From Candidatus Thiodiazotropha endoloripes (GTDB lineage Bacteria; Pseudomonadota; Gammaproteobacteria; Chromatiales; Chromatiaceae), in the NCBI GenBank assembly GCA_001709035.1, contig LVKA01000023.1, forward strand, positions 62,001-126,000: DNA of 64,000 nucleotides, given 5' to 3'. A program made the position numbers and the translations under genes. Numbering within the stretch: position 1 is the stretch's first letter; every line of letters begins with the position of its first letter. Below, piece by piece: positions 1 to 64,000 of this stretch. The notes under the pieces are model-generated. The model made no database searches, was not told where the DNA came from, and worked only from the letters and a program-made list of their open reading frames with translations.

Positions 1-1925
1 TGGCACAACAGATCAAAGTCACCCCACGCTGGCAACAGGCGGTTGAGGTGGTGCTCGGTTTTCATCTGCAGGCGGTCTGCATCGAGAATCTCGATCAACT
101 GAATGATGCATTACCTCAATTGCAGAAAGGCACGCTGACCCTGTGGGAAGGCCGCGCTGCCAGCACAGCCGCACCCCAGGCGGATGATCTCGCTACCCAG
201 ATCGAGGCTCCCTGGAGTCTGCAGAATCTGCTGGACGGAGTGCGCATGGTGGATGATCTGCCGACCGCGCTGCATCGTCGCCACAGTCTCAATCCGGGCG
301 AGTCGCTGATCACCCCCGAGGGGATCTGGCTTGGCCGCAACTGGCTGAGAATCACCCGCGAGGCGGATGAGCGGGCCGGTGTGCTGGGTCGGGAAGAAGA
401 GCTGCGCATCCTGAAACAGACCCTGGAAGAGCAACAGCGGCAGGTGGACGAACTGACTGAACAGCTGGAGCAGGGGCGTGAACGACTGAATCATCTGGAG
501 CAGGAGCGGGAGCAGTCTCAGTCCAGCTACAACCAGCTCAACCGGGCCCTGTCCGAGGTGCGTTCCAATCTGAGCAGCAAGCGGACCCGGGCCGTTCATC
601 TGCGCCAGCGCCGCGAGCAGTTGCAGCAGGAGCAGCAGGAGATCGCCGAGCAGATCGAGAACGATCATCTGCTGATGGAAGAGACCCGTCAGCGCCTGCA
701 TTTGGCCCTGGAAGCGATCGAGACCCTGGGCAGCCGACGGGAGTCTCTGGTACAACATCGTGATGAGTTGAGAACCCAGGTCGCTGAGGCCCGAGAGAAG
801 CTTAATCAACAGCGTACGGCCACCCACCAGAGGGAACTGCAGGTCGAATCGATGCGCACGGTGCACACCTCGCTGACCCAGAACCTGCAACGGGCCCGCA
901 GTCAGCTGGAGCAGTTGTCCCAGCGCCGGGGTGAGTTGAAGCTGAACCTGGAGAGTGCCGAGGAACCGATGCAGCAACAGCTGCAGGATCTGAATGTCAA
1001 ACTGGAAGCCCGCAGCGCTGTCGAGCAGGAGCTGAACCAGGTCCGCCAGGGACTGGAGGATGTGGATGGCCAGCTGCGTGAGAAAGAGCAGCAGCGGCAT
1101 CAGGCCGAGCAGCGGGTGCAACAGCGCCGGGACAAGCTGAACCAGGCTCAATTGCAAAGTCAGGAAGTCTCTGTACGCCGCAACACGCTGCAGGAGCAGC
1201 TGGACGAAGGTGGATTGGTTGTGGAAGAGCTGTTCAAGACCATGCCTGAAGATGCCGGCGAATCCCTCTGGCAACAGAAGGTGGAGACACTGGCCAACCG
1301 GATCCAGCGACTCGGACCGATCAATCTGGCGGCCATCGACGAGTTTCAGGAGCAGTCCGAACGCCTGAAATATCTTGAAGAGCAGCATGCGGATATCACC
1401 AGCTCCCTGGAAACCCTGGAAAACGCCATTCGCAAGATCGATCGGGAGACCCGTACCCGGTTCAAAGAGACCTTCGATAAGGTCAACTCCGGTATCAAGG
1501 ATCTGTTCCCCCGGCTATTTGGTGGCGGTCACGCTTATCTGGAGTTGACCGGTGAAGATCTGCTGGATACCGGTGTCACCGTGATGGCGCGCCCACCGGG
1601 CAAACGCAACGCCAGCATCCACCTGCTCTCCGGTGGTGAGAAGGCACTGACGGCGGTGGCGTTGGTTTTCTCCATATTCCAGTTGAATCCGGCGCCTTTC
1701 TGTATGCTCGATGAGGTGGATGCGCCATTGGACGATGCCAATGTGGGACGCTTTTGCGAGATGGTGAAATCGATGTCCGATCAGGTACAATTCATTTTTA
1801 TTACCCACAATAAGATCACCATGGAAATCGCTAACCAACTCTCTGGTGTCACCATGCATGAACCGGGTGTGTCGCGTTTGGTAACTGTCGATGTAGAGGA
1901 GGCGGCTCAGCTGGCCGCTCTGTAA
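1..1925 (+). CDS. smc: Chromosome partition protein SMC (C-terminal part, 5' end outside window)
   Basis: The reading frame is open from base 3, so the gene starts before the window; about 640 residues are visible. They begin in the SMC hinge (TPRWQQAVEVVLG), continue through a long Gln/Glu/Arg-rich coiled coil, and end in the ATPase head lobe. The ABC signature LSGGEK is at 1626-1643 and the Walker B Asp-Glu at 1710-1715 (CMLDEVDAPLDDAN), followed by the FIFITHNK switch segment. SMC is the ATP-driven DNA-entrapping subunit of condensin. Its kleisin partners scpA and scpB lie about 10 kb downstream. zipA starts 4 bases after the stop, the usual gammaproteobacterial order. Family identity is certain. 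Confidence 0.97.
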   Translation, partial: AQQIKVTPRWQQAVEVVLGFHLQAVCIENLDQLNDALPQLQKGTLTLWEGRAASTAAPQADDLATQIEAPWSLQNLLDGVRMVDDLPTALHRRHSLNPGESLITPEGIWLGRNWLRITREADERAGVLGREEELRILKQTLEEQQRQVDELTEQLEQGRERLNHLEQEREQSQSSYNQLNRALSEVRSNLSSKRTRAVHLRQRREQLQQEQQEIAEQIENDHLLMEETRQRLHLALEAIETLGSRRESLVQHRDELRTQVAEAREKLNQQRTATHQRELQVESMRTVHTSLTQNLQRARSQLEQLSQRRGELKLNLESAEEPMQQQLQDLNVKLEARSAVEQELNQVRQGLEDVDGQLREKEQQRHQAEQRVQQRRDKLNQAQLQSQEVSVRRNTLQEQLDEGGLVVEELFKTMPEDAGESLWQQKVETLANRIQRLGPINLAAIDEFQEQSERLKYLEEQHADITSSLETLENAIRKIDRETRTRFKETFDKVNSGIKDLFPRLFGGGHAYLELTGEDLLDTGVTVMARPPGKRNASIHLLSGGEKALTAVALVFSIFQLNPAPFCMLDEVDAPLDDANVGRFCEMVKSMSDQVQFIFITHNKITMEIANQLSGVTMHEPGVSRLVTVDVEEAAQLAAL

Positions 1926-1929
1926 ACTC

Positions 1930-4799
<2,870 letters not shown>

Positions 4800-4804
4800 C
4801 GTCT

Positions 4805-4945
4805 CTGGCCGAGCGTTTTATTGGATGCTCCCACGTGTTAGTTTGCAATACTCCGTCTATCCGGCGAGTGCCGACCTAAAGGGTGGGCGAAGTGAGTAAT
4901 CCATCGGTTTGATTTTCCTGGACCCCGGCAATCCCCGGGGTGACA
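4805..4945 (+). repeat. Dispersed repeat copy A with GC hairpin
   Basis: Intergenic DNA between ligA and the next gene. A block at 4878-4900 (core AGGGTGGGCGAAGTGAGTAA) and a GC-rich dyad at 4922-4941 (ACCCCGG, 6-base loop, CCGGGGT) are together matched, with differences, by sequence on the other strand at about 45088-45157. The two copies keep the same order: the block first, then a CCCGGCAA-C-CCGG-type hairpin. This suggests a dispersed extragenic repeat family. The outer limits are uncertain. The dyad has no T-tract, so it is a weak terminator at best. Confidence 0.5.
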
Positions 4946-4999
4946 AAAGATAATCAATCAGGGGATGCTTAAGTATCAAAAGTTTTAGTGGTATGTCTT

Positions 5000-5296
5000 A
5001 TGAATGAACAATCGAATCAGGAACGGGAGATCATGATGGTGATGCGGAAACTGCTCACCACCATTGTGCGTGAAGTCACCCCGGAGTCGAAGAGCCTCAA
5101 ACACCCGTTGTCCGAGAAGACGATCCAGGATATTCGCTATTGTCTCGGGTTGATCACCGCACGGGAGAAGGAGCTTGCCGATGAAGGTGGCCGTACCGCC
5201 CAGGAGCGCCCCTATTTTGTTGATGAACCCCCACAGACCAAGGTTGTACCGATTACCAACATCGGTAAAGCCGGCAAGGAGCCTGAGGAGGAGTAG
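5000..5296 (+). CDS. Conserved hypothetical protein (about 98 aa)
   Basis: A small soluble protein with no signal peptide or membrane segment. It has an N-terminal helical region (MVMRKLLTTIVREVTP), a central HPLSEKTIQDIRYCLGLITAREKELADE segment and a C-terminal part with RPYFVDEPP and VVPITNIGK. I recall similar ~100-residue proteins in Chromatiales-type genomes, sometimes labelled segregation and condensation protein A by automatic pipelines. It shares nothing with the true ScpA at 11816-12634. An alternative GTG start at 4988 adds four residues; ATG at 5000 is preferred. Function unknown. Confidence 0.7.
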   Translation: MNEQSNQEREIMMVMRKLLTTIVREVTPESKSLKHPLSEKTIQDIRYCLGLITAREKELADEGGRTAQERPYFVDEPPQTKVVPITNIGKAGKEPEEE

Positions 5297-5313
5297 TCTG
5301 TGGAGGGAGATCT

Positions 5314-5339
5314 CATCCCCAGCCTGATGGCCGGGGATG
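5314..5339. terminator. Hairpin between convergent genes (possible bidirectional terminator)
   Basis: CATCCCC, one mismatch, GCC, a TGAT loop, GGC, one mismatch, then GGGGATG form a compact stem between two convergent genes. There is no clear T-tract on either side, so Rho-independent termination is only possible. Confidence 0.4.
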
Positions 5340-5354
5340 ATGGTTCAGAAAGAT

Positions 5355-6371
5355 CTACTTCTGTTCTGCTGGTGCAGTGGTGTCTCCGCTCTCTTTTTCA
5401 GCGGTAGCCTCAGTGGCACTCTCAGACTGCTGTGATGACGCCATTGAGGCATCCTGTTGGGCATCCGGTGCTTGCTTGGCGTTCTTCTCATTGAAGATCA
5501 AACTAGCGGAATCACGCAATCCCTGCATATAATCGGTGAGGGCCTTCTGCTGCAGGGCGGTTTGGATTTTACCCTTGACGCTTTCCAGGGTGGGCGCCGG
5601 GCTCTGGCGGCTGTCCTCCAGCAGGATCACATGCCAGCCGAACTGGGTCTGTACCGGTGCGGCGGAGTATTTACCCTTCTCCATCCCGGTCAGAGCTTTG
5701 GCAAAAGGCTCCACCATCTGTGCGGCATCGAACCAGCCCAGGTCGCCGCCATCTTTACCGGTCGGTCCGGTTGAGTGTTGCTTGGCCAGTTCGGCGAAAT
5801 CACTGCCACCATCCAACTCGGTGATCAGCTTCTTGGCTTCCTCTTCCTCCTTCACCAGGATGTGTCTCGCCTTATACTCGGTATTCGACTGACTGGCATA
5901 CTCGGCGTCGTAGATCTGCTGAATCTCTTCGTCGGAGGGCTGATGTTTGGTGGCGTGCTCCTGGATTGCTACCTGGGTCAGCAATTTGGCTTTCAGCAAT
6001 TCAAGAGAAGCTGAAACATCCTCGCGTTCAGCCAGGCCGGCCTCTTCCGCTGCCTGAGAGACGATCAGAATATTGGCCAGCTCGTTGAGTACGCCCATCT
6101 GCATTTCCGCCGAGGTCTTGGCATCGGGCACACCACGCATGCGATCCTGGAAGTAGAGGCTGTACATGGCCCGGGTTACCGGTCTGCCATTCACTGTCAA
6201 CAGGGTGTTGACGTCCATATCCGCAGCATCGGTTTCTGGCTTCGCCGGCAAGGTGGCTGAACGTTGGTTGTCGTTGGCAACAACTGCGGTTGTCTGTTCC
6301 GTAGACTGATTACAGCCGCTAATAAGTCCAGCGCTGCACAGTGCAGCCAGAATGATCTGTTTGTTCATCAT
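5355..6371 (-). CDS. Parvulin-type peptidyl-prolyl isomerase, lipoprotein
   Basis: 338 residues. The N terminus is a lipoprotein signal with lipobox LISGC (Cys20), so the protein should be membrane-anchored on the periplasmic side. A SurA/PrsA-like helical chaperone region (about 55-160) precedes a PpiC rotamase domain (about 165-258) with the typical ARHILV, GGDLGWF and FGWHVILL motifs. The tail is low-complexity Gln/Ala/Ser/Glu-rich. It probably assists folding of exported proteins. It is transcribed towards the plus-strand gene ending at 5296. It differs from SurA in having one rotamase domain and a lipid anchor. Confidence 0.9.
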   Translation of the reverse strand: MMNKQIILAALCSAGLISGCNQSTEQTTAVVANDNQRSATLPAKPETDAADMDVNTLLTVNGRPVTRAMYSLYFQDRMRGVPDAKTSAEMQMGVLNELANILIVSQAAEEAGLAEREDVSASLELLKAKLLTQVAIQEHATKHQPSDEEIQQIYDAEYASQSNTEYKARHILVKEEEEAKKLITELDGGSDFAELAKQHSTGPTGKDGGDLGWFDAAQMVEPFAKALTGMEKGKYSAAPVQTQFGWHVILLEDSRQSPAPTLESVKGKIQTALQQKALTDYMQGLRDSASLIFNEKNAKQAPDAQQDASMASSQQSESATEATAEKESGDTTAPAEQK

Positions 6372-6418
6372 TGATCTTACCTTATGGTGATTAGTACTTT
6401 TTGGTGTGTTGGTTGAGT

Positions 6419-6721
6419 CTAGTTAGGCAACACTTTCTTAAAGGGTTTAACGGTTACCCGGGCATAGACACCTGATTTTATATAGGGGTCATCATCCGCC
6501 CAGGACTTGGCGCTCTCCAGGCTGTCGAATTCAGCTACGATCAGGCTGCCGGTAAATCCGGCCGGGCCTGGGTCTTCCGCATCCACCGAAGGGTGGGGGC
6601 CTGCCAGTATGAGTCTTCCCTCGTTCTGTAACTGTTGCAGTCGTTGTACATGATCCGGACGGATTTTCAGACGCTGTTCCAGACTGTCTTCCCTGTCTTC
6701 AGCGATGATCGCGTAGAGCAC
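6419..6721 (-). CDS. yciI: YciI family protein
   Basis: 100 residues with the YciI fold signature: [17 protein letters not shown] at the N terminus, a central [10 protein letters not shown] and the segment [19 protein letters not shown]. YciI proteins are small dimeric alpha/beta-barrel proteins with conserved His and Asp residues; their biochemical role is not settled. The gene directly follows yciB, with the last yciB base next to its start, so the two are probably co-transcribed. yciI beside yciB is a conserved gammaproteobacterial arrangement. Confidence 0.93.
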
Positions 6722-7387
6722 TCAATTCTCCTCGGTTTCAGGTTCAGGTTCGCGCATATGGCGTGCCAGATAGAAGGCTTGCAGAATCACAAAGCCCAGT
6801 GTCAGCCCCATCATGCCAAACAGTTTGAAGTTTACCCAGCTCTCTTCCAGGGAGTGGGCATCATGACACATCTGTAATTCAATGCCTTGAAACTGTGTGT
6901 GACAGTTATCGAAATCGATTTGTTGCAAGCCACTCAGTTCCATCAGTTGACGTTCAACGACAAAAAAATCGTTCGCCACATAGAGGTTCAGAAAACCCAA
7001 TAGGATGAAGAACGCCCCCCACGCCAGGTTGAGCTTATTCCAGATGGGGTCAGGTACATCGATGGTACTCTCCATCATGCGCTGTACCAGGGGTTTGTTA
7101 CCGATAAACATGCTGCCGAGAAACACCAGGCCGAATAGCCAGTTGATCACAGTCGGTTTCCACATGATGAAGGTCCGGTCCTGCAGCAGGATGGTCAACC
7201 CGCCGAACACCACCAAGATCGCCAGGGTGATCAGATGCATCCGCTCCACATGCCCTTTGCGCAGCCAGCCGTAGCCGACCTGAATCACAGAGGCGGCAAT
7301 CGCAACACCGGTAGCGATATAGATGCCGTAGAGTTTATAGGCGACAAAAAACAGAATGACTGGAAAAAAATCGGCAAGCAGTTTCAT
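6722..7387 (-). CDS. yciB: Inner membrane septation protein YciB (IspZ family)
   Basis: 221 residues with about five membrane segments. Family blocks are DFFPVILFFVAYKLYGIYIAT at the N terminus, LTILLQDRTFIMWKPTVINW, GNKPLVQRMM, and the terminal SWVNFKLFG. YciB is an inner membrane protein linked to envelope and septum integrity. Unlike the ~180-residue E. coli protein, it has about 40 extra residues between the fourth segment (NLYVANDFF) and SWVNFKLFG. The insertion contains two Cys-His pairs (DNCHTQF and QMCHDAH). It is followed at once by yciI. Confidence 0.93.
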   Translation of the reverse strand: MKLLADFFPVILFFVAYKLYGIYIATGVAIAASVIQVGYGWLRKGHVERMHLITLAILVVFGGLTILLQDRTFIMWKPTVINWLFGLVFLGSMFIGNKPLVQRMMESTIDVPDPIWNKLNLAWGAFFILLGFLNLYVANDFFVVERQLMELSGLQQIDFDNCHTQFQGIELQMCHDAHSLEESWVNFKLFGMMGLTLGFVILQAFYLARHMREPEPETEEN

Positions 7388-7445
7388 ATGGAATCAGTGG
7401 GTAAATTCAGGATCGCAAAGGTTTTGTCAGGGATTGTATAACGAT

Positions 7446-8198
7446 TTAATGTAAGGTTCTGGGTGAACTCCAGAGATTGTAATACTTTTCAACGACTTCG
7501 CGTACCTGTTGTGGATAATTCAGGGCGTCCATCTGGCTCATGCCCTCTTTGAAAAATGCCGGGGCCTCTTCCGGTATGTACTCAACGAGTATCTCAAAGG
7601 CCCGTTCGATAAGTCCTGGTCGGTGACTTCTGGTTGCAATAATAGCTTGGTTAATCAGTAGGATACGCCATGGTTCTGAAGTTGATTCCTGTTTTTTTCT
7701 GGTTTTCAGTTCAGGTGCAACCGTATTCAGCAACTCCTGGGCCACCTCATAAAGTTGTTCCAATTCGGCGTTATCCTGATAGGTGTTGGCAAGCCTGGCC
7801 AGTGCATTGACGATCGGCTCCAGGGTTTTGATATGTCCCAGGTGTCTGCCCAGCCACAGCGCAAGAGGCAGGGCAAGATCTTCAAACTCTCGGCTCTCTT
7901 CGTTGAGCTGCAGCTCCGTCGCCAGTGCGGAAAAATCCATCAACAGGTTGATTCCGTAGTCGCCCAGTTCATTCAATTCATCTTCAGACAGGGTATTGTC
8001 CGGTTCGTTCTCTGTCTGCTGGTCAACCAGTTGCAGGATATCGATCAGACGTAACATGGTTTCACGCAGTGCGGTGGGAGAGCGCTCAGGATCGGCCGAT
8101 GCCCGCATACGCTCCGATTTGATGAGCTCATTGGCGAGTTCATCAAAGCGGCTGCTGATCGTGTTGATGTTCAGGTTATCAAATAACATGGTGGTCAT
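7446..8198 (-). CDS. Conserved hypothetical helical protein
   Basis: About 250 residues from the ATG at 8198 (MTTMLFDNLN). The frame stays open upstream to 8348, but that extension would overlap the divergent gene at 8347 and reads like leader DNA. The protein is predicted to be almost entirely helical and acidic, without signal peptide or membrane segment. A hydrophobic repeat pattern (LALPLALWLGRHLGHIKTLEPIVNALARLANTY) resembles a TPR-like helical repeat. Family not recognised. It lies between yciB and rnm, so it may belong to the yciB operon. Confidence 0.7.
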   Translation of the reverse strand: MTTMLFDNLNINTISSRFDELANELIKSERMRASADPERSPTALRETMLRLIDILQLVDQQTENEPDNTLSEDELNELGDYGINLLMDFSALATELQLNEESREFEDLALPLALWLGRHLGHIKTLEPIVNALARLANTYQDNAELEQLYEVAQELLNTVAPELKTRKKQESTSEPWRILLINQAIIATRSHRPGLIERAFEILVEYIPEEAPAFFKEGMSQMDALNYPQQVREVVEKYYNLWSSPRTLH

Positions 8199-8346
8199 TG
8201 TATCAGGCTGCCGGAGTATCGTCTGTGAGATGTGGCTGAACTCTGCTGGATGTTTTTTCAACGCCGGGTCGAGGCAAATTGATGGAAATTCCTGAACTGG
8301 CGATTTTTGTATCCGTAACGCAGGACAATGGGTACAATCCGCCCCC

Positions 8347-9216
8347 ATGTTTAGCGTATACGACCTACACAGCCACTCAACCGCCTCCGATGGGACCCTC
8401 TCCCCCCGTGCTTTGGTACAGCGTGCCGCTGAGGCAGGGGTCGAAGTGCTGGCCCTGACCGATCACGACACCACAGCGGGTATCGATGAGGCCAGCGAAG
8501 CCGCACAGAGCTGTGGTTTGGTTCTGATTCCCGGGGTTGAGGTGTCGGTCAGCTGGAACCGGCAGACCGTGCACCTGGTCGGACTGAATGTCGATCCCCA
8601 CGATCCCAACCTGAATGGTGGACTGCAGCGGCTGCGGGATTTCCGAGAGTGGCGTGCCGAAGAGATCGGCAGAAGGCTCGATAAAGCAGGGATTTCCGGT
8701 GCCTATGAGGGAGCGCGGTCCCTGGCGGAAGGGGGGCTGGTGAGTCGCACCCATTTTGCAAGGTTTCTGGTCCGATCCGGTATCGTTGAAGATGAGCGCA
8801 AGGTCTTCAAGCGTTTTCTGGTCAGCGGCAAGCCGGGTCATGTGCCGGGAGCGTGGGCCAGTCTGGAAGAGGCGGTAGGTTGGATTCATACTGCTGGCGG
8901 GCAGGCTGTAATCGCCCATCCGGCCCGCTACAAGATGACCCGCAGCAAATTGCGCCAGTTGTTGAAGACATTTGTCGCTTTGAAGGGCGATGGCCTGGAA
9001 GTGGTATCCGGCAGTCATAGCCGCGATGACTACATCAATATGGCAAAGCATGCCAAGGATTTTGATCTGATGGCCTCTGCCGGATCCGATTTTCACTGCC
9101 CGCAGAATCCCTGGATCGAGCTGGGTCGATTGCCCGGCTTGCCGGAGGGTTGCAAGCCAGTGTGGCAGAATTGGAATCTGTCTGCGCAGACCGAACTACG
9201 GAGCCAGCTGGGCTGA
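8347..9216 (+). CDS. rnm: PHP domain phosphoesterase, RNase AM / 3',5'-nucleoside bisphosphate phosphatase type
   Basis: 289 residues with PHP metal-ligand motifs: YDLHSHSTASDG, LALTDHDTTAGI, IPGVEVSVSW, VIAHPARY, GSHSRDD and the terminal GSDFHCP. The fold and length match YciV/TrpH, which hydrolyses 3',5'-nucleoside bisphosphates and trims RNA 5' ends. It heads a plus-strand run of tightly spaced genes (8347-15194). The yciO gene begins 12 bases after its stop, as in E. coli (yciV-yciO). Confidence 0.9.
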   Translation: MFSVYDLHSHSTASDGTLSPRALVQRAAEAGVEVLALTDHDTTAGIDEASEAAQSCGLVLIPGVEVSVSWNRQTVHLVGLNVDPHDPNLNGGLQRLRDFREWRAEEIGRRLDKAGISGAYEGARSLAEGGLVSRTHFARFLVRSGIVEDERKVFKRFLVSGKPGHVPGAWASLEEAVGWIHTAGGQAVIAHPARYKMTRSKLRQLLKTFVALKGDGLEVVSGSHSRDDYINMAKHAKDFDLMASAGSDFHCPQNPWIELGRLPGLPEGCKPVWQNWNLSAQTELRSQLG

Positions 9217-9228
9217 TCGGGAACTATC

Positions 9229-9852
9229 ATGGCGCAGTTTTTTCAGATCCACCCGGAAAACCCCCAGGTCCGACTGATCCGGCAGGCGGTCAGCATCATT
9301 CAGGCTGGTGGCCTGGTGATCTATCCCACCGATTCCAGCTATGCATTGGGATGTCATATCGGCGACAAGGGGGCGATGGAGCGGATCCGCCGAATCCGTA
9401 AGGTGGATGACGCCCACAACTTCACCCTGGTCTGCCGGGATCTGACCGAGATATCGAACTACGCGAAGATCGACAATCAGGACTACCGGTTACTGAAAAA
9501 CCTGACCCCTGGCCCTTATACCTTCATCCACAAGGCAACCAAACAGGTTCCCCGGCGGCTGATGCACCCAAAGCGTAAAACCATCGGTATTCGGGTGCCG
9601 GACAACGAGATTGTGCGGTCGCTGCTGCAGGAGCTGGGTGAACCGATCATGAGCACCACCCTGATCCTGCCCGGAGAGGAGATGCCGCTGACCGATCCCT
9701 ATGAGATGCGCGATCTGTTGGATCACCAGGTGGATCTGATCATCGATGGTGGGTATTGCGGCTACGAAGCCACCACAGTGGTGGTGATGACCGATCATCA
9801 GCCTGAGGTTGTGCGCGCCGGGAAAGGCGACACATCCCTGTTCGAGGTATAA
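9229..9852 (+). CDS. yciO: YciO, Sua5/YrdC-like threonylcarbamoyladenylate synthase family protein
   Basis: 207 residues of the YrdC/Sua5 fold: GGLVIYPTDSSYALGC, the basic KVDDAHNFTLVCRDL, LTPGPYTFI, KTIGIRVPDN and MSTTLILPGEE. The length and wording of the motifs match the YciO branch rather than TsaC. The family makes threonylcarbamoyl-AMP for tRNA t6A modification; YciO itself is thought to be a weaker relative. Its position after rnm supports the YciO assignment. Confidence 0.9.
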   Translation: MAQFFQIHPENPQVRLIRQAVSIIQAGGLVIYPTDSSYALGCHIGDKGAMERIRRIRKVDDAHNFTLVCRDLTEISNYAKIDNQDYRLLKNLTPGPYTFIHKATKQVPRRLMHPKRKTIGIRVPDNEIVRSLLQELGEPIMSTTLILPGEEMPLTDPYEMRDLLDHQVDLIIDGGYCGYEATTVVVMTDHQPEVVRAGKGDTSLFEV

Positions 9853-9859
9853 TTTTCCA

Positions 9860-10552
9860 ATGGAAGGTCTTAGTCTGATTCAAAAACTGGCAATCTTTGT
9901 GTTGCCGATGATATTCGCCATCACGGTGCACGAAGCGGCGCACGGCTGGATGGCCAAGCGGCTGGGTGACAAGACCGCGGAGATGCTGGGGCGGGTAACC
10001 CTCAATCCCATCAAGCATATCGATCCGGTGGGTACTATCCTGGTTCCACTTGGCGCCTATCTGCTGACCGGCTTCATGTTCGGTTGGGCAAAGCCGGTGC
10101 CGGTCAACTGGAACAATCTGCGTCACCCGAAACGGGATATGGGGCTGGTGGCATTGGCCGGTCCGGGCGCCAATCTATTGATGGCGCTGATCTGGGCCGT
10201 GATGGTCTACGTCGGGGCCCTCTCACTTGAGCATTTTGATTGGCTGGGTCTGCCGTTGATGCTCATGGGTGTGGCAGGCGTGTTGATTAACGCCGTACTG
10301 ATGGCGCTGAATCTGATGCCGATACCCCCGCTGGATGGGGGCCGCGTTGTCTACTCCCTGTTGCCCCCCAAACAGGCTCAGATCTACTCCCGGCTTGAGG
10401 CCTATGGCCTGTTCATCGTATTGATACTCCTGGTTACCGGTATTCTGGGTTTTCTGCTCTGGCCACTGGTTGGCCTGACGATCAAGATCCTGCCGGCAAC
10501 CGATCTGGTTACACAACTTATTCCTGTCATTCTCAGTCCCGCAAGGAGTTAG
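9860..10552 (+). CDS. Site-2 protease family zinc metallopeptidase (M50)
   Basis: About 231 residues starting at ATG 9860 (MEGLSLIQKLAIFVLPM). A longer in-frame GTG start at 9809 would overlap yciO and adds a non-conserved leader, so it was rejected. The zinc motif HEAAH is at the end of the first membrane segment (AITVHEAAHGWMAKRLGD), and the third ligand motif NLMPIPPLDGGRVV lies in a later helix. About five membrane segments in all. This is the compact PDZ-less S2P branch often found next to trpS and scpA in proteobacteria. Substrate unknown. Confidence 0.9.
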   Translation: MEGLSLIQKLAIFVLPMIFAITVHEAAHGWMAKRLGDKTAEMLGRVTLNPIKHIDPVGTILVPLGAYLLTGFMFGWAKPVPVNWNNLRHPKRDMGLVALAGPGANLLMALIWAVMVYVGALSLEHFDWLGLPLMLMGVAGVLINAVLMALNLMPIPPLDGGRVVYSLLPPKQAQIYSRLEAYGLFIVLILLVTGILGFLLWPLVGLTIKILPATDLVTQLIPVILSPARS

Positions 10553-10554
10553 AT

Positions 10555-11772
10555 TTGAATCAGCCATTAAGTGCAAACCGGGTGCTCTCCGGCATGCGTC
10601 CCACAGGGCAGCTGCATCTTGGTCACTATCATGGGGTGTTAAAGAACTGGGTTACCCTGCAAGAGGAGTACGACTGCTACTTTTTTGTGGCTGATTGGCA
10701 TGCGCTGACAACCCATTACGATGATCCGAGTGTGATTCCGGAGAGCATCTGGGATATGGTGATCGACTGGCTTGCGGCCGGTGTGGACAGTGACTCTGCA
10801 ACCCTGTTTGTGCAGTCTCTGGTGCCAGAACATGCCGAGCTGCATCTGCTGCTCTCCATGATTACCCCTCTGGGTTGGCTCGAACGGGTGCCCAGTTACA
10901 AGGACCAGCAGGAGAAGCTGAAAGAGAAGGATCTGGCGACCTACGGATTTCTCGGTTACCCATTGCTGCAATCGGCGGATATTCTGATCTATCGGGCCGC
11001 CCAGGTGCCGGTGGGAGAGGATCAGGTTGCCCATGTGGAGCTGACCCGTGAAGTGGCGCGCCGTTTCAACCACATCTATGGGCGTGGCGCCAACTACGAA
11101 TCGGAGGCAGAGGCCGCCCGCAAGAAGATGGGTAAAAAGGCGGCCAAGCAGTATGCCCAATTGAGAAAGGCTTACCAGGAACAGGGTGATGCGGAAGCTC
11201 TGTTGCGAGGGCAGGAACTGCTGGGCGCGCAACAGAATATCAATATGGAAGAGCGGGAGCGACTGCTGGGCTATCTGGAGGGGAGCGGTCGGGTGATTTT
11301 GGCTGAGCCTCAACCGCTGCTGACCAAGGCCTCGAAAATGCCGGGTCTCGACGGGCAGAAGATGTCCAAGTCCTACGCAAATACCATCTCTCTGCGGGAG
11401 ACCCCTGACCAGGTGGAGCATAAGCTGAAACGCATGCCCACTGACACCAATCGGGTGCGCAGAACCGATCCGGGCGATCCTCGCAAGTGTCCTGTTTGGC
11501 AGTTTCATGAGGTCTACTCGGACGTGAAGACCCGGGAGTGGGTTCAGGCAGGCTGTACAAGTGCCGGAATCGGTTGTCTCGAGTGCAAAGCCCCGGTAAT
11601 AGAAGCGGTTCTGGATGAGCTCAAGCCGATACAGGCCAGGGCGGCCGAATTGGAGGCGCAACCGGAGCGGGTTAGGAGTATCATCGAAATGGGCTCCGAG
11701 AAGGCCAGGGCGGTGGCCCGGGAGACCATGCGGGAAGTCCGTGAAGCCATGTCATTGCAGATTCTGGGATAA
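10555..11772 (+). CDS. trpS: Tryptophanyl-tRNA synthetase
   Basis: 405 residues. The class I motifs are present: HIGH as QLHLGHYHG near the N terminus and KMSKS as GQKMSKSYAN. The protein belongs to the longer TrpS type found in pseudomonads and relatives, with an insertion (about 180-240, rich in Lys, Ala and Gln) before the KMSKS loop. Translation begins with TTG at 10555, two bases after the upstream stop, following AAGGAG at 10542-10548. It charges tRNA-Trp. Confidence 0.95.
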   Translation: MNQPLSANRVLSGMRPTGQLHLGHYHGVLKNWVTLQEEYDCYFFVADWHALTTHYDDPSVIPESIWDMVIDWLAAGVDSDSATLFVQSLVPEHAELHLLLSMITPLGWLERVPSYKDQQEKLKEKDLATYGFLGYPLLQSADILIYRAAQVPVGEDQVAHVELTREVARRFNHIYGRGANYESEAEAARKKMGKKAAKQYAQLRKAYQEQGDAEALLRGQELLGAQQNINMEERERLLGYLEGSGRVILAEPQPLLTKASKMPGLDGQKMSKSYANTISLRETPDQVEHKLKRMPTDTNRVRRTDPGDPRKCPVWQFHEVYSDVKTREWVQAGCTSAGIGCLECKAPVIEAVLDELKPIQARAAELEAQPERVRSIIEMGSEKARAVARETMREVREAMSLQILG

Positions 11773-11815
11773 TCCACCCGGAATCCAATCAATCAACAGA
11801 AGATAATCGTCAGCC

Positions 11816-12634
11816 ATGGAACCGACCGAAAACCATCCCCACCACCATCCGGAGCAGGAGGAGATGCCATTTGCCATGGTGATGGGCGAGCCTCTGGCCA
11901 CCCCGCCCACCGATCTCTATATTCCGCCGGATGCTCTGGAGGTGTTTCTGGACGCCTTCGAGGGGCCGTTGGATCTGCTGCTCTATCTGATCAGACGTCA
12001 GAATCTGGATATCCTCGATATCCCGATTTCTGAAATCACCGACCAGTATGTCAGCTACATCGATATGATGAGTGAGATGCGGCTTGAGCTGGCGGCTGAG
12101 TATCTGGTCATGGCTGCCATGCTGGCGGAGATCAAATCCCGCATGTTACTGCCGCGACCGGTCAGCGAGGATGAGGATGTGGATGATCCCAGAGCCGAGC
12201 TGATCCGCCGTTTGCAGGAGTATGAGCGCTACAAGCAGGCCGCTGAGGATCTGGATGGTCTGGAGCACATGACCCGGGATACCTTCCAGGGGCATGCAGA
12301 GCTGGTTGAACGTCATGTTGAGGTCACTGAGCCCGATGTGGCGTTGCGCGAGATTATGCTGGCGCTTGCCGATGTCATGCATCGCGCCGATATGTTCACC
12401 AGCCACCGGGTGGAGAAAGAGCCGTTGTCAGTGCGTGAGAAGATGTCTCACGTACTGCAGAGTATTGATGGTCAGCAGTTTGTCAGCTTCACCGAACTGT
12501 TTGATATCACCGAGGGCCGATTGGGCGTGGTGGTGACTTTTCTGGCGGTGTTGGAATTGATCAAAGGATCGCTGATCGAGTTGGTGCAGGCGGAAGCCTT
12601 TGCCCCGATTCATGTCAAAGCGAAGATTTTATAA
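11816..12634 (+). CDS. scpA: Segregation and condensation protein A
   Basis: 272 residues with the kleisin core FEGPLDLLLYLIRRQNLDILDIPI, ITDQYVSYIDMM, LAAEYLVMAAMLAEIKSRMLLP and a C-terminal winged helix (VSFTELFDITEGRLGVVVTFLAVLELIK). It bridges the SMC heads in the bacterial condensin. The N terminus carries about 35 extra His/Glu/Pro-rich residues. scpB starts one base beyond its stop, so they are co-translated; smc is at the window's left end. Confidence 0.96.
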   Translation: MEPTENHPHHHPEQEEMPFAMVMGEPLATPPTDLYIPPDALEVFLDAFEGPLDLLLYLIRRQNLDILDIPISEITDQYVSYIDMMSEMRLELAAEYLVMAAMLAEIKSRMLLPRPVSEDEDVDDPRAELIRRLQEYERYKQAAEDLDGLEHMTRDTFQGHAELVERHVEVTEPDVALREIMLALADVMHRADMFTSHRVEKEPLSVREKMSHVLQSIDGQQFVSFTELFDITEGRLGVVVTFLAVLELIKGSLIELVQAEAFAPIHVKAKIL

Positions 12635-12635
12635 G

Positions 12636-13616
12636 ATGACTGAACAGAACAGACTGAAACAGATCGTAGAGGCAGCACTGCTGGCTGCTGGCAAACCTTT
12701 GAGCCTGGATGAGCTGATCGGGCTCTTTGCTGAGTCTGAGCAGCCGGAGAAAAAGAGCCTCAGAGAGGTTCTGGCCGAGCTTGCTGAAGACTACCAAGGG
12801 CGCGGCATCGAGGTTACCGAGATTGGCAGCGGATTTCGTATCCAGGTGCGTGCAGAGTTTTCACCTTGGGTCTCCAAGCTGTGGGCCGAGCGTCCGCCAA
12901 AATACTCCAGAGCCCTGTTGGAAACCCTGGCGCTGATTGCCTACCGTCAACCGATCACCCGTGGAGAGATTGAAGATATCCGTGGTGTCTCCGTGAGCAC
13001 CAACATCATCAAGACCCTGACCGAAAGAGAGTGGGTCCGGGTGGTGGGGCATCGGGATGTACCGGGCAAGCCGGCCCTCTATGCCACCACCAAAGAGTTT
13101 CTCGACTATTTCAACCTGAAGAGTCTCAATGAGCTGCCAACTCTGGCGGAGATCCGCGATCTCGATTCGATTAATCGAGAACTGGAGTTGCAGGATCCGG
13201 ACAAGGTGACTGATGAGCATGCCGAAGGTGAAGCGAAGGCGTCAGAGGTTAGTGAGGAAGATCCGGAGTCACAACAGGATGGTGATGACGCAACCCTAAC
13301 CGATGAGATTGAAACGGAATCTGCCGTGCAGGAATCAGAGGCGGAGTCTGTCGGTGAACCAGAAGTTGGCTCGGAGGCAGAAGTTGAGGTGGATGCTGAA
13401 GCTGAGACAGAGGTTTTCACTGAAGCATCCGATGAAGCAGATTCTTTTGATGTTCTGGATAGCGCTGAGACGACTACCGGGGATGATGGCTCAGATCAGC
13501 AGATTGATGTTGATACGGAGCCAATGGACGACGTTGAACAACCAGAAACAGAACCGCCTGTGGTGGCCCTGTCCGATGAGGAGCAAACTCCATTGAAGAC
13601 CAAGATCGATGAGTAG
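12636..13616 (+). CDS. scpB: Segregation and condensation protein B
   Basis: 326 residues from ATG 12636 ([27 protein letters not shown]). Tandem winged-helix domains occupy about 1-180, with the family block [33 protein letters not shown] and [15 protein letters not shown]. From about residue 200 an Asp/Glu/Ser-rich tail of some 125 residues extends to the C terminus, much longer than in typical ScpB. It binds ScpA as a dimer. The stop overlaps the start of rluB. Confidence 0.95.
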
Positions 13617-14553
13617 GGACAAACAGCCTATCGGAGATCGCCTGCAGAAAGTGCTGGCCAACGCGGGTCTGGGTTCACGGCGCGAAATCGAAGGCTGGAT
13701 CGCTGCGGGCCGGGTGGAAGTCAACGGTAAGCTGGCTGAACTGGGTCTCCGGGTCCTGCCGGAAGACAGCATCCGGGTGGATGGCCGACCGGTTTCCAAG
13801 CGCAAGCTCGAAGCGCCGGAACGGCAAGTGCTGGTCTACAACAAGCCGGAAGGGGAGCTGGTCACCCGCAATGATCCGGAGAACCGTCGTACGGTTTTTC
13901 AACGCTTGCCCAGGCTGGAGCGTGGGCGATGGATTCCGGTAGGTCGGCTCGATATCAACACTTCGGGCCTGCTGCTATTGACGACGGATGGTGAGCTGGC
14001 CAATCAATTGATGCACCCAAGTCAGCAGGTGGAGCGGGAGTATGCCGTGCGGGTGATGGGGGAAGTTACCGAGGAGCAACTTCACCAACTGACTCATGGG
14101 GTCGAGCTGGATGATGGTCCAGCCCGTTTTGAAGAGATTGTTGAGTCCGGTGGCGAGGGATTCAACCGCTGGTTTCACGTAGTCATCATGGAGGGAAGGC
14201 AACGGGAGGTTCGGCGCATGTGGGAAGCGGTTGGCTGTCAGGTCAGTCGACTCAAGCGGGTGCGCTATGGCAGTGTGATACTCGAAAGCGCACTTAAGAT
14301 CGGACGCTGGCGCTTCCTCAAAGAGAAAGAGATCGAAGAGCTGGCCAATGTATCCGGTGTGAAAACCGAACGACCGAAAAGCAGACCGAAAGCCAAAGCC
14401 AAAGCCAAAGCCAAAGGCTACCCGCCAAAAGGTTCAAAACCTCGCCAAAACAGTAAACGAAGTAATACTCGTCAAGCTTCCCAACAGACAAAATCTGTCC
14501 CCAAGAACAGTCCATGGAAGGGTAAAAAATCCTCTGGTGGACGCTCTCGTTGA
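13609..14553 (+). CDS. rluB: 23S rRNA pseudouridine(2605) synthase RluB
   Basis: 314 residues. An S4 RNA-binding domain ([31 protein letters not shown]) precedes an RsuA/RluB-type catalytic domain with the Asp-bearing motif [21 protein letters not shown]. The C terminus is a very basic tail with alternating Lys-Ala ([10 protein letters not shown]) and Ser/Lys/Gln residues, probably an rRNA contact region. The start ATG lies inside the end of scpB (8-base overlap). scpA-scpB-rluB is a common proteobacterial operon. Confidence 0.93.
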
Positions 14554-15194
14554 GATCACTCAAGGCTCGACTGGAAGAGCTGTTTGAGCAACTCTCTGCA
14601 CACTACGGTGCACAGAACTGGTGGCCGGCAGACAGCCCGTTTGAAGTTATGCTGGGTGCGGTACTGACTCAGAATACGGCCTGGACCAATGTCGAAAAGG
14701 CGATCCATAATTTAAAAAACCTAAGTGAACTCAACCCGCAAGCGTTACTTGCTATGCCCCGCGAGTCGCTTGCCCAGGCCATCCGGCCATCCGGCTATTA
14801 CAATCTGAAGGCGGAGCGTTTGCAGAATCTCTGTGGATTGCTGGTGGACAATCCGGCGTTACACAGACTGGAGGATCCACAGCTACGTGAGCAGCTGCTG
14901 GGTGTAACCGGGATTGGTCCGGAGACGGCGGATGACATCTTGCTCTATGCCTTTCATCGGCCGGTTTTTGTCATCGATGCTTATACCCGCAGACTGCTTG
15001 GGCGGATTGGCTGGGTAGATGGTAGTGTCTCTTATGAGGCGTTACGCCAGACTATTGAGAAGGCCCTGGTTGGAGAAGCGGCCTACTATAACGAGTTTCA
15101 CGCCCTGATCGTGATTCATGCCAAATCGGTCTGTTGTAAACAGCCCCGTTGCAACGTTTGTCATCTGAGCGGACTCTGTAACTATTCGTGTTAA
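14550..15194 (+). CDS. Endonuclease III-family DNA glycosylase, probable monofunctional (MagIII/MpgII-like)
   Basis: 214 residues of the HhH-GPD superfamily. The substrate pocket side has [15 protein letters not shown]; the helix-hairpin-helix is [19 protein letters not shown] and the catalytic Asp lies in [15 protein letters not shown] (Asp143). Cysteines 195/196, 201, 204 and 210 form a likely 4Fe-4S cluster. The hairpin position occupied by the lyase Lys in Nth is Glu125, so AP-lyase activity is not expected. This pattern resembles alkylpurine glycosylases of the MagIII/MpgII branch. TTG start overlaps the rluB stop by 4 bases. The last codons fall in a sequence resembling a MITE end. Confidence 0.8.
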
Positions 15195-15206
15195 CAGAGG
15201 CCCTAG
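15184..15206. repeat. Solo end of the MITE-like element, overlapping the stop codon of the glycosylase gene
   Basis: ATTCGTGTTAACAG followed shortly by GCCCTAG matches the right end of the element at 44254-44446 (ATTCGTGTTAACAGGCTCTAG), apart from a two-base insertion and one substitution. The TAA stop of the preceding gene lies within it. Interpreted as a remnant or an older insertion; no second end is evident nearby. Confidence 0.45.
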
Positions 15207-15211
15207 CGCTC

Positions 15212-16141
15212 TTATTCGCTCATCACGACCCGATTGCGACCCTGGTTCTTGGCGACATAGAGCGCCTCGTCGGCACGCTTGAAGAGTGATTCAGTGGTGT
15301 CACCTTCATTCATCATGCTGACGCCCAGACTCAGGGTAACCTGCAGATCCTTCAAGGATTCAACACGCAGGTTTTCGATGTTTTCCCGGATTCTTTCAGC
15401 CAACAGTCTGGCGCCGGTCTGATCGGTACCGTTAAGCACCACCACAAACTCTTCACCACCGTAGCGATAGAGTGCGTCACTGCTGCGAATGGTTTGTTCT
15501 GCTGCCTTCGCAACCTGTTTCAATACCAGATCACCCACGGCATGACCAAATTGATCGTTAATCCGCTTGAAGAAATCGATATCCATGACGATCACGGAGA
15601 GTTCGCTGTTTTTGCGTCGATTGAGCTCGATTTCCCGACTGAAGTTGGAATCGAATGCGGTGCGGTTTTTAATGCCTGTCAGGGAGTCGAGAAACGCACT
15701 CTCGATGGCAGCCTGATAGAGCAGTGCATTACGCAGGGGATAGAGCAGGGCAGCGAGAAAATTCTCTACCTGGGCAATTTCAGATTTGTTATAGCGCTTG
15801 TTACGACTCACGACGACCTGACCGAGATCGGTATCCAGTACCTTCAGGTTGTAGCCGAGCTTGTTTCTCTGCTCATCCTGGCCAAAGTGCAACTCCAGTC
15901 CATTGGTTGGGGCGCAGTAGTCGAGGCTGTCGTAGAGTGCCTGGTTTCCCATCACCTGTGCGAACAGTTCGATCAGGGTATCCACTTCGAGGGTGGTCTG
16001 CAGTTTACCACTCAGCTCCATGATCAGGCCGAGGGTACCGTCATCATTGACGACGTCGGCTAAACGACCGAGGATAGGGCCGTTGGTGGGAGTGAAGCGG
16101 TCATGATGTATGCTGTGGATACCGGTCATTGTATTGCTCAC
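15212..16141 (-). CDS. Diguanylate cyclase with N-terminal sensory (GAF-like) domain
   Basis: 309 residues. The N-terminal ~140 residues look like a GAF-type sensor (LGLIMELSGKLQTTLEVDTLIELFAQ, and later LGQVVVSRNKRYNKSEIAQVENFLAALLYP). The C terminus is a GGDEF domain with RYGGEEF as active site and an intact inhibitory-site RxxD (RSSD) just upstream. It makes c-di-GMP from GTP; feedback inhibition is likely. No signal peptide or membrane segment, so cytosolic. GTG at 16141 or ATG at 16129 may be the start. Confidence 0.9.
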   Translation of the reverse strand: MSNTMTGIHSIHHDRFTPTNGPILGRLADVVNDDGTLGLIMELSGKLQTTLEVDTLIELFAQVMGNQALYDSLDYCAPTNGLELHFGQDEQRNKLGYNLKVLDTDLGQVVVSRNKRYNKSEIAQVENFLAALLYPLRNALLYQAAIESAFLDSLTGIKNRTAFDSNFSREIELNRRKNSELSVIVMDIDFFKRINDQFGHAVGDLVLKQVAKAAEQTIRSSDALYRYGGEEFVVVLNGTDQTGARLLAERIRENIENLRVESLKDLQVTLSLGVSMMNEGDTTESLFKRADEALYVAKNQGRNRVVMSE

Positions 16142-16452
16142 AAAACTTCTGAAATTCGAGTTTTATTCTGCGAATAACGTGCCAAAATATAAAAAAGTAA
16201 AGAAAACAATAAGATAAGATTGTTAATTAGGGGTGGCGTCAAAATGGCGACACATTTCGATCGCCCGGAATTTCGCTTGAATTTGAGAAGAGACAAAAAA
16301 ATGTCACCACAAAAGCTCTATCCCAGCGTGCAATATCGCCTCAAATATCGCGAGGTAAAACAAACTTGGTGTGGCTGAATTGATGGGAGGATTTCAGTTC
16401 GGGATTGTCTGAATCTGAATAGGATAATAAACAACTGATTGAGTGGATCTCC
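16142..16452. other. Intergenic region between divergent genes
   Basis: About 310 bases, AT-rich near 16180-16230, presumably holding promoters for both flanking genes. I see no convincing gene or RNA in it. Confidence 0.4.
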
Positions 16453-17490
16453 ATGTTAAGAACAATCGTTATCACAATGCTGCTGTTTTCGCTCAGCCCA
16501 TCCCAGGCAGCAGACAATCGGGCCAGATTGGAAGCGGGTATGGTCAATCCAGGGTTTCATGAGAAGCCGGCCTGGTTCAAAAACTCATTCCTCGATCTGG
16601 GTGAGGATATTGAGGAGGCTAGCGAAGAGGGAAAGCGGATCATTCTCTATTTTCACCAGGATGGATGCCCCTACTGCGCCAAGCTGCTGAATGAGAACTT
16701 CACCATCAAAAAGATCGTGGACAAGACCACGGCCGGTTTTCAACTGATTGGAATCAATATTTGGGGTGATCGCAGCGTCACTGGAATCGATGGCAGTGAG
16801 ACGACTGAAAAGGCTTTGGCTGAATCCCTGAAAGTGAAATACACCCCAACCCTTCTGTTCCTCGATGAGCAGGGTAGGCGGGTATTGAGACTCAATGGCT
16901 ACTATCCTCCCCACAAATTTGAGCAGGCCCTCGACTATGTGGCCAAGCATGAGGAGAAGAGGCAGTCCTACAGAGACTATCTGAAAGAGCATCAGCCGGT
17001 GGCCGCCAGCGGCAAATTACACCGGCAGGCGGACTATCTGCAACCGCCATTTGATCTGAGGGCATCGGCTCGCAGTGGGAATAAGCCCCTATTGGTGTTG
17101 ATGGAGATGAAGCAGTGTCCGCCCTGTGACGAACTTCATCAGGATATCCTGAAAAGACCGGAGTTGAGTAAAACCCTACAGGACTTTGATGTCGCTGTCG
17201 TGGATGTCTGGTCATCCGAACAACTGATTACACCTGGAGGGAAAACACTGGAATCCACCAAGTGGGCAGAGCAACTGGGGATTCAATATACTCCCAGTAT
17301 GGTGCTGTTCGATGCGAAGGGTGAGGAGATCTTCCGATCAGAGGGCTATCTGAGGTCTTTCCACACCCATGCCATACTGGATTATATTTTGAGTGGCAGC
17401 TATCTGAAGCAGGCCAATTTTCAACGCTATGTGCAGGCCAGAGCCGCTGATATGAGGGCTCGCGGAGATTCTGTGGATTTGATGGAATAG
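16453..17490 (+). CDS. Exported protein with two thioredoxin-like domains
   Basis: 345 residues with a signal peptide (cleavage after SPSQA, about residue 19). The first thioredoxin-like domain carries CPYC (Cys72, Cys75) within ILYFHQDGCPYCAK and a cis-Pro motif KYTPTLLFLD. The second repeats the pattern with CPPC (Cys222, Cys225) in LVLMEMKQCPPCDEL and QYTPSMVLFD. Each half resembles SoxW/thioredoxin_2-type periplasmic proteins. It probably reduces or isomerises disulfides, possibly during maturation of c-type cytochromes or sulfur enzymes (inference). Flanked by diguanylate cyclase genes. Confidence 0.85.
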   Translation: MLRTIVITMLLFSLSPSQAADNRARLEAGMVNPGFHEKPAWFKNSFLDLGEDIEEASEEGKRIILYFHQDGCPYCAKLLNENFTIKKIVDKTTAGFQLIGINIWGDRSVTGIDGSETTEKALAESLKVKYTPTLLFLDEQGRRVLRLNGYYPPHKFEQALDYVAKHEEKRQSYRDYLKEHQPVAASGKLHRQADYLQPPFDLRASARSGNKPLLVLMEMKQCPPCDELHQDILKRPELSKTLQDFDVAVVDVWSSEQLITPGGKTLESTKWAEQLGIQYTPSMVLFDAKGEEIFRSEGYLRSFHTHAILDYILSGSYLKQANFQRYVQARAADMRARGDSVDLME

Positions 17491-17530
17491 GGCACACAGC
17501 AATAAAGCTGAAATTGTTTTAAAATGGGGC

Positions 17531-17559
17531 TTCACTCGGAGCGGTTTCTAGGGTAGTAT
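17531..17559 (+). promoter_or_regulatory. Probable sigma-70 promoter of tRNA-Lys
   Basis: TTCACT, a 17-base spacer and TAGTAT lie 18 bases before the tRNA 5' end. Each hexamer matches the consensus at four of six positions; the spacing and position support it. Confidence 0.45.
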
Positions 17560-17576
17560 TGCGCGTTCCAAATTTC

Positions 17577-17652
17577 GGGTCGTTAGCTCAGTCGGTAGAG
17601 CATCTGACTTTTAATCAGGTGGTCGCAGGTTCGATTCCTGCACGACCCACCA
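17577..17652 (+). tRNA. tRNA-Lys (anticodon TTT)
   Basis: 76 bases folding as a complete cloverleaf. The acceptor stem is GGGTCGT with ACGACCC, discriminator A and encoded CCA. The D arm is GCTC...GAGC, the anticodon loop CTTTTAA with TTT as anticodon, and the T arm GCAGG TTCGATT CCTGC. It reads AAA and AAG lysine codons. It stands alone. Confidence 0.97.
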
Positions 17653-17660
17653 TCTTAATC

Positions 17661-17690
17661 GATACAACACATGTCCTATGCTGTTGTATC
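17661..17690 (+). terminator. Hairpin downstream of tRNA-Lys
   Basis: Perfect 9-base arms GATACAACA and TGTTGTATC around a 12-base loop. An outer pairing of CCACCAT (17647-17653, covering the tRNA CCA end) with ATGGTGG (17694-17700) is also possible. There is no T-tract, so it could act in termination or 3' processing. Confidence 0.4.
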
Positions 17691-17700
17691 AGAATGGTGG

Positions 17701-18059
17701 TGAATCTCTCTCAATCCCATTTTACGCGCTCTCTTTGTTTGAGTGATATACCACATATTCCCTAACGCTCACCGGCTCCAATACAGTCAAGCGACAATAC
17801 CATTCTTATCATGGTAGTACTGTTGGGTAATCTGGAAGGTACAAGTAACAACAATGGTTTGTATTCGTTCGGCTGTACTCGATCAGGCCAGGGATCGTTG
17901 TCAATGCTGTCTGACAGTGTGCCCAGTTACACATATCTATCACTAAAGGAAATATAAAATCATCCGCCATATTAGTAACCCCGGATTTGCGGGAATGTAA
18001 TGGAATCATAGAAATACATAAAGGGAGGTTCATGAGTCAGTAGAGGGTCGGGTAAAAAA
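17701..18059. other. Intergenic region before diguanylate cyclase
   Basis: No supported gene. GGGAGG at 18022-18027 lies about 35 bases before the next start, too far to be its ribosome binding site. Confidence 0.3.
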
Positions 18060-19097
18060 ATGAAAACAATTCCGTACATAGAAGATGACTTTGCCAAGGC
18101 ATCAGAATATTTGCGATTAGTAATTGCCTTCTTGTCCAAACAAGCTGTACCCCCATCACCCCTGAATTATCGGGTTGGTTACGATTACGTCACAGGCAGG
18201 AATAAGAAACTGGAAACCGCGATTAATGGATTGCTCGAAAGTGAGGGGGATGTTTCCACCGAATCCCTTTGGGAGGCTTATCAGCAATTCTTTGTTCAGG
18301 ATGACAAGGCTTTGGAGAGTATTCGACAGGAGCTGCGTCATCTTATCACCAGTATCCAAGGTGAATTCAGGCGTTCCGGTGGTGACCTGTCCAGCTACGT
18401 CACCAGGCTCAGTCAGTTTTCAACGATCCTGAATGATGCGATCTCACCCGAGGCCATGTCCGCTGAAGTGCAAAAGGTGATTGACGATACTCGTACCATG
18501 GAACAGTCCCAGCAGGAAATGGAATCACAGATGTCCAACGTCCTGTCAGAAGTGGAGTCATTGCGTAAGGAATTGGAGCAGGTCAAGCAAGAATCATTGA
18601 CAGATGCATTGACAGGTCTCGCCAATCGAAGAGCATTCGATACTGCGATCGAACAACATAGCTACTCAGCTCAGAAAATTCCATCTCCATCGCCATTTAC
18701 CTTGATGTTGATTGATATCGACCATTTCAAGCAATTCAATGACACCTATGGGCACTTGGTGGGGGATAAAGTGCTTCGATTTTTGTCTACGACCCTCAAA
18801 CACTGCCTCACGGGTAAGGATATTGCTGCGAGGTATGGTGGTGAGGAATTCGCCGTTATCCTGCCACAAACTCCTCTGAGTGGTGCGGATACTGTTGCTG
18901 AACAGATCCGGAATTCGATCTCATCAATCGAGCTGAAAGATCGAGTCAATGGAGAGAGTTATGGCAACGTATCCGTCTCTATCGGTATTGCGCAATATAG
19001 GTTGAATGAAATGCCGGATGAACTGATACAACGTGTTGATCAAGCCTTGTATCGCGCCAAGGAGCAGGGAAGGAACCGTGTTGAAAAGGCCGCCTGA
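18060..19097 (+). CDS. Diguanylate cyclase (GGDEF)
   Basis: 345 residues. The N-terminal ~170 residues are helical with a coiled-coil linker (VLSEVESLRKELEQVKQES) and start MKTIPYIEDDFAKASEYLRL, an arrangement common in soluble diguanylate cyclases. The GGDEF domain (about 178-345) has RYGGEEF, intact GTP-binding motifs (LTGLANRRAFD, IDIDHFKQFND) and YRAKEQGRNRV at the end. The inhibitory-site Arg is replaced (TGKD instead of RxxD), so product inhibition may be weak. It lies about 375 bases upstream of a c-di-GMP riboswitch. Confidence 0.92.
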   Translation: MKTIPYIEDDFAKASEYLRLVIAFLSKQAVPPSPLNYRVGYDYVTGRNKKLETAINGLLESEGDVSTESLWEAYQQFFVQDDKALESIRQELRHLITSIQGEFRRSGGDLSSYVTRLSQFSTILNDAISPEAMSAEVQKVIDDTRTMEQSQQEMESQMSNVLSEVESLRKELEQVKQESLTDALTGLANRRAFDTAIEQHSYSAQKIPSPSPFTLMLIDIDHFKQFNDTYGHLVGDKVLRFLSTTLKHCLTGKDIAARYGGEEFAVILPQTPLSGADTVAEQIRNSISSIELKDRVNGESYGNVSVSIGIAQYRLNEMPDELIQRVDQALYRAKEQGRNRVEKAA

Positions 19098-19471
19098 GGA
19101 GGTGTTTTAGGATCAGTAGATATAGGCACCTCAGTATAAGAGCTCCATAGCTTATAGATTGTGCCTGAAAATATGTCGAATTATTTTACAAATATCAGCA
19201 AAAATAAAATTCTTAATATTTAATAATCTGTTTTATAGAGGAAAATATCCAAAGGCATGGGAATTGCTCTCTATTAAGTGGTGTATCCTAATCATGTTAT
19301 ATGTGATTTTAATAGACGTAGTAGATAAATTTATAGGGATTAGCACATCACTGAATATCAACTGGTCGTAGGTTAGGTTTCTGTATACCCGGGATATCAG
19401 TTTTAATAACTAAAGAATCACTGACGTGGGTCGCTACAGGCTACAGAAGCAAGTGGTAATTTGCTTCATAA
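19098..19471. other. AT-rich intergenic region upstream of riboswitch
   Basis: Strongly AT-rich at about 19170-19370, with no convincing gene. Just before the aptamer, 19446-19467 forms a hairpin with perfect 7-base arms (GAAGCAA and TTGCTTC). The promoter for the riboswitch transcript is presumably here. Confidence 0.4.
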
Positions 19472-19566
19472 CGTGTTCGAAAAGGCAAACTCATCGAAAG
19501 GTGGGGACGCAAAATCACAGTCTAAGGGTGGCTGAGCCACCTACGACCGACGGATTACCGAAAACG
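19472..19566 (+). ncRNA. GEMM-I cyclic-di-GMP riboswitch aptamer
   Basis: All hallmark blocks of the GEMM-I class are present in order. P1 pairs CGTGTTCG (19472-19479) with CGAAAACG (19559-19566), with one mismatch. The core is AAGGCAAAC; P2 is CTCATC-GAAA-GGTGGG with the GNRA tetraloop; then the invariant GACGCAAA; P3 region GTCTAAG with a GGTGGC-TGA-GCCACC hairpin and TACGAC; and the terminal GGATTACCGA. The core G aligned with ligand-contacting G20 of the Vibrio Vc2 aptamer appears to be G, which fits c-di-GMP rather than cGAMP. It lies about 100 bases before the gene at 19666 on the same strand. Confidence 0.9.
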
Positions 19567-19568
19567 CG

Positions 19569-19601
19569 ATATGTCACTGGGCAAAATGTCTATTGACATA
19601 T
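19569..19601 (+). promoter_or_regulatory. Candidate expression platform of the riboswitch (alternative hairpins)
   Basis: Two ATGTC copies (19571-19575 and 19586-19590) can each pair with the single GACAT at 19595-19599, giving mutually exclusive hairpins just after the aptamer. No U-tract follows, so control of translation or RNA stability is as likely as termination. Confidence 0.4.
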
Positions 19602-19665
19602 TAAGACCAATTCCGAGTGTTGTGCGTCTTGTCGTTTCGAACTCCTATGGGTTGTTAGGGGAAGA

Positions 19666-20040
19666 ATGATGTACACACGGTCCAAAGCACAATTAACTTT
19701 CCACGGTTTGGTACTGTTACTCATGACTACGGCATTCAATTCTGTAGCGAGTGATCATTATCATGATGTCATGTCCAACAGTGCGGATCAGCAGAAATGG
19801 GTATGTGATTATTCAAGAGGGTATGACGACGTACTCTATCTGCGCTGTGATAATCTGATGAGCCTCTATAGTGACCCTTTGATCATGGAAGGGGACTACC
19901 AGGATAACTCAACCAAATTTATTCCGATCTGGCGCAAGTCAAGCAATCCGCAAGGGGCAGTGAAACTGGTTAAAGCTGTGCTTTGTAATCAGGATGCTCA
20001 ATGCAGTGTGCAGATGAAATCACTTTTTGCTGCCAGATAA
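19666..20040 (+). CDS. Small exported protein under riboswitch control, unknown function
   Basis: 124 residues. The N-terminal hydrophobic segment (LTFHGLVLLLMTTAFNSVAS) reads as a signal peptide with likely cleavage near VAS-DHYH. The mature ~90 residues contain four cysteines (WVCDYS, LRCDNL, VLCNQD, QCSVQ), enough for two disulfides, and no membrane segment. GGGGAAG lies close before the ATG pair. No family recognised. The c-di-GMP aptamer upstream implies expression tied to the attached or motile state. It converges with the cytochrome operon on the other strand. Confidence 0.75.
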   Translation: MMYTRSKAQLTFHGLVLLLMTTAFNSVASDHYHDVMSNSADQQKWVCDYSRGYDDVLYLRCDNLMSLYSDPLIMEGDYQDNSTKFIPIWRKSSNPQGAVKLVKAVLCNQDAQCSVQMKSLFAAR

Positions 20041-20066
20041 TCAATTCACTCAATAGATAAATAGAA

Positions 20067-20104
20067 ATACCAATTCCACTTACCTTTGTAAGTGGGGTTG
20101 GTAT
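20067..20104. terminator. Bidirectional terminator hairpin
   Basis: ATACCAA, two mismatched bases, CCACTTAC, a CTTT loop, GTAAGTGG, two bases, TTGGTAT: a long stem between convergent genes. On the minus strand it is followed by a T-rich stretch (ATTTCTATTTAT), so it mainly ends the cytochrome operon. Confidence 0.65.
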
Positions 20105-21261
20105 CATCTGTTCATCTTGTAAACACCAACCTCTTCATACTCGTTTTTACCCATAGGCTTCAAAACTAGAAAATAACCGTCTTTCAGTTTTTGAAATGAG
20201 AGATCTTTGATAATTGGTTCATGGGTAAAAATTACCAGGTTGCCTTTCCCTTCATAACTACCAATGCGTGTGTCCAGTTGGGAAGCGTAGCTCTCGGCCT
20301 TGTCAGCTGGGAGCTTTTTATTTGATGCCAGATATTCCACTGTTTCAGCCTGACCGAATGCTGCCATTGCTGTCTCTTTCGCAAGGCAGTGAGGGCTGGA
20401 TATGACCTGCTCAACGTTAACGCCTCTGGATTTGAAGAGTTTGCCGACTTTAATGGCTTCCGCCTTACCTTTTGCCGATAAGTTGGCTTTGCTGTTGCAT
20501 GAGGTATCACGAAGTAGGGCAGCTGTTTTATCCTTATCGTTTTCCAATGTTGGCGACTTCATAACCACTACCAGCCCACCATCTTCCAGATGTGCCCAAA
20601 CCTGGTAAAGCAATCTGATATAGCTGACTAAAGCATCGACTTCCTCATTAGTCAGTATGCCTTTCCAGCCTGGCATGTAATCTCCCTTGCCCTCAATAAT
20701 ATCTTTGGCCAGAGTGTTATTGCTAAAATCATCTGCCTTGTTCGGGTTAGTTAGATCAATTGGAATAACACCAATTAGATTGGTTAAAGCACCATCCCCA
20801 ACACCTTCTACGCCATGACAAATTGAGCAATAACGCTGATAGAGTTCATACCCGAGTTCCGGGTCACCGGGTAGATCATGTTTGGTGGTGCTGAGAAAGC
20901 GCAGATAGGCAATCAGTGCTGAGATTTGGCGCTGATTGAGCACCTCTTTCCATTTAGGCATATCCTTGCTGATCTTACCGTGTCTTGATTGCAGAGACTT
21001 GGGAACATTCTTATCCCCGGTAATAATTACATTCAGACCGTAATCACTCATCGTTGGTACATAGTCGGTAAGATCCTCCGGTTCGATCTTCATTTTCTTC
21101 GCCAGAGGGCCATATCCTTTCCCATCCATACCATGACAGATCATGCAGTGTGATATGTAGAGTTTTCTGCCCTCAAACGCAGGGGAAGAGTTGGCAAGCG
21201 CTGCAGGAGCGGCTGCGATCAGAAGGGTGAAAAAAGCCAATACCTGAGTGACAAGTCTCAT
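20104..21261 (-). CDS. Dihaem cytochrome c fused to a degenerate histidine-phosphatase-like domain
   Basis: 385 residues. A signal peptide (about 1-23) is followed by two class I-type cytochrome c domains. Their haem sites are CMICH (39-43) and CSICH (145-149), with probable axial Met101 (DMPKW) and Met196 (YMPGW). From about 225 the sequence follows the histidine phosphatase superfamily (LEDGGLVVVMKSP, NLSAKGKAEAIKVGKLF, VISSPHCLAKETAMAAFG, NLVIFTHEPII). The catalytic RHG/RHA is replaced by MKSP and the second Arg (CRxxET) by Leu, so enzyme activity is unlikely. Last gene of the cytochrome cluster. The fusion may be a ligand-binding or partner-docking module (inference). Confidence 0.85.
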   Translation of the reverse strand: MRLVTQVLAFFTLLIAAAPAALANSSPAFEGRKLYISHCMICHGMDGKGYGPLAKKMKIEPEDLTDYVPTMSDYGLNVIITGDKNVPKSLQSRHGKISKDMPKWKEVLNQRQISALIAYLRFLSTTKHDLPGDPELGYELYQRYCSICHGVEGVGDGALTNLIGVIPIDLTNPNKADDFSNNTLAKDIIEGKGDYMPGWKGILTNEEVDALVSYIRLLYQVWAHLEDGGLVVVMKSPTLENDKDKTAALLRDTSCNSKANLSAKGKAEAIKVGKLFKSRGVNVEQVISSPHCLAKETAMAAFGQAETVEYLASNKKLPADKAESYASQLDTRIGSYEGKGNLVIFTHEPIIKDLSFQKLKDGYFLVLKPMGKNEYEEVGVYKMNR

Positions 21262-21332
21262 AGTTTAACCCCAAGAAGATAGCGTGTGTATCGAGTCAAT
21301 ACTTTCCACCGAAATTAAGTCAAACCAGATCA

Positions 21333-23144
21333 TCAATAGTCAAAACCATCATGTACCTTTCCATGGCAATCCAGCCAACAGCTACCGCTGTGTATGCCTG
21401 TATCCAACCAGGTAGGTTCGAGATAATCACCGGTACCAGTGATTGTTCTGATCTGCCCGCCAACGTTGGATGAGGTGAGGAAATTAATCAGATGTCGATT
21501 CGACGCAGATCCATGGGGATCATGGCAATTGATACAACCCAGGTTTTCTGCAACTACGTGTTCAGTATGTGGGAAGGATTGATCCGTATACAAATTACCT
21601 GAATCATGACATTTGAAGCAGAGATCGTTTGAGAGCGTTGTAGAGTTGGCAGGGTCGATATCATAAGTTTGGGCCATAATCCCTTGATGGATCGAACCAT
21701 GCGGACCCGCAGGCCCCAGGCCACCGGCAGCAGGCGATGTGTTACTGCTGTGGCAGTCACTGCAATAGATCTGTCCGCTAAAAGTGGTGAGCGGGATGTC
21801 GCTACGAAGACTGGGTACTTCGCTATTGTTTGAAGGATCGTTTTCCACGATGGGATGGTATGAAACCAGGGCTGGGTTGCCTGAATTCACCTTGTCACGG
21901 ATATTGTAAACGCCATCAGCCCTCACCATATTGTAACTATCTGCGGTTGAACAGCGCTGGTTATCACAGGCACTTTTTCCGGGTACGCCATGGCATTTAA
22001 AACAGACTTCATACTCGAAGTCCGCTTCCTGCTTGAAATTGCCGTTGGCATCTATACCAGTGACACCGATCATGCTGCCATTAACAGCAGGTGCAACTGA
22101 GTGACCTCCACCCATTGGATTCGTCGGATTGAATGAGATCATTGGCGCTTCACTGAAACTGGCGTGGGGGTTATGGCAGTCTTCGCACTCCACATGCCAG
22201 GGCATCATTAGAGGATTTTCGGTGCGCGCAGAGTGTTCGTCATTAAGGGCAATCTCAACCGGGTGGTGATAAATTTTCTGTATTTCGGTCTGGATATCGG
22301 TCTGCGCGACAGTGCCATTATGGCAGAGGTAGCAAGTATCCTCCTCTATACCTTTGATCAGTCTTTCCGGTGTTGCGGCATTGTGGGGTGTATGGCAGTT
22401 CATACAAGCGTTCGCTTGTACGGTCAGTCCTGCCCATTCAGGCTTACGTTCAGACCAGGGGTTGGTGCCTTGGGGTGTGGCGGTTGAAGTTGCATGTGAA
22501 CTATTGGACCAGATCCAGGCAGTACCTGCGCCTTCAGGCCTTGGCATATGGCAGGTAACACACAGATCACCATTCGTAGTTGATTTATGCAGAAATGGGG
22601 GATGAATGTTCTCATGAGCATCATGGCATGAGGAGCAGTGAAGCTCATTGTTTCGTAGTGGTAGATCCACATTGTTTGGGTGCACCAGATCAGGGTCGGT
22701 ATTCAAAAGAGTAGGATTGTAGATAATGGATACCGGATGATCATCAGATAGATCTGTACCCAACAGAGCGCGATCAGTGATATATGTGGTACTTAAATCG
22801 GTGATCGTACCCGGTCTCCCTATATTACCCAAGGCGATGGTGCCATCATGGCAAGACAGGCAAAGAACTGATGACGAACTCATGGTGCCTGCATCAGCAT
22901 GTGTCGTGCTACTGAGATAGTCAATATAGATCCCTGTAGAGGATCTGTTCCACAATGGTGAATCTGGCGCAGAGGCATGTGGGGTATGACAAAAAATGCA
23001 GATTCGATCCTCAGTGTTGCTTTTAACCGTAAACTGACCGCTTGAGGACAGGTTATGCGCCGTCTCAGCAATGCCTGCCAGAGTGATACCGGGAATCGTT
23101 GTCAGTAGTAGAAATAGAAGATAGATATTTCGCATATCATTCAT
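21333..23144 (-). CDS. Multihaem cytochrome c (11 CXXCH plus one CX3CH)
   Basis: 603 residues with a signal peptide (about 1-23). Eleven CXXCH motifs begin at Cys 49, 95, 170, 195, 247, 271, 320, 381, 461, 509 and 537, and CWLDCH (589-594) may bind a twelfth haem. Several are followed by TPH or PH, as in c3/OmcE-like proteins. The first ~200 residues repeat the tetrahaem architecture of the protein at 27270-27896 (CHTPH, LWN, CLSCHDGT, DLSDDHP, SCHDAH). No lipobox, so periplasmic or secreted. The start overlaps the upstream NHL gene by 8 bases. Likely an extracellular electron acceptor-donor or the wire within the porin. Confidence 0.92.
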   Translation of the reverse strand: MNDMRNIYLLFLLLTTIPGITLAGIAETAHNLSSSGQFTVKSNTEDRICIFCHTPHASAPDSPLWNRSSTGIYIDYLSSTTHADAGTMSSSSVLCLSCHDGTIALGNIGRPGTITDLSTTYITDRALLGTDLSDDHPVSIIYNPTLLNTDPDLVHPNNVDLPLRNNELHCSSCHDAHENIHPPFLHKSTTNGDLCVTCHMPRPEGAGTAWIWSNSSHATSTATPQGTNPWSERKPEWAGLTVQANACMNCHTPHNAATPERLIKGIEEDTCYLCHNGTVAQTDIQTEIQKIYHHPVEIALNDEHSARTENPLMMPWHVECEDCHNPHASFSEAPMISFNPTNPMGGGHSVAPAVNGSMIGVTGIDANGNFKQEADFEYEVCFKCHGVPGKSACDNQRCSTADSYNMVRADGVYNIRDKVNSGNPALVSYHPIVENDPSNNSEVPSLRSDIPLTTFSGQIYCSDCHSSNTSPAAGGLGPAGPHGSIHQGIMAQTYDIDPANSTTLSNDLCFKCHDSGNLYTDQSFPHTEHVVAENLGCINCHDPHGSASNRHLINFLTSSNVGGQIRTITGTGDYLEPTWLDTGIHSGSCWLDCHGKVHDGFDY

Positions 23145-24144
23145 CCACCTTCAGGTATTGAAAAACCTGGATGCGTTGATTATAAGAGTCGGCGACAAAT
23201 ATTTTGTCATTCCACACGGCTAACCCTGTCGGCATCTGGAACTCTCCATGTTGTCTGCCGGTGTTGCCAAACTCAAGTAAAAACTCACCGTTTTGGGTAA
23301 AAATCTGAATTCTATTCGCCAGAGCATCGGCGATATAGATATGTCCATCAGAGTCTACCGCTATTCCCTTTGACTGCGTCAGGTAACCGGAAGCGTCTCC
23401 CTGCTTGCCAAAGGTTGATATGTGTTGCCCATTACTATCGAATACTTGAACTCTGAAGTTCATGGTGTCGTTGACAAAGAGTTTCTTATCCGAGGTTGCC
23501 AAGTGACTTGGGTAGTTAAACTCTAGATCATTTTCGCCCCGCTCACCGATTTTGAATAAGTAGTTTCCTACTAGATCATACGCAAAGACCTTATGAGCCA
23601 ATGTATCTGCAATAAACAATCGTTGCTGGGATGGGTTTAATGACAGGCTGGTAGGGCGTTCTAATCCTTCAATTATGTGTTGAAGCTTATTACTGGAATC
23701 CAAAACAAATACTTTATTTGATTTTGAATCAGCAATGAAGAGCCTGTGACTATCAATGGCTACACTGATAGGTGATTCAAGTTGGTTTTCGCCGACACGT
23801 TCTATTCTGTTGTGAGTCTGCTTTTTGAGATCGTATAAATGCACCACAGCTGCATCCGGATCTGCTATAGCTAGCCTGTTTTCAAAGACTGCAAGTGCAT
23901 AGGGGCGTGCTAAATTTTGATCATCTGCACCAGTAAAGAGATCAAGTAATTTAGTGAATATTGATTTTTCTATGCCTAAGTCCTGGGCATTGCTGAAAGC
24001 GGCGATAAACTCTATTCTGGCCGGTTCTGGTGCCGAAGGCCAGACAATCCGCTGGCCCTCTTTTGCAGGCTCGAAAGTTACCGGGCCTGTAGATGAGCAA
24101 GCGGTGAGAAAGAGGAAAATTGTAAGTAAGATAAGTCTACTCAC
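23137..24144 (-). CDS. NHL-repeat beta-propeller lipoprotein (copy 2)
   Basis: 335 residues with lipobox LTAC (Cys16). After a WPSAPEPARIEFI segment come about six NHL blades (for example PYALAVFENRLAIADPDA, PTSLSLNPSQQRLFIADT, KGIAVDSDGHIYIADALANRIQIF, PTGLAVWNDKIFVADSYNQRIQVF). It should be an outer-membrane-anchored propeller. It is a paralogue of the protein at 28417-29508. It overlaps the beta-barrel gene by 4 bases and the multihaem gene by 8, so the three are translationally coupled. A structural or docking partner of the cytochromes is the likely role (inference). Confidence 0.88.
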   Translation of the reverse strand: MSRLILLTIFLFLTACSSTGPVTFEPAKEGQRIVWPSAPEPARIEFIAAFSNAQDLGIEKSIFTKLLDLFTGADDQNLARPYALAVFENRLAIADPDAAVVHLYDLKKQTHNRIERVGENQLESPISVAIDSHRLFIADSKSNKVFVLDSSNKLQHIIEGLERPTSLSLNPSQQRLFIADTLAHKVFAYDLVGNYLFKIGERGENDLEFNYPSHLATSDKKLFVNDTMNFRVQVFDSNGQHISTFGKQGDASGYLTQSKGIAVDSDGHIYIADALANRIQIFTQNGEFLLEFGNTGRQHGEFQMPTGLAVWNDKIFVADSYNQRIQVFQYLKVDE

Positions 24145-26156
24145 AATATTCTCCGCCTCAACGTGATCATCAGTCTATCCTCGTTTGTCTCGGTCGTACC
24201 ACTATTATCTGAGTTGGTCACTTCTCGACGATCGTGGTTGTATTTAAAATCCAGGTCGAGTTTACGGTAGCGCCATTGAGCAAGAATACCAGCTGTGAAG
24301 AATTCATCGTCTTTGCGCCCCCCTGCGACTGCAGTGCCCACATCTTCTCTTTTCCAGCCGCTTATGGTCGGTCGAATCGTCAGATTTCTACTGGCTTGCC
24401 AATTTACGATGAAGTCAAGGCGATAGAGATCTGTGTCTAGAAAATCCTGTTCTGTAAATGATTGAGTGGCATTTAAACTCCAATTGATGCTCTGTCCACC
24501 TCTGCGTACAGATGGGGTCCACGAAAACCGCTGATTGAAAGAATATGTGGTCGATTCGAACCCACCGGTTTCGGTATAACGCCTTTCAGCACCGATTATC
24601 GTGTCAATATTGAGCGGTTTGAAATGAAACTCAAGATCGGTATAAGTATTGCGTGTATTCTGCAGAAAACTTTCACTTGCTCCTGTGATGAGTTTGTCGT
24701 CAGACTTGCTATCGCTATGGGAGAGTCTTACCCAATCGTAATCTATGGTGAAATGGTAGTTAGTGAAAACAGTGGAGAACTCTTGCGTGGGTAGTATTTC
24801 CGCATCGTAGCTTACCAGTAGGGTATCTCCTGACTCTATCCTGCCGCCTGGTACAATCTGTAGCTGAGTCAGATCACCAGATAGGTCTATAATCGTATAG
24901 TCTGTGTTTTCGTCATACACGGTAATCCCATCACTATCGGTAACTACGATGGTGCTGGCGATGATAAAGCGTTGTTCGAGCAGGATGGCCCCGGTAAAAG
25001 GGACTGATTGACTCTCATCGATAACATCGATGGTGCCAAGTGTGGAAACCCTGTCAGTTTCCTGGTATGAAGCCCGTACCCCAGCACTGATGTAAGCGCC
25101 CAAAAGCTTGTTTTTGGTATATCGTGTTTCCAGGCCTACTCGCCACTTGTCCTCCTCCAGGTCGTCAGATTCGCGCTTGTTGAGATTGCCATAGCCCATG
25201 GTGTTCAGATTATTGTAGAGTTTGTGGTGGAGCTCAAATCTTCCACCATGCTCTGTGTTTTCTATGGTTTGCTCTGTGGACTGATAGTGATAGGTGGTAC
25301 GGCTGTGAATATTATCAAGGTGTTGTATCCTTGCACTCTCACTGATCGTTAGACGTTCATTGGCGTTGAAACCCGTACGGTCCGAATAGTTAAGGTTTGA
25401 ATCCAACTGACTGTTACGACCCCATAGCAGATGGTGTGAAATATTCGCTCTGTCCAGTTCATAATCCTGATTTCGCGAAATGATACGGTCATCTAATTCG
25501 TCATGGGTGAGGTGGATGCTTAGCTTGCTGCTTCGTCCCTTCAGGTTCCAGCTTTTCAATAGTTCGTCGCGTTCGGTAACCGGATTCGTCAGGCTTGAAC
25601 GGAACTCTTCATCAAGGGTTTCCTCTTCGTAGGAGAGGCTCATTGGAAAGGCTGAATTTTTCCAGTTGAGGGTAGCACCATAAGACTCGATATCAGTGTC
25701 GAAACGACTGCCCAGTGAGCCGGTATTCAGGCTTGTATTCTTCTGTGCAGCTAGATCTAGACCAAAAGGGCCTGGTGTTCCCTGCAGCAGGCTGGTCTGC
25801 AGTAGATAGTTGAACAGCTCACCATCGTATTCCTCGAGGGTGTCGTCGGTTTCAACTTCAGTCCAGGTATAGAGTGGTTCTATATCGATGAGAAACCAGG
25901 CAATCCTGGGATCCAAGAGATATCCCATTTGTGCAATTCTAAGGCCTGCCTGCCACTCAATTTCTTGGGATTCGATGCCATTTTTTGATTTAGTGCCATC
26001 AAATTTTACTACTGCATCCAATTCAGTGGGGTAGAGTACGAAACTACTGTTTGATTCGGCAGCGAGCCTCTCACTCCAGAGAAAAGTAATCGTGGCAACC
26101 AACCAAATGAATGCCAGCGGTATCACTGATCTTGTCATGACCTCCAGGGGAAGCAT
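24141..26156 (-). CDS. Large outer-membrane beta-barrel protein (putative porin of a porin-cytochrome conduit)
   Basis: 671 residues. A signal peptide (IPLAFIWLVATITFL...AAES) is followed by a long series of alternating aromatic/polar strands typical of an outer-membrane barrel. It ends in RLMITLRRRIL; the final residue is Leu rather than the usual aromatic. A small insert around 390-450 (TDSDGITVYDENTDYTIIDL ... VPGGRIESGDTLLVSYDAE) recalls Ig-like inserts of other barrels. The size is in the range of MtrB/OmbB/ExtI-type conduit porins, though it lacks the N-terminal CXXC of MtrB. The start may be 26156 or 26138. Flanked by cytochromes and NHL lipoproteins. Confidence 0.8.
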   Translation of the reverse strand: MLPLEVMTRSVIPLAFIWLVATITFLWSERLAAESNSSFVLYPTELDAVVKFDGTKSKNGIESQEIEWQAGLRIAQMGYLLDPRIAWFLIDIEPLYTWTEVETDDTLEEYDGELFNYLLQTSLLQGTPGPFGLDLAAQKNTSLNTGSLGSRFDTDIESYGATLNWKNSAFPMSLSYEEETLDEEFRSSLTNPVTERDELLKSWNLKGRSSKLSIHLTHDELDDRIISRNQDYELDRANISHHLLWGRNSQLDSNLNYSDRTGFNANERLTISESARIQHLDNIHSRTTYHYQSTEQTIENTEHGGRFELHHKLYNNLNTMGYGNLNKRESDDLEEDKWRVGLETRYTKNKLLGAYISAGVRASYQETDRVSTLGTIDVIDESQSVPFTGAILLEQRFIIASTIVVTDSDGITVYDENTDYTIIDLSGDLTQLQIVPGGRIESGDTLLVSYDAEILPTQEFSTVFTNYHFTIDYDWVRLSHSDSKSDDKLITGASESFLQNTRNTYTDLEFHFKPLNIDTIIGAERRYTETGGFESTTYSFNQRFSWTPSVRRGGQSINWSLNATQSFTEQDFLDTDLYRLDFIVNWQASRNLTIRPTISGWKREDVGTAVAGGRKDDEFFTAGILAQWRYRKLDLDFKYNHDRREVTNSDNSGTTETNEDRLMITLRRRIL

Positions 26157-26161
26157 GATGT

Positions 26162-26506
26162 CTACTGCTCTTCGAGTAGGTGGCAGCGGTTACAATTGGC
26201 AAATCCATCGTCAAAGGCATCTGTACCATTATGGCAAACGGCACAGGTCTTGCCTTCTTTCATTACGTCCTTATTGATCGTAGTGGTCCCGGTTTTCATC
26301 TCAAAAATTGTATTGTGACAGGCATCACAGCGGTAATTGAGTCGATGGATCCAATGGGGAAAGATTGATGGTGGGAATGATTTTAGTTTTTCTGGATCAC
26401 CACCTTCTCGAGTGTATTGAATATCACCAGGGGCTGCGGTCAGTAATGAACCGTACAAGAAAAGACATATTAATGTTGTTGTTAGAACACAAGTGTACTT
26501 GCGCAT
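26162..26506 (-). CDS. Trihaem c7-type cytochrome
   Basis: 114 residues with a signal peptide (about 1-25, ending LLTAAPG). It has three CXXCH motifs (RCDACHN, TCAVCHN, NCNRCH) with distal histidines in FPHWIHRLNYRC, the pattern of the c7-type trihaem domain. Probably a periplasmic electron carrier feeding the barrel-cytochrome complex. The beta-barrel gene starts five bases after its stop codon. Related in sequence to the haem domain at 26560-27249. Confidence 0.92.
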   Translation of the reverse strand: MRKYTCVLTTTLICLFLYGSLLTAAPGDIQYTREGGDPEKLKSFPPSIFPHWIHRLNYRCDACHNTIFEMKTGTTTINKDVMKEGKTCAVCHNGTDAFDDGFANCNRCHLLEEQ

Positions 26507-26559
26507 ACCTTCACCAATTATTTACCCTGAATGCAACTACAGCTGTAGTGGTATATGGA

Positions 26560-27249
26560 TTATTCGTCTTCTTCTTCTTCCTCGTCGTCACTGTTGATAT
26601 GGCAGCGGTCGCATGCTTTCAGAGAGAATGAGACTTTCTTTTTACCATGACAAGCGCCACAGGATGCCCCCCGCTTCATCTCTTTCATCGTTGCAGGATT
26701 TCTTCGATAGGGGTAGAGCGTGGGATTATGACAGTTCTTGCACCCAAGCCACTCGGTGTGTGCAGAGTGGGGAAAGAAGGCATCATCCTCCCGCTCTTCA
26801 CCTGGAATGATAAAATCCCATTGGAAGGCCTTAGCCCACAAGGCCCGAGGGTCTTTTCCTGGACGGGGTCTTATCATTCCCTGTTTCAATGCCATGGACC
26901 AGTCGACATTGTCTTCTTCATCTTTGGGTAGGATTTCCTCCACCCTGTCCCATTCATTGATCGACTCAATCTCTGGTCTTGGGCCAGTATCAGCAGGTTG
27001 TTGGAAATATCCAGCAGAGAAATTACCTGATTGACCTGCTTTCAATCCTTGTGTTTGAGCTTCAATCAGTGCGGTTTGTCGTTTTAGTTCCTGCTCTGCC
27101 AGCTCTTTGGCTGTCGGTGGCTGAATATCGAAAAATACCTGTTTGGACTCTGTACTGCAGGAAGCAATCCATAACAGAGAGGGCACAACCAGGATAATTG
27201 ATATTACCCTGGTTATGCTGAATGTCTCTCTATTCCCAATGCGAATCAT
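26560..27249 (-). CDS. Lipoprotein with C-terminal trihaem c7-type cytochrome domain
   Basis: 229 residues. Lipobox IASC (about Cys31) gives a lipid-anchored protein. A Gln/Glu-rich helical linker (ELAEQELKRQTALIEAQTQG) and a Pro-rich region precede the haem domain (about 155-215): FFPHSAHTEWLGCKNCH, RGASCGACHGKKK and SLKACDRCH. The extreme C terminus is a run of Asp/Glu residues. It could span part of the periplasm or plug the porin from inside (inference). Between the tetrahaem and trihaem genes on the same strand. Confidence 0.9.
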   Translation of the reverse strand: MIRIGNRETFSITRVISIILVVPSLLWIASCSTESKQVFFDIQPPTAKELAEQELKRQTALIEAQTQGLKAGQSGNFSAGYFQQPADTGPRPEIESINEWDRVEEILPKDEEDNVDWSMALKQGMIRPRPGKDPRALWAKAFQWDFIIPGEEREDDAFFPHSAHTEWLGCKNCHNPTLYPYRRNPATMKEMKRGASCGACHGKKKVSFSLKACDRCHINSDDEEEEEDE

Positions 27250-27269
27250 GGGATGGATACGCTGTGTGA

Positions 27270-27896
27270 TTACTTAATGTGACAGGCCAGACAGAGTGCG
27301 CTGCCAGCATTACTCATTCGAAGGAATGGCTCATTGGTATTGTCATGCACAGAATGGCATGTACCACACTCAACCTGATCCCCGGTTCCACCGAACAGTT
27401 GCAGACCATTCACCTGAGAATTCACAGCTGCAACAAAATCAGGATCCTGTGTTGCGTTATAGGTCAGGGAGATAGGATGGTCGTTGCTCAGATCTGTACC
27501 GAGACTGTCCCCCAGGAAAAATATCCCATCAGGTCCAGTAACACCAGACGGAAAATTGATCAGTGAGTCAGCAGCAACAGAACCGTCATGGCAGCTGAGG
27601 CACGCAAGAGAGACACCAGCCGGTGATCCGGCAATGGTCATGTCCAGTGAGGGACTGCTGTACATGGTGTAGGTGGCGACTGTATCTTGATGATTCCATA
27701 ATGGGGTCGTACTGTTTGTGGTACTGGCATTATGGGGTGTGTGGCAGTAAGCACAGATTTGTGTATTACCGGCCTGGGTCAAGAGTGTTGTTTGACTACG
27801 CAGGTCATGCGATGTATTGGCAATATCCGCAGTTGCAGATGTGACAAGCAGGGCAAGTGAGGCAAAAATAATACCCAGGATTGCTGTTTTTCTCAT
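27270..27896 (-). CDS. OmcE-like tetrahaem cytochrome c
   Basis: 208 residues with a signal peptide (about 1-23). Four CXXCH motifs start at Cys48 (CAYCHTPH), Cys99 (CLSCHDGS), Cys177 (CGTCHSVHD) and Cys202 (CLACH, four residues from the end). Spacing and side motifs (LWN, LGTDLSNDHPISLTYN, PFLRMSNAGSALCLACH) resemble the Geobacter OmcE type of tetrahaem subunit, known to polymerise into extracellular filaments. A very good ribosome binding site (AAGGAGG, 6 bases before ATG) suggests high expression. Filament formation here is an inference. Confidence 0.88.
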   Translation of the reverse strand: MRKTAILGIIFASLALLVTSATADIANTSHDLRSQTTLLTQAGNTQICAYCHTPHNASTTNSTTPLWNHQDTVATYTMYSSPSLDMTIAGSPAGVSLACLSCHDGSVAADSLINFPSGVTGPDGIFFLGDSLGTDLSNDHPISLTYNATQDPDFVAAVNSQVNGLQLFGGTGDQVECGTCHSVHDNTNEPFLRMSNAGSALCLACHIK

Positions 27897-28340
27897 GCCA
27901 TTCCTCCTTAGCAGGGTAAAGGATGATGCACCAGCTCCATTTGAGTGCTTTACGTTATTACTATTCTTAACTAGGGGTACTTCTACTGCATGTGGCCGTG
28001 CTGCCTTGTTGACCGGCAGTTCTTAGGCTTTCTTAAGGTTCGCTTAAGAAATGGGAAAATATTCCCACATCTATTGTAATATTATGACAACGCTATATTA
28101 AGGTCAATGGTTTTAAGGAATTTAATTGGTTTTTCTTAGTTAGTATTTTTAGTTTTTTTGATTTTAGAGCGATCTATGAAATATCAAGTAAAACACTGGG
28201 TATTTTAAACTTCGTGGTAATTCTCTGACATTCAAATCATCTACCGTTGTTGTGTGAATTATCATGAGGGATTATTAAGAATTCATTAAGAAATATTAAA
28301 TGAAAATTAATTTGTGTTGACATAACTCGATTAAAACGAG
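27897..28340. promoter_or_regulatory. AT-rich regulatory region upstream of the tetrahaem gene, with two dyads
   Basis: No gene is supported here. A perfect inverted repeat TTTCTTAAG-GTTCG-CTTAAGAAA lies at 28030-28052, and a second dyad GGGAA-AATA-TTCCC follows directly at 28054-28067. They sit 130-170 bases before the tetrahaem start. Further TTAAGAA copies lie at about 28270-28295. Together they look like an operator or a structured leader for the cytochrome operon. Confidence 0.45.
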
Positions 28341-28376
28341 AGTTAGTGCAACTTTGGCACTAACTGTTTTCTTTTC
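28341..28376. terminator. Strong hairpin terminator
   Basis: AGTTAGTGC, a 7-base loop and GCACTAACT are followed on the plus strand by TGTTTTCTTTT. In the minus direction, 50 bases past the NHL gene, it is followed by TCTCGTTTT and a second small stem. It probably ends the NHL lipoprotein transcript. The perfect plus-strand form could also terminate an unseen plus-strand RNA. Confidence 0.65.
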
Positions 28377-28416
28377 TGATTAAGAGTAGAAAATCAAACT
28401 TTAGTGTATGTTGCTA

Positions 28417-29508
28417 TTATTCTGCCTCTCCTAAGTACTCAAACATTTGGATTCGCTGGTTCAATTGATCTGCTACAAAGATTTTATTATTTTTATCCAC
28501 GTGAGCTCCTGCTGGCAGATAGAAGCCTCCTGGTCCTGTACCTGGCTTGCCTACAGTCAGTAGAAGCTGGCCTTCCTGATTGAAGATCTGCATATTGTTG
28601 AATGCGGCATCTATGGTATAGATGTGGCCGTCATGATCGATACCGATACCCTTGAGTCGACTGAATTGTCCGCGTCCGTCGCCAAGGTTGCCGAAACCCT
28701 TCAAATATTTACCTTGTTGATCAAAAATCTGAACGCGGAAATTCATTGTATCTGCGAGATATATCTGGCCCTTTTCATCAATTGTAATGTTGGTGGGGTA
28801 GTTGAATTTTCCATTCTCAGAACCTCGATCACCAATGGTAAAATCAACCCCTCCATTCTTATTAAAAACAATGACTTGGTGCTTTTTTGAGTCGACCACA
28901 TAGAGTTGTTGAGTGCTATCGTTGAAGGTCAGTCCCACTGGTGAAATGAGGACATCACTACCACCAAATGCATTGATAAACTGCCCATCTTTACTGTACA
29001 TCACGACTCGATGATCAATAACATCGCTGACATAAACGTTGCCTTCCGAGTCGGTAGTGACACCTGTTGGTTTTTTCAGCGTTCCAGGGCCACTGGTGCC
29101 CAAGAACTCCATCGATTCGTTATTAAGGTCGAATACTGCAAGTCCGGAAATACCCGTGTCAGCGACATAAACCCGGCCCTGAGAGTCACTGTGAACACCA
29201 TAGGGTTTCACCAGGGTACGGGATTCCTCCTCCTCTTTTCCAAGAAACCACTCTCGAAGTCCCATTCCTTGGCCACTATCGAAAGAGTCTGAGGACTTCA
29301 AACTGCCGAGATAGCGTATTCTGGGCTTCTCTGGTGGCGCAGGCCAAACATAATTCCCAGCATCAGCCCGTTGGCCTTGGGCAGATGGCCCTGGAGAAGC
29401 GCAGCCTGAAACCAGAATGATTATCGATACAAGTAAAATAAGATGTAACAGCACTCTCTTTTGATCTGTGTGTTGCGAGTGGTAATCAGATACAGGTCTG
29501 GATCTCAC
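28417..29508 (-). CDS. NHL-repeat beta-propeller lipoprotein (copy 1)
   Basis: 363 residues. GTG start with GGAGG five bases upstream; the N terminus is long before the lipobox VSGC. A WPAPPEKPRIRYLGSL segment precedes six NHL blades (for example KPYGVHSDSQGRVYVADTG, PTGVTTDSEGNVYVSDVID, PTNITIDEKGQIYLADTMNFRVQIF, PAGAHVDKNNKIFVADQLNQRIQMF). Paralogue of the protein at 23137-24144, with the same opening motif. It is separated from the cytochromes by a terminator and a regulatory region, so it is probably its own transcript. Likely outer-membrane-attached. Confidence 0.87.
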   Translation of the reverse strand: MRSRPVSDYHSQHTDQKRVLLHLILLVSIIILVSGCASPGPSAQGQRADAGNYVWPAPPEKPRIRYLGSLKSSDSFDSGQGMGLREWFLGKEEEESRTLVKPYGVHSDSQGRVYVADTGISGLAVFDLNNESMEFLGTSGPGTLKKPTGVTTDSEGNVYVSDVIDHRVVMYSKDGQFINAFGGSDVLISPVGLTFNDSTQQLYVVDSKKHQVIVFNKNGGVDFTIGDRGSENGKFNYPTNITIDEKGQIYLADTMNFRVQIFDQQGKYLKGFGNLGDGRGQFSRLKGIGIDHDGHIYTIDAAFNNMQIFNQEGQLLLTVGKPGTGPGGFYLPAGAHVDKNNKIFVADQLNQRIQMFEYLGEAE

Positions 29509-29786
29509 GTTTTCCTCCAGTTAGCTGGAATGACAGCTGCTGTTTTTGTATTAGTGGAGCTGATCTAGTAGGCTAAAATCTATGGTAGCTCAATATTTGT
29601 GTTTCAGGAAACCGTAACAGTAATTTACGGATACTGGTTTGGGTATAAATTAGACTTGAACAAACTATACCTGAAAACGACCAGCTGAAATTACCGGCGC
29701 AGGTTCATGCTCAATCAGAAAATGATTGATGGCGGCGTCGGTTTGCCATTCAAAATAGTGCCGGCTCTTCATTATCAGAGAGAATT
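29509..29786. promoter_or_regulatory. Divergent promoter region
   Basis: Lies between the NHL lipoprotein (minus) and the OB-fold protein (plus). An imperfect dyad with GGTATA and TATACC arms is centred near 29656. No gene seen. Confidence 0.35.
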
Positions 29787-30506
29787 ATGTCAAACCTTAG
29801 TGCGTTAATCGTCGTGATTATACTCGTTGTCTTCCAAACTGCCTCAGCGGAGGAGATGGGTACCGGCTCAGGTACTGTCGCAGAAATGATGGATGTGGGG
29901 AGTTATACTTATATCAGACTTGAAGAACGAAATGTATGGATTGCAACTACTCTTCTACCCGTAAAGTTAGGTGAAAAGATCATCTACAAGGGTGGTATGG
30001 AGATGAGAGATTTCTACAGTAAATCACTGGATAGGTTTTTCGACTCCATTATTTTTGTAGAGAGTGTAAGTCAAGCAGGTGTCGGTGATATGGACAGTCT
30101 ACACAGGTCAGTTTCAGGAAATCATGCTGTTGGTGTAAAGTCATTGTCCCAAAGCGATGCTGTTAAGTCTCCAGAACCGGGTGAGATTACTCCACTACCT
30201 GATGGTATGACCGTTGAGGAAATTGTCTCCAATGCTATTTCATTAAATGAAAAGAGTGTTGCCTTCAACGCAAAGGTTATCAAAGTCAATCAGAATATAG
30301 TTGGTAAGAACTGGATAACATTGCAAGATGGTACTGGTAAAGAACCTAGTAACAAATTGATTGCGACCTCTCAGGAGATGATTTCGCCAGGTGCCAAGGT
30401 TACAGTACAAGGTGTGGTTCGAAATAATGTGGATATCGGTTCAGGTTACAAGTATAAAGTGTTACTTGAACAGGCAACTTTCATACTTAATGATGAAACG
30501 CCATGA
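29787..30506 (+). CDS. Exported protein with two OB-fold-like (NrfJ-type) domains
   Basis: 239 residues with a signal peptide (cleavage near TASA-EE). The first domain (about 25-95: GSGTVAEMMDVGSYTYIRLEERNVWIATT ... GGMEMRDFYSKSLDRFFDSIIFV) and the second (about 160-235: NEKSVAFNAKVIKVNQNIVGKNWITLQDGTG) follow the small OB-fold pattern seen in NrfJ-related proteins near multihaem cytochrome genes. No haem motif or cysteine pair. Divergent from the NHL lipoprotein gene, so it may share regulation with the electron-transfer cluster. Role unknown. Confidence 0.7.
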   Translation: MSNLSALIVVIILVVFQTASAEEMGTGSGTVAEMMDVGSYTYIRLEERNVWIATTLLPVKLGEKIIYKGGMEMRDFYSKSLDRFFDSIIFVESVSQAGVGDMDSLHRSVSGNHAVGVKSLSQSDAVKSPEPGEITPLPDGMTVEEIVSNAISLNEKSVAFNAKVIKVNQNIVGKNWITLQDGTGKEPSNKLIATSQEMISPGAKVTVQGVVRNNVDIGSGYKYKVLLEQATFILNDETP

Positions 30507-30700
30507 AGTTTGAAAGCTTAATATATTAGCTAACCATTTTCACATTAGCCTACCAGTCAGATTTAAAAATAAAATGGATTTAACTACAATTCGTGTATGA
30601 CGTGGCGCGAAAGAACAACTACAAAATGAGAATATAAATCCTATTGTTTTAAATTCTTTTTTAGTGTTAGAAGTTGGCATAGTCGAAATTGTGATCGATG

Positions 30701-31542
<842 letters not shown>

Positions 31543-31548
31543 GGATTA

Positions 31549-33594
31549 TTACCCGGTCAATTTGCCTTCAATTTTGTTATAAATCTGATTATCTTCTGCA
31601 GGCGTATAAGGCCATAAGAAAGTAAAGCAGGCACCTTCATTCACAGCGGAATTCAAATGTATCGAACCACCATGCTCTATAACTATTTTTTTAACCAGAG
31701 CTAATCCGATACCAGTGCTGTTATTATAATCACTCGATTTGAGAGTTTGAAACATCTTGAAAACCTTGTCATGGTACTCCGAGGCTATACCCTGTCCGTT
31801 ATCACAGACAGTAAACTCATAATAGTTGCCAACCTGTTTGCTGCTAATACGTATTTTACCTTTTCTTCCACCATGGTGTTTTAGGCTGTTACTTATCAGG
31901 TTAGAAAAAACCTGTCCAAGCTGAAGTCGGTCAGCTTTCAATACTGGCATTTCACCCTTGATCTTAATTGTGAAGCCCTTTTGAGGAGAAAGTGAATCGG
32001 TAATTTCCTGTATCAGTTCACGGGTATCAATTATGGCCTCAACGTCGGATGTTTTGCCTACTCTTGAGTATTCTAATAGTCCTTCTATCAGGTCGTGCAT
32101 TCGCCTGACCCGATCCCTGAGTAGTGCAAGTTGTTCTTTTGATGAATCGTCCAGTTTATCTGTCAGGTCTTCCTCAATCCATTCTGCAAGATTGCTAACT
32201 GCTCTAAGTGGAGCTTTAAGATCATGAGAGGTTACATAGGCAAATTGTTCCAAATACTCAGCTCTACGCTCAGCTTCTGCCGTACGGGAAGCGATATGGT
32301 GTTCTAAAGTCTCGTTTAGGTTTTGTAATTCAGCTTCAGCAGCTTTTCTCTCCATAACCTCCTGATTTAGTTCCTCGACTGTCAAGCGAAGTAATGCTGT
32401 TCTTTCCGCAACCTGATGGCGTATCTGATTGGTTTGTCCAACCAGATTGGCTGTATAGATTGTGAGTAGCGCGGTAAATGCACAACCGCCTAATAGAATA
32501 ATCCAGCTCGTGAAAGTCTTGGCTTCAAACTTATCAAAAACAGGAGTGCACAACACGCTCCATGATAGGTTTTCAACATCGATCATTTCTATATAGCTGA
32601 TTCCTGACTTTTCAAGATCAGTCACAGACAGCTGATCAAGTTGGCGACTCCTTGAAAAATGGGTGTATAACAGTGTCTCATCCGTAGTTGTGATCCCTTG
32701 ATAGAGCCTGACATCGACAGATCCCGGTCTAAGATTATCAAGAGCACGTTCGATAATTTCGCCAATATTGAATATGCCCAGTGCATAACCGCGAAGGTTC
32801 TTCTGAGTGCTTTCAGGCTGCTCTTCATCACTTTTTACAAAGACGGGTACGACAACGGCAATTCCAGCAACAGATTGTTGTGTTTGAGAATCTATAATTG
32901 ATCTGTTGGCAATCAATCTGGTCCCCTTGATGACACTCTCCTCAAATAGTGATTTTACCTGCGTATCCGTTCCGATATTCAAGCCAAGCATTGGTTTATT
33001 ATCCTGGTATGGTTGCACGTATAAAATCGGATAATAAACATGGCCTTCCACTTTTTTGCTTTTTGATTGGCCAGCAGGAGTCAACTCCTTTATTTCAAAA
33101 GGGGGGAAGCTTATTCTGGCAAAATCCAGAAATTGATCATAATTTTCAAAATCTACCTTAGGTACCCATGCGAGGGTTTCTATTCCAGCCTGATTCTTCA
33201 AAGCAGGCCCCACAAATTTTCTAAACTCTCTTCGGCCAACAGCTTCAGAGGCTTCAATATAGCTGGCGATATCCTGAATAATACCGAGAGAGAACTTAAT
33301 TTCTCGCTTGATCAGCAATATCCTATCCTGCGCAGTTTCATGAAAAGCGATCTCAGCCTGCTGTTTTTCCCAGCTCATAGATTGCATAAAAAGGCCCACA
33401 GAGATAATCAAGCCGATCAGTGCAACCAAAGCAACAGGATAGTAGCCCCATAGGATGGAGTTGGTGCTGACATTTTCTTTGTTCAACCCAGCATACAATC
33501 TGCCCAGAACATGGTTTGCAATCCATCCTCGAAATTTGGATAGATTCTCCATAAACATAGCTACAGTAGTTGTAAACAGACGATTATTAGGCAT
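31549..33594 (-). CDS. CHASE-domain sensor histidine kinase
   Basis: 681 residues. One membrane helix near 48-70 (YYPVALVALIGLIISVGLFM), a periplasmic CHASE sensor (about 95-345), a second helix (SWIILLGGCAFTALLTIYTANLV) and a coiled coil lead to HisKA with phospho-His in YVTSHDLKAPLRAVSN. The HATPase has N box LGQVFSNLISNSLKHHGG, G1 VCDNGQGIA and G2 STGIGLALVKKI. Related to phytochrome-like kinases paired with Rcp1-type regulators. Ligand unknown. Confidence 0.93.
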   Translation of the reverse strand: MPNNRLFTTTVAMFMENLSKFRGWIANHVLGRLYAGLNKENVSTNSILWGYYPVALVALIGLIISVGLFMQSMSWEKQQAEIAFHETAQDRILLIKREIKFSLGIIQDIASYIEASEAVGRREFRKFVGPALKNQAGIETLAWVPKVDFENYDQFLDFARISFPPFEIKELTPAGQSKSKKVEGHVYYPILYVQPYQDNKPMLGLNIGTDTQVKSLFEESVIKGTRLIANRSIIDSQTQQSVAGIAVVVPVFVKSDEEQPESTQKNLRGYALGIFNIGEIIERALDNLRPGSVDVRLYQGITTTDETLLYTHFSRSRQLDQLSVTDLEKSGISYIEMIDVENLSWSVLCTPVFDKFEAKTFTSWIILLGGCAFTALLTIYTANLVGQTNQIRHQVAERTALLRLTVEELNQEVMERKAAEAELQNLNETLEHHIASRTAEAERRAEYLEQFAYVTSHDLKAPLRAVSNLAEWIEEDLTDKLDDSSKEQLALLRDRVRRMHDLIEGLLEYSRVGKTSDVEAIIDTRELIQEITDSLSPQKGFTIKIKGEMPVLKADRLQLGQVFSNLISNSLKHHGGRKGKIRISSKQVGNYYEFTVCDNGQGIASEYHDKVFKMFQTLKSSDYNNSTGIGLALVKKIVIEHGGSIHLNSAVNEGACFTFLWPYTPAEDNQIYNKIEGKLTG

Positions 33595-33941
33595 CTTTAT
33601 ATCGATTCAACTTGCCAGCAGAACTAATCATATCAGTTTAAGAAACAATAGCCTATAAAGTGGTATTGAAGTGAAACGTAAAAAAGATAAACAAAAACAA
33701 TAGGATAGGGGTGTTGGATTCGAATGCATGGTGGGGCTGACTGAGTTCTACATGCAGGCTCCAAGCTGCAGAGAGTCACAATAGCAGCATTGTCAGGTAG
33801 ACGTAGAGTTTGCTGTAATGTCTCAATTGGTACTGAATTCATGAATCTGAGGTACCAGAATTGCGTAGTGACAAGTCTAAAAGGAATCATCCTCATCAGC
33901 GCATTCAAAAATTAACAAAAGGATATACTTAAGTTCAGCCA
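33595..33941. other. Intergenic region
   Basis: About 350 AT-rich bases with no supported gene. AAAAGGAT lies about 15 bases before the next start. A 91-codon minus-strand frame at 33633-33908 has no recognisable features. Confidence 0.3.
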
Positions 33942-34202
33942 ATGAAATTGGATAGTGATACAACATTGATGGACAGACTTGCCCTGGGTCTTTTCAATGC
34001 AATTGTCGGATTCATAACAGGACTGATCCTCTGGCTGGCTATAAACAGTCTGTTTATTTCCAGCACAACTTTGATACCTTTCGAAGCAGTACTCTGGTTT
34101 ACTTTGATCACGGCAATACTGGGAATGATCGTGCATGATGCACTTCTAACTTCTTTTTACGCACGTATTTGGCGTTTTCTGCTGGCCTGGTTTCGACACT
34201 AA
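33942..34202 (+). CDS. Small inner membrane protein, unknown
   Basis: 86 residues with two predicted membrane helices (about 15-40, ALGLFNAIVGFITGLILWLA, and 47-68, FEAVLWFTLITAILGMIVH) and a basic, aromatic C terminus (FYARIWRFLLAWFRH). No family recognised. It stands alone between the kinase and the GFA gene. The clean hydrophobic pattern supports a real gene. Confidence 0.55.
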   Translation: MKLDSDTTLMDRLALGLFNAIVGFITGLILWLAINSLFISSTTLIPFEAVLWFTLITAILGMIVHDALLTSFYARIWRFLLAWFRH

Positions 34203-34366
34203 CAGTCATTAAGCCATTCAAGGTGTGATGCAATTATCAACGAAATGGTCTCCTACAGGTTATTCTGACGGCTCTTTTTTACTGGAACAAGACACCACAA
34301 ATCCAGGTAGTATCCAGATTTTACAAGATCTACACTTTCAGATAACAAAATACCAGGAGGCTGGTC

Positions 34367-34726
34367 ATGACAGAACGCTACCATGGGAGTTGCCATTGCG
34401 GTGCTGTCCGCTTTTCATATGAAGGTGAAGAGATTGTAAAAGGCTTGCGCTGCAATTGCTCTATCTGTACTCGAAAAGGAGCGATGATGAGCAGTGAGGC
34501 AATACCTCCTGATCAATTTTCTTATGAGTCAGATGATCAGACACTCGAATGCTATCAGTTTGGCTTAAAAACAGCCCGCCACTACTTTTGTAATCAATGC
34601 GGTATTTATACTTTTCATGAAACTGCCAGAATGCCAGGGCACTTTCGCGTGAACCTGGGCTGTATCGAAGGAATAGACCCATTTACCCTTGAGTATGATC
34701 TGTTCGATGGGAAACACCTACTCTAA
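34367..34726 (+). CDS. GFA/CENP-V family zinc-binding protein
   Basis: 119 residues with the beta-tent Zn-cysteine motifs: GSCHCGAVRFSYEG, RCNCSICTRKG and YFCNQCGIYTFHE, and the C-terminal RVNLGCIEGIDPF. The family includes glutathione-dependent formaldehyde-activating enzyme, but most members have unknown substrates, so formaldehyde detoxification should not be assumed. AGGAGG lies before the start codon. Confidence 0.92.
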   Translation: MTERYHGSCHCGAVRFSYEGEEIVKGLRCNCSICTRKGAMMSSEAIPPDQFSYESDDQTLECYQFGLKTARHYFCNQCGIYTFHETARMPGHFRVNLGCIEGIDPFTLEYDLFDGKHLL

Positions 34727-34768
34727 GTTTCAATTCATACGTCCATATCTAAGATTTCATTAACTCAA

Positions 34769-35494
34769 GTGGCTGTTCGAAAGAATAAAGGCAAAACCGG
34801 TATTATTCGGTTGCTGGAGTTTGTATTGCGTCTGAGTTTTCAGTTTGTATTGGGTGTGAGCATACTCATCATCACGACAATCGTCTTGTTTCGCTATTTC
34901 GATCCTCCAACCTGGTCATGGAAGATTCAACGAGAGTTCAGCAGTTCTGCGACTTACCCGGAAATAGCACGACACCAATGGGTCAGTCTGGATAGGATTG
35001 CACCTTCGGTACAATTAGCTGTAGTGGCTGCAGAAGACCAGCGGTTTCCAACTCATTTTGGCATTGATCCAGAAGCGATCATAGATGCGTTGGAAGAGGC
35101 GGACAGGGGTAATCGATTACGTGGCGCAAGTACACTGACCCAACAGACCGCCAAAAACCTGTTTCTATGGTCAAATCGAGATCTCGCTAGAAAAGTCTTG
35201 GAGATGGGCATCGCGCTGTTGCTTGAGCTGTTTTGGGATAAACAGCGAATTCTTGAGGTTTATCTGAATATTGTCGAGTTTGGTCCTGGCGTCTTTGGCG
35301 TCGGTGCCGCCAGTAAATACTGGTTTCAGGCACCGGCAGGTCAACTGTCTAAGCGTCAAGCTGCCAGGCTTGCGGCAGTTCTACCAAATCCCTGGCGTTA
35401 TCGTGCGCATCCACCCAGCCCATATGTAGTTGAGCGTTCTCGCTGGATTGAGCAGCAGATGGAGCAACTGGGTTATGCCTGGTTGCACCAGTAA
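34769..35494 (+). CDS. mtgA: Monofunctional biosynthetic peptidoglycan transglycosylase
   Basis: 241 residues. One N-terminal membrane helix (about 19-43), then a GT51 domain with the catalytic Glu in AVVAAEDQRFPTHFGID, the GASTLTQQTAKNLFL motif and YLNIVEFGPGVFGVGAASKYWF. It polymerises lipid II glycan chains and lacks a transpeptidase domain. GTG start. The length matches MtgA of other gammaproteobacteria. Confidence 0.95.
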   Translation: MAVRKNKGKTGIIRLLEFVLRLSFQFVLGVSILIITTIVLFRYFDPPTWSWKIQREFSSSATYPEIARHQWVSLDRIAPSVQLAVVAAEDQRFPTHFGIDPEAIIDALEEADRGNRLRGASTLTQQTAKNLFLWSNRDLARKVLEMGIALLLELFWDKQRILEVYLNIVEFGPGVFGVGAASKYWFQAPAGQLSKRQAARLAAVLPNPWRYRAHPPSPYVVERSRWIEQQMEQLGYAWLHQ

Positions 35495-35591
35495 AACGGT
35501 GCATTCACTGCTTTGTGCTTGTTTGCCAAACAAACAGCCTGATTGATAACAGCTCGCTATTGATGCCTGGCAGGATCCTATCAATGTCAGA

Positions 35592-36011
35592 CTACTTTTT
35601 CGTGCAGGGCCCCAATCTTTCCCCGGTGGTTTTAGAGCGCATCTGCAAACCCTGAGAGTTGATATTGATATTCCCTTCAGCTCGATCCCCATAGTAGGTG
35701 ATATCTCCCTGGCTAGTGGTTGCCATACCATTCTGGGTACAGGTGATATTCCACGAGACGGTGTCACCTTCAGTTTTCAGATCGATAGTTTCACAATTCT
35801 GTCCCAATTCACTGTCCTTCGGCACAAAGTCAACCTGACTGATACAGGTTGTATAGGAAGTGGGGGGGAGCTGCACCGGCATGCCCGGCATATTCATAAC
35901 GGCAGTCCACTGCCATAGACCTGGATTCATATTGACTTCTGAGGCGGCTGCTGCAACAGAGAGCGTATTGCTCGATACAAATGAGATAAGCAAGAGCGCT
36001 TTTAACTTCAT
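35592..36011 (-). CDS. DUF3617 family exported protein
   Basis: 139 residues with a signal peptide (about 1-23, VAAAAS). The mature domain follows the DUF3617 pattern: MNPGLWQWTAVMNMPGMP, TTCISQVDFVP, NCETIDLKTEGDTVSWNITC, GDITYYGDRAEGNI. Four cysteines could form two disulfides. Function of the family is unknown; members are periplasmic. Confidence 0.85.
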   Translation of the reverse strand: MKLKALLLISFVSSNTLSVAAAASEVNMNPGLWQWTAVMNMPGMPVQLPPTSYTTCISQVDFVPKDSELGQNCETIDLKTEGDTVSWNITCTQNGMATTSQGDITYYGDRAEGNININSQGLQMRSKTTGERLGPCTKK

Positions 36012-36224
36012 TGGGTTATCCCGTGATGATTAATTAAATAGGCTGACTATGCCGAAATACAGGTTAAGCCGCCGGAGTTGATTTACCCTGCGACATCGAA
36101 ATATACCGCTATTTGACAATAATATACATCCACATGTTCAGGTTTATCGTAGCAGAACCACAAGGCGTGGGATCAATCGATTAGACCTGTTTCACAAATT
36201 TGGCCTGTAACTTGCACATCTCTT

Positions 36225-37100
36225 ATGTGCGAATATCAGAAAACCCGGATCAGCCCCGATCTGTACAACACCATAGAGAACAGGAGAGTTGCGTTGGCCA
36301 TTTATATCTGGATTGGACTGCTTTCACTTTCTGTAGTTGTCTCCGTGACTATTCAGTTGATGGCCCCAGGGTCTGGCTTGATTGCCATTGTATCCGGGCT
36401 GTTTCTGGTTGTAGGTGGGACACTTCTTACCACGATCATGAGTCATTCCCTGAATGCGGTGATTGCCATGTGGAAACTTGTGAGTGACTTTCGAAAGCCG
36501 ACTGCGGATCAGGGAGATGAAGAGGAAGAGTCATTTCGACGCTTTCTCCAGGCGGCAAATTTTTTCCGCCGCGGTGAAATTCGGCCGGCAGAGGCGGTAA
36601 TCCAGAGGATTTCCGCTCCTCTCTTGCGTCGAGGAACCCAGCTGGTTCTCGATGGGTTTCCACGGGATCAGGTAAATTTGGCGCTTCAGCGCCAAATTGC
36701 TGAAGATCGCGATCATCTTCGCAGGCCTGCTGATATTCTCCGGGCAATGGGTGGATATGCCCCTGCTTTCGGTATGCTGGGAACCCTGCTGGGATTGGTA
36801 CAGATGCTGTTCGGCCTCGGCTCCGGTGATCTGGCATCAATCGGCGCTGCCATGGGCTTTGCCATGTTGACCACCGTTTATGGGCTGGTGCTGGCCAATC
36901 TTGTGTTTAAACCGATGGCAAGCAAATTCGAGCAGCGAGGTAGGCAATTAATCAGCCGCCGGGTCGCTCACCTGCAGGCTGTCATGATGCTTTGTGATCG
37001 ACAGCATTCCGAATTGATCCGGGAGATGATGGATGAAGCCTCGGCAAATCAGGATATTCAACAGGCCGCAGTCCAGCTGAAACTAGTTGCCTCACAGTAG
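36225..37100 (+). CDS. MotA/TolQ/ExbB-family proton channel protein
   Basis: 291 residues with four membrane helices: TM1 about 24-45, TM2 about 51-75, a cytoplasmic region (80-175), TM3 (GGYAPAFGMLGTLLGLVQML) and TM4 (IGAAMGFAMLTTVYGLVLANLVFKP). The last two helices carry the MotA_ExbB signature, and the overall plan is closer to MotA/PomA than to TolQ. The adjacent OmpA-domain protein (12 bases downstream) completes a stator-like pair. No flagellar genes are nearby, so the driven machine is unknown. Confidence 0.88.
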   Translation: MCEYQKTRISPDLYNTIENRRVALAIYIWIGLLSLSVVVSVTIQLMAPGSGLIAIVSGLFLVVGGTLLTTIMSHSLNAVIAMWKLVSDFRKPTADQGDEEEESFRRFLQAANFFRRGEIRPAEAVIQRISAPLLRRGTQLVLDGFPRDQVNLALQRQIAEDRDHLRRPADILRAMGGYAPAFGMLGTLLGLVQMLFGLGSGDLASIGAAMGFAMLTTVYGLVLANLVFKPMASKFEQRGRQLISRRVAHLQAVMMLCDRQHSELIREMMDEASANQDIQQAAVQLKLVASQ

Positions 37101-37112
37101 GGGGAAGGGTCG

Positions 37113-37835
37113 ATGGTATCAAACAGCAGTGGCAGTCCTTTGAACGACATCGCCTGGTATCAGTGGGAGAACGATGATACCGATGCGAACTGGCTGTTGA
37201 CCTATGTGGATGTGCTGAGTGTTATTCTGGCCATGCTGGTGGTTTTGCTGGGTCAAATGGCGGTCCGTCACATGCAGCCAATAGAGGAGCAGAATCAAAT
37301 TGCATCAGCCTATACCCAATCTGAGGCACCTTTACCGACCATCCACTCCCAACAGATCGAGGTCGTCGAGGAGACAACGCCTCGGGCCCAGCCTGACAAC
37401 AGTGCGGTGACCAGATTGACTGCGGCCATCGAGCAGCGCTTTGATGATGAAGTCAAAGTGGTTCAACGCGAACTGGGTGTCTCTCTTGAAATTGCCGATG
37501 TGATTCTGTTTCATTCCGGTAAGGCCGAACTGTTACCAGAAGCCCAGCCGGTACTGTCCCGACTCGCCATGACTCTGCAGGAGATCGGTGAAGCGGATAT
37601 TGCTGTGGAAGGGCATACGGATGACCGGCCGATCCTTGGTGGACCTTTTCACTCCAATTGGGAACTGGCTGCCGCGCGGGCCAATGCGGTTACCCGGTTT
37701 TTACTGGATCAGGGGTTTTCCCCGAAACATCTGCGTTCGGTCAGCTACGCCGATTCTCAGCCGGTTGCCGATAACAGCAATGCTGATGGAAGGGCAGAAA
37801 ATCGAAGAGTTAATCTGCGAGTGGATTTTCTCTGA
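37113..37835 (+). CDS. MotB-like OmpA-domain protein
   Basis: 240 residues. A single N-terminal membrane helix contains the ion-binding Asp (TYVDVLSVILAMLVVLLG), a linker follows, and an OmpA/MotB peptidoglycan-binding domain fills about 120-240 (ILFHSGKAELLPEAQPVLSRL, VEGHTDDRPI, NWELAAARANAVTRFL, ENRRVNLRVDFL). Partner of the upstream MotA-like protein. The pair probably forms a peptidoglycan-anchored, ion-driven complex. Confidence 0.88.
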   Translation: MVSNSSGSPLNDIAWYQWENDDTDANWLLTYVDVLSVILAMLVVLLGQMAVRHMQPIEEQNQIASAYTQSEAPLPTIHSQQIEVVEETTPRAQPDNSAVTRLTAAIEQRFDDEVKVVQRELGVSLEIADVILFHSGKAELLPEAQPVLSRLAMTLQEIGEADIAVEGHTDDRPILGGPFHSNWELAAARANAVTRFLLDQGFSPKHLRSVSYADSQPVADNSNADGRAENRRVNLRVDFL

Positions 37836-37879
37836 CAGGAGAACGGTTCAACTGAAAACCCTAGCCATCAGATAACCGG

Positions 37880-37907
37880 GCAGCGGGTATGGCGATTAGT
37901 CCGCTGC
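37880..37907. terminator. Weak hairpin between convergent genes
   Basis: GCAGCGG, a 14-base loop and CCGCTGC lie between the MotB-like gene and the helicase gene, which converge. No T-tract is seen. Confidence 0.3.
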
Positions 37908-37946
37908 TGCCTTCGTCTAAGTTCTGCCGTATCGCAGTTGCTCGGA

Positions 37947-39704
37947 TTACTGTTTTGAGTCCGTGTTGGAACGCTTTTTAGTCTTTCTTTTCTTAGGTTT
38001 TTTCTTCTCTGATCTGCTGCTTCTTTTGGCAGGTTTCTCCGCTTTTGCGAGACGGGAAATCTTCAGGCGTTGTCCGCAGACCCAGGCCTTTCTGAGATCC
38101 TGAAAAATCTCATGAGGCATGCCGACCGGTAGATCGACCAGACTGAAATCGTTTTGAATATCGATATGACCAATGTGCTCCGCATCCAGGCCCGCCTCAT
38201 TGGCAATTGCGCCAACGATATTACCAGGTTGTACATTGTGCTCATGGCCCACTTCGATGCGAAACCGTTCCATACCTGAGGGTGGGGCGGAGCCTGCAGC
38301 ACTGCTTTTTTGACTACTTCGCACTCGTTTGTCGCTTCTCTCCCTGGATGGCTCACTGTTTTTGGGTCTGCTTCTTTCAGGTTGAAGCAGTAATGGTTTG
38401 TCGCCAAGCGACATTTTTGCCAGAGCCGCTGCGATATCTATGGCGGGTACATCGTGCTCCTGTTGGTACTGTTCCAACAGGCCCTGCATAAAATCGAGCT
38501 CTTCAGATGCCAGGGTATCGCTGATTCGCTGCTTGAATGCGGCGATGCGTTTATTGTTGACGGTTTCGGTGCTGGGCAGAGTCAATTGATCGATTTTGTG
38601 CCGGGTCGACTTCTCGATCGAGCCCAACATACGCCTCTCCCGGGGGGCAACAAAAAGAATTGCGTCACCGGTTCTACCGGCACGTCCAGTTCTTCCAATA
38701 CGATGTACATAGGACTCGGCATCGTATGGGATATCGAAGTTGATGACATGGCTGATCCGCTCGACATCCAGGCCGCGGGCAGCGACATCGGTTGCCACCA
38801 GAATATCGAGTGCGCCACGTTTCAGCCGTTCAACCATCTGTTCCCGCTGCTTTTGCACCATGTCGCCATTCAATGCAGCGGCACTATAACCACGTGCCGA
38901 GAGCCTTTCTGCCAGCTCGGTGGTGGCGGTCTTGGTACGAACAAAGATGATAATGGCGTCAAATGGCTCGACTTCAAGAATCCTGGTCAAGGCATCCAGC
39001 TTATGCAGTCCTTTGACCAGCCAGTAACGCTGCCGGATGGTTTCAGCGGTGGCCGTTTTGCTTTTAATGGCAATTTCATGGGGTTGATTGAGATGACGCC
39101 TCGCAATATGGCGTATCTCTTTCGGCATGGTGGCGGAGAAAAGAGCGATCTGCCTCTCCGGGTTGGTCTGCTCGAGTATCCACTCCACATCGTCGATAAA
39201 GCCCATGCGCAACATCTCATCCGCTTCATCCAGTACCAGGGTCTGAATGTTATCCAGTTTGAGTGTGCCTTTGCGCATATGGTCCATGACCCGGCCAGGT
39301 GTGCCGACGACCACATGAACACCCCGTTTCAATTGGCGGATCTGAGTGCCGTAATCCTGACCGCCGTAGATTGGCAGGACATGAAAATCCTTCATCTGCG
39401 ATGCATAGCGCTGAAATGCCTCGGCAACCTGGATGGCCAGCTCCCTGGTCGGGGTCAACACCATAACTTGTACATGGCGCAGCTTCAGGTTCAGGCGAGC
39501 CAGCAGTGGCAGGGCAAAGGCGGCGGTTTTACCGGTGCCTGTGGGTGCATGTCCCAGTAAATCGTCACCTGCCAGTAAATATGGGATAGTCTGTGCCTGG
39601 ATCGGGGAGGGGGTTTCATAGCCTACTTTATCCAGTGCTCTGAGAAGCTGTTTCGGCAGATCGAACTCGTTGAAGCTGGTGACAGCGGGATCTTCGTGGG
39701 ACAT
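37947..39704 (-). CDS. deaD: DEAD-box ATP-dependent RNA helicase (DeaD/CsdA type)
   Basis: 585 residues. All core motifs are visible: Q motif (ETPSPIQAQTIPYLLAG), Walker A APTGTGKT, PTRELAIQV, DEAD, SAT, and HRIGRTGRAGRTGDAI. A DbpA-type RNA-binding domain follows (about 465-540, MERFRIEVGHEHNVQPGNIVGAIANEAG ... VDLPVGMP), then a Lys/Arg/Ser-rich tail. This order matches DeaD/CsdA, which acts in ribosome assembly and mRNA decay at low temperature. DbpA itself is shorter and less basic at its end. Confidence 0.9.
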   Translation of the reverse strand: MSHEDPAVTSFNEFDLPKQLLRALDKVGYETPSPIQAQTIPYLLAGDDLLGHAPTGTGKTAAFALPLLARLNLKLRHVQVMVLTPTRELAIQVAEAFQRYASQMKDFHVLPIYGGQDYGTQIRQLKRGVHVVVGTPGRVMDHMRKGTLKLDNIQTLVLDEADEMLRMGFIDDVEWILEQTNPERQIALFSATMPKEIRHIARRHLNQPHEIAIKSKTATAETIRQRYWLVKGLHKLDALTRILEVEPFDAIIIFVRTKTATTELAERLSARGYSAAALNGDMVQKQREQMVERLKRGALDILVATDVAARGLDVERISHVINFDIPYDAESYVHRIGRTGRAGRTGDAILFVAPRERRMLGSIEKSTRHKIDQLTLPSTETVNNKRIAAFKQRISDTLASEELDFMQGLLEQYQQEHDVPAIDIAAALAKMSLGDKPLLLQPERSRPKNSEPSRERSDKRVRSSQKSSAAGSAPPSGMERFRIEVGHEHNVQPGNIVGAIANEAGLDAEHIGHIDIQNDFSLVDLPVGMPHEIFQDLRKAWVCGQRLKISRLAKAEKPAKRSSRSEKKKPKKRKTKKRSNTDSKQ

Positions 39705-39848
39705 TGAGAATTCCTGGTGGGAGCAGATGAAGCGGCCATAGGCATGGCCGGGCCGTGAAGTATAATGGTCTGTTTACTGATTACAATAGCCAATATTACA
39801 GTCAGTATGCACTTTTATTTACAATGCGAGTTTAATTCCGGAGCTAAA

Positions 39849-40304
39849 ATGTCATTGCAGAGGATCTGGGTCGATGCCGATGCCTGCCCAAAACCGATTA
39901 AAGAGATTTTGTTTCGTGCCTCGGACAGAGTCCGTATTCCTGTTGTGCTGGTCGCCAATCAGGCATTACAGGTTCCCCCCTCAGAACTGATCCGCTCAGT
40001 ACAGGTCTCGGCTGGTTTTGATGTGGCGGATGACTACATCGTGCAACAGGCTCAATCTGGTGAATTGGTAATTACCGCCGATATACCCCTGGCTGCGGAA
40101 GTCATTGAGAAGGGCTGTCTGGTTCTGACTCCCCGGGGTGAGCGCTATACGGCTGATAATATCCGCCAGCGTCTGACGATGCGGGACTTTCTGGATACCA
40201 TGCGGGGTAGTGGTGTGGATACTGGGGGACCGGCAGCATTCAGTCATTCAGATCGCCAGGCTTTCGCCAACCAGCTCGACAGATTGCTAGCCAGGACCGA
40301 TTGA
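39849..40304 (+). CDS. yaiI: YaiI/YqxD family protein (UPF0178)
   Basis: 151 residues from ATG 39849 with GGAG upstream; a longer in-frame reading from 39765 has no family match. Family blocks: [82 protein letters not shown] and [27 protein letters not shown]-like fold suggested for the family; function unproven. Confidence 0.93.
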
Positions 40305-40390
40305 CTGATCCTGATCCGGTGAGCAAATAGATGACAGTGAATCTCAGTCAACCGGCTCGGACAGTAAACCTTTTGCCGAGCGGGTAACGT

Positions 40391-40687
40391 CTACTTGAAT
40401 AGGTCCTCAGCGGCCTGGCGTAAAGAATCCTCTGATGTGGTTGCTTGATCAGTCAGTGGCTCCAGCGTTGGCTCAAACAGCTCGCAGAAATTGGCTTTTT
40501 CTTTATCTAGCACCCGTTCAACACTGGGTTCTTCGCATTGATTGGGGCGGCTGGGGGCATACCAACGGCAGTTACGGCAGACACGAGTCGGTTTACCGCA
40601 GGAGAGACAGCCCGTCTCACGGCCATAATCGGCTGTCTGCAATTCATGACCACAATGCCAGCATTTACCATTTATCAGGTCGCTCAC
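40391..40687 (-). CDS. Zinc-ribbon protein, unknown
   Basis: 98 residues. Paired cysteines CWHCG, CLSCG and CRNCRWYAPSRPNQCEEP with a final NFCELFEP suggest two zinc sites, one rubredoxin/zinc-ribbon-like. The C-terminal 25 residues are acidic and helical. It starts two bases after the SCO1-family gene stop, so it is likely co-transcribed with the oxidase accessory genes. Function unknown. Confidence 0.75.
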   Translation of the reverse strand: MSDLINGKCWHCGHELQTADYGRETGCLSCGKPTRVCRNCRWYAPSRPNQCEEPSVERVLDKEKANFCELFEPTLEPLTDQATTSEDSLRQAAEDLFK

Positions 40688-40689
40688 AG

Positions 40690-41355
40690 CTATTTTCTCA
40701 GTCTGGCATGGTCAGTGATGTTGAGAAAGTCATTGGCCATTTTCTGTGGATCATGTGGCGGGCTGAAATAGGCATGGTATTGGCCTTGCGGATCGACAAG
40801 AATGATTGAGGCAGAGTGATCCATTACATAGCCCATAGCACTGTCCTCAGTTTCAACCCGCTGGTAAAGAATGCCCAATGGTTTGGTCAATTTTGCAATT
40901 GCCGGTTCCGGTCCGGTGGCACCGATGAATTCCGGATTGAAATAGGTGACATACTCAGCAAGTCGTTCCAGCGAGTCTCTCTGAGGATCCACGGAAACGA
41001 ATGTGATCTTGTAGGGATCAGTTTGCCGTTCGCTTTTCAGCAGGTCGTTCATTTCACTGAAAAGAGACATGGTGGTAGGACAGATATCCGGACAGTAGGT
41101 ATAGCCAAAACTCATGAAGGTCCATTGTCCGAGTAGGCTTTGATTGTCGAATGTCTCGCCATGATGGTTGGAGAGGGAGAATGGTTTCAGGGAACGTAAT
41201 TCCGGAAGCAGGGTCGCCTGTTCGGTTGCCAGGGGCTGGCTTGAATCTTCAGACTTGGATCCTTGCAGGTAAGACCAAACCAGTAGTCCGCCGAGTAAGG
41301 CAGAGATTCCCAGCAATGCAGTTATCCCCAGGCGGGGGGTGGCGTTTTCCGACAT
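40690..41355 (-). CDS. SCO1/SenC copper chaperone family protein
   Basis: 221 residues with an N-terminal membrane anchor (about 11-30). The thioredoxin-like domain has the copper-binding CPDIC pair in FMSFGYTYCPDICPTTMSLFSEM and the conserved distal His in VMDHSASIILVDPQGQYHAYF. SCO proteins deliver copper to the CuA site of cytochrome oxidase. It lies next to haem A synthase, 3 bases after its stop. Confidence 0.94.
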   Translation of the reverse strand: MSENATPRLGITALLGISALLGGLLVWSYLQGSKSEDSSQPLATEQATLLPELRSLKPFSLSNHHGETFDNQSLLGQWTFMSFGYTYCPDICPTTMSLFSEMNDLLKSERQTDPYKITFVSVDPQRDSLERLAEYVTYFNPEFIGATGPEPAIAKLTKPLGILYQRVETEDSAMGYVMDHSASIILVDPQGQYHAYFSPPHDPQKMANDFLNITDHARLRK

Positions 41356-41358
41356 GTG

Positions 41359-42366
41359 CTATTCCCGTTGTCTCGATACCCAGATCAGTGTCACCAAAAT
41401 TAATAGTAGAATGGCAGCACCACCATTGTGAGCAACTGCAACATTCAGCGGTAAATGACCTAAAACATTGGTGATACCAAGGCCGATTTGCAATATGAGG
41501 ATTAATGTAAGCAGATATCCGATGCTTTGCAATGCACGTGCTGAACTCTTCCTTATCAACCAGTAAGTTAATACACCTAGAGTAATTAGGGTTAAGAGGG
41601 CGCCCAGTCTATGCGTGACATGTATAGCCGTACGGGCTTCGGTTTCCAGGACACCGAATTCATAGTTGATACCCAGACCGCGCCAGATCACAAATGCCTC
41701 TTTGAAATCCATTTCAGGCCACCATTGACCAGCATAACAGGTTGGAAAATCGGTACATCCCAGCGCGGCATAGTTGGTGCTGGTCCAGCCACCCAGCGTG
41801 ATCTGTATCAAAAGTATGAAAAGCGAGAAGTGAATCCATCGTCTGAGGTGGGCGCTGGTCTCCACCGTGTGCAGATGGTCGATGGGTCGCAGTCTTAGTA
41901 ACAGTAACCAGAGCAGGGCAAGGGTGGCAAAACCACCCAGCAGATGAGCGGTCACTATGGCTGGTTTGACCAGCAGTGTCACAGTCCACATCCCCAGTAG
42001 GGCCTGAAATATCACCAGCAACAGCAGTACGCCAGGGAGAATTACAGGCTGACGGGCGATTTCCCGGTTTGACCAGGCGAGTATCGCGAGGAGCAAAATG
42101 AACAGACCCAAGGTACCTGCCATATACCGATGGATCATCTCTTTCCAGGCTTTGGATTGATCGAATGACTGCTCGGTTGAGACCACCTCAGCCGATTCAC
42201 TGGGTACGATGAGTTGTCCGTAGCAGCCTGGCCAGTCCGGACAACCAAGACCGGCATCGGAGAGCCGCACATAGGCGCCAAGTAGTATGACGCAGAATGC
42301 CAGCAGGCAGGTCATTAGAACCAGACGATATTGAATTCGAAACAGCAAGGCCGGGTCTTTCCGCAT
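41359..42366 (-). CDS. ctaA: Haem A synthase (CtaA/Cox15)
   Basis: 335 residues with eight membrane segments. CtaA features: GAYVRLSDAGLGCPDWPGCYGQL near the N terminus, KAWKEMIHRYMAGTLG, HLLGGFATLALLWLL, GGWTSTNYAALGCTDFPTC and ATAIHVTHRLGALLTLI with the haem-ligand histidines. Converts haem O to haem A for aa3-type oxidase. First gene of the ctaA-SCO1-zinc ribbon transcript. The structural aa3 genes are not in the window. Confidence 0.94.
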   Translation of the reverse strand: MRKDPALLFRIQYRLVLMTCLLAFCVILLGAYVRLSDAGLGCPDWPGCYGQLIVPSESAEVVSTEQSFDQSKAWKEMIHRYMAGTLGLFILLLAILAWSNREIARQPVILPGVLLLLVIFQALLGMWTVTLLVKPAIVTAHLLGGFATLALLWLLLLRLRPIDHLHTVETSAHLRRWIHFSLFILLIQITLGGWTSTNYAALGCTDFPTCYAGQWWPEMDFKEAFVIWRGLGINYEFGVLETEARTAIHVTHRLGALLTLITLGVLTYWLIRKSSARALQSIGYLLTLILILQIGLGITNVLGHLPLNVAVAHNGGAAILLLILVTLIWVSRQRE

Positions 42367-42876
42367 GGTCTCCTCAACACAATGGGTGAGACGGCTGCTC
42401 GCATCCTGCGTGAGATAGGGAAATAATCTTCATTCCCACGGCAGCTTATTATAATCATGCCAGCCTAATATGAGTGCAGAACGTGAGTCAAATCAAACAC
42501 AAGCTTGTTTTGCTCTCTCTGCACGCCGGCAGGTCGATGGATTTCTTCAAGGTCATGCTTGAAGCTCCTAACTTTTTGATTATTATAAACACCAATTGCA
42601 TTGAACCCGTCGGCAGGCGCCCGATAACGGCGTGTCGATACCTTGCTGAGTCAGGCCCACTGAGATTGGAGCGTTACTGTGCGGTTGCCAGGTTAACAGG
42701 CCCTAGCAAAGAACAGCTAGCAGGGCGTTGAGGGTGGGATTTTTCTTCAATGGCACTCTGGCAGGGTGTAACAGGTGCCGATTGAGCGCCTTGGTACCCG
42801 ACTTGCCAAACGTGTACAGACCACTGTTTTCTGTTACCGGACTTAACCTCTCAATCCAAACTGGAGATTATTCACA
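42367..42876. other. Intergenic region between divergent oxidase-related genes
   Basis: No supported gene. GTTAACAGGCCCTAG at 42693-42707 and GGCAGGGTGTA near 42763-42773 resemble parts of the MITE-like element at 44254, possibly a degraded copy. Otherwise nothing recognisable. Confidence 0.3.
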
Positions 42877-44247
42877 TTGATTCCTTCCGAATGTGAGGAT
42901 TTTGAACTGCAGGCTACCAGTGAGCACAGACAAAAGCTGGCGCTCAGATGGTTGCAATTGGGTGTATTGGCTCTGGCACTGGCGGGCCTGTTTGCGCTAT
43001 TACTGGTACTTTCCCGGGTTCCTGGAAGTGAAGCCTTTTTTATCTGGATAGATTTTTTCAAAACCGCCCTGGTTATACACGTAGATCAATCGGTACTGAT
43101 CTGGTTCCTGGCGATGAGTGCCCTGGTCTGGTGTCTGACCTCCCCGGATAAGAGCAGGTTTCAGATTCTTGAGTCGATTGCCTATCTATCCGCACTTGGT
43201 GGTGCTTTGGGTATTGCTGTCTCCGCTTTTTTTGGCGAGGGCGCTCCATTGATGAATAACTATGTACCGGTTCTACAGCGCCCGGGGTTTTTCCTCATGC
43301 TGGGGCTGTTTGGAATCGGTATTACCTTGCAGGCAACGATTCGTCTGTCTAACTTTCGCCCCAGACAGTGGTTTGGTAATAAACCTGATATTCCCGGCTT
43401 GGCCAGCTGGACTGTATCAGTGGCGATCGTGATCTCTTTATTGGCTCTGCTGATTGCCGGATTGCAGATGCCTGACGAGGTGGAGGGGCAGGCCTACTAT
43501 GAGTATCTGTTTTGGGGGGCAGGGCACAGCTTACAGTTCGCTTATACCCAATTGGTTATTCTTGCATGGATTCTACTGGCACGCGCCAGCGGAGTAACGC
43601 TGCCAGGGAGTTCACGATGGTATGCGTGGGTTTTGATGATCGGTATCCTGCCGGTATTGATCACGCCAGTCATCTATATGGTTCATGAAACAGTGAGCCT
43701 TGAGTCGAGGTCGGCATTTACCGATTTGATGAAATATGGTGGAGGCCTGGCGGTAATCCCGGCAGGATTGTTGATATTCAGTGGATTGATTCGTGCCGAT
43801 CAATCAATAACTGAATATAAACCCCTGCGTGCTGCACTCTGGATGTCTCTGCTGCTTTTCTTCTCCGGTGGTGCATTGGCACTCTTTATTTCAGGTCTCA
43901 ATACTATGATCCCGGCTCACTATCATGGATCGATTGTAGGTGTGACACTCGGCCTGATGGGGTTGGGATATCTTCTACTGCCTAAACTGGGCTACCCATT
44001 ACCCCAAGGTCGGATGGTTGAGCTGCAACCCTGGATCTACGGCATTGGCCAACTGCTGCATATCTGTGGTCTGGCGGCATCCGGCTTGATGGGTATTCAA
44101 CGTAAAACAGCAGGAACCGCTCAGGGTCTGGAGAGTGTCTGGGCCAAAGCGTCGATGGGGGTTATGGGTATCGGCGGACTGCTGGCGGTAATCGGTGGAA
44201 TCCTCTTTGTATGGATTATGCTGCGCGCTTTCATACGTGGCAGGTAA
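42877..44247 (+). CDS. Haem-copper oxidase subunit I homologue (cbb3/NorB-like), divergent
   Basis: 456 residues with about 12 membrane segments, TTG start following CTGGAG. Histidines sit where oxidase subunit I ligands are expected: ALVIHVDQSVLIWFL (low-spin haem helix), FWGAGHSLQFAYTQLV (CuB helix), PAHYHGSIVGVTLGL and GIGQLLHICGLAASG. The usual HH pair of the CuB site is not seen (MKYGGGLAVIPAG there). It is found in sulfur-oxidiser-type genomes beside cox genes. Catalytic competence is uncertain. Adjacent divergent ctaA and SCO1 suggest an oxidase-related role. Confidence 0.8.
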   Translation: MIPSECEDFELQATSEHRQKLALRWLQLGVLALALAGLFALLLVLSRVPGSEAFFIWIDFFKTALVIHVDQSVLIWFLAMSALVWCLTSPDKSRFQILESIAYLSALGGALGIAVSAFFGEGAPLMNNYVPVLQRPGFFLMLGLFGIGITLQATIRLSNFRPRQWFGNKPDIPGLASWTVSVAIVISLLALLIAGLQMPDEVEGQAYYEYLFWGAGHSLQFAYTQLVILAWILLARASGVTLPGSSRWYAWVLMIGILPVLITPVIYMVHETVSLESRSAFTDLMKYGGGLAVIPAGLLIFSGLIRADQSITEYKPLRAALWMSLLLFFSGGALALFISGLNTMIPAHYHGSIVGVTLGLMGLGYLLLPKLGYPLPQGRMVELQPWIYGIGQLLHICGLAASGLMGIQRKTAGTAQGLESVWAKASMGVMGIGGLLAVIGGILFVWIMLRAFIRGR

Positions 44248-44253
44248 GCCGAA

Positions 44254-44446
44254 CTAGGGTCTGTTAACACAAATCCAAAATGACCTGTTTTGCCTGAAAA
44301 AGCACCAATCAAGGCGCGAGGAGCGTAGTCTGGTTGCTCCAAATGATGACGAGTAACGCCGAGTGGCGCATTTTCAGGCGCAACCCCTCCTTAGTATTAC
44401 TTAAAGAGGGGGCAGGGTGTATTGGATTCGTGTTAACAGGCTCTAG
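44254..44446. mobile_element. MITE-like foldback element
   Basis: 193 bases bounded by 23-base imperfect terminal inverted repeats: CTAGGGTCTGTTAACACAAA... on the left, and on the right a sequence whose complement begins CTAGAGCCTGTTAACACGAA. Only 3 of 23 positions differ. An internal inverted repeat (GCCTGAAAA at 44292-44300, TTTTCAGGC at 44371-44379) gives a second stem. There is no coding capacity. CTAG at both ends could be the target duplication or part of the repeat. The right end supplies the stop codon of the next gene. Confidence 0.75.
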
Positions 44447-44850
44447 TTTCGAACCTCGGTACGCAGGACTGGGAATTTGCTCTTACCAAAGTTGATGGTC
44501 AGGGTAATCTGTTCTTTCCCGTAAAAGGTATGCTCGATATTGATGGGATGTCTTTTTTCACCATCAGCGAACAGAGCAACAATATACTGCCGATCCAACA
44601 GGCGCTGGGATGACGATTGGTTCAGAATGGTCAAAGTCGCCCAGCGTTCACCCAACTGATTGCTCATGAAGAGACTGCTGATGATTTTGAAATCACCTAT
44701 TTTTGGCAGCAGATCATCCGCATCGGTGAATTCGAGGTAGAGTGATCCGGGTATTGGATCATCAAGCGTTAATACTTCATTCTCCGGAATCTCTTCGGCA
44801 TGGATACCAAGCGACAATATGAGAAGAAGCAGTGAAAATATTACAGGCAT
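44443..44850 (-). CDS. Hypothetical exported protein
   Basis: 135 residues with a signal peptide (about 1-18, ending GIHAEE). The mature part is beta-rich (GSLYLEFTDADDLLPKIGDF, RWATLTILNQSSSQRLL, RQYIVALFADGEKRHPINIEHTFYGKEQITLTINFGKSKFPV), like a small Ig-like or beta-sandwich domain. Its TAG stop lies inside the terminal repeat of the adjacent MITE-like element, so the original C terminus may have been altered. No family recognised. Confidence 0.65.
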   Translation of the reverse strand: MPVIFSLLLLILSLGIHAEEIPENEVLTLDDPIPGSLYLEFTDADDLLPKIGDFKIISSLFMSNQLGERWATLTILNQSSSQRLLDRQYIVALFADGEKRHPINIEHTFYGKEQITLTINFGKSKFPVLRTEVRN

Positions 44851-45349
44851 CGGAAACTTCCTTATTTGGCTTTTTCTATTGTTTCAAACGTGAGAGTTAG
44901 TCCATGTTTTTAGCCGTTGGGTTCAGAGTTGTCAGGTCATTGCAATTCGTGAATTACTTCAGTGTTGGAAAATACTGAATGGCTTCTATTTCGACTTCGC
45001 CCAGACAAAAAGTTTCATGAAATAATCAAACTCTGCAAAATTTATATTGTTACTGTTTATTTGTGGGGCTCAGATGAAATGATTCTTCATCATGCCGGCG
45101 GTTGCCGGGATCGTTATTGGGTGGCTTCTCAGTTATTCACTTCGCTCACCCTTCGGGTTGACTTACAGTCAATCAACGCGCCTAGCGCTTCTGTCTGGCC
45201 TATGCCGGAATAACGATGATCGTGATCGTCAGTACGGATTAAGTATTGAAGAATGATTGTGGCGAATTGCGTTCAGTAGCAATTTTTAGATCGATCCACT
45301 TTCCGTAAATGACGTAGTTGGCATCACTTTTGGAATCAACCGGGAGTAT
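44851..45349. repeat. Intergenic region containing dispersed repeat copy B
   Basis: About 45088-45157, read on the minus strand, contains GAAGGGTGAGCGAAGTGAAT followed by a CCCGGCAAC-GCCGG hairpin, matching copy A at 4878-4945 in order and orientation. No supported gene. Confidence 0.45.
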
Positions 45350-45403
45350 AAAAGCCTGGATATTTCACCTTGAAACGGGGATGACAAAATGAATCATCCA
45401 GGC
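45350..45403 (-). terminator. Probable terminator of the RTX gene
   Basis: In the minus direction GCCTGGAT, a 34-base loop and ATCCAGGC are followed by TTTTAT, about 20 bases past the stop. The long loop lowers confidence. Confidence 0.4.
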
Positions 45404-45421
45404 GGGAGAGATTGTTGCCTG

Positions 45422-46258
45422 TTAACGGGCAGAAATATGCTTCAGGACCATACCGGATCCGACCGGAAGGGTGGAAAGCTGGTCATCATTATCTTGTATA
45501 ATACGATCCCAGCCTTTGCCTCCATTCAGGTAATCTTGACCATATCCACCAACCAAAAGATCCCAACCTTTGCCCCCATGAATGGTATCGTTGCCAAAGC
45601 CACCAAAGATCCGGTCTCTACCTTTGTTACCTTGGACATTATCATTGCCGTAGCCACCATCGATGGTGTCGTTACCCCTGCCACCGCGGATTGAGTCATT
45701 ACCAAAACCACCATAGATCCGGTCGCTGCCTTTGCCGCCGCTGATGGAGTCATTACCGCGGCCGCCTTTGATGGTGTCGTTGCCTTTACCACCAACGATC
45801 CGATCATTGCCGTAACCACCATAGAGCTTGTCGCTGCCTTTTCCACCGTTGATGTAGTCGTTGCCGCCACCACCAAAAACTGTATCGTTGCCCTTGCCGC
45901 CAATCAGCTTGTCATTACCACAGCTGCCGTAAATGGTGTCATTTCCTTTCCCGCCATCGATTGTGATGCTGGTTTTTGGCCCGTAGAGTTGGTGCCCGGA
46001 CATAGTGATGGTGTCATTACCTCTGCCGCCTTTAATGACCAGGTTTTTCGCCTGTTCAGCGGTAAAATTGTAATCTTTACCATTGACGTTGACCTTAACT
46101 GAACCATCCATATTCTGATGGACATGGATTTTGTCATTACCTCCTCTGGCGTCCAGTACAACTTTACCAGTATTGAACTTCATGCCGAATGGGCCATTCC
46201 GGTTTCCCATGTCGACTCTGGTGGAGTTTCTATCGATTACTCTAATAAAAAGGCCCAT
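45422..46258 (-). CDS. RTX (calcium-binding nonapeptide repeat) protein
   Basis: 278 residues. The first ~85 residues form a small domain (VVLDARGGNDKIHVHQNMDG, VNVNGKDYNFTAEQAKNLV). From about residue 95 come roughly 17 consecutive nine-residue repeats of the GGxGxDxUx type (GGKGNDTIY, GGYGNDRIV, GGRGNDSIS and so on), which should form a Ca-loaded beta-roll. There is no Sec signal peptide, as expected for type I-secreted RTX proteins; the secretion genes are not in the window. AAGGAG precedes the ATG. At DNA level the repeats make an imperfect 27-base tandem array (about 45480-45990). Confidence 0.9.
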   Translation of the reverse strand: MGLFIRVIDRNSTRVDMGNRNGPFGMKFNTGKVVLDARGGNDKIHVHQNMDGSVKVNVNGKDYNFTAEQAKNLVIKGGRGNDTITMSGHQLYGPKTSITIDGGKGNDTIYGSCGNDKLIGGKGNDTVFGGGGNDYINGGKGSDKLYGGYGNDRIVGGKGNDTIKGGRGNDSISGGKGSDRIYGGFGNDSIRGGRGNDTIDGGYGNDNVQGNKGRDRIFGGFGNDTIHGGKGWDLLVGGYGQDYLNGGKGWDRIIQDNDDQLSTLPVGSGMVLKHISAR

Positions 46259-46355
46259 GTGTTACTCCTTTACGTGTTACTGGAATACTAATCCTTGAGA
46301 GAAGATTGAGCTTGCTAGAATCAATTAAACTACTTATCAACCGGAATCTGTAGAT

Positions 46356-46375
46356 GGGAATCTCCCTAGCTAGGG
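46356..46375 (-). promoter_or_regulatory. CTAGGG palindromic box upstream of RTX gene
   Basis: CCCTAGCTAGGG (46364-46375) is a perfect 12-base palindrome overlapping CTAGGGAGATTCCC (complement of 46356-46369). A related box (11 of 14 bases) lies upstream of the 707-residue protein gene. Confidence 0.35.
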
Positions 46376-46470
46376 TTATCCTGTATAACTTAATCATTAC
46401 AATAGGTTAATGAAAATAAGAAATCCGGGCATAGGCGCAGATTCAAGGGGTGGATCGAGCCGCTGGTAAT

Positions 46471-48594
46471 TTAAGCAGCATGATTCAGAATGTTGGTGAT
46501 GACAACCTGTTTATCCATCCGGTCTTTAAGGATCTGAATGATCTCCTCAGCCGAACCATTTTCGATGAGTATTCCAAGTTTCTGAGCATCTTTGGCGTAA
46601 CTCTCTATTTCTGTGAGAAGCTTGTGGCTGGTTTCATCAATCGGTCTGTTTAGTAGGTCGCCGGCGGAATTGATTGCGTCGGTAAATCGACCCTCTTTGA
46701 GAGAGGTTACTGCCTTATCCAGCTGTTTAATATTCTGGCTTGCCTCATAAAGGCTCGCTTTTGCTTCTACACTGCCGCTATGTCTTTCCGCTGTCTGTAA
46801 CAGTAATTGAGCGGCATCCCCATATTGATGGGATTTGATCAGCTGGTTTGCCTGATGCAATTGTTGGAAAGTCTGTGTTACCTGGCTGATCTTCTCACGC
46901 TCCTCACCTCCCAGGTTGAGATGGCTTCCATATTGTTCAGTTAATATGGCGACAGCACTGCTATAGTCACCTTGATTGACAGCACGGTCGATCGATTGCA
47001 TTACTTCTGCATTTTGTCCAATTTTCCGCAGCACCTGGTCCCCGGCGGCGCCAGTGAAATCCTGCATCAGAGTGGAACCAGCACCTATGGCGCTGAGATA
47101 GTCACCCTTTTGTACAGCCTGGTAGACCTGTTGTGCTTGACCGGCCTGTTTGATGGTGTTGGCAAACGTTTTGTTTCCGTCAAAGAAGTTCGTAGCCAGA
47201 TTGGCTGCAGCCAGAAAATCCTTCTCTGCGATCGCCGTGTAGGCCATGGAGGCGGTATTCATATGTTTGGTAAACGATGTCAACTTATCGATAAATCCAG
47301 ATGATGCGCCGAATGCCTTACCGAAATTCGATACTCCATTTACCAATCCGGCGACGCCACCAAGCACCGCCCCCCAGCTTTTGTGTTTAACACCTTGATA
47401 GACATTATAGGCTGACATGGCGATGTTGATACCTTTAGCAACCATGGCAACCACTGGTATCGGAATGAACTGGGCTACGGTCAATATGCCCTGAAAGAAT
47501 TTACTCTGGGCAAGCTTTTTAAATGCTTTTTTGATGCTGCTTCCTAGCTTGTTTATGCCTTTCTTTATACCCTGGCCAATTTTTTTCAATCCTTTCTTGA
47601 TTCCACGACCAAGTTTTTTTACTCCACGCTTGACTTTTTTAAAGGCTTTTTTTAAAGATGATCCCAAACCGTATTCGACCTCAACTTTTTCACCATCGAT
47701 CTCTATTACGCCACTGTCGTTTTCCTGCTTCAGTTCATTCAGTGTTTCGGTTGATAGCTCCTCACCATGCACCTGCCTGGCGAAGATATCCCCCTCATCA
47801 CCGGTTGCATCCGATACATTGACCCGGGTATCGATTGCATGGCCTACCTCTTCGGTAAGGATCTTTTCTGCCTGGGTCAGATCCGATCTCAGCAGTTGTT
47901 TACTCAGATAAACTGTATCGTTGCTTTGGCTGTAAGCACCAAGTGCTTTGTAACCATCCTGGGTTCCGGACTGATCCTGTAATTGTTGGCTATCAACCAT
48001 CTCTATTGTGGGCATCCAGCTGAAGTCACCTTTGATGGTCTGTTGGCGTATATTCTCAGCACTGCTCTGGTTGTACTGATCACCGAACGTCTTGGTCATT
48101 ATGTCGTGAAAAGCAGTCTTATCCGATGCTGTGTTGGCAAAACGTTGTTGGAACTGCTGGGTGATCTGCGTGAGCGCCTGCTGATCACCAGTCGCGAGCG
48201 AGCGGCCTGCCAGGCTTGCAACGGATTGAATATTGCTCTGCGAGAGCTGAGCTTCATCGGCGGCAACGGCTGATTGCTGATTGGGCTGAGTATACTTGGT
48301 GAAATCGAGGATTTTGTATCGATTTTTACTTAAAGTGGTAGAGGTCGATTCAGTGCCGCTGCTATTCGTCAAGCCAGTCATTTCTGAACTGCTGTTTTCC
48401 AGGAGTTCTGAATTCTCCAGAAGCGTGCGTCTTTCTTGCGTGCTGGATAGATCCCAGAGGATTGGATTGATCTTACGAGGTGCAGACATGTTGGTCAGTT
48501 GTTCATCGCTGATTCCGGCCGCACTGCTATTGTTATTAGTTGAAGATTTCGATTGATTGGTGTTTTGATGAAATCTTGCGGAAAAATGAATCAT
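46471..48594 (-). CDS. Large protein with EEVGH metalloprotease-like motif and Lys-rich amphipathic segment (putative secreted effector)
   Basis: 707 residues, GGGAGG ribosome binding site, no Sec signal. Residues 1-110 are low-complexity Ser/Asn/Gln-rich. A domain at about 200-308 contains LTEEVGHAIDTRVN (248-255 core), GDEGDIFARQVHGEEL and SGVIEIDGEKVEVEYG, which I associate with a domain found in large RTX-type secreted proteins. Residues 313-362 are a Lys/Gly-rich amphipathic stretch with repeated KKGxKKIGxGIKK units. A hydrophobic segment (366-395) and helical repeats follow. Membrane-active behaviour is suspected from sequence only. The RTX gene lies downstream on the same strand. Confidence 0.75.
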   Translation of the reverse strand: MIHFSARFHQNTNQSKSSTNNNSSAAGISDEQLTNMSAPRKINPILWDLSSTQERRTLLENSELLENSSSEMTGLTNSSGTESTSTTLSKNRYKILDFTKYTQPNQQSAVAADEAQLSQSNIQSVASLAGRSLATGDQQALTQITQQFQQRFANTASDKTAFHDIMTKTFGDQYNQSSAENIRQQTIKGDFSWMPTIEMVDSQQLQDQSGTQDGYKALGAYSQSNDTVYLSKQLLRSDLTQAEKILTEEVGHAIDTRVNVSDATGDEGDIFARQVHGEELSTETLNELKQENDSGVIEIDGEKVEVEYGLGSSLKKAFKKVKRGVKKLGRGIKKGLKKIGQGIKKGINKLGSSIKKAFKKLAQSKFFQGILTVAQFIPIPVVAMVAKGINIAMSAYNVYQGVKHKSWGAVLGGVAGLVNGVSNFGKAFGASSGFIDKLTSFTKHMNTASMAYTAIAEKDFLAAANLATNFFDGNKTFANTIKQAGQAQQVYQAVQKGDYLSAIGAGSTLMQDFTGAAGDQVLRKIGQNAEVMQSIDRAVNQGDYSSAVAILTEQYGSHLNLGGEEREKISQVTQTFQQLHQANQLIKSHQYGDAAQLLLQTAERHSGSVEAKASLYEASQNIKQLDKAVTSLKEGRFTDAINSAGDLLNRPIDETSHKLLTEIESYAKDAQKLGILIENGSAEEIIQILKDRMDKQVVITNILNHAA

Positions 48595-49162
48595 GGCTGA
48601 CCTCCCTGATCGGTATATTCTCTTTTTTTAGATTACAAGAAACCCTTGATGTAACAAGCTGGGGATTACCCTAGCGTTGAACGGGCTGATGAGTGCTATC
48701 CTGAAGGTCTGGTAGAAGGATGTTAAATCGTTGAAGAAGTACAAAAAAAGTTATGTATTAAAGGAGAGGATGTCGCCGTTGTCCGACGGCTCCGTAGCTG
48801 CACCAGATTCGATCGAATAGCAAGTCAAAGTGCAATGGTGAGAGCCAGGTAACACGAATTTATTCGGCCCATAATAGGGCAATCCCGAACGTTCTATAAA
48901 GTGGATAATGATCGTTTCAACGTGCTGGTTGTTTTTTACCGTGGAATCCGATGAAGAAGAATAACTCATCAGACAGTTTATCGAGGAGACAGATGGCAAG
49001 ACATATCGTGTCTCATTCGGTGGGTTTGGCAGGGATCTAAAATTGCAGCGATCAGTCTGCAACGAAAAACATGGGTATTCTGGCTCGGGATTCTCATGTG
49101 CCAATAGAGAAGCGATATCAAACTGGCTCTAGAATTGATCAGTTTCGATTCTTGCTGGCGTG
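48595..49162. promoter_or_regulatory. Intergenic region with promoter of the 707-residue protein
   Basis: In the minus direction, CTAGGGTAATCCCC (complement of 48661-48674) is followed four bases later by TTGTTA, a 16-base spacer and TAATCT, a good promoter with an upstream box. The rest (48720-49160) holds no supported gene; a 117-codon frame there has no recognisable features. Confidence 0.4.
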
Positions 49163-50056
49163 CTATAGAGTTTCCATTAGAATGCCTAGAAAAATCAGAC
49201 TGGGTGTAATCAATGTCAGTCTGACATTCCGGCCCAGGCTTGCTATCAATTGATCCCGGTCATGGGTATCATTTTTTATGACCTCATATATCTTGTGTAC
49301 CAATCCGGCTGTCAGCAGACAGAGTAAGGCTGTCACCGGTAAATGATCCAGTATGACTCCTGAAACTATCGCCACGTAGGCAGACAGACTAAAAGTCAAA
49401 AACAACCGGGCTCTTTTCGGTGCATCCCACGAGATTGCATAGTTACTTCGTCCGATACTGCGGTCAGCATCAATATCGGGTATTTGATTCAGCAATAGAA
49501 GATTGTTTACCAGGAAGAAGGGTGCTAGAGAGAGTAGTAAAGCGGCGATGGATATTTGGCCTGTCAGTGCGTAGTGGGTGCCGATAACCATCAATGGGCC
49601 GAAACAGAGGCCAGAAGCAATCAATACCATAAAGCGGTAGCGATTGATCCAACTGGTATAGCTGATGATAATCAGAATGCCCAGAAGCCCAATGGGTAGT
49701 AAGCCCCAGCCGGATGCCTGTATCAGATAAAGTCCACAGGCCAGTGTAATCAGGAGGGAGATGGTACCGATAATCAATGCCTGAGGTGCAAGATGCGGTT
49801 GCAAAATCAAGGTGCCACTACCCCCGCTAAAGGGTGTTCTGTCGGTTTTAGCATCCAATCCTGAATGGAAATCGAAATACTCATTCAGGGCATTGACGCT
49901 GACGTGGGCCATCAGGGCTCCAAGCAGTACGACTCCAAGTACGCCCCAAGCGATGGGAAAACCAGAAAGAAGCGTACTTCCTACACCCAAAGAGACGCAG
50001 ATCGGGGTTAGTATCAGGAAGTTTGGGCGGGTAACGCCGACAACCGGGAAAGGCAT
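49163..50056 (-). CDS. UbiA-family prenyltransferase (MenA-like)
   Basis: 297 residues with about eight membrane helices. The two Asp-rich prenyl-diphosphate sites are NALNEYFDFHSGLDAKTDRTP and NQIPDIDADRSIGRSNYA. The Gly/Ser loop FSGGSGTL after the first motif is typical of MenA-like members. Substrate cannot be told from sequence: demethylmenaquinone synthesis would need other men genes not seen here. Monocistronic. Confidence 0.88.
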   Translation of the reverse strand: MPFPVVGVTRPNFLILTPICVSLGVGSTLLSGFPIAWGVLGVVLLGALMAHVSVNALNEYFDFHSGLDAKTDRTPFSGGSGTLILQPHLAPQALIIGTISLLITLACGLYLIQASGWGLLPIGLLGILIIISYTSWINRYRFMVLIASGLCFGPLMVIGTHYALTGQISIAALLLSLAPFFLVNNLLLLNQIPDIDADRSIGRSNYAISWDAPKRARLFLTFSLSAYVAIVSGVILDHLPVTALLCLLTAGLVHKIYEVIKNDTHDRDQLIASLGRNVRLTLITPSLIFLGILMETL

Positions 50057-50636
50057 AATGAAAAATTCCTGTCTTGTAACTGAATATTCTTACTATTAAC
50101 CACCGTAAAACAACCACACGATACCACATCAATGCCTATCTTTGATGGTTGCTCACCTCGCATAACCTGTTGGATTGGCTCTGTGATTTCCCCTGATAAT
50201 ATGTGGATATATGTCTGTCTTCAATATTTTAAATCTATCACTACTTTATGTAATACGTCGCAAAAAATAAAATACTATTGTGACATATATGCTGCTCTAT
50301 AGGTTTGGATCTGTTGGTGAACCTTGTTCAAAGGAACTGAAAGTAAATCCAAAAAAACGAAACTGCAGTAGACATTGATATTTCTTTGCATAAGCTGATC
50401 AGAATTGATTGGGATTGCAATTCAACTTACTGCTCTCCCATCAACATTTTTAGGGAGTAACGCTCCTCTCCTATCGTGAGAGAAGTGCTGGGTGAGAGGG
50501 GATCCAAACAAGAATCGCGCATAGGCCAAACTCCAAATTCTATTCTGGATCTACTCACACTTCATAGGTATATTAAACGGTACCTGAGTGATCAGCTACC
50601 GGATAGAAATGACATCAGAATTATGAAACTTATTCA
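50057..50636. other. Intergenic region
   Basis: 580 bases with no supported gene. A loose inverted pattern (CTCTCCCATC and AGGAGCGTTACTCCCT-like sequence, 50430-50470) is visible but not well paired. Confidence 0.3.
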
Positions 50637-51233
50637 ATGAAATACAACTTCAAGATCGTTGAGACCGACCCTGCCTATCGTGGATTTCTGAAAATCAACC
50701 GCTACCGCCTAAAGCATGATCTCTATATGGGGGGAGAGAGTGAGACCATCATTCGGGAACGGATCGAGGATATCGGGGCTGTATCTGTTCTCCTCTATGA
50801 CCCACGTCAGGACAAGGTGGTGCTGGTGGAGCAGTTTCGAATCGGTGTGGCCGGATACCAGAATCCCCCCTGGATGCTGGAAACCATTGGTGGCCTGCAG
50901 GATGGGGGTGAAAGCGATGAGTCGGTAGCCAGAAGAGAGTCCCTTGAAGAGGCGAATTGCGAGATTGGCCGCCTGAAACAAATCTGTGAATTTGTGGTCA
51001 GCCCAGGCATATCGGTTGACCGAATCAAGTTATACTGTGGTGAGGTTGATGCAACCAATGCCGCTGGTGTGCACGGCTTGGATCATGAAGGTGAAGATAT
51101 ACGGGTTGTTGTCATGGATGCTGGTGATGCGATTGGCGAACTCTACCAGGGGCGGGCGAATTCAACCAGTATCATTATTGCGCTTCAGTGGTTAGCAATG
51201 CATCGGGAATCACTTAGACAAGACTGGTGTTGA
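50637..51233 (+). CDS. ADP-ribose pyrophosphatase-type Nudix hydrolase
   Basis: 198 residues. The Nudix box is GGLQDGGESDESVARRESLEEANCEIG, with the REUXEE core intact and Asn in place of the final Gly. The N-terminal strand segment (RGFLKINRYRLKHDLYMGGES) and VVLVEQFRIGVAG are typical of the NudF/ADP-ribose pyrophosphatase branch. Hydrolyses nucleoside diphosphate linkages such as ADP-ribose with Mg. Confidence 0.9.
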   Translation: MKYNFKIVETDPAYRGFLKINRYRLKHDLYMGGESETIIRERIEDIGAVSVLLYDPRQDKVVLVEQFRIGVAGYQNPPWMLETIGGLQDGGESDESVARRESLEEANCEIGRLKQICEFVVSPGISVDRIKLYCGEVDATNAAGVHGLDHEGEDIRVVVMDAGDAIGELYQGRANSTSIIIALQWLAMHRESLRQDWC

Positions 51234-51500
51234 GCTTTTAAGTTTTATCAGATGCCTGAATCATGATATTTTATTGAACTAAATCATATTCGATCTTACG
51301 GAAATAATTATAATCCTTATTGTTTATTAAGTTTTAACTGTTTATTGTTCTCCATGATTTCATTCGAAATGTATTCATCAAATCCTTTCATTTTTTCATC
51401 TAGTACTTTGTTTGATTCTACATGAGTACCCCCTGACTTCAGTTGGTGGGGAATTAGAATCGTTACAAACATAATTGCACTTTATTTCCCTGTTTATCCC

Positions 51501-51803
51501 TCAGTAATGAGTGGTAATCACAGACTTTATATCGTCTGTGTCACCTTTTGCTATACAAAGCATTTCGTCAGGTGCATTTTTATTTTCAGAATTAAGTTGT
51601 TCAGATAGTGAAGGTTGATCTATCTTCTGACTTAGCGGAGTGCTCTGATTCGATAATTGCTCTTCAGTCGTTGGTGACTCAACAGTTGAGTCTAATTTAG
51701 TTTTACTACTATTGTCAGACTGGCTGCCTATTGGGTTCTCTTGTTTAGAGTATTTGTTTGAGGGTAAAAATGAGGTGTTTGTAAAGTATGCATAAGATGA
51801 CAT
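51501..51803 (-). CDS. Small low-complexity protein, unknown
   Basis: 100 residues, rich in Ser, Asn, Gln, Lys and Thr, with no membrane segment or signal peptide. AAGGAG is placed correctly before the ATG. The composition recalls the N-terminal 110 residues of the 707-residue protein at 46471-48594, and the upstream DNA shares CAGCTTGTT-CA with that gene's promoter. It may belong to the same regulon or export class (inference). It could also be a degenerate gene. Confidence 0.5.
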   Translation of the reverse strand: MSSYAYFTNTSFLPSNKYSKQENPIGSQSDNSSKTKLDSTVESPTTEEQLSNQSTPLSQKIDQPSLSEQLNSENKNAPDEMLCIAKGDTDDIKSVITTHY

Positions 51804-52119
51804 AAATATCTCCTTATTGTGAAGTCCATTTTTGCAACAAGCTGATCAGTATTGAACTGTATCAACTGAATTAAGATGTAGATAGTTAAGAAAACCCTTA
51901 CAAACTGGTCATAATGTACTCTATGTGCAAGCTCTAACCAAATGGCAAGTTAGTAGGTCTAGATGCTGATTTGGTATTGTTATAATTCTCAATGCGTTAT
52001 TTCAAGATGATATAAAATAATAACCATCTTAAATTAATTAGTTTGCTAGGGTGCTAAAAGCTTTTTCACTTTAGTTAAAGGATAAATGAAGGATATGGCG
52101 AATTAAATAAAAATGTATT
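51804..52119. other. AT-rich intergenic region
   Basis: About 315 bases separating accessory DNA from the conserved purB-clpA neighbourhood. No gene or structured RNA is evident. Confidence 0.3.
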
Positions 52120-53076
52120 CTACAGATGTAACCGAGCCAGCTCACGATCCGGAACACCGTACTCCCAAGCTTCATCAAACAGCGTCTGAAGCCGGCTCAC
52201 GAAGTGTCGATTGTTGTATCTTGCAGTGCCTTTTACAGTGGAGGCCTGCTGTTTATAGAGGTATCCACAATCATCGGCGAGCAGAAAGTTCTCTTCTATA
52301 TCGAGATGCTCATCGGATGGTTTGCGGATTTCGATCACTGAGGGTAGGCGTTGTGCCAGATCTACCAGGCGATGACCCTGTTGCACTATCCGACTGTTGT
52401 CCTGGACCAGGATTCGAATTCGGCTGAACTTCGATCGCATGGCAAGTTGCTTCACCGCGTCATGGAATGATTCGGTATCGTAGACGAGTGGGTCTAGATC
52501 ATAACTGAACAGGCAAAGGTAGCGTTTGGCCTGTCTCACCATCGATGCGGCGTGAATCTGGTGGTCTTCAACTCTGTTCAGTTGGAACAACTCTTCATCT
52601 ACACCCAGGGTGGCCAGTGTAAGGTCATCTCCGCTGGGTTGATCGGTAAATGAGAAGCGCATCTTTCGATGGGGTATATCGGCTTCGTGGAAGATCTCTC
52701 CCTTGGCGATAAAACCGAATTTCGCATAGAAGGGTTCTGCTGAGGTCTGAGCGTGCAGAAACAGTTGATCCTGGCCGACCCGGCTGGCCTGTTGCAGAAG
52801 TTCCAACAGCAGGGCGGTACCGACACCCTGATTGCGCCAGTCGGCCAGTACCGCCATCCGTCCGATCTGTCCACTGCCAAGCAGTCGTGCCGTACCGATC
52901 GGTTGTTGTTGATTGTCCAGCGCCAGCAGGTGAAAGGCGATAATGTCGTCATCATCCCACTCCATACTCTCCGGGACACCCTGTTCCTTGATGAATACCG
53001 GTTCTCTTACCTGACGCAGCAAATCCCGATCATCCGGCCATATTGCCTGGCGGATTGTGAAGTCGTTAGTCACCAT
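52120..53076 (-). CDS. GNAT acetyltransferase with C-terminal DUF7931-like domain
   Basis: 318 residues. The GNAT domain (about 1-145) has VREPVFIKEQGVPESMEWD, the acetyl-CoA loop IGRMAVLADWRNQGVGTALL and LHAQTSAEPFYAKFGF, like ElaA/YjcF proteins. The C-terminal half (about 165-318) contains AASMVRQAKRYLCLFSYDLDPLVYD and RYNNRHFVSRLQTLFDEAWEYG, a phospholipase D-like segment without a clear HKD motif, as in DUF7931. Substrates unknown. Confidence 0.82.
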   Translation of the reverse strand: MVTNDFTIRQAIWPDDRDLLRQVREPVFIKEQGVPESMEWDDDDIIAFHLLALDNQQQPIGTARLLGSGQIGRMAVLADWRNQGVGTALLLELLQQASRVGQDQLFLHAQTSAEPFYAKFGFIAKGEIFHEADIPHRKMRFSFTDQPSGDDLTLATLGVDEELFQLNRVEDHQIHAASMVRQAKRYLCLFSYDLDPLVYDTESFHDAVKQLAMRSKFSRIRILVQDNSRIVQQGHRLVDLAQRLPSVIEIRKPSDEHLDIEENFLLADDCGYLYKQQASTVKGTARYNNRHFVSRLQTLFDEAWEYGVPDRELARLHL

Positions 53077-53163
53077 TGATGATTACTCCTATCCTTTCTG
53101 TTTCCATACGTGCTGATTCAGCCTGGCTTCTCATCCTGGGCAATCTTACCGATTTAAACGGCT

Positions 53164-54345
53164 TCAATACTCATTACTGAACAGAAAATGCCCATCATTG
53201 TAGAGTCTGCAGAGCAGTTTCAGGTATTCAGGTTGTTCCAGCCACTCCTGCAGATACCCGAAATGCAGCTCCCGGTAGTGAGTGATGACGGGGAGAAACT
53301 CACCGGAAGAGCTGGGCAGGGTATAGCTGTTGCCGTTAATGTAGAGAGTATCCAGGCCATCTTTTTCATAGCGGCTGAATGCCATTCGGCTGTGGCTGTT
53401 GCGATGGATTACCGCCATTTCCCGGAATCGATTGAGAAACGCCTGTTCAGCAAGGGGCTGCTCTGCCGGGATAACCTGCAGGTGGGGTTTGGTTTCGGTC
53501 ACCAGACGACCAAACCAGCGTTCATCCTGGTCGAGTCGATCCAGGCAGCTTTGCAGTTTGGCTTTGAAGCCGTCAAGCGCTGCAGGCTTGATCTCCGCCG
53601 GTGCAATTTGTGCTTTCAGGGCAGGATCACGATAGCGCTGTTTCGGCAATTGCTGTTCGATCCAGGACTCGAACCAGGCCGAAGCGATATCCTGCCAGGT
53701 CGGGGCACGAAATCCCACGGAACAGGTAATGGCTTCTCCTTCGGCGATTCCCCAGTGGGCCACATTCGGTGGCAGATAGAGCATATCCCCCTCTTCCAGC
53801 AGCCACTCCTGCTCCGCTTCAAAGTGGGGCAGGATGCGCAGGTCGAGTCCGGGTATGTAGTCGTTGTCATCAACGGCTTGGGTGTGAATCTTCCAGCGTC
53901 GACAACCCTTGGCCTGCAACAGAAAAACATCGTAGTCATCGGTATGGGGGCCAACCGAACCCTGATCGACCGCATAGCTGATCATGATGTCATCCAGACG
54001 CCAATCGGGAATGAAACGGAAGTAGTCCAGCAGTTCTGCCACTTCGGGAATGTATTTGTCCACATCCTGGACCAGCAGTGTCCAGTGACTCTCAGGCAGT
54101 TCAGCAAAGAGTGTCTCCTCGAAGGGCCCATAGCGTGCTTCCCACGGGGTGGCGCCATGCTTTTCCAACACCAGGCGGGATTCGATCTCTTCCTCGCAAG
54201 CCATGCCAGCGAGTTCGTTGGCCTCTATGCGGCATTTGAAGTCGGGCAGTGCCTGACGCAGCAGAAGTGGTTTTTTCTGCCAGTACTCAGTCAGAAATCT
54301 TTCAGTATCTATGTGTTCAGGGAAATTAAGTAAATGCATACCCAT
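53164..54345 (-). CDS. roxA: Ribosomal protein L16 arginine hydroxylase RoxA (YcfD type)
   Basis: 393 residues from the ATG at 54345 with GAGG upstream; a TTG 12 bases earlier is less likely. JmjC/cupin 2-oxoglutarate oxygenase: MHLLNFPEHIDTERFLTEYWQKKPLLLRQALP, the iron ligands in VGPHTDDYDVFLLQ and the second His in PNVAHWGIAEGEA, then a C-terminal winged-helix part. Hydroxylates an Arg of 50S protein L16. In E. coli this gene is also close to purB. Confidence 0.92.
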   Translation of the reverse strand: MGMHLLNFPEHIDTERFLTEYWQKKPLLLRQALPDFKCRIEANELAGMACEEEIESRLVLEKHGATPWEARYGPFEETLFAELPESHWTLLVQDVDKYIPEVAELLDYFRFIPDWRLDDIMISYAVDQGSVGPHTDDYDVFLLQAKGCRRWKIHTQAVDDNDYIPGLDLRILPHFEAEQEWLLEEGDMLYLPPNVAHWGIAEGEAITCSVGFRAPTWQDIASAWFESWIEQQLPKQRYRDPALKAQIAPAEIKPAALDGFKAKLQSCLDRLDQDERWFGRLVTETKPHLQVIPAEQPLAEQAFLNRFREMAVIHRNSHSRMAFSRYEKDGLDTLYINGNSYTLPSSSGEFLPVITHYRELHFGYLQEWLEQPEYLKLLCRLYNDGHFLFSNEY

Positions 54346-54465
54346 AGTGTACCTCAACGTGGAATCGGTAAACGGGTCTATGCTGGAGAAGGTGCAGTTT
54401 GATAGGAATCTGTCTGGTTGTTACAGATTCTTATAAGATGATTCGCTTTCCAGGTACACAAGTTA

Positions 54466-54501
54466 CCATTCGTCCCGCTGCCAGGGCGGCGGGATGAATG
54501 G
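54466..54501 (-). terminator. Hairpin downstream of purB
   Basis: CCATTCGTCCCGC and GCGGGATGAATGG pair at 12 of 13 positions around a 10-base loop, 33 bases past the purB stop. It has no strong T-tract. Confidence 0.45.
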
Positions 54502-54533
54502 TGTGTGGCGTGATTGTCTGCTCAAAGGGGCTG

Positions 54534-55922
<1,389 letters not shown>

Positions 55923-56185
55923 TTAGAAAGGCGGGGATTATACCCGCTGAGTTGTAAGGGGTTAAGTCGGCTGATTTGTATGTTTTAAATATTTAAATAT
56001 AAACAGGAAGATAGTGCTGTTACTTAACAGAGTGGGTTAATATTTTTTTTAAAGCCCGTTCCCACAACCGCTTACCATTAGCTGTCAACCGGTTAGGACG
56101 ACCCTGCCTAGCCACTCCCGGCTAGACAGAGTTGTGCTTGGATCAGATGAACAATTCTCAACTGGCGACAGTGCAGTTGATCCCT

Positions 56186-58849
56186 TTATTTGCTGTTTTC
56201 AGAGGCCATCTTGCGCAGCACATAGTGCAGGATTCCGCCATGTTTGAAATAGTCGACTTCATTCGGTGTATCGATACGCACCGTGACGCTAAACTCCTTT
56301 TCACTGCCCTTATCGGATTTCGCCATGACGCTGATGCGGTGGACAGTCTGATCTCCTGGGTCAGGGATGAAGAATCGTTCCTCACCGGTCAGCCCCAGGG
56401 ATTCTGCACTCTCTCCCGGTAGAAACTGTAGCGGTAGTATGCCCATACAGACCAGATTGGTACGATGAATCCGCTCATAGCTCTCAGCAATCACCGCACG
56501 TACCCCTTGCAGGGCCGGTCCTTTAGCCGCCCAGTCACGGGAGGAGCCGGATCCGTACTCCTTGCCGGCAATCACAATCACCGGCACAGACTCCTCTTTG
56601 TAGCGCATGGCGGCATCGTAGATGCTCATCTCATCACCTGAAGGCAAGTGTCGGGTGACACCACCTTCACTATCAGGCAGCAGGCGGTTGCGCAATCGGA
56701 TATTGGCGAAAGTACCCCGCATCATCACTTCATGATTCCCACGGCGGGAGCCATAGGAGTTGAACTCATCCGCTTTCACACCTAGTTCGTTCAGGTATTC
56801 TCCTGCCGGGCTGTCGGCTTTGATGGCGCCTGCCGGTGAGATATGGTCTGTGGTGACCGAGTCGCCAAGCCAGGCCAGACATCGCGCCGCTTCGATATCG
56901 GTGATCGGATCCGGATCGAGCGAGATCTCTTCGAAATAGGGTGGATGGCGGATGTAAGTCGAATCGGGATCCCACTGAAACTGGCTGCCAACAGGGGCTT
57001 CCAGGGATTGCCAACGGCTATCCCCGTCGAAAAGCCTGGCATAACTGGCAATGAAGCCCTCTCTGGTCAGGTTATCTGAAATCGCCTCGGCAATCTCTTT
57101 ACTGCTTGGCCAGATATCCTTGAGGAATACCGGTTCTCCTTTTGTGTTAACGCCCAGGGGATCTTGATACAGATCGACATTCATCGTACCGGCCAGGGCG
57201 TAGGCCACAACCAGAGGTGGTGAAGCCAGGTAGTTCATTCTGACTTCAGCATGCACCCGGCCTTCGAAATTACGATTGCCGGAGAGTACGGAAGTGACTG
57301 TCAGGTCACCATCGCTGATCGCTTTGGAGACCTCTTCCGGCAACGGGCCTGAATTGCCGATGCAGGTTGTGCAGCCATAACCAACCAGGTCGAATCCCAA
57401 GGTGTCGAGTGATTTGTCCAGGCCGGCCTGCTCCAGGTATTGCATCACCACCCGGGATCCCGGTCCGAGGGAGGTCTTGACCCAGGGTTTGACCGTAAGC
57501 CCGGATTCAACCGCCTTTTTCGCCAGCAAACCGGCAGCCATCATGACACTGGGGTTTGAGGTGTTAGTGCAGGAGGTGATCGCCGCGATGACAACATCGC
57601 CATCGGTGATTTTAGTGGATGCACCATCAATATTGGTGGAGACGGTTTGACTCTCGCCACCGTTGAAAGCCTCAACAGCATGTTCGAATTGCGTTTTGGC
57701 ATCTTTCAGCGCCACCCGGTCCTGGGGGCGCTTGGGCCCGGCGAGGCTAGGCTCGATTGCAGAGAGATCGATCTCGAGGGTTTCAGAGTATTCAGCTTCC
57801 GCGGAGTCTGCCGTGTGAAACATACCCTGGGTCTTGGCATAGGCCTCAACCAGGGCGATCTGATCTTCTGATCGATTGGTCAGATGCAGGTAGTCGAGGG
57901 TCTCTTGATCGACAGGAAATAGACCACAGGTGGCGCCGTATTCGGGGGCCATATTGGCTATGGTAGCTCGATCACCAAGCGGCATTGTGGCGATTGCGGG
58001 TCCGTAGAATTCAACAAATTTGCCTACCACACCATGTTCGCGCAGGCGTTCGACAATGGTTAGCACCAGGTCAGTTGCCAGACTGCCTTCAGGAAGCTTG
58101 CCGACCAATTTGACCCCGACGACCTTGGGAACCAGCATTGAGATCGGCTGGCCCAGCATCGAGGCTTCAGCTTCGATACCGCCGACTCCCCATCCGAGTA
58201 CCCCGATGCCATTTATCATGGTTGTGTGGGAGTCTGTACCGACCAGGGTATCGGGAAAGGCCAGAAGTTTTTCATCCCGTTGTTCCGAATAGACCACCCG
58301 AGCCAGGTATTCCAGATTGATCTGGTGCACGATGCCGGTGTCGGGTGGTACGACTTTGAGGCTGGAAAAGCCACTCTGGCCCCATTTGAGAAATTGATAG
58401 CGTTCCCGATTGCGTTGAAATTCAATCTCGGCATTGAGATCGAAGGCATTGGCGTCGCCAAAGTGATCAACCTGTACCGAGTGGTCGATAACCAGTTCGG
58501 CTGCCTGGAGCGGGTTGATATCCGTTGCGTTACCACCCAGTTTGACCATTGCATCGCGCATCGCAGCCAGGTCGACAACCGCCGGTACACCGGTAAAATC
58601 CTGCATCAGAACCCGGGCAGGTCGGTATTGAATCTCTCTGCTGGGCTCCGCTTGCGGATCCCAGTTGGCAACCGCTTTGATATCCGTTGCGGTAACAGTG
58701 ACACCATCTTCATGTCTCAACAGGTTTTCTAACAGGATACGTATCGAAACCGGTAATCGGGCTGAATTCTCCAACGCATCCAGACGATAGATCTGATAGG
58801 CAGTTCCATTGACCATCAGCTCTTTTTCTGCACCAAAGCTGCTACTCAT
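56186..58849 (-). CDS. acnA: Aconitate hydratase A
   Basis: 887 residues, the length of AcnA. The 4Fe-4S ligands are in [13 protein letters not shown] and [14 protein letters not shown]; other blocks include [42 protein letters not shown] and [16 protein letters not shown]. Interconverts citrate and isocitrate in the TCA cycle. It lies between hflD and purB, which are adjacent in E. coli, so it is an insertion in the ancestral order. A perfect dyad sits just upstream of its start. Confidence 0.97.
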
Positions 58850-58871
58850 GCAATCCTCCCGTAGCTCTTAA

Positions 58872-58890
58872 AAACAGTATATTACTGTTT
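58872..58890. promoter_or_regulatory. Palindromic operator candidate upstream of acnA
   Basis: AAACAGTA-TAT-TACTGTTT: perfect 8-base arms, 3-base centre, 23 bases before the acnA start codon. It is not a LexA box (half-site order reversed) or an FNR site. The regulator is unknown. Confidence 0.5.
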
Positions 58891-59149
58891 GATTATTAGT
58901 GTTGTTTATCGTTTTTGCTGCTTCTCTTCAAGGCAGCTGCAGCAGGCCAGTAAGTCATACAGCTGGCGACACAGACCAGCAGGCAGATTCCTGGTTACCC
59001 TAATCACAGTCACTCTATGGTGTTATCAATCTACCGGCTGTGATCTCTTGCACTATAGAAGGTAATCATCAGATTACTATAGAAGGATCAGGTATGGATG
59101 TGAGGATACTGTGGCCATTGACTATGGATAAGCCCGAACTTGGCGGAAA
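58891..59149. other. Intergenic region between acnA and hflD
   Basis: About 260 bases that probably contain the acnA promoter. Nothing else recognisable. Confidence 0.3.
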
Positions 59150-59770
59150 TCAGAGTTTGTCGAGGAGGGTTTTGCAGTGATCGATGTAGGTGCTTCGGCT
59201 GAACAGCAGATGCCGGCGGCGACCCCCTGTCTGGCGCCACAACATGGCAGATCGAATACCGGACAACAGCAGCGCTCGAATACGATTCACGTTGTCGCTA
59301 TTTTGCAGGTAGATGGTCTCCCCACTCACCATGATTCTTGGTTTGAGGGTGCTGATGTTCTCCGCATAGATATCGGCCAGTGCACCCAGGATATTGCTGT
59401 GGGTGGCGGGAAAGTGAATCAGACGGGCGGCAGTTTCGGTGATTCCGACCCTGATCTTGTCCAGACGTTGACGATGTTTACTGAGCTTACGCTCCAACTG
59501 GATCAAACTCAGAACATATCGGGTCAACTCATCATCCCGGGTATCGGTTGCACTGAGTTGTTTGTAGGTCAGCTTTAATCCCGGCGCGATATTTTCCAGA
59601 CTGCCATAGACGTCGACCACACTGTGCGCGTCGAGTTGAAAGAGACTGTTGATACTGGCAGAGATTTTTTCAGTACTGATCAGACCTTTACGGGCAACCT
59701 GCTGGACCTGGCCAGCGGCCTGAAAAATACCCGATAAGGCGATGACGCGATCACTATCCTGAAACTTCAT
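59150..59770 (-). CDS. hflD: High frequency lysogenization protein HflD homologue
   Basis: 206 residues, all helical. Family blocks: RVIALSGIFQAAGQVQQVARKG, INSLFQLDAHSVVDVYGS, RYVLSLIQLERKLSKHRQ and IRALLLSGIRSAMLWRQTGGRRRHLLFSR. HflD is a peripheral membrane protein known from phage lambda CII control; its host role is unclear. Follows mnmA, as in E. coli. Confidence 0.94.
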   Translation of the reverse strand: MKFQDSDRVIALSGIFQAAGQVQQVARKGLISTEKISASINSLFQLDAHSVVDVYGSLENIAPGLKLTYKQLSATDTRDDELTRYVLSLIQLERKLSKHRQRLDKIRVGITETAARLIHFPATHSNILGALADIYAENISTLKPRIMVSGETIYLQNSDNVNRIRALLLSGIRSAMLWRQTGGRRRHLLFSRSTYIDHCKTLLDKL

Positions 59771-59862
59771 GCTGTTCCTGATTGAAGGTTGATTGGAGTT
59801 GATATTCTACCATATCGGATTGAGGCGCCTGCTCAGTGCGTAGCGAGTGGGCCACTAGGTGT

Positions 59863-60966
59863 TCAGGGGGAGGGGGCATCCGTTGATTCGATTATTCCGC
59901 CTCCAAGGCAGACCTGATCGTCATACAACACCAGGGATTGGCCGGGTGTTGCTGCACGTTGAGGTGAATCGAAGACCACTTCGCAAAACCCATTCTCCAT
60001 GGGATAGACCCGGCACGACTGCAACGGCTGACGATGTCGGATCCTGGCCATCGATTGGATCGCTCCAGACGGCGCCCTGCCTTCCACCCAATGGAGCTGC
60101 CCGCAGATCAGTTTCTGGCTCATCAACAGAGGGTGTTGATGGCCTTGAACCGCAATCAGTACATTACGATCAAGATCTTTCGCGGCGACAAACCAGGGCG
60201 CTTCTGCCGCATCCCTGCGGCCACCGATACCCAGACCCTGACGCTGGCCCAGGGTGTAGTACATCAGACCCTGGTGTTTGCCGATCGTATGGCCTTCTGA
60301 GTCTTCGATTACGCCGGGTTTTGCCGGTAAAAAACGTTGCAGAAAGTCGCGGAATTTACGTTCACCGATGAAACAGATGCCGGTGCTGTCCTTCTTTTTA
60401 TGATTGGGGAAGCCGGCCTGTTCAGCGATCTCCCTGACCTCTGTTTTGCTCAACCGGCCGAGCGGGAAGAGGCTTTTTGAAAGCGCCTGCTGACCCAGCA
60501 TATAGAGGAAATAGGTCTGGTCCTTGCCTTCATCCAATGCACGGGTCAGGTGGAAATACTCCCTATCCTTTGAAACGGATGCGTAGTGGCCTGTGGCTAT
60601 TGCATGGGCCTGCAGCTGCTCCGTTGCATAGTCGAGAAATGCCTTGAACTTGATCTCCCGGTTACACAGTACATCTGGATTGGGGGTTCTGCCGGCTCCG
60701 TACTCCTGCAAAAAATAGGCAAATACCCGGTCCCAGTACTCACTTGAAAAATTGATGGTGTGCAGAGGAATGCTTAATCGGTCGGCAACCGCCTGGGCAT
60801 CCGCCAGATCCACGGCTGCCGAGCAGTAGTCCTTATCATCATCCTCTTCCCAGTTTTTCATGAAGAGTCCTTCCACCTCATAACCCTGCTGTTGCAACAA
60901 CAGGGCGGCGACCGATGAGTCGACACCACCGGAAAGACCGACAATTACCTTAGCTTTTTCTGACAT
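59863..60966 (-). CDS. mnmA: tRNA-specific 2-thiouridylase MnmA
   Basis: 367 residues. PP-loop [15 protein letters not shown] at the N terminus, catalytic Cys in [13 protein letters not shown] and persulfide Cys in [15 protein letters not shown], followed by [14 protein letters not shown] and a C-terminal beta-barrel. Thiolates wobble U34 in tRNA-Lys, -Glu and -Gln; the tRNA-Lys(TTT) at 17577 would be a substrate. Start overlaps the end of rluE by 17 bases. Confidence 0.96.
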
Positions 60967-61537
60967 GCTTGTGCTTGTTTCTCTGAACCTTGAGTTTTGC
61001 CGGTTGGTTCTCCAGCATGACCCATTCCCCGGGTTGTAGATGTTTCAACCGCCATCTACCGATCGAGGTGCGAATCAGCCTCAGGGTAGGGTGGCCGATA
61101 CTGGCCGTCATACGACGTACCTGACGGTTTCTCCCTTCCTGGAGTGCGATTTCAAGCCATTGGGTGGGTATCCTGGCGCGAAACCGCACCGGGGGATTTC
61201 TCGGCCATAGGGTCGGTTCGGCAATCTTTCTGACCTTTGCCGGCAGGGTGGGGCCATCCTTCAACACCACTCCCTGTTTCAACTGCTCGATACTCTGTTC
61301 ACTGGGAATCCCTTCCACCTGCACCCAGTAAGTTTTCCAAGTCTTTTTCCCGGGGCGGGTGATCTGCTGCTGTAATTTGCCATCATCGGTGAGGAGTACC
61401 AGGCCTTCACTATCCCGGTCCAATCGGCCGGCGGCATAGACCCCTTTGGTTTTGATGAAGTCAGCCAGCGTTGGGCGTCCCTGGCCGTCGGTAAACTGGG
61501 TCAGAACACCGAAAGGTTTGTTAAGCAGAATCAACAT
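60950..61537 (-). CDS. rluE: 23S rRNA pseudouridine(2457) synthase RluE
   Basis: 195 residues, RsuA-family catalytic domain without an S4 domain: [25 protein letters not shown], catalytic Asp in [22 protein letters not shown], and [26 protein letters not shown]. The missing S4 domain and length match RluE. The gene order rluE-mnmA-hflD-purB parallels E. coli. Confidence 0.92.
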
Positions 61538-61674
61538 TCGAGGGGAGCTGGGTGGTCGAGTTCCATACTGAAAACCGTATGGTATCGGTTGTAGCCGAGC
61601 CTGGAAACAGTCCGTGGCGTTTATAACCTCGAATCCATGCTTAAGGATTGAGAAACCGGGTGGAGTAGACGTAA

Positions 61675-61707
61675 AAAAGCCGGGATAGCTAGGCTATACC
61701 GGCTTTT
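61675..61707 (-). terminator. Rho-independent terminator of cspD
   Basis: AAAAGCCGG-G-ATAGC-TAG-GCTAT-A-CCGGCTTTT forms a long stem just past the cold-shock gene stop, followed on the minus strand by a T-tract. Confidence 0.85.
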
Positions 61708-61737
61708 GAACAGGAAAACTGTATCAGCGGATGATAC

Positions 61738-61962
61738 TTAGGATTGATCACCACTGGCAGCAACTTTTTGAATATTGGTTGCATGCAGACCTTTCGGACC
61801 CTGGCTAATATCAAATTGGACTTTCTGGCCCTCTTTCAGTGTTTTGTATCCATCCATATCAATTGATGAGAAATGGACAAAAACATCTTGATCTCCATCT
61901 TCTGGGGTTACAAAACCGTAGCCCTTGGCGTTGTTAAACCACTTTACGACTCCAGTCGCCAT
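61738..61962 (-). CDS. cspD: Cold-shock domain protein (CspD-like)
   Basis: 74 residues with the RNP motifs [11 protein letters not shown] and DVFVHFSSI, and [20 protein letters not shown]. Binds single-stranded nucleic acid. Location divergent from clpS-clpA is that of cspD in other gammaproteobacteria; sequence alone cannot tell it from other Csp members. GAGGAG precedes the ATG and a good terminator follows. Confidence 0.88.
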
Positions 61963-62836
61963 AGCTATTACTCCTCACTATATACGCAAGCCCAGGTGTG
62001 GTGGATCGCTCATTGCGGGTTGCGAGATCAGACTGCTTTCTGATCTGAGGCGAGTCAATCACTGCAACTCACAAGGTTGTTATATTTAGCAGAGAGGCAC
62101 GAAACTACTCTGTCCACCAGCCTAAGCATCAACCTTTGGAAAAAAATGCTTAGACCGTCAAATCAACGGCCAAAAAAACCAGTGCTCTGGTCCTCTAATC
62201 GGAACCATTCTCAACACTGTAGATTGAAGTATAGTGTGCAGATCTTGTGGGTCAACAAATATCTGACTTTTAACAGTAAATTGTAATTTTTATAGGTAAA
62301 TACCCTAATCTTTTTAACCTCGTTATCCAGGCTTACCCTTAAGCGTTGCCGGTCACTATCCGCGCCTGATTTCAATTAAGGCTATTGCCAATGGAACTGG
62401 TTTCGAGCAAAACATTACATCAATCATGAGTTCAGGCGGGATATTTTTTCCATCACCTCTTGAATTGAGGGTAGGCGGCCACAATATTATTTTGAGACTC
62501 CCGCTCAGTGACTTCTGCTGGGTTTCCTGGCAGATGGAAGATAGTAGGATCCAACTTGATTTTATTTGTTGAGGGTTCGGAGCTTTTTCTATTTCCAATG
62601 GTCAATCCTAGGAACGGTCAGATTTGTTAATAGTATTTAAATTATTGAAACGGAGAAATTAGGCGGAAATTACTGGTCTGCTGGAGATCACAAGCACTGG
62701 ATTTGTGGTTTAAAATCCCTCTCTTTTTGCTGCAGAGATTGGTTTGATGACAATGGATAGCAGGGCCAGGACAAACAAGTAATCCGTAAAATAATTCCAC
62801 TTTTCAGGCTCGGCAAGCCTGCTAGAATCACCCTTT
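61963..62836. other. Long intergenic region between cspD and clpS
   Basis: 874 bases, AT-rich around 62200-62330. Three short reading frames have no recognisable features or good ribosome binding sites. No RNA gene recognised. Probably promoters and long leaders of cspD and clpS, or decayed DNA. Confidence 0.35.
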
Positions 62837-63157
62837 ATGAGCGATAGAGAACAAAACTCACATGACGATGGTCTAGCATTAGAGGAGGCGTCTCCCAAAC
62901 TAAAAAGACCGCCACTGTATAAGGTTATTATCCTCAACGACGACTATACCCCTATGGAGTTCGTGGTTCAGGTATTGGAAACCTTCTTTAATATGGACCG
63001 GGAGAAGGCTACCCGGGTAATGCTGCATGTACATACCCGAGGTGTAGGTGTCTGTGGTGTATTCACCAAAGACATTGCCGAGACCAAGGTCTCACAGGTT
63101 AACGACTACTCACGTAGCAACCAGCATCCGCTGATGTGCACCATGGAAGAGACCTGA
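62837..63157 (+). CDS. clpS: ATP-dependent Clp protease adaptor ClpS
   Basis: 106 residues with the N-degron pocket motifs [24 protein letters not shown] and AMLHVH-type segment ([17 protein letters not shown]). It delivers N-end rule substrates to ClpAP. 22 bases before clpA. Confidence 0.96.
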
Positions 63158-63179
63158 GCGGTACTGACGGAGTTTTAAG

Positions 63180-64000
63180 ATGTTGAACAAAGAGCTGGAA
63201 TTCACGCTAAATCAGGCCTTTAAAAGTGCTAAAGAGCGACTGCATGAGTTCATGACTGTGGATCATCTGTTACTCGCGTTGCTGGATAACCCTTCAGCAG
63301 TTACCGTGCTGCGTGCCTGTGGCGCCGATATTGAAAAGATGCGGCAGAAAATACGCAGCTTTGTCGATGAGACCACACCGTTGATCCCTGATGGGGATGA
63401 TCGGGAGATTCAACCCACCCTGGGTTTTCAGCGGGTTTTACAGCGTGCGGTATTCCATGTTCAGTCCTCCGGTAAGAATGAAGTCACCGGCGCCAATGTA
63501 CTGGTGGCAATTTTCAATGAACAGGATTCCCAGGCGGTATTTTTTCTGAATGAGCAGAAGGTAAGTCGACTGGATGTGGTCAACTACATCTCACACGGCA
63601 TCTCGAAACTGGACGAAGTGGGCCATGAAGAGACGCCTGTGGAACTCTCCAGTGAGAACAAGGGTGAGGAACAGGCAAGTGCCCTCGACAACTATGCGAC
63701 CAACCTCAACCACCTGGCGGAACAGGGCAAGATCGATCCACTGATCGGCAGGCACAATGAGATCGAACGCACCATCCAGATACTCTGCAGACGGCGTAAG
63801 AACAACCCTCTGCTGGTCGGTGAAGCGGGTGTTGGTAAAACCGCAATTGCAGAAGGATTGGCAAAAAAGATTGTCGATTCCGAGGTGCCGGATATTCTGG
63901 CGACCGCCACCATCTACGCGTTGGACCTGGGTACCCTGGTAGCCGGTACAAAATATCGGGGTGATTTCGAAAAGCGCCTGAAAGCTGTTCTGGCAGAACT
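63180..64000 (+). CDS. clpA: ATP-dependent Clp protease ATP-binding subunit ClpA (3' end outside window)
   Basis: About 273 codons are visible from ATG 63180 to the window end. The N domain with two Clp repeats ([35 protein letters not shown] and [23 protein letters not shown]) binds ClpS. The first AAA module starts with [39 protein letters not shown] (Walker A). Unfoldase of the ClpAP protease. Preceded by clpS, its adaptor. Confidence 0.97.

Follow-up and report, generated by a model that had tools for sequence, protein, structure and literature searches.

The gene clusters closest to the one analyzed here belong to a conduit called Uet and to the cytochrome nanowires of Geobacter. As far as the accessible text of PMC10734462 goes, Uet consists of an undecahaem cytochrome (UetJ), a tetrahaem cytochrome (UetA), trihaem cytochromes (UetDEG), a prolyl isomerase (UetB), NHL proteins (UetHI) and a barrel (UetC). 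Genes for trihaem, TPR and undecahaem proteins of Candidatus Tenderia carry neighbouring locus tags (Tel_16515-16545; PMC5371394, excerpt), and for this reason the TPR protein (UetF) is counted in Uet here. In the OmcE filament, haem 2 is ligated by a histidine of the adjacent subunit (PMC12203936, excerpt). How the cell anchors and feeds cytochrome nanowires is called an open challenge in the available part of a 2025 review (PMC12307469).

The locus of interest lies in a stretch of 64,000 nucleotides from Candidatus Thiodiazotropha endoloripes (the window, i.e., the whole stretch of DNA that was analyzed). Candidatus Thiodiazotropha are sulfur-oxidising symbionts of lucinid clams. The locus is probably a Uet-like extracellular electron transfer operon, which combines an OmcE-type nanowire subunit with its own outer-membrane conduit. 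Its eight ORFs all lie on the minus strand (20104-29508), and the ORF listing of the window reproduced them with the strand and coordinates given in a sequence-only reading of this DNA. In the direction of transcription, they encode an NHL beta-propeller lipoprotein of the UetH/I type (28417-29508, 363 residues, lipobox LVSGC), a putative tetrahaem nanowire subunit of the OmcE and UetA type (27270-27896, 208 residues) behind a leader (27897-28416), a trihaem c7 lipoprotein (26560-27249, 229 residues), a second trihaem c7 protein (26162-26506, 114 residues), a large predicted outer-membrane beta-barrel of the UetC type (24141-26156, 671 residues), a second NHL beta-propeller lipoprotein (23137-24144, 335 residues), the dodecahaem cytochrome J of the UetJ type (21333-23144, 603 residues), and a fusion of a dihaem cytochrome c with a histidine-phosphatase-like domain (20104-21261, 385 residues). 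The overlaps claimed between the genes of barrel and NHL protein (24141-24144) and of NHL protein and large cytochrome (23137-23144) are both present. The claimed total of 23 CXXCH motifs was also borne out. All 23 are in frame and are spread over five of the eight ORFs, with four in the tetrahaem gene, three in each trihaem gene, eleven in the gene for J, and two in the dihaem gene. In the whole window and on both strands, DNA coding for CXXCH was matched 31 times, compared to a mean of 5.86 in 100 shuffles (sd 2.57, maximum 15). Two further matches in the cluster stretch (25178 on the plus strand, and 27841) are out of frame with any cytochrome gene.

The domain search identified NHL repeats in both propeller proteins. 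Their description as lipoproteins agrees with the presence of a lipobox, detected by regular expression, in 18 of 18 members of the NHL-I family and 15 of 17 members of the NHL-H family. The same expression found a lipobox in all 17 members of the trihaem-a family, as anticipated for the one trihaem protein that was thought to be lipid-anchored. Both trihaem proteins scored well above the NCBIfam cut-off of 40 for TIGR04257 (66 and 65 bits), confirming that they are of the c7 type. Doubled-CXXCH domains were present in the tetrahaem protein and the large cytochrome, and the dihaem protein contains cytochrome c domains, in keeping with its interpretation as a dihaem fusion. The RHG motif is absent from the histidine-phosphatase-like domain of this fusion in 15 of 15 family rows. 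The fusion gene adjoins the cluster, and is conserved, in the genus and in g36, a second genus that has the cluster.

The surroundings of the cluster contain several other elements. A c-di-GMP-I riboswitch aptamer (66 bits, 19474-19562, plus strand) lies upstream of a small ORF (19666-20040, plus strand), which has no Pfam match and is convergent with the cluster; the aptamer adjoins the cluster in 8 of 8 loci of the genus that were scanned. Two GGDEF genes are located nearby (15212-16141 and 18060-19097). The integrase-core fragment of an insertion element (30755-31144) overlaps the end of a response-regulator ORF (31135-31542) by ten bases.

Along its entire length, the tetrahaem protein matched OmcE, the Geobacter nanowire subunit (7TFS; E 6.5e-37), and it also matched a second deposited multihaem protein with 16 chains (9YUQ, E 8.7e-29). 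Among 30 rows of the tetrahaem family, chosen by score and by the presence of four CXXCH, these motifs and histidines 30, 55, 140 and 184 are invariant (30/30), and the same four motifs and four histidines are kept in 99-100% of 82 N-terminal domains of J. In the tree, OmcE groups with the 30 tetrahaem rows and apart from the 82 domains of J (100/98, with a bootstrap that had not settled). Full-length homology, four CXXCH and further conserved histidines, taken together as the marks of an OmcE subunit, are thus all found in the tetrahaem protein. Homology to OmcE is nevertheless no proof of polymerisation, and the accessible text of PMC10734462 describes Uet without a nanowire. It is therefore conceivable that the cluster is a plain Uet conduit, in which barrel, J and c7 proteins carry electrons and the tetrahaem protein is a monomeric surface or periplasmic shuttle. 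We regard this as unlikely, given the full-length homology to a filament subunit, the retention of all haem sites and further histidines, and the NHL companions that are found in J loci and OmcE loci alike.

The leader of the gene for the presumed nanowire subunit contains a promoter-like site (TTGACC-17-TAATAT, 28107-28079), the TTGAC of which is shared by all nine leaders in the alignment. Between this site and the start of the tetrahaem gene lies a perfect inverted repeat, TTCTTAAG-N5-CTTAAGAA (approximately 28030-28050), which is also kept in all nine leaders and is a candidate operator or leader hairpin. Profile and sequence searches of the same genome detected no second OmcE-like gene and no second J.

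The large cytochrome J had been credited with 11 to 12 haem motifs. The true number is twelve, made up of eleven CXXCH and one CX3CH (residues 589-594, 21363-21380), and each of the twelve recurs in all aligned relatives (62 of 62). This corrects the number of haems given for the "undecahaem" protein. The alignment comprises 62 of 73 sequences, including the one from the window. Rows L089 and L108, which have only 10 CXXCH, are among those left out, and the "invariant" haem sites therefore refer to the 62. J begins with an OmcE-like tetrahaem domain (residues 29-200, 22545-23060; profile E 1.1e-40), and its model aligns with OmcE and also with the decahaem protein MtrA. J also has a nearly invariant histidine, H217 (61/62), just past its fourth haem, at the point where the sequence of the wire subunit stops. 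Since all four haems of the wire subunit and its four histidines are retained in the N-terminal domain of J, this domain could share the haem bond between subunits.

We tentatively suggest, with more doubt than confidence, that this domain and the wire subunit are ancient paralogues, and that the domain binds the first subunit. J would then be the base of the nanowire, with its MtrA-like remainder in the barrel, in some ten phyla including animal symbionts, and a single polypeptide would connect the wire with the electron pool of the periplasm. The orientation of J matters for this model. The N-terminal end of MtrA faces the periplasm, and by this analogy the OmcE-like domain of J could face inside, on the periplasmic side.

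The description of the 671-residue protein as a beta-barrel is supported by its AlphaFold2 model (pLDDT 87.3), which has approximately 28-29 long strands and lacks a plug domain. The protein did not match any Pfam family. This includes the MtrB family PF11854, so that the HMM check against MtrB envisaged in the sequence-only reading was negative. Genome-wide, the sole PF11854 match was marginal and on another contig. The barrel alignment comprised 48 of 53 sequences, window included. In fold comparisons, the model matched MtrB no better than unrelated large barrels such as TonB receptors and LptD, which counts against our main reading. This likeness would also fit a transporter, with cytochromes that supply an outer-membrane-side reductase or store haem and a cluster without a role in electron transfer; electron transfer by the cluster is a prediction from sequence and models. 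However, the model without a plug domain, the absence of a match to a Pfam transporter family and the constant pairing of the barrel with multihaem cytochromes in relatives make a transporter very improbable.

The predicted barrel was matched in 19 of 210 genomes of the order, namely 13 of the 22 genomes of the genus that were shown (with the own genome counted, and a distant variant in G139), 5 of 5 g36 genomes, and one other genome. The gene-neighbourhood comparison that had been proposed revealed a conserved gene order. The complete series NHL - tetrahaem - trihaem - trihaem - barrel - NHL - large cytochrome - dihaem fusion was present in 11 of 18 stretches, seven of which have a small monohaem gene, in opposite orientation, ahead of the dihaem fusion. 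This small cytochrome c gene, between J and the dihaem gene, is exemplified by L025 11701-12033, has equivalents in L026-L034, and is absent from the window. The remaining stretches were L033 with a duplication, L034 with a barrel gene in two frames, three stretches cut by contig ends, and the divergent L035 and L036, which retain tetrahaem - NHL - barrel - NHL - large cytochrome. In L033 (2329-6338, g36 genome), the tetrahaem and lipoprotein-trihaem genes are duplicated in tandem, with a truncated copy of the second trihaem gene in between. The two frames in L034 (6141-8449; 620 and 82 residues) reflect a frameshift or an assembly error.

In the class, the barrel profile matched 15 of 369 genomes. 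Seven class loci were read, and five of them had tetrahaem, NHL gene, barrel and J, while two were partial. In the own genome (G000), six matches to the NapC family exceeded the cut-off. Two matches to dsrA also exceeded the curated threshold (C14:15310-16509 and C7:915751-916953), and behind each of them lies a weaker one, probably dsrB.

A scan with the J alignment, using one genome per species, yielded at least 558 confirmed relatives. Only the best 80 of these were kept, and the fractions given below therefore describe the closer relatives. According to record titles, which may misname a contig in the case of metagenome bins, the best 80 loci belonged to Proteobacteria, Desulfuromonadales and other former Deltaproteobacteria, Bacteroidetes, Planctomycetota, Verrucomicrobia, Nitrospirae, Nitrospinota, Calditrichota, Hydrogenedentes, Zixiibacteriota, KSB1 and BRC1. 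In about ten of these groups, again among the best 80 of at least 558, there are loci that combine all four components: tetrahaem, NHL, barrel and J. Within the same 80, 40 loci have flanks of 6.5 kb or more to either side. A tetrahaem gene, defined as an ORF with four CXXCH and more than 60 bits anywhere in the locus, was present in 37 of the 40 and went undetected in three. At least two NHL genes were present in 39. The profile identified a barrel in 32 and none in eight, and the figure of 32 is probably low because the profile was built from near relatives. The loci in which tetrahaem gene or barrel went undetected count against the main reading. An NHL gene was located directly upstream of J in 55 of the 69 loci, among the best 80 of at least 558, that have at least 1.2 kb upstream. 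The periplasmic cytochromes differ among loci, which have two trihaem proteins, one pentahaem protein, or neither.

For comparison from the side of the nanowire, OmcE was searched in 244 genomes of the class to which the Desulfuromonadales MAG L108 belongs, and 29 matched with an E-value of 1e-40 or lower. Identity reached at most 63%, indicating that the genomes drawn did not include G. sulfurreducens itself. In the neighbourhoods that were read (11 of the 29 matching genomes, orthologues 48-63% identical), an NHL gene was always found directly ahead of the OmcE orthologue (11/11). An 8-haem cytochrome and a protein of 711-806 residues, a putative barrel, were likewise encoded in all 11 loci, and a 9- or 10-haem cytochrome in seven. 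J was not found in these 11 loci, where the cytochromes are separate, and the putative barrel was weakly related to the cluster barrel (probability 51, E 1.5e-4). Both observations count against the main reading, and the different companion cytochromes speak for a conduit without a wire. The 9-10-haem cytochrome aligned with residues 165-603 of J, CX3CH included (hhalign probability 99.6, E 1.5e-23), and its profile matched MtrA (E 7.5e-19). Because of this alignment, J looks like an OmcE-like domain fused to a cytochrome that stands alone in OmcE loci.

The genes of Candidatus Thiodiazotropha endoloripes suggest the following path, in which the localisation of the proteins and the formation of filaments are predictions. 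Electrons would be exchanged between the inner membrane, with NapC-type quinol dehydrogenases encoded elsewhere in the genome, and the trihaem c7 proteins of the periplasm, of which one is tethered by a lipid. Inside the large barrel, J, with its haem chain resembling MtrA, would carry them across the outer membrane. The last step would be exchange with the tetrahaem protein of the OmcE type, which would be polymerised outside the cell. The two NHL lipoproteins may be scaffold or assembly factors, by likeness to the role proposed for OscD in the OmcS system. Shen et al. are said to have described OscD as a propeller and OscEFG as a channel in 2025.

The same path could serve electron uptake instead of export, with the symbiont oxidising solid or partner-borne donors via the cluster. 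This alternative concerns direction alone and is compatible with the main reading. As far as the excerpted sources go, Uet has been suggested to take up electrons in Tenderiales, and it has been named as a possible path of iron oxidation in Gallionella and Leptothrix. On the other hand, sulfide-oxidising hosts have no shortage of electrons and could require an additional sink, the OmcE of Geobacter transfers electrons outward, and direction is not readable from sequence. Uptake appears plausible to us, with somewhat less than an even chance. Two published observations count against an extracellular electron transfer operon with a wire, the reading that we prefer. The role of OmcE and OmcS filaments in electron transfer is disputed (PMC11077965 and PMC13194489, both in excerpt), and in the accessible text of PMC9769857, three cytochrome-gene deletions in Desulfovibrio ferrophilus, concerning two clusters that hold NHL genes, left Fe(III) oxide reduction unimpaired.

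The recurrent operon with J, which joins a wire-subunit domain to an MtrA-like haem chain, is a concrete and testable candidate for the wire anchor. The present findings also tie the Uet conduit to OmcE nanowires. A search for OmcE together with undecaheme or Uet terms did not find this link in the available portions of PMC12575090, PMC13264449 and PMC12203936, and the paper that named Uet may state it. For the relatives in lucinid clams and tubeworms, the operon suggests that they could exchange electrons with solids or partners.

The cluster had been put forward as a new type of conduit. An electron conduit is still the best reading, but the claim of a distinct type falls, since the layout matches the published Uet cluster. 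Compared by gene description with uetABCDEFGHIJ of Candidatus Tenderia and Tenderiales, it has in common the tetrahaem protein A, barrel C, trihaem proteins, NHL proteins H and I, and a J with 11 CXXCH that is encoded with the barrel (barrel - NHL - J). In contrast to the three trihaem genes of Uet (UetD/E/G), it has two. The domain search detected no counterpart of the isomerase UetB among the eight genes, and no TPR family, as in UetF, at E 0.01. A scan of further window genes located a PpiC-type gene at 5355-6371, about 14 kb from the cluster. The dihaem/phosphatase-like fusion is an addition relative to Uet, and no locus titled Tenderia was among the best 80 of at least 558 relatives of J. 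Because isomerase, TPR protein and one trihaem protein are missing, which also counts against the main reading, we call the cluster Uet-like and not a strict member of Uet.

With MtrCAB and MtoAB, the cluster shares a large barrel and a cytochrome whose model aligns with MtrA. However, its barrel is not matched by the MtrB family, and no MtrC/OmcA-type cytochrome reached the cut-off in the domain search of the cluster proteins. The Oet conduit and OmcX/OmcS-like nanowires have been proposed to be encoded together in syntrophic sulfate reducers (PMC10553843, excerpt). The idea of a nanowire co-encoded with a porin conduit is thus shared, but the Oet cytochromes (OetA, OetB, OetI) differ, and the word OmcE does not occur in the available text of that paper.

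Closer to the wire itself, the OmcE loci share with the cluster a tetrahaem protein that is homologous over its full length, NHL genes and multihaem cytochromes, one of which is related to J. They differ by the 8-haem and, in 7 of 11, the MtrA-related 9-10-haem cytochrome in place of J, and by the weakly related barrel. In the osc operon of Geobacter sulfurreducens, OmcS is grouped with OscH, OscE-G and OscD, which are proposed to act in its folding, secretion and morphology, respectively (PMC13194489, excerpt). OmcS belongs to a different, hexahaem family, and the present cluster lacks a prolyl-isomerase gene. Judged by description, both nevertheless group the gene of a nanowire cytochrome, putative in our case, with genes that may help to build the wire, and among known systems the osc operon comes closest to a nanowire encoded with its companions.
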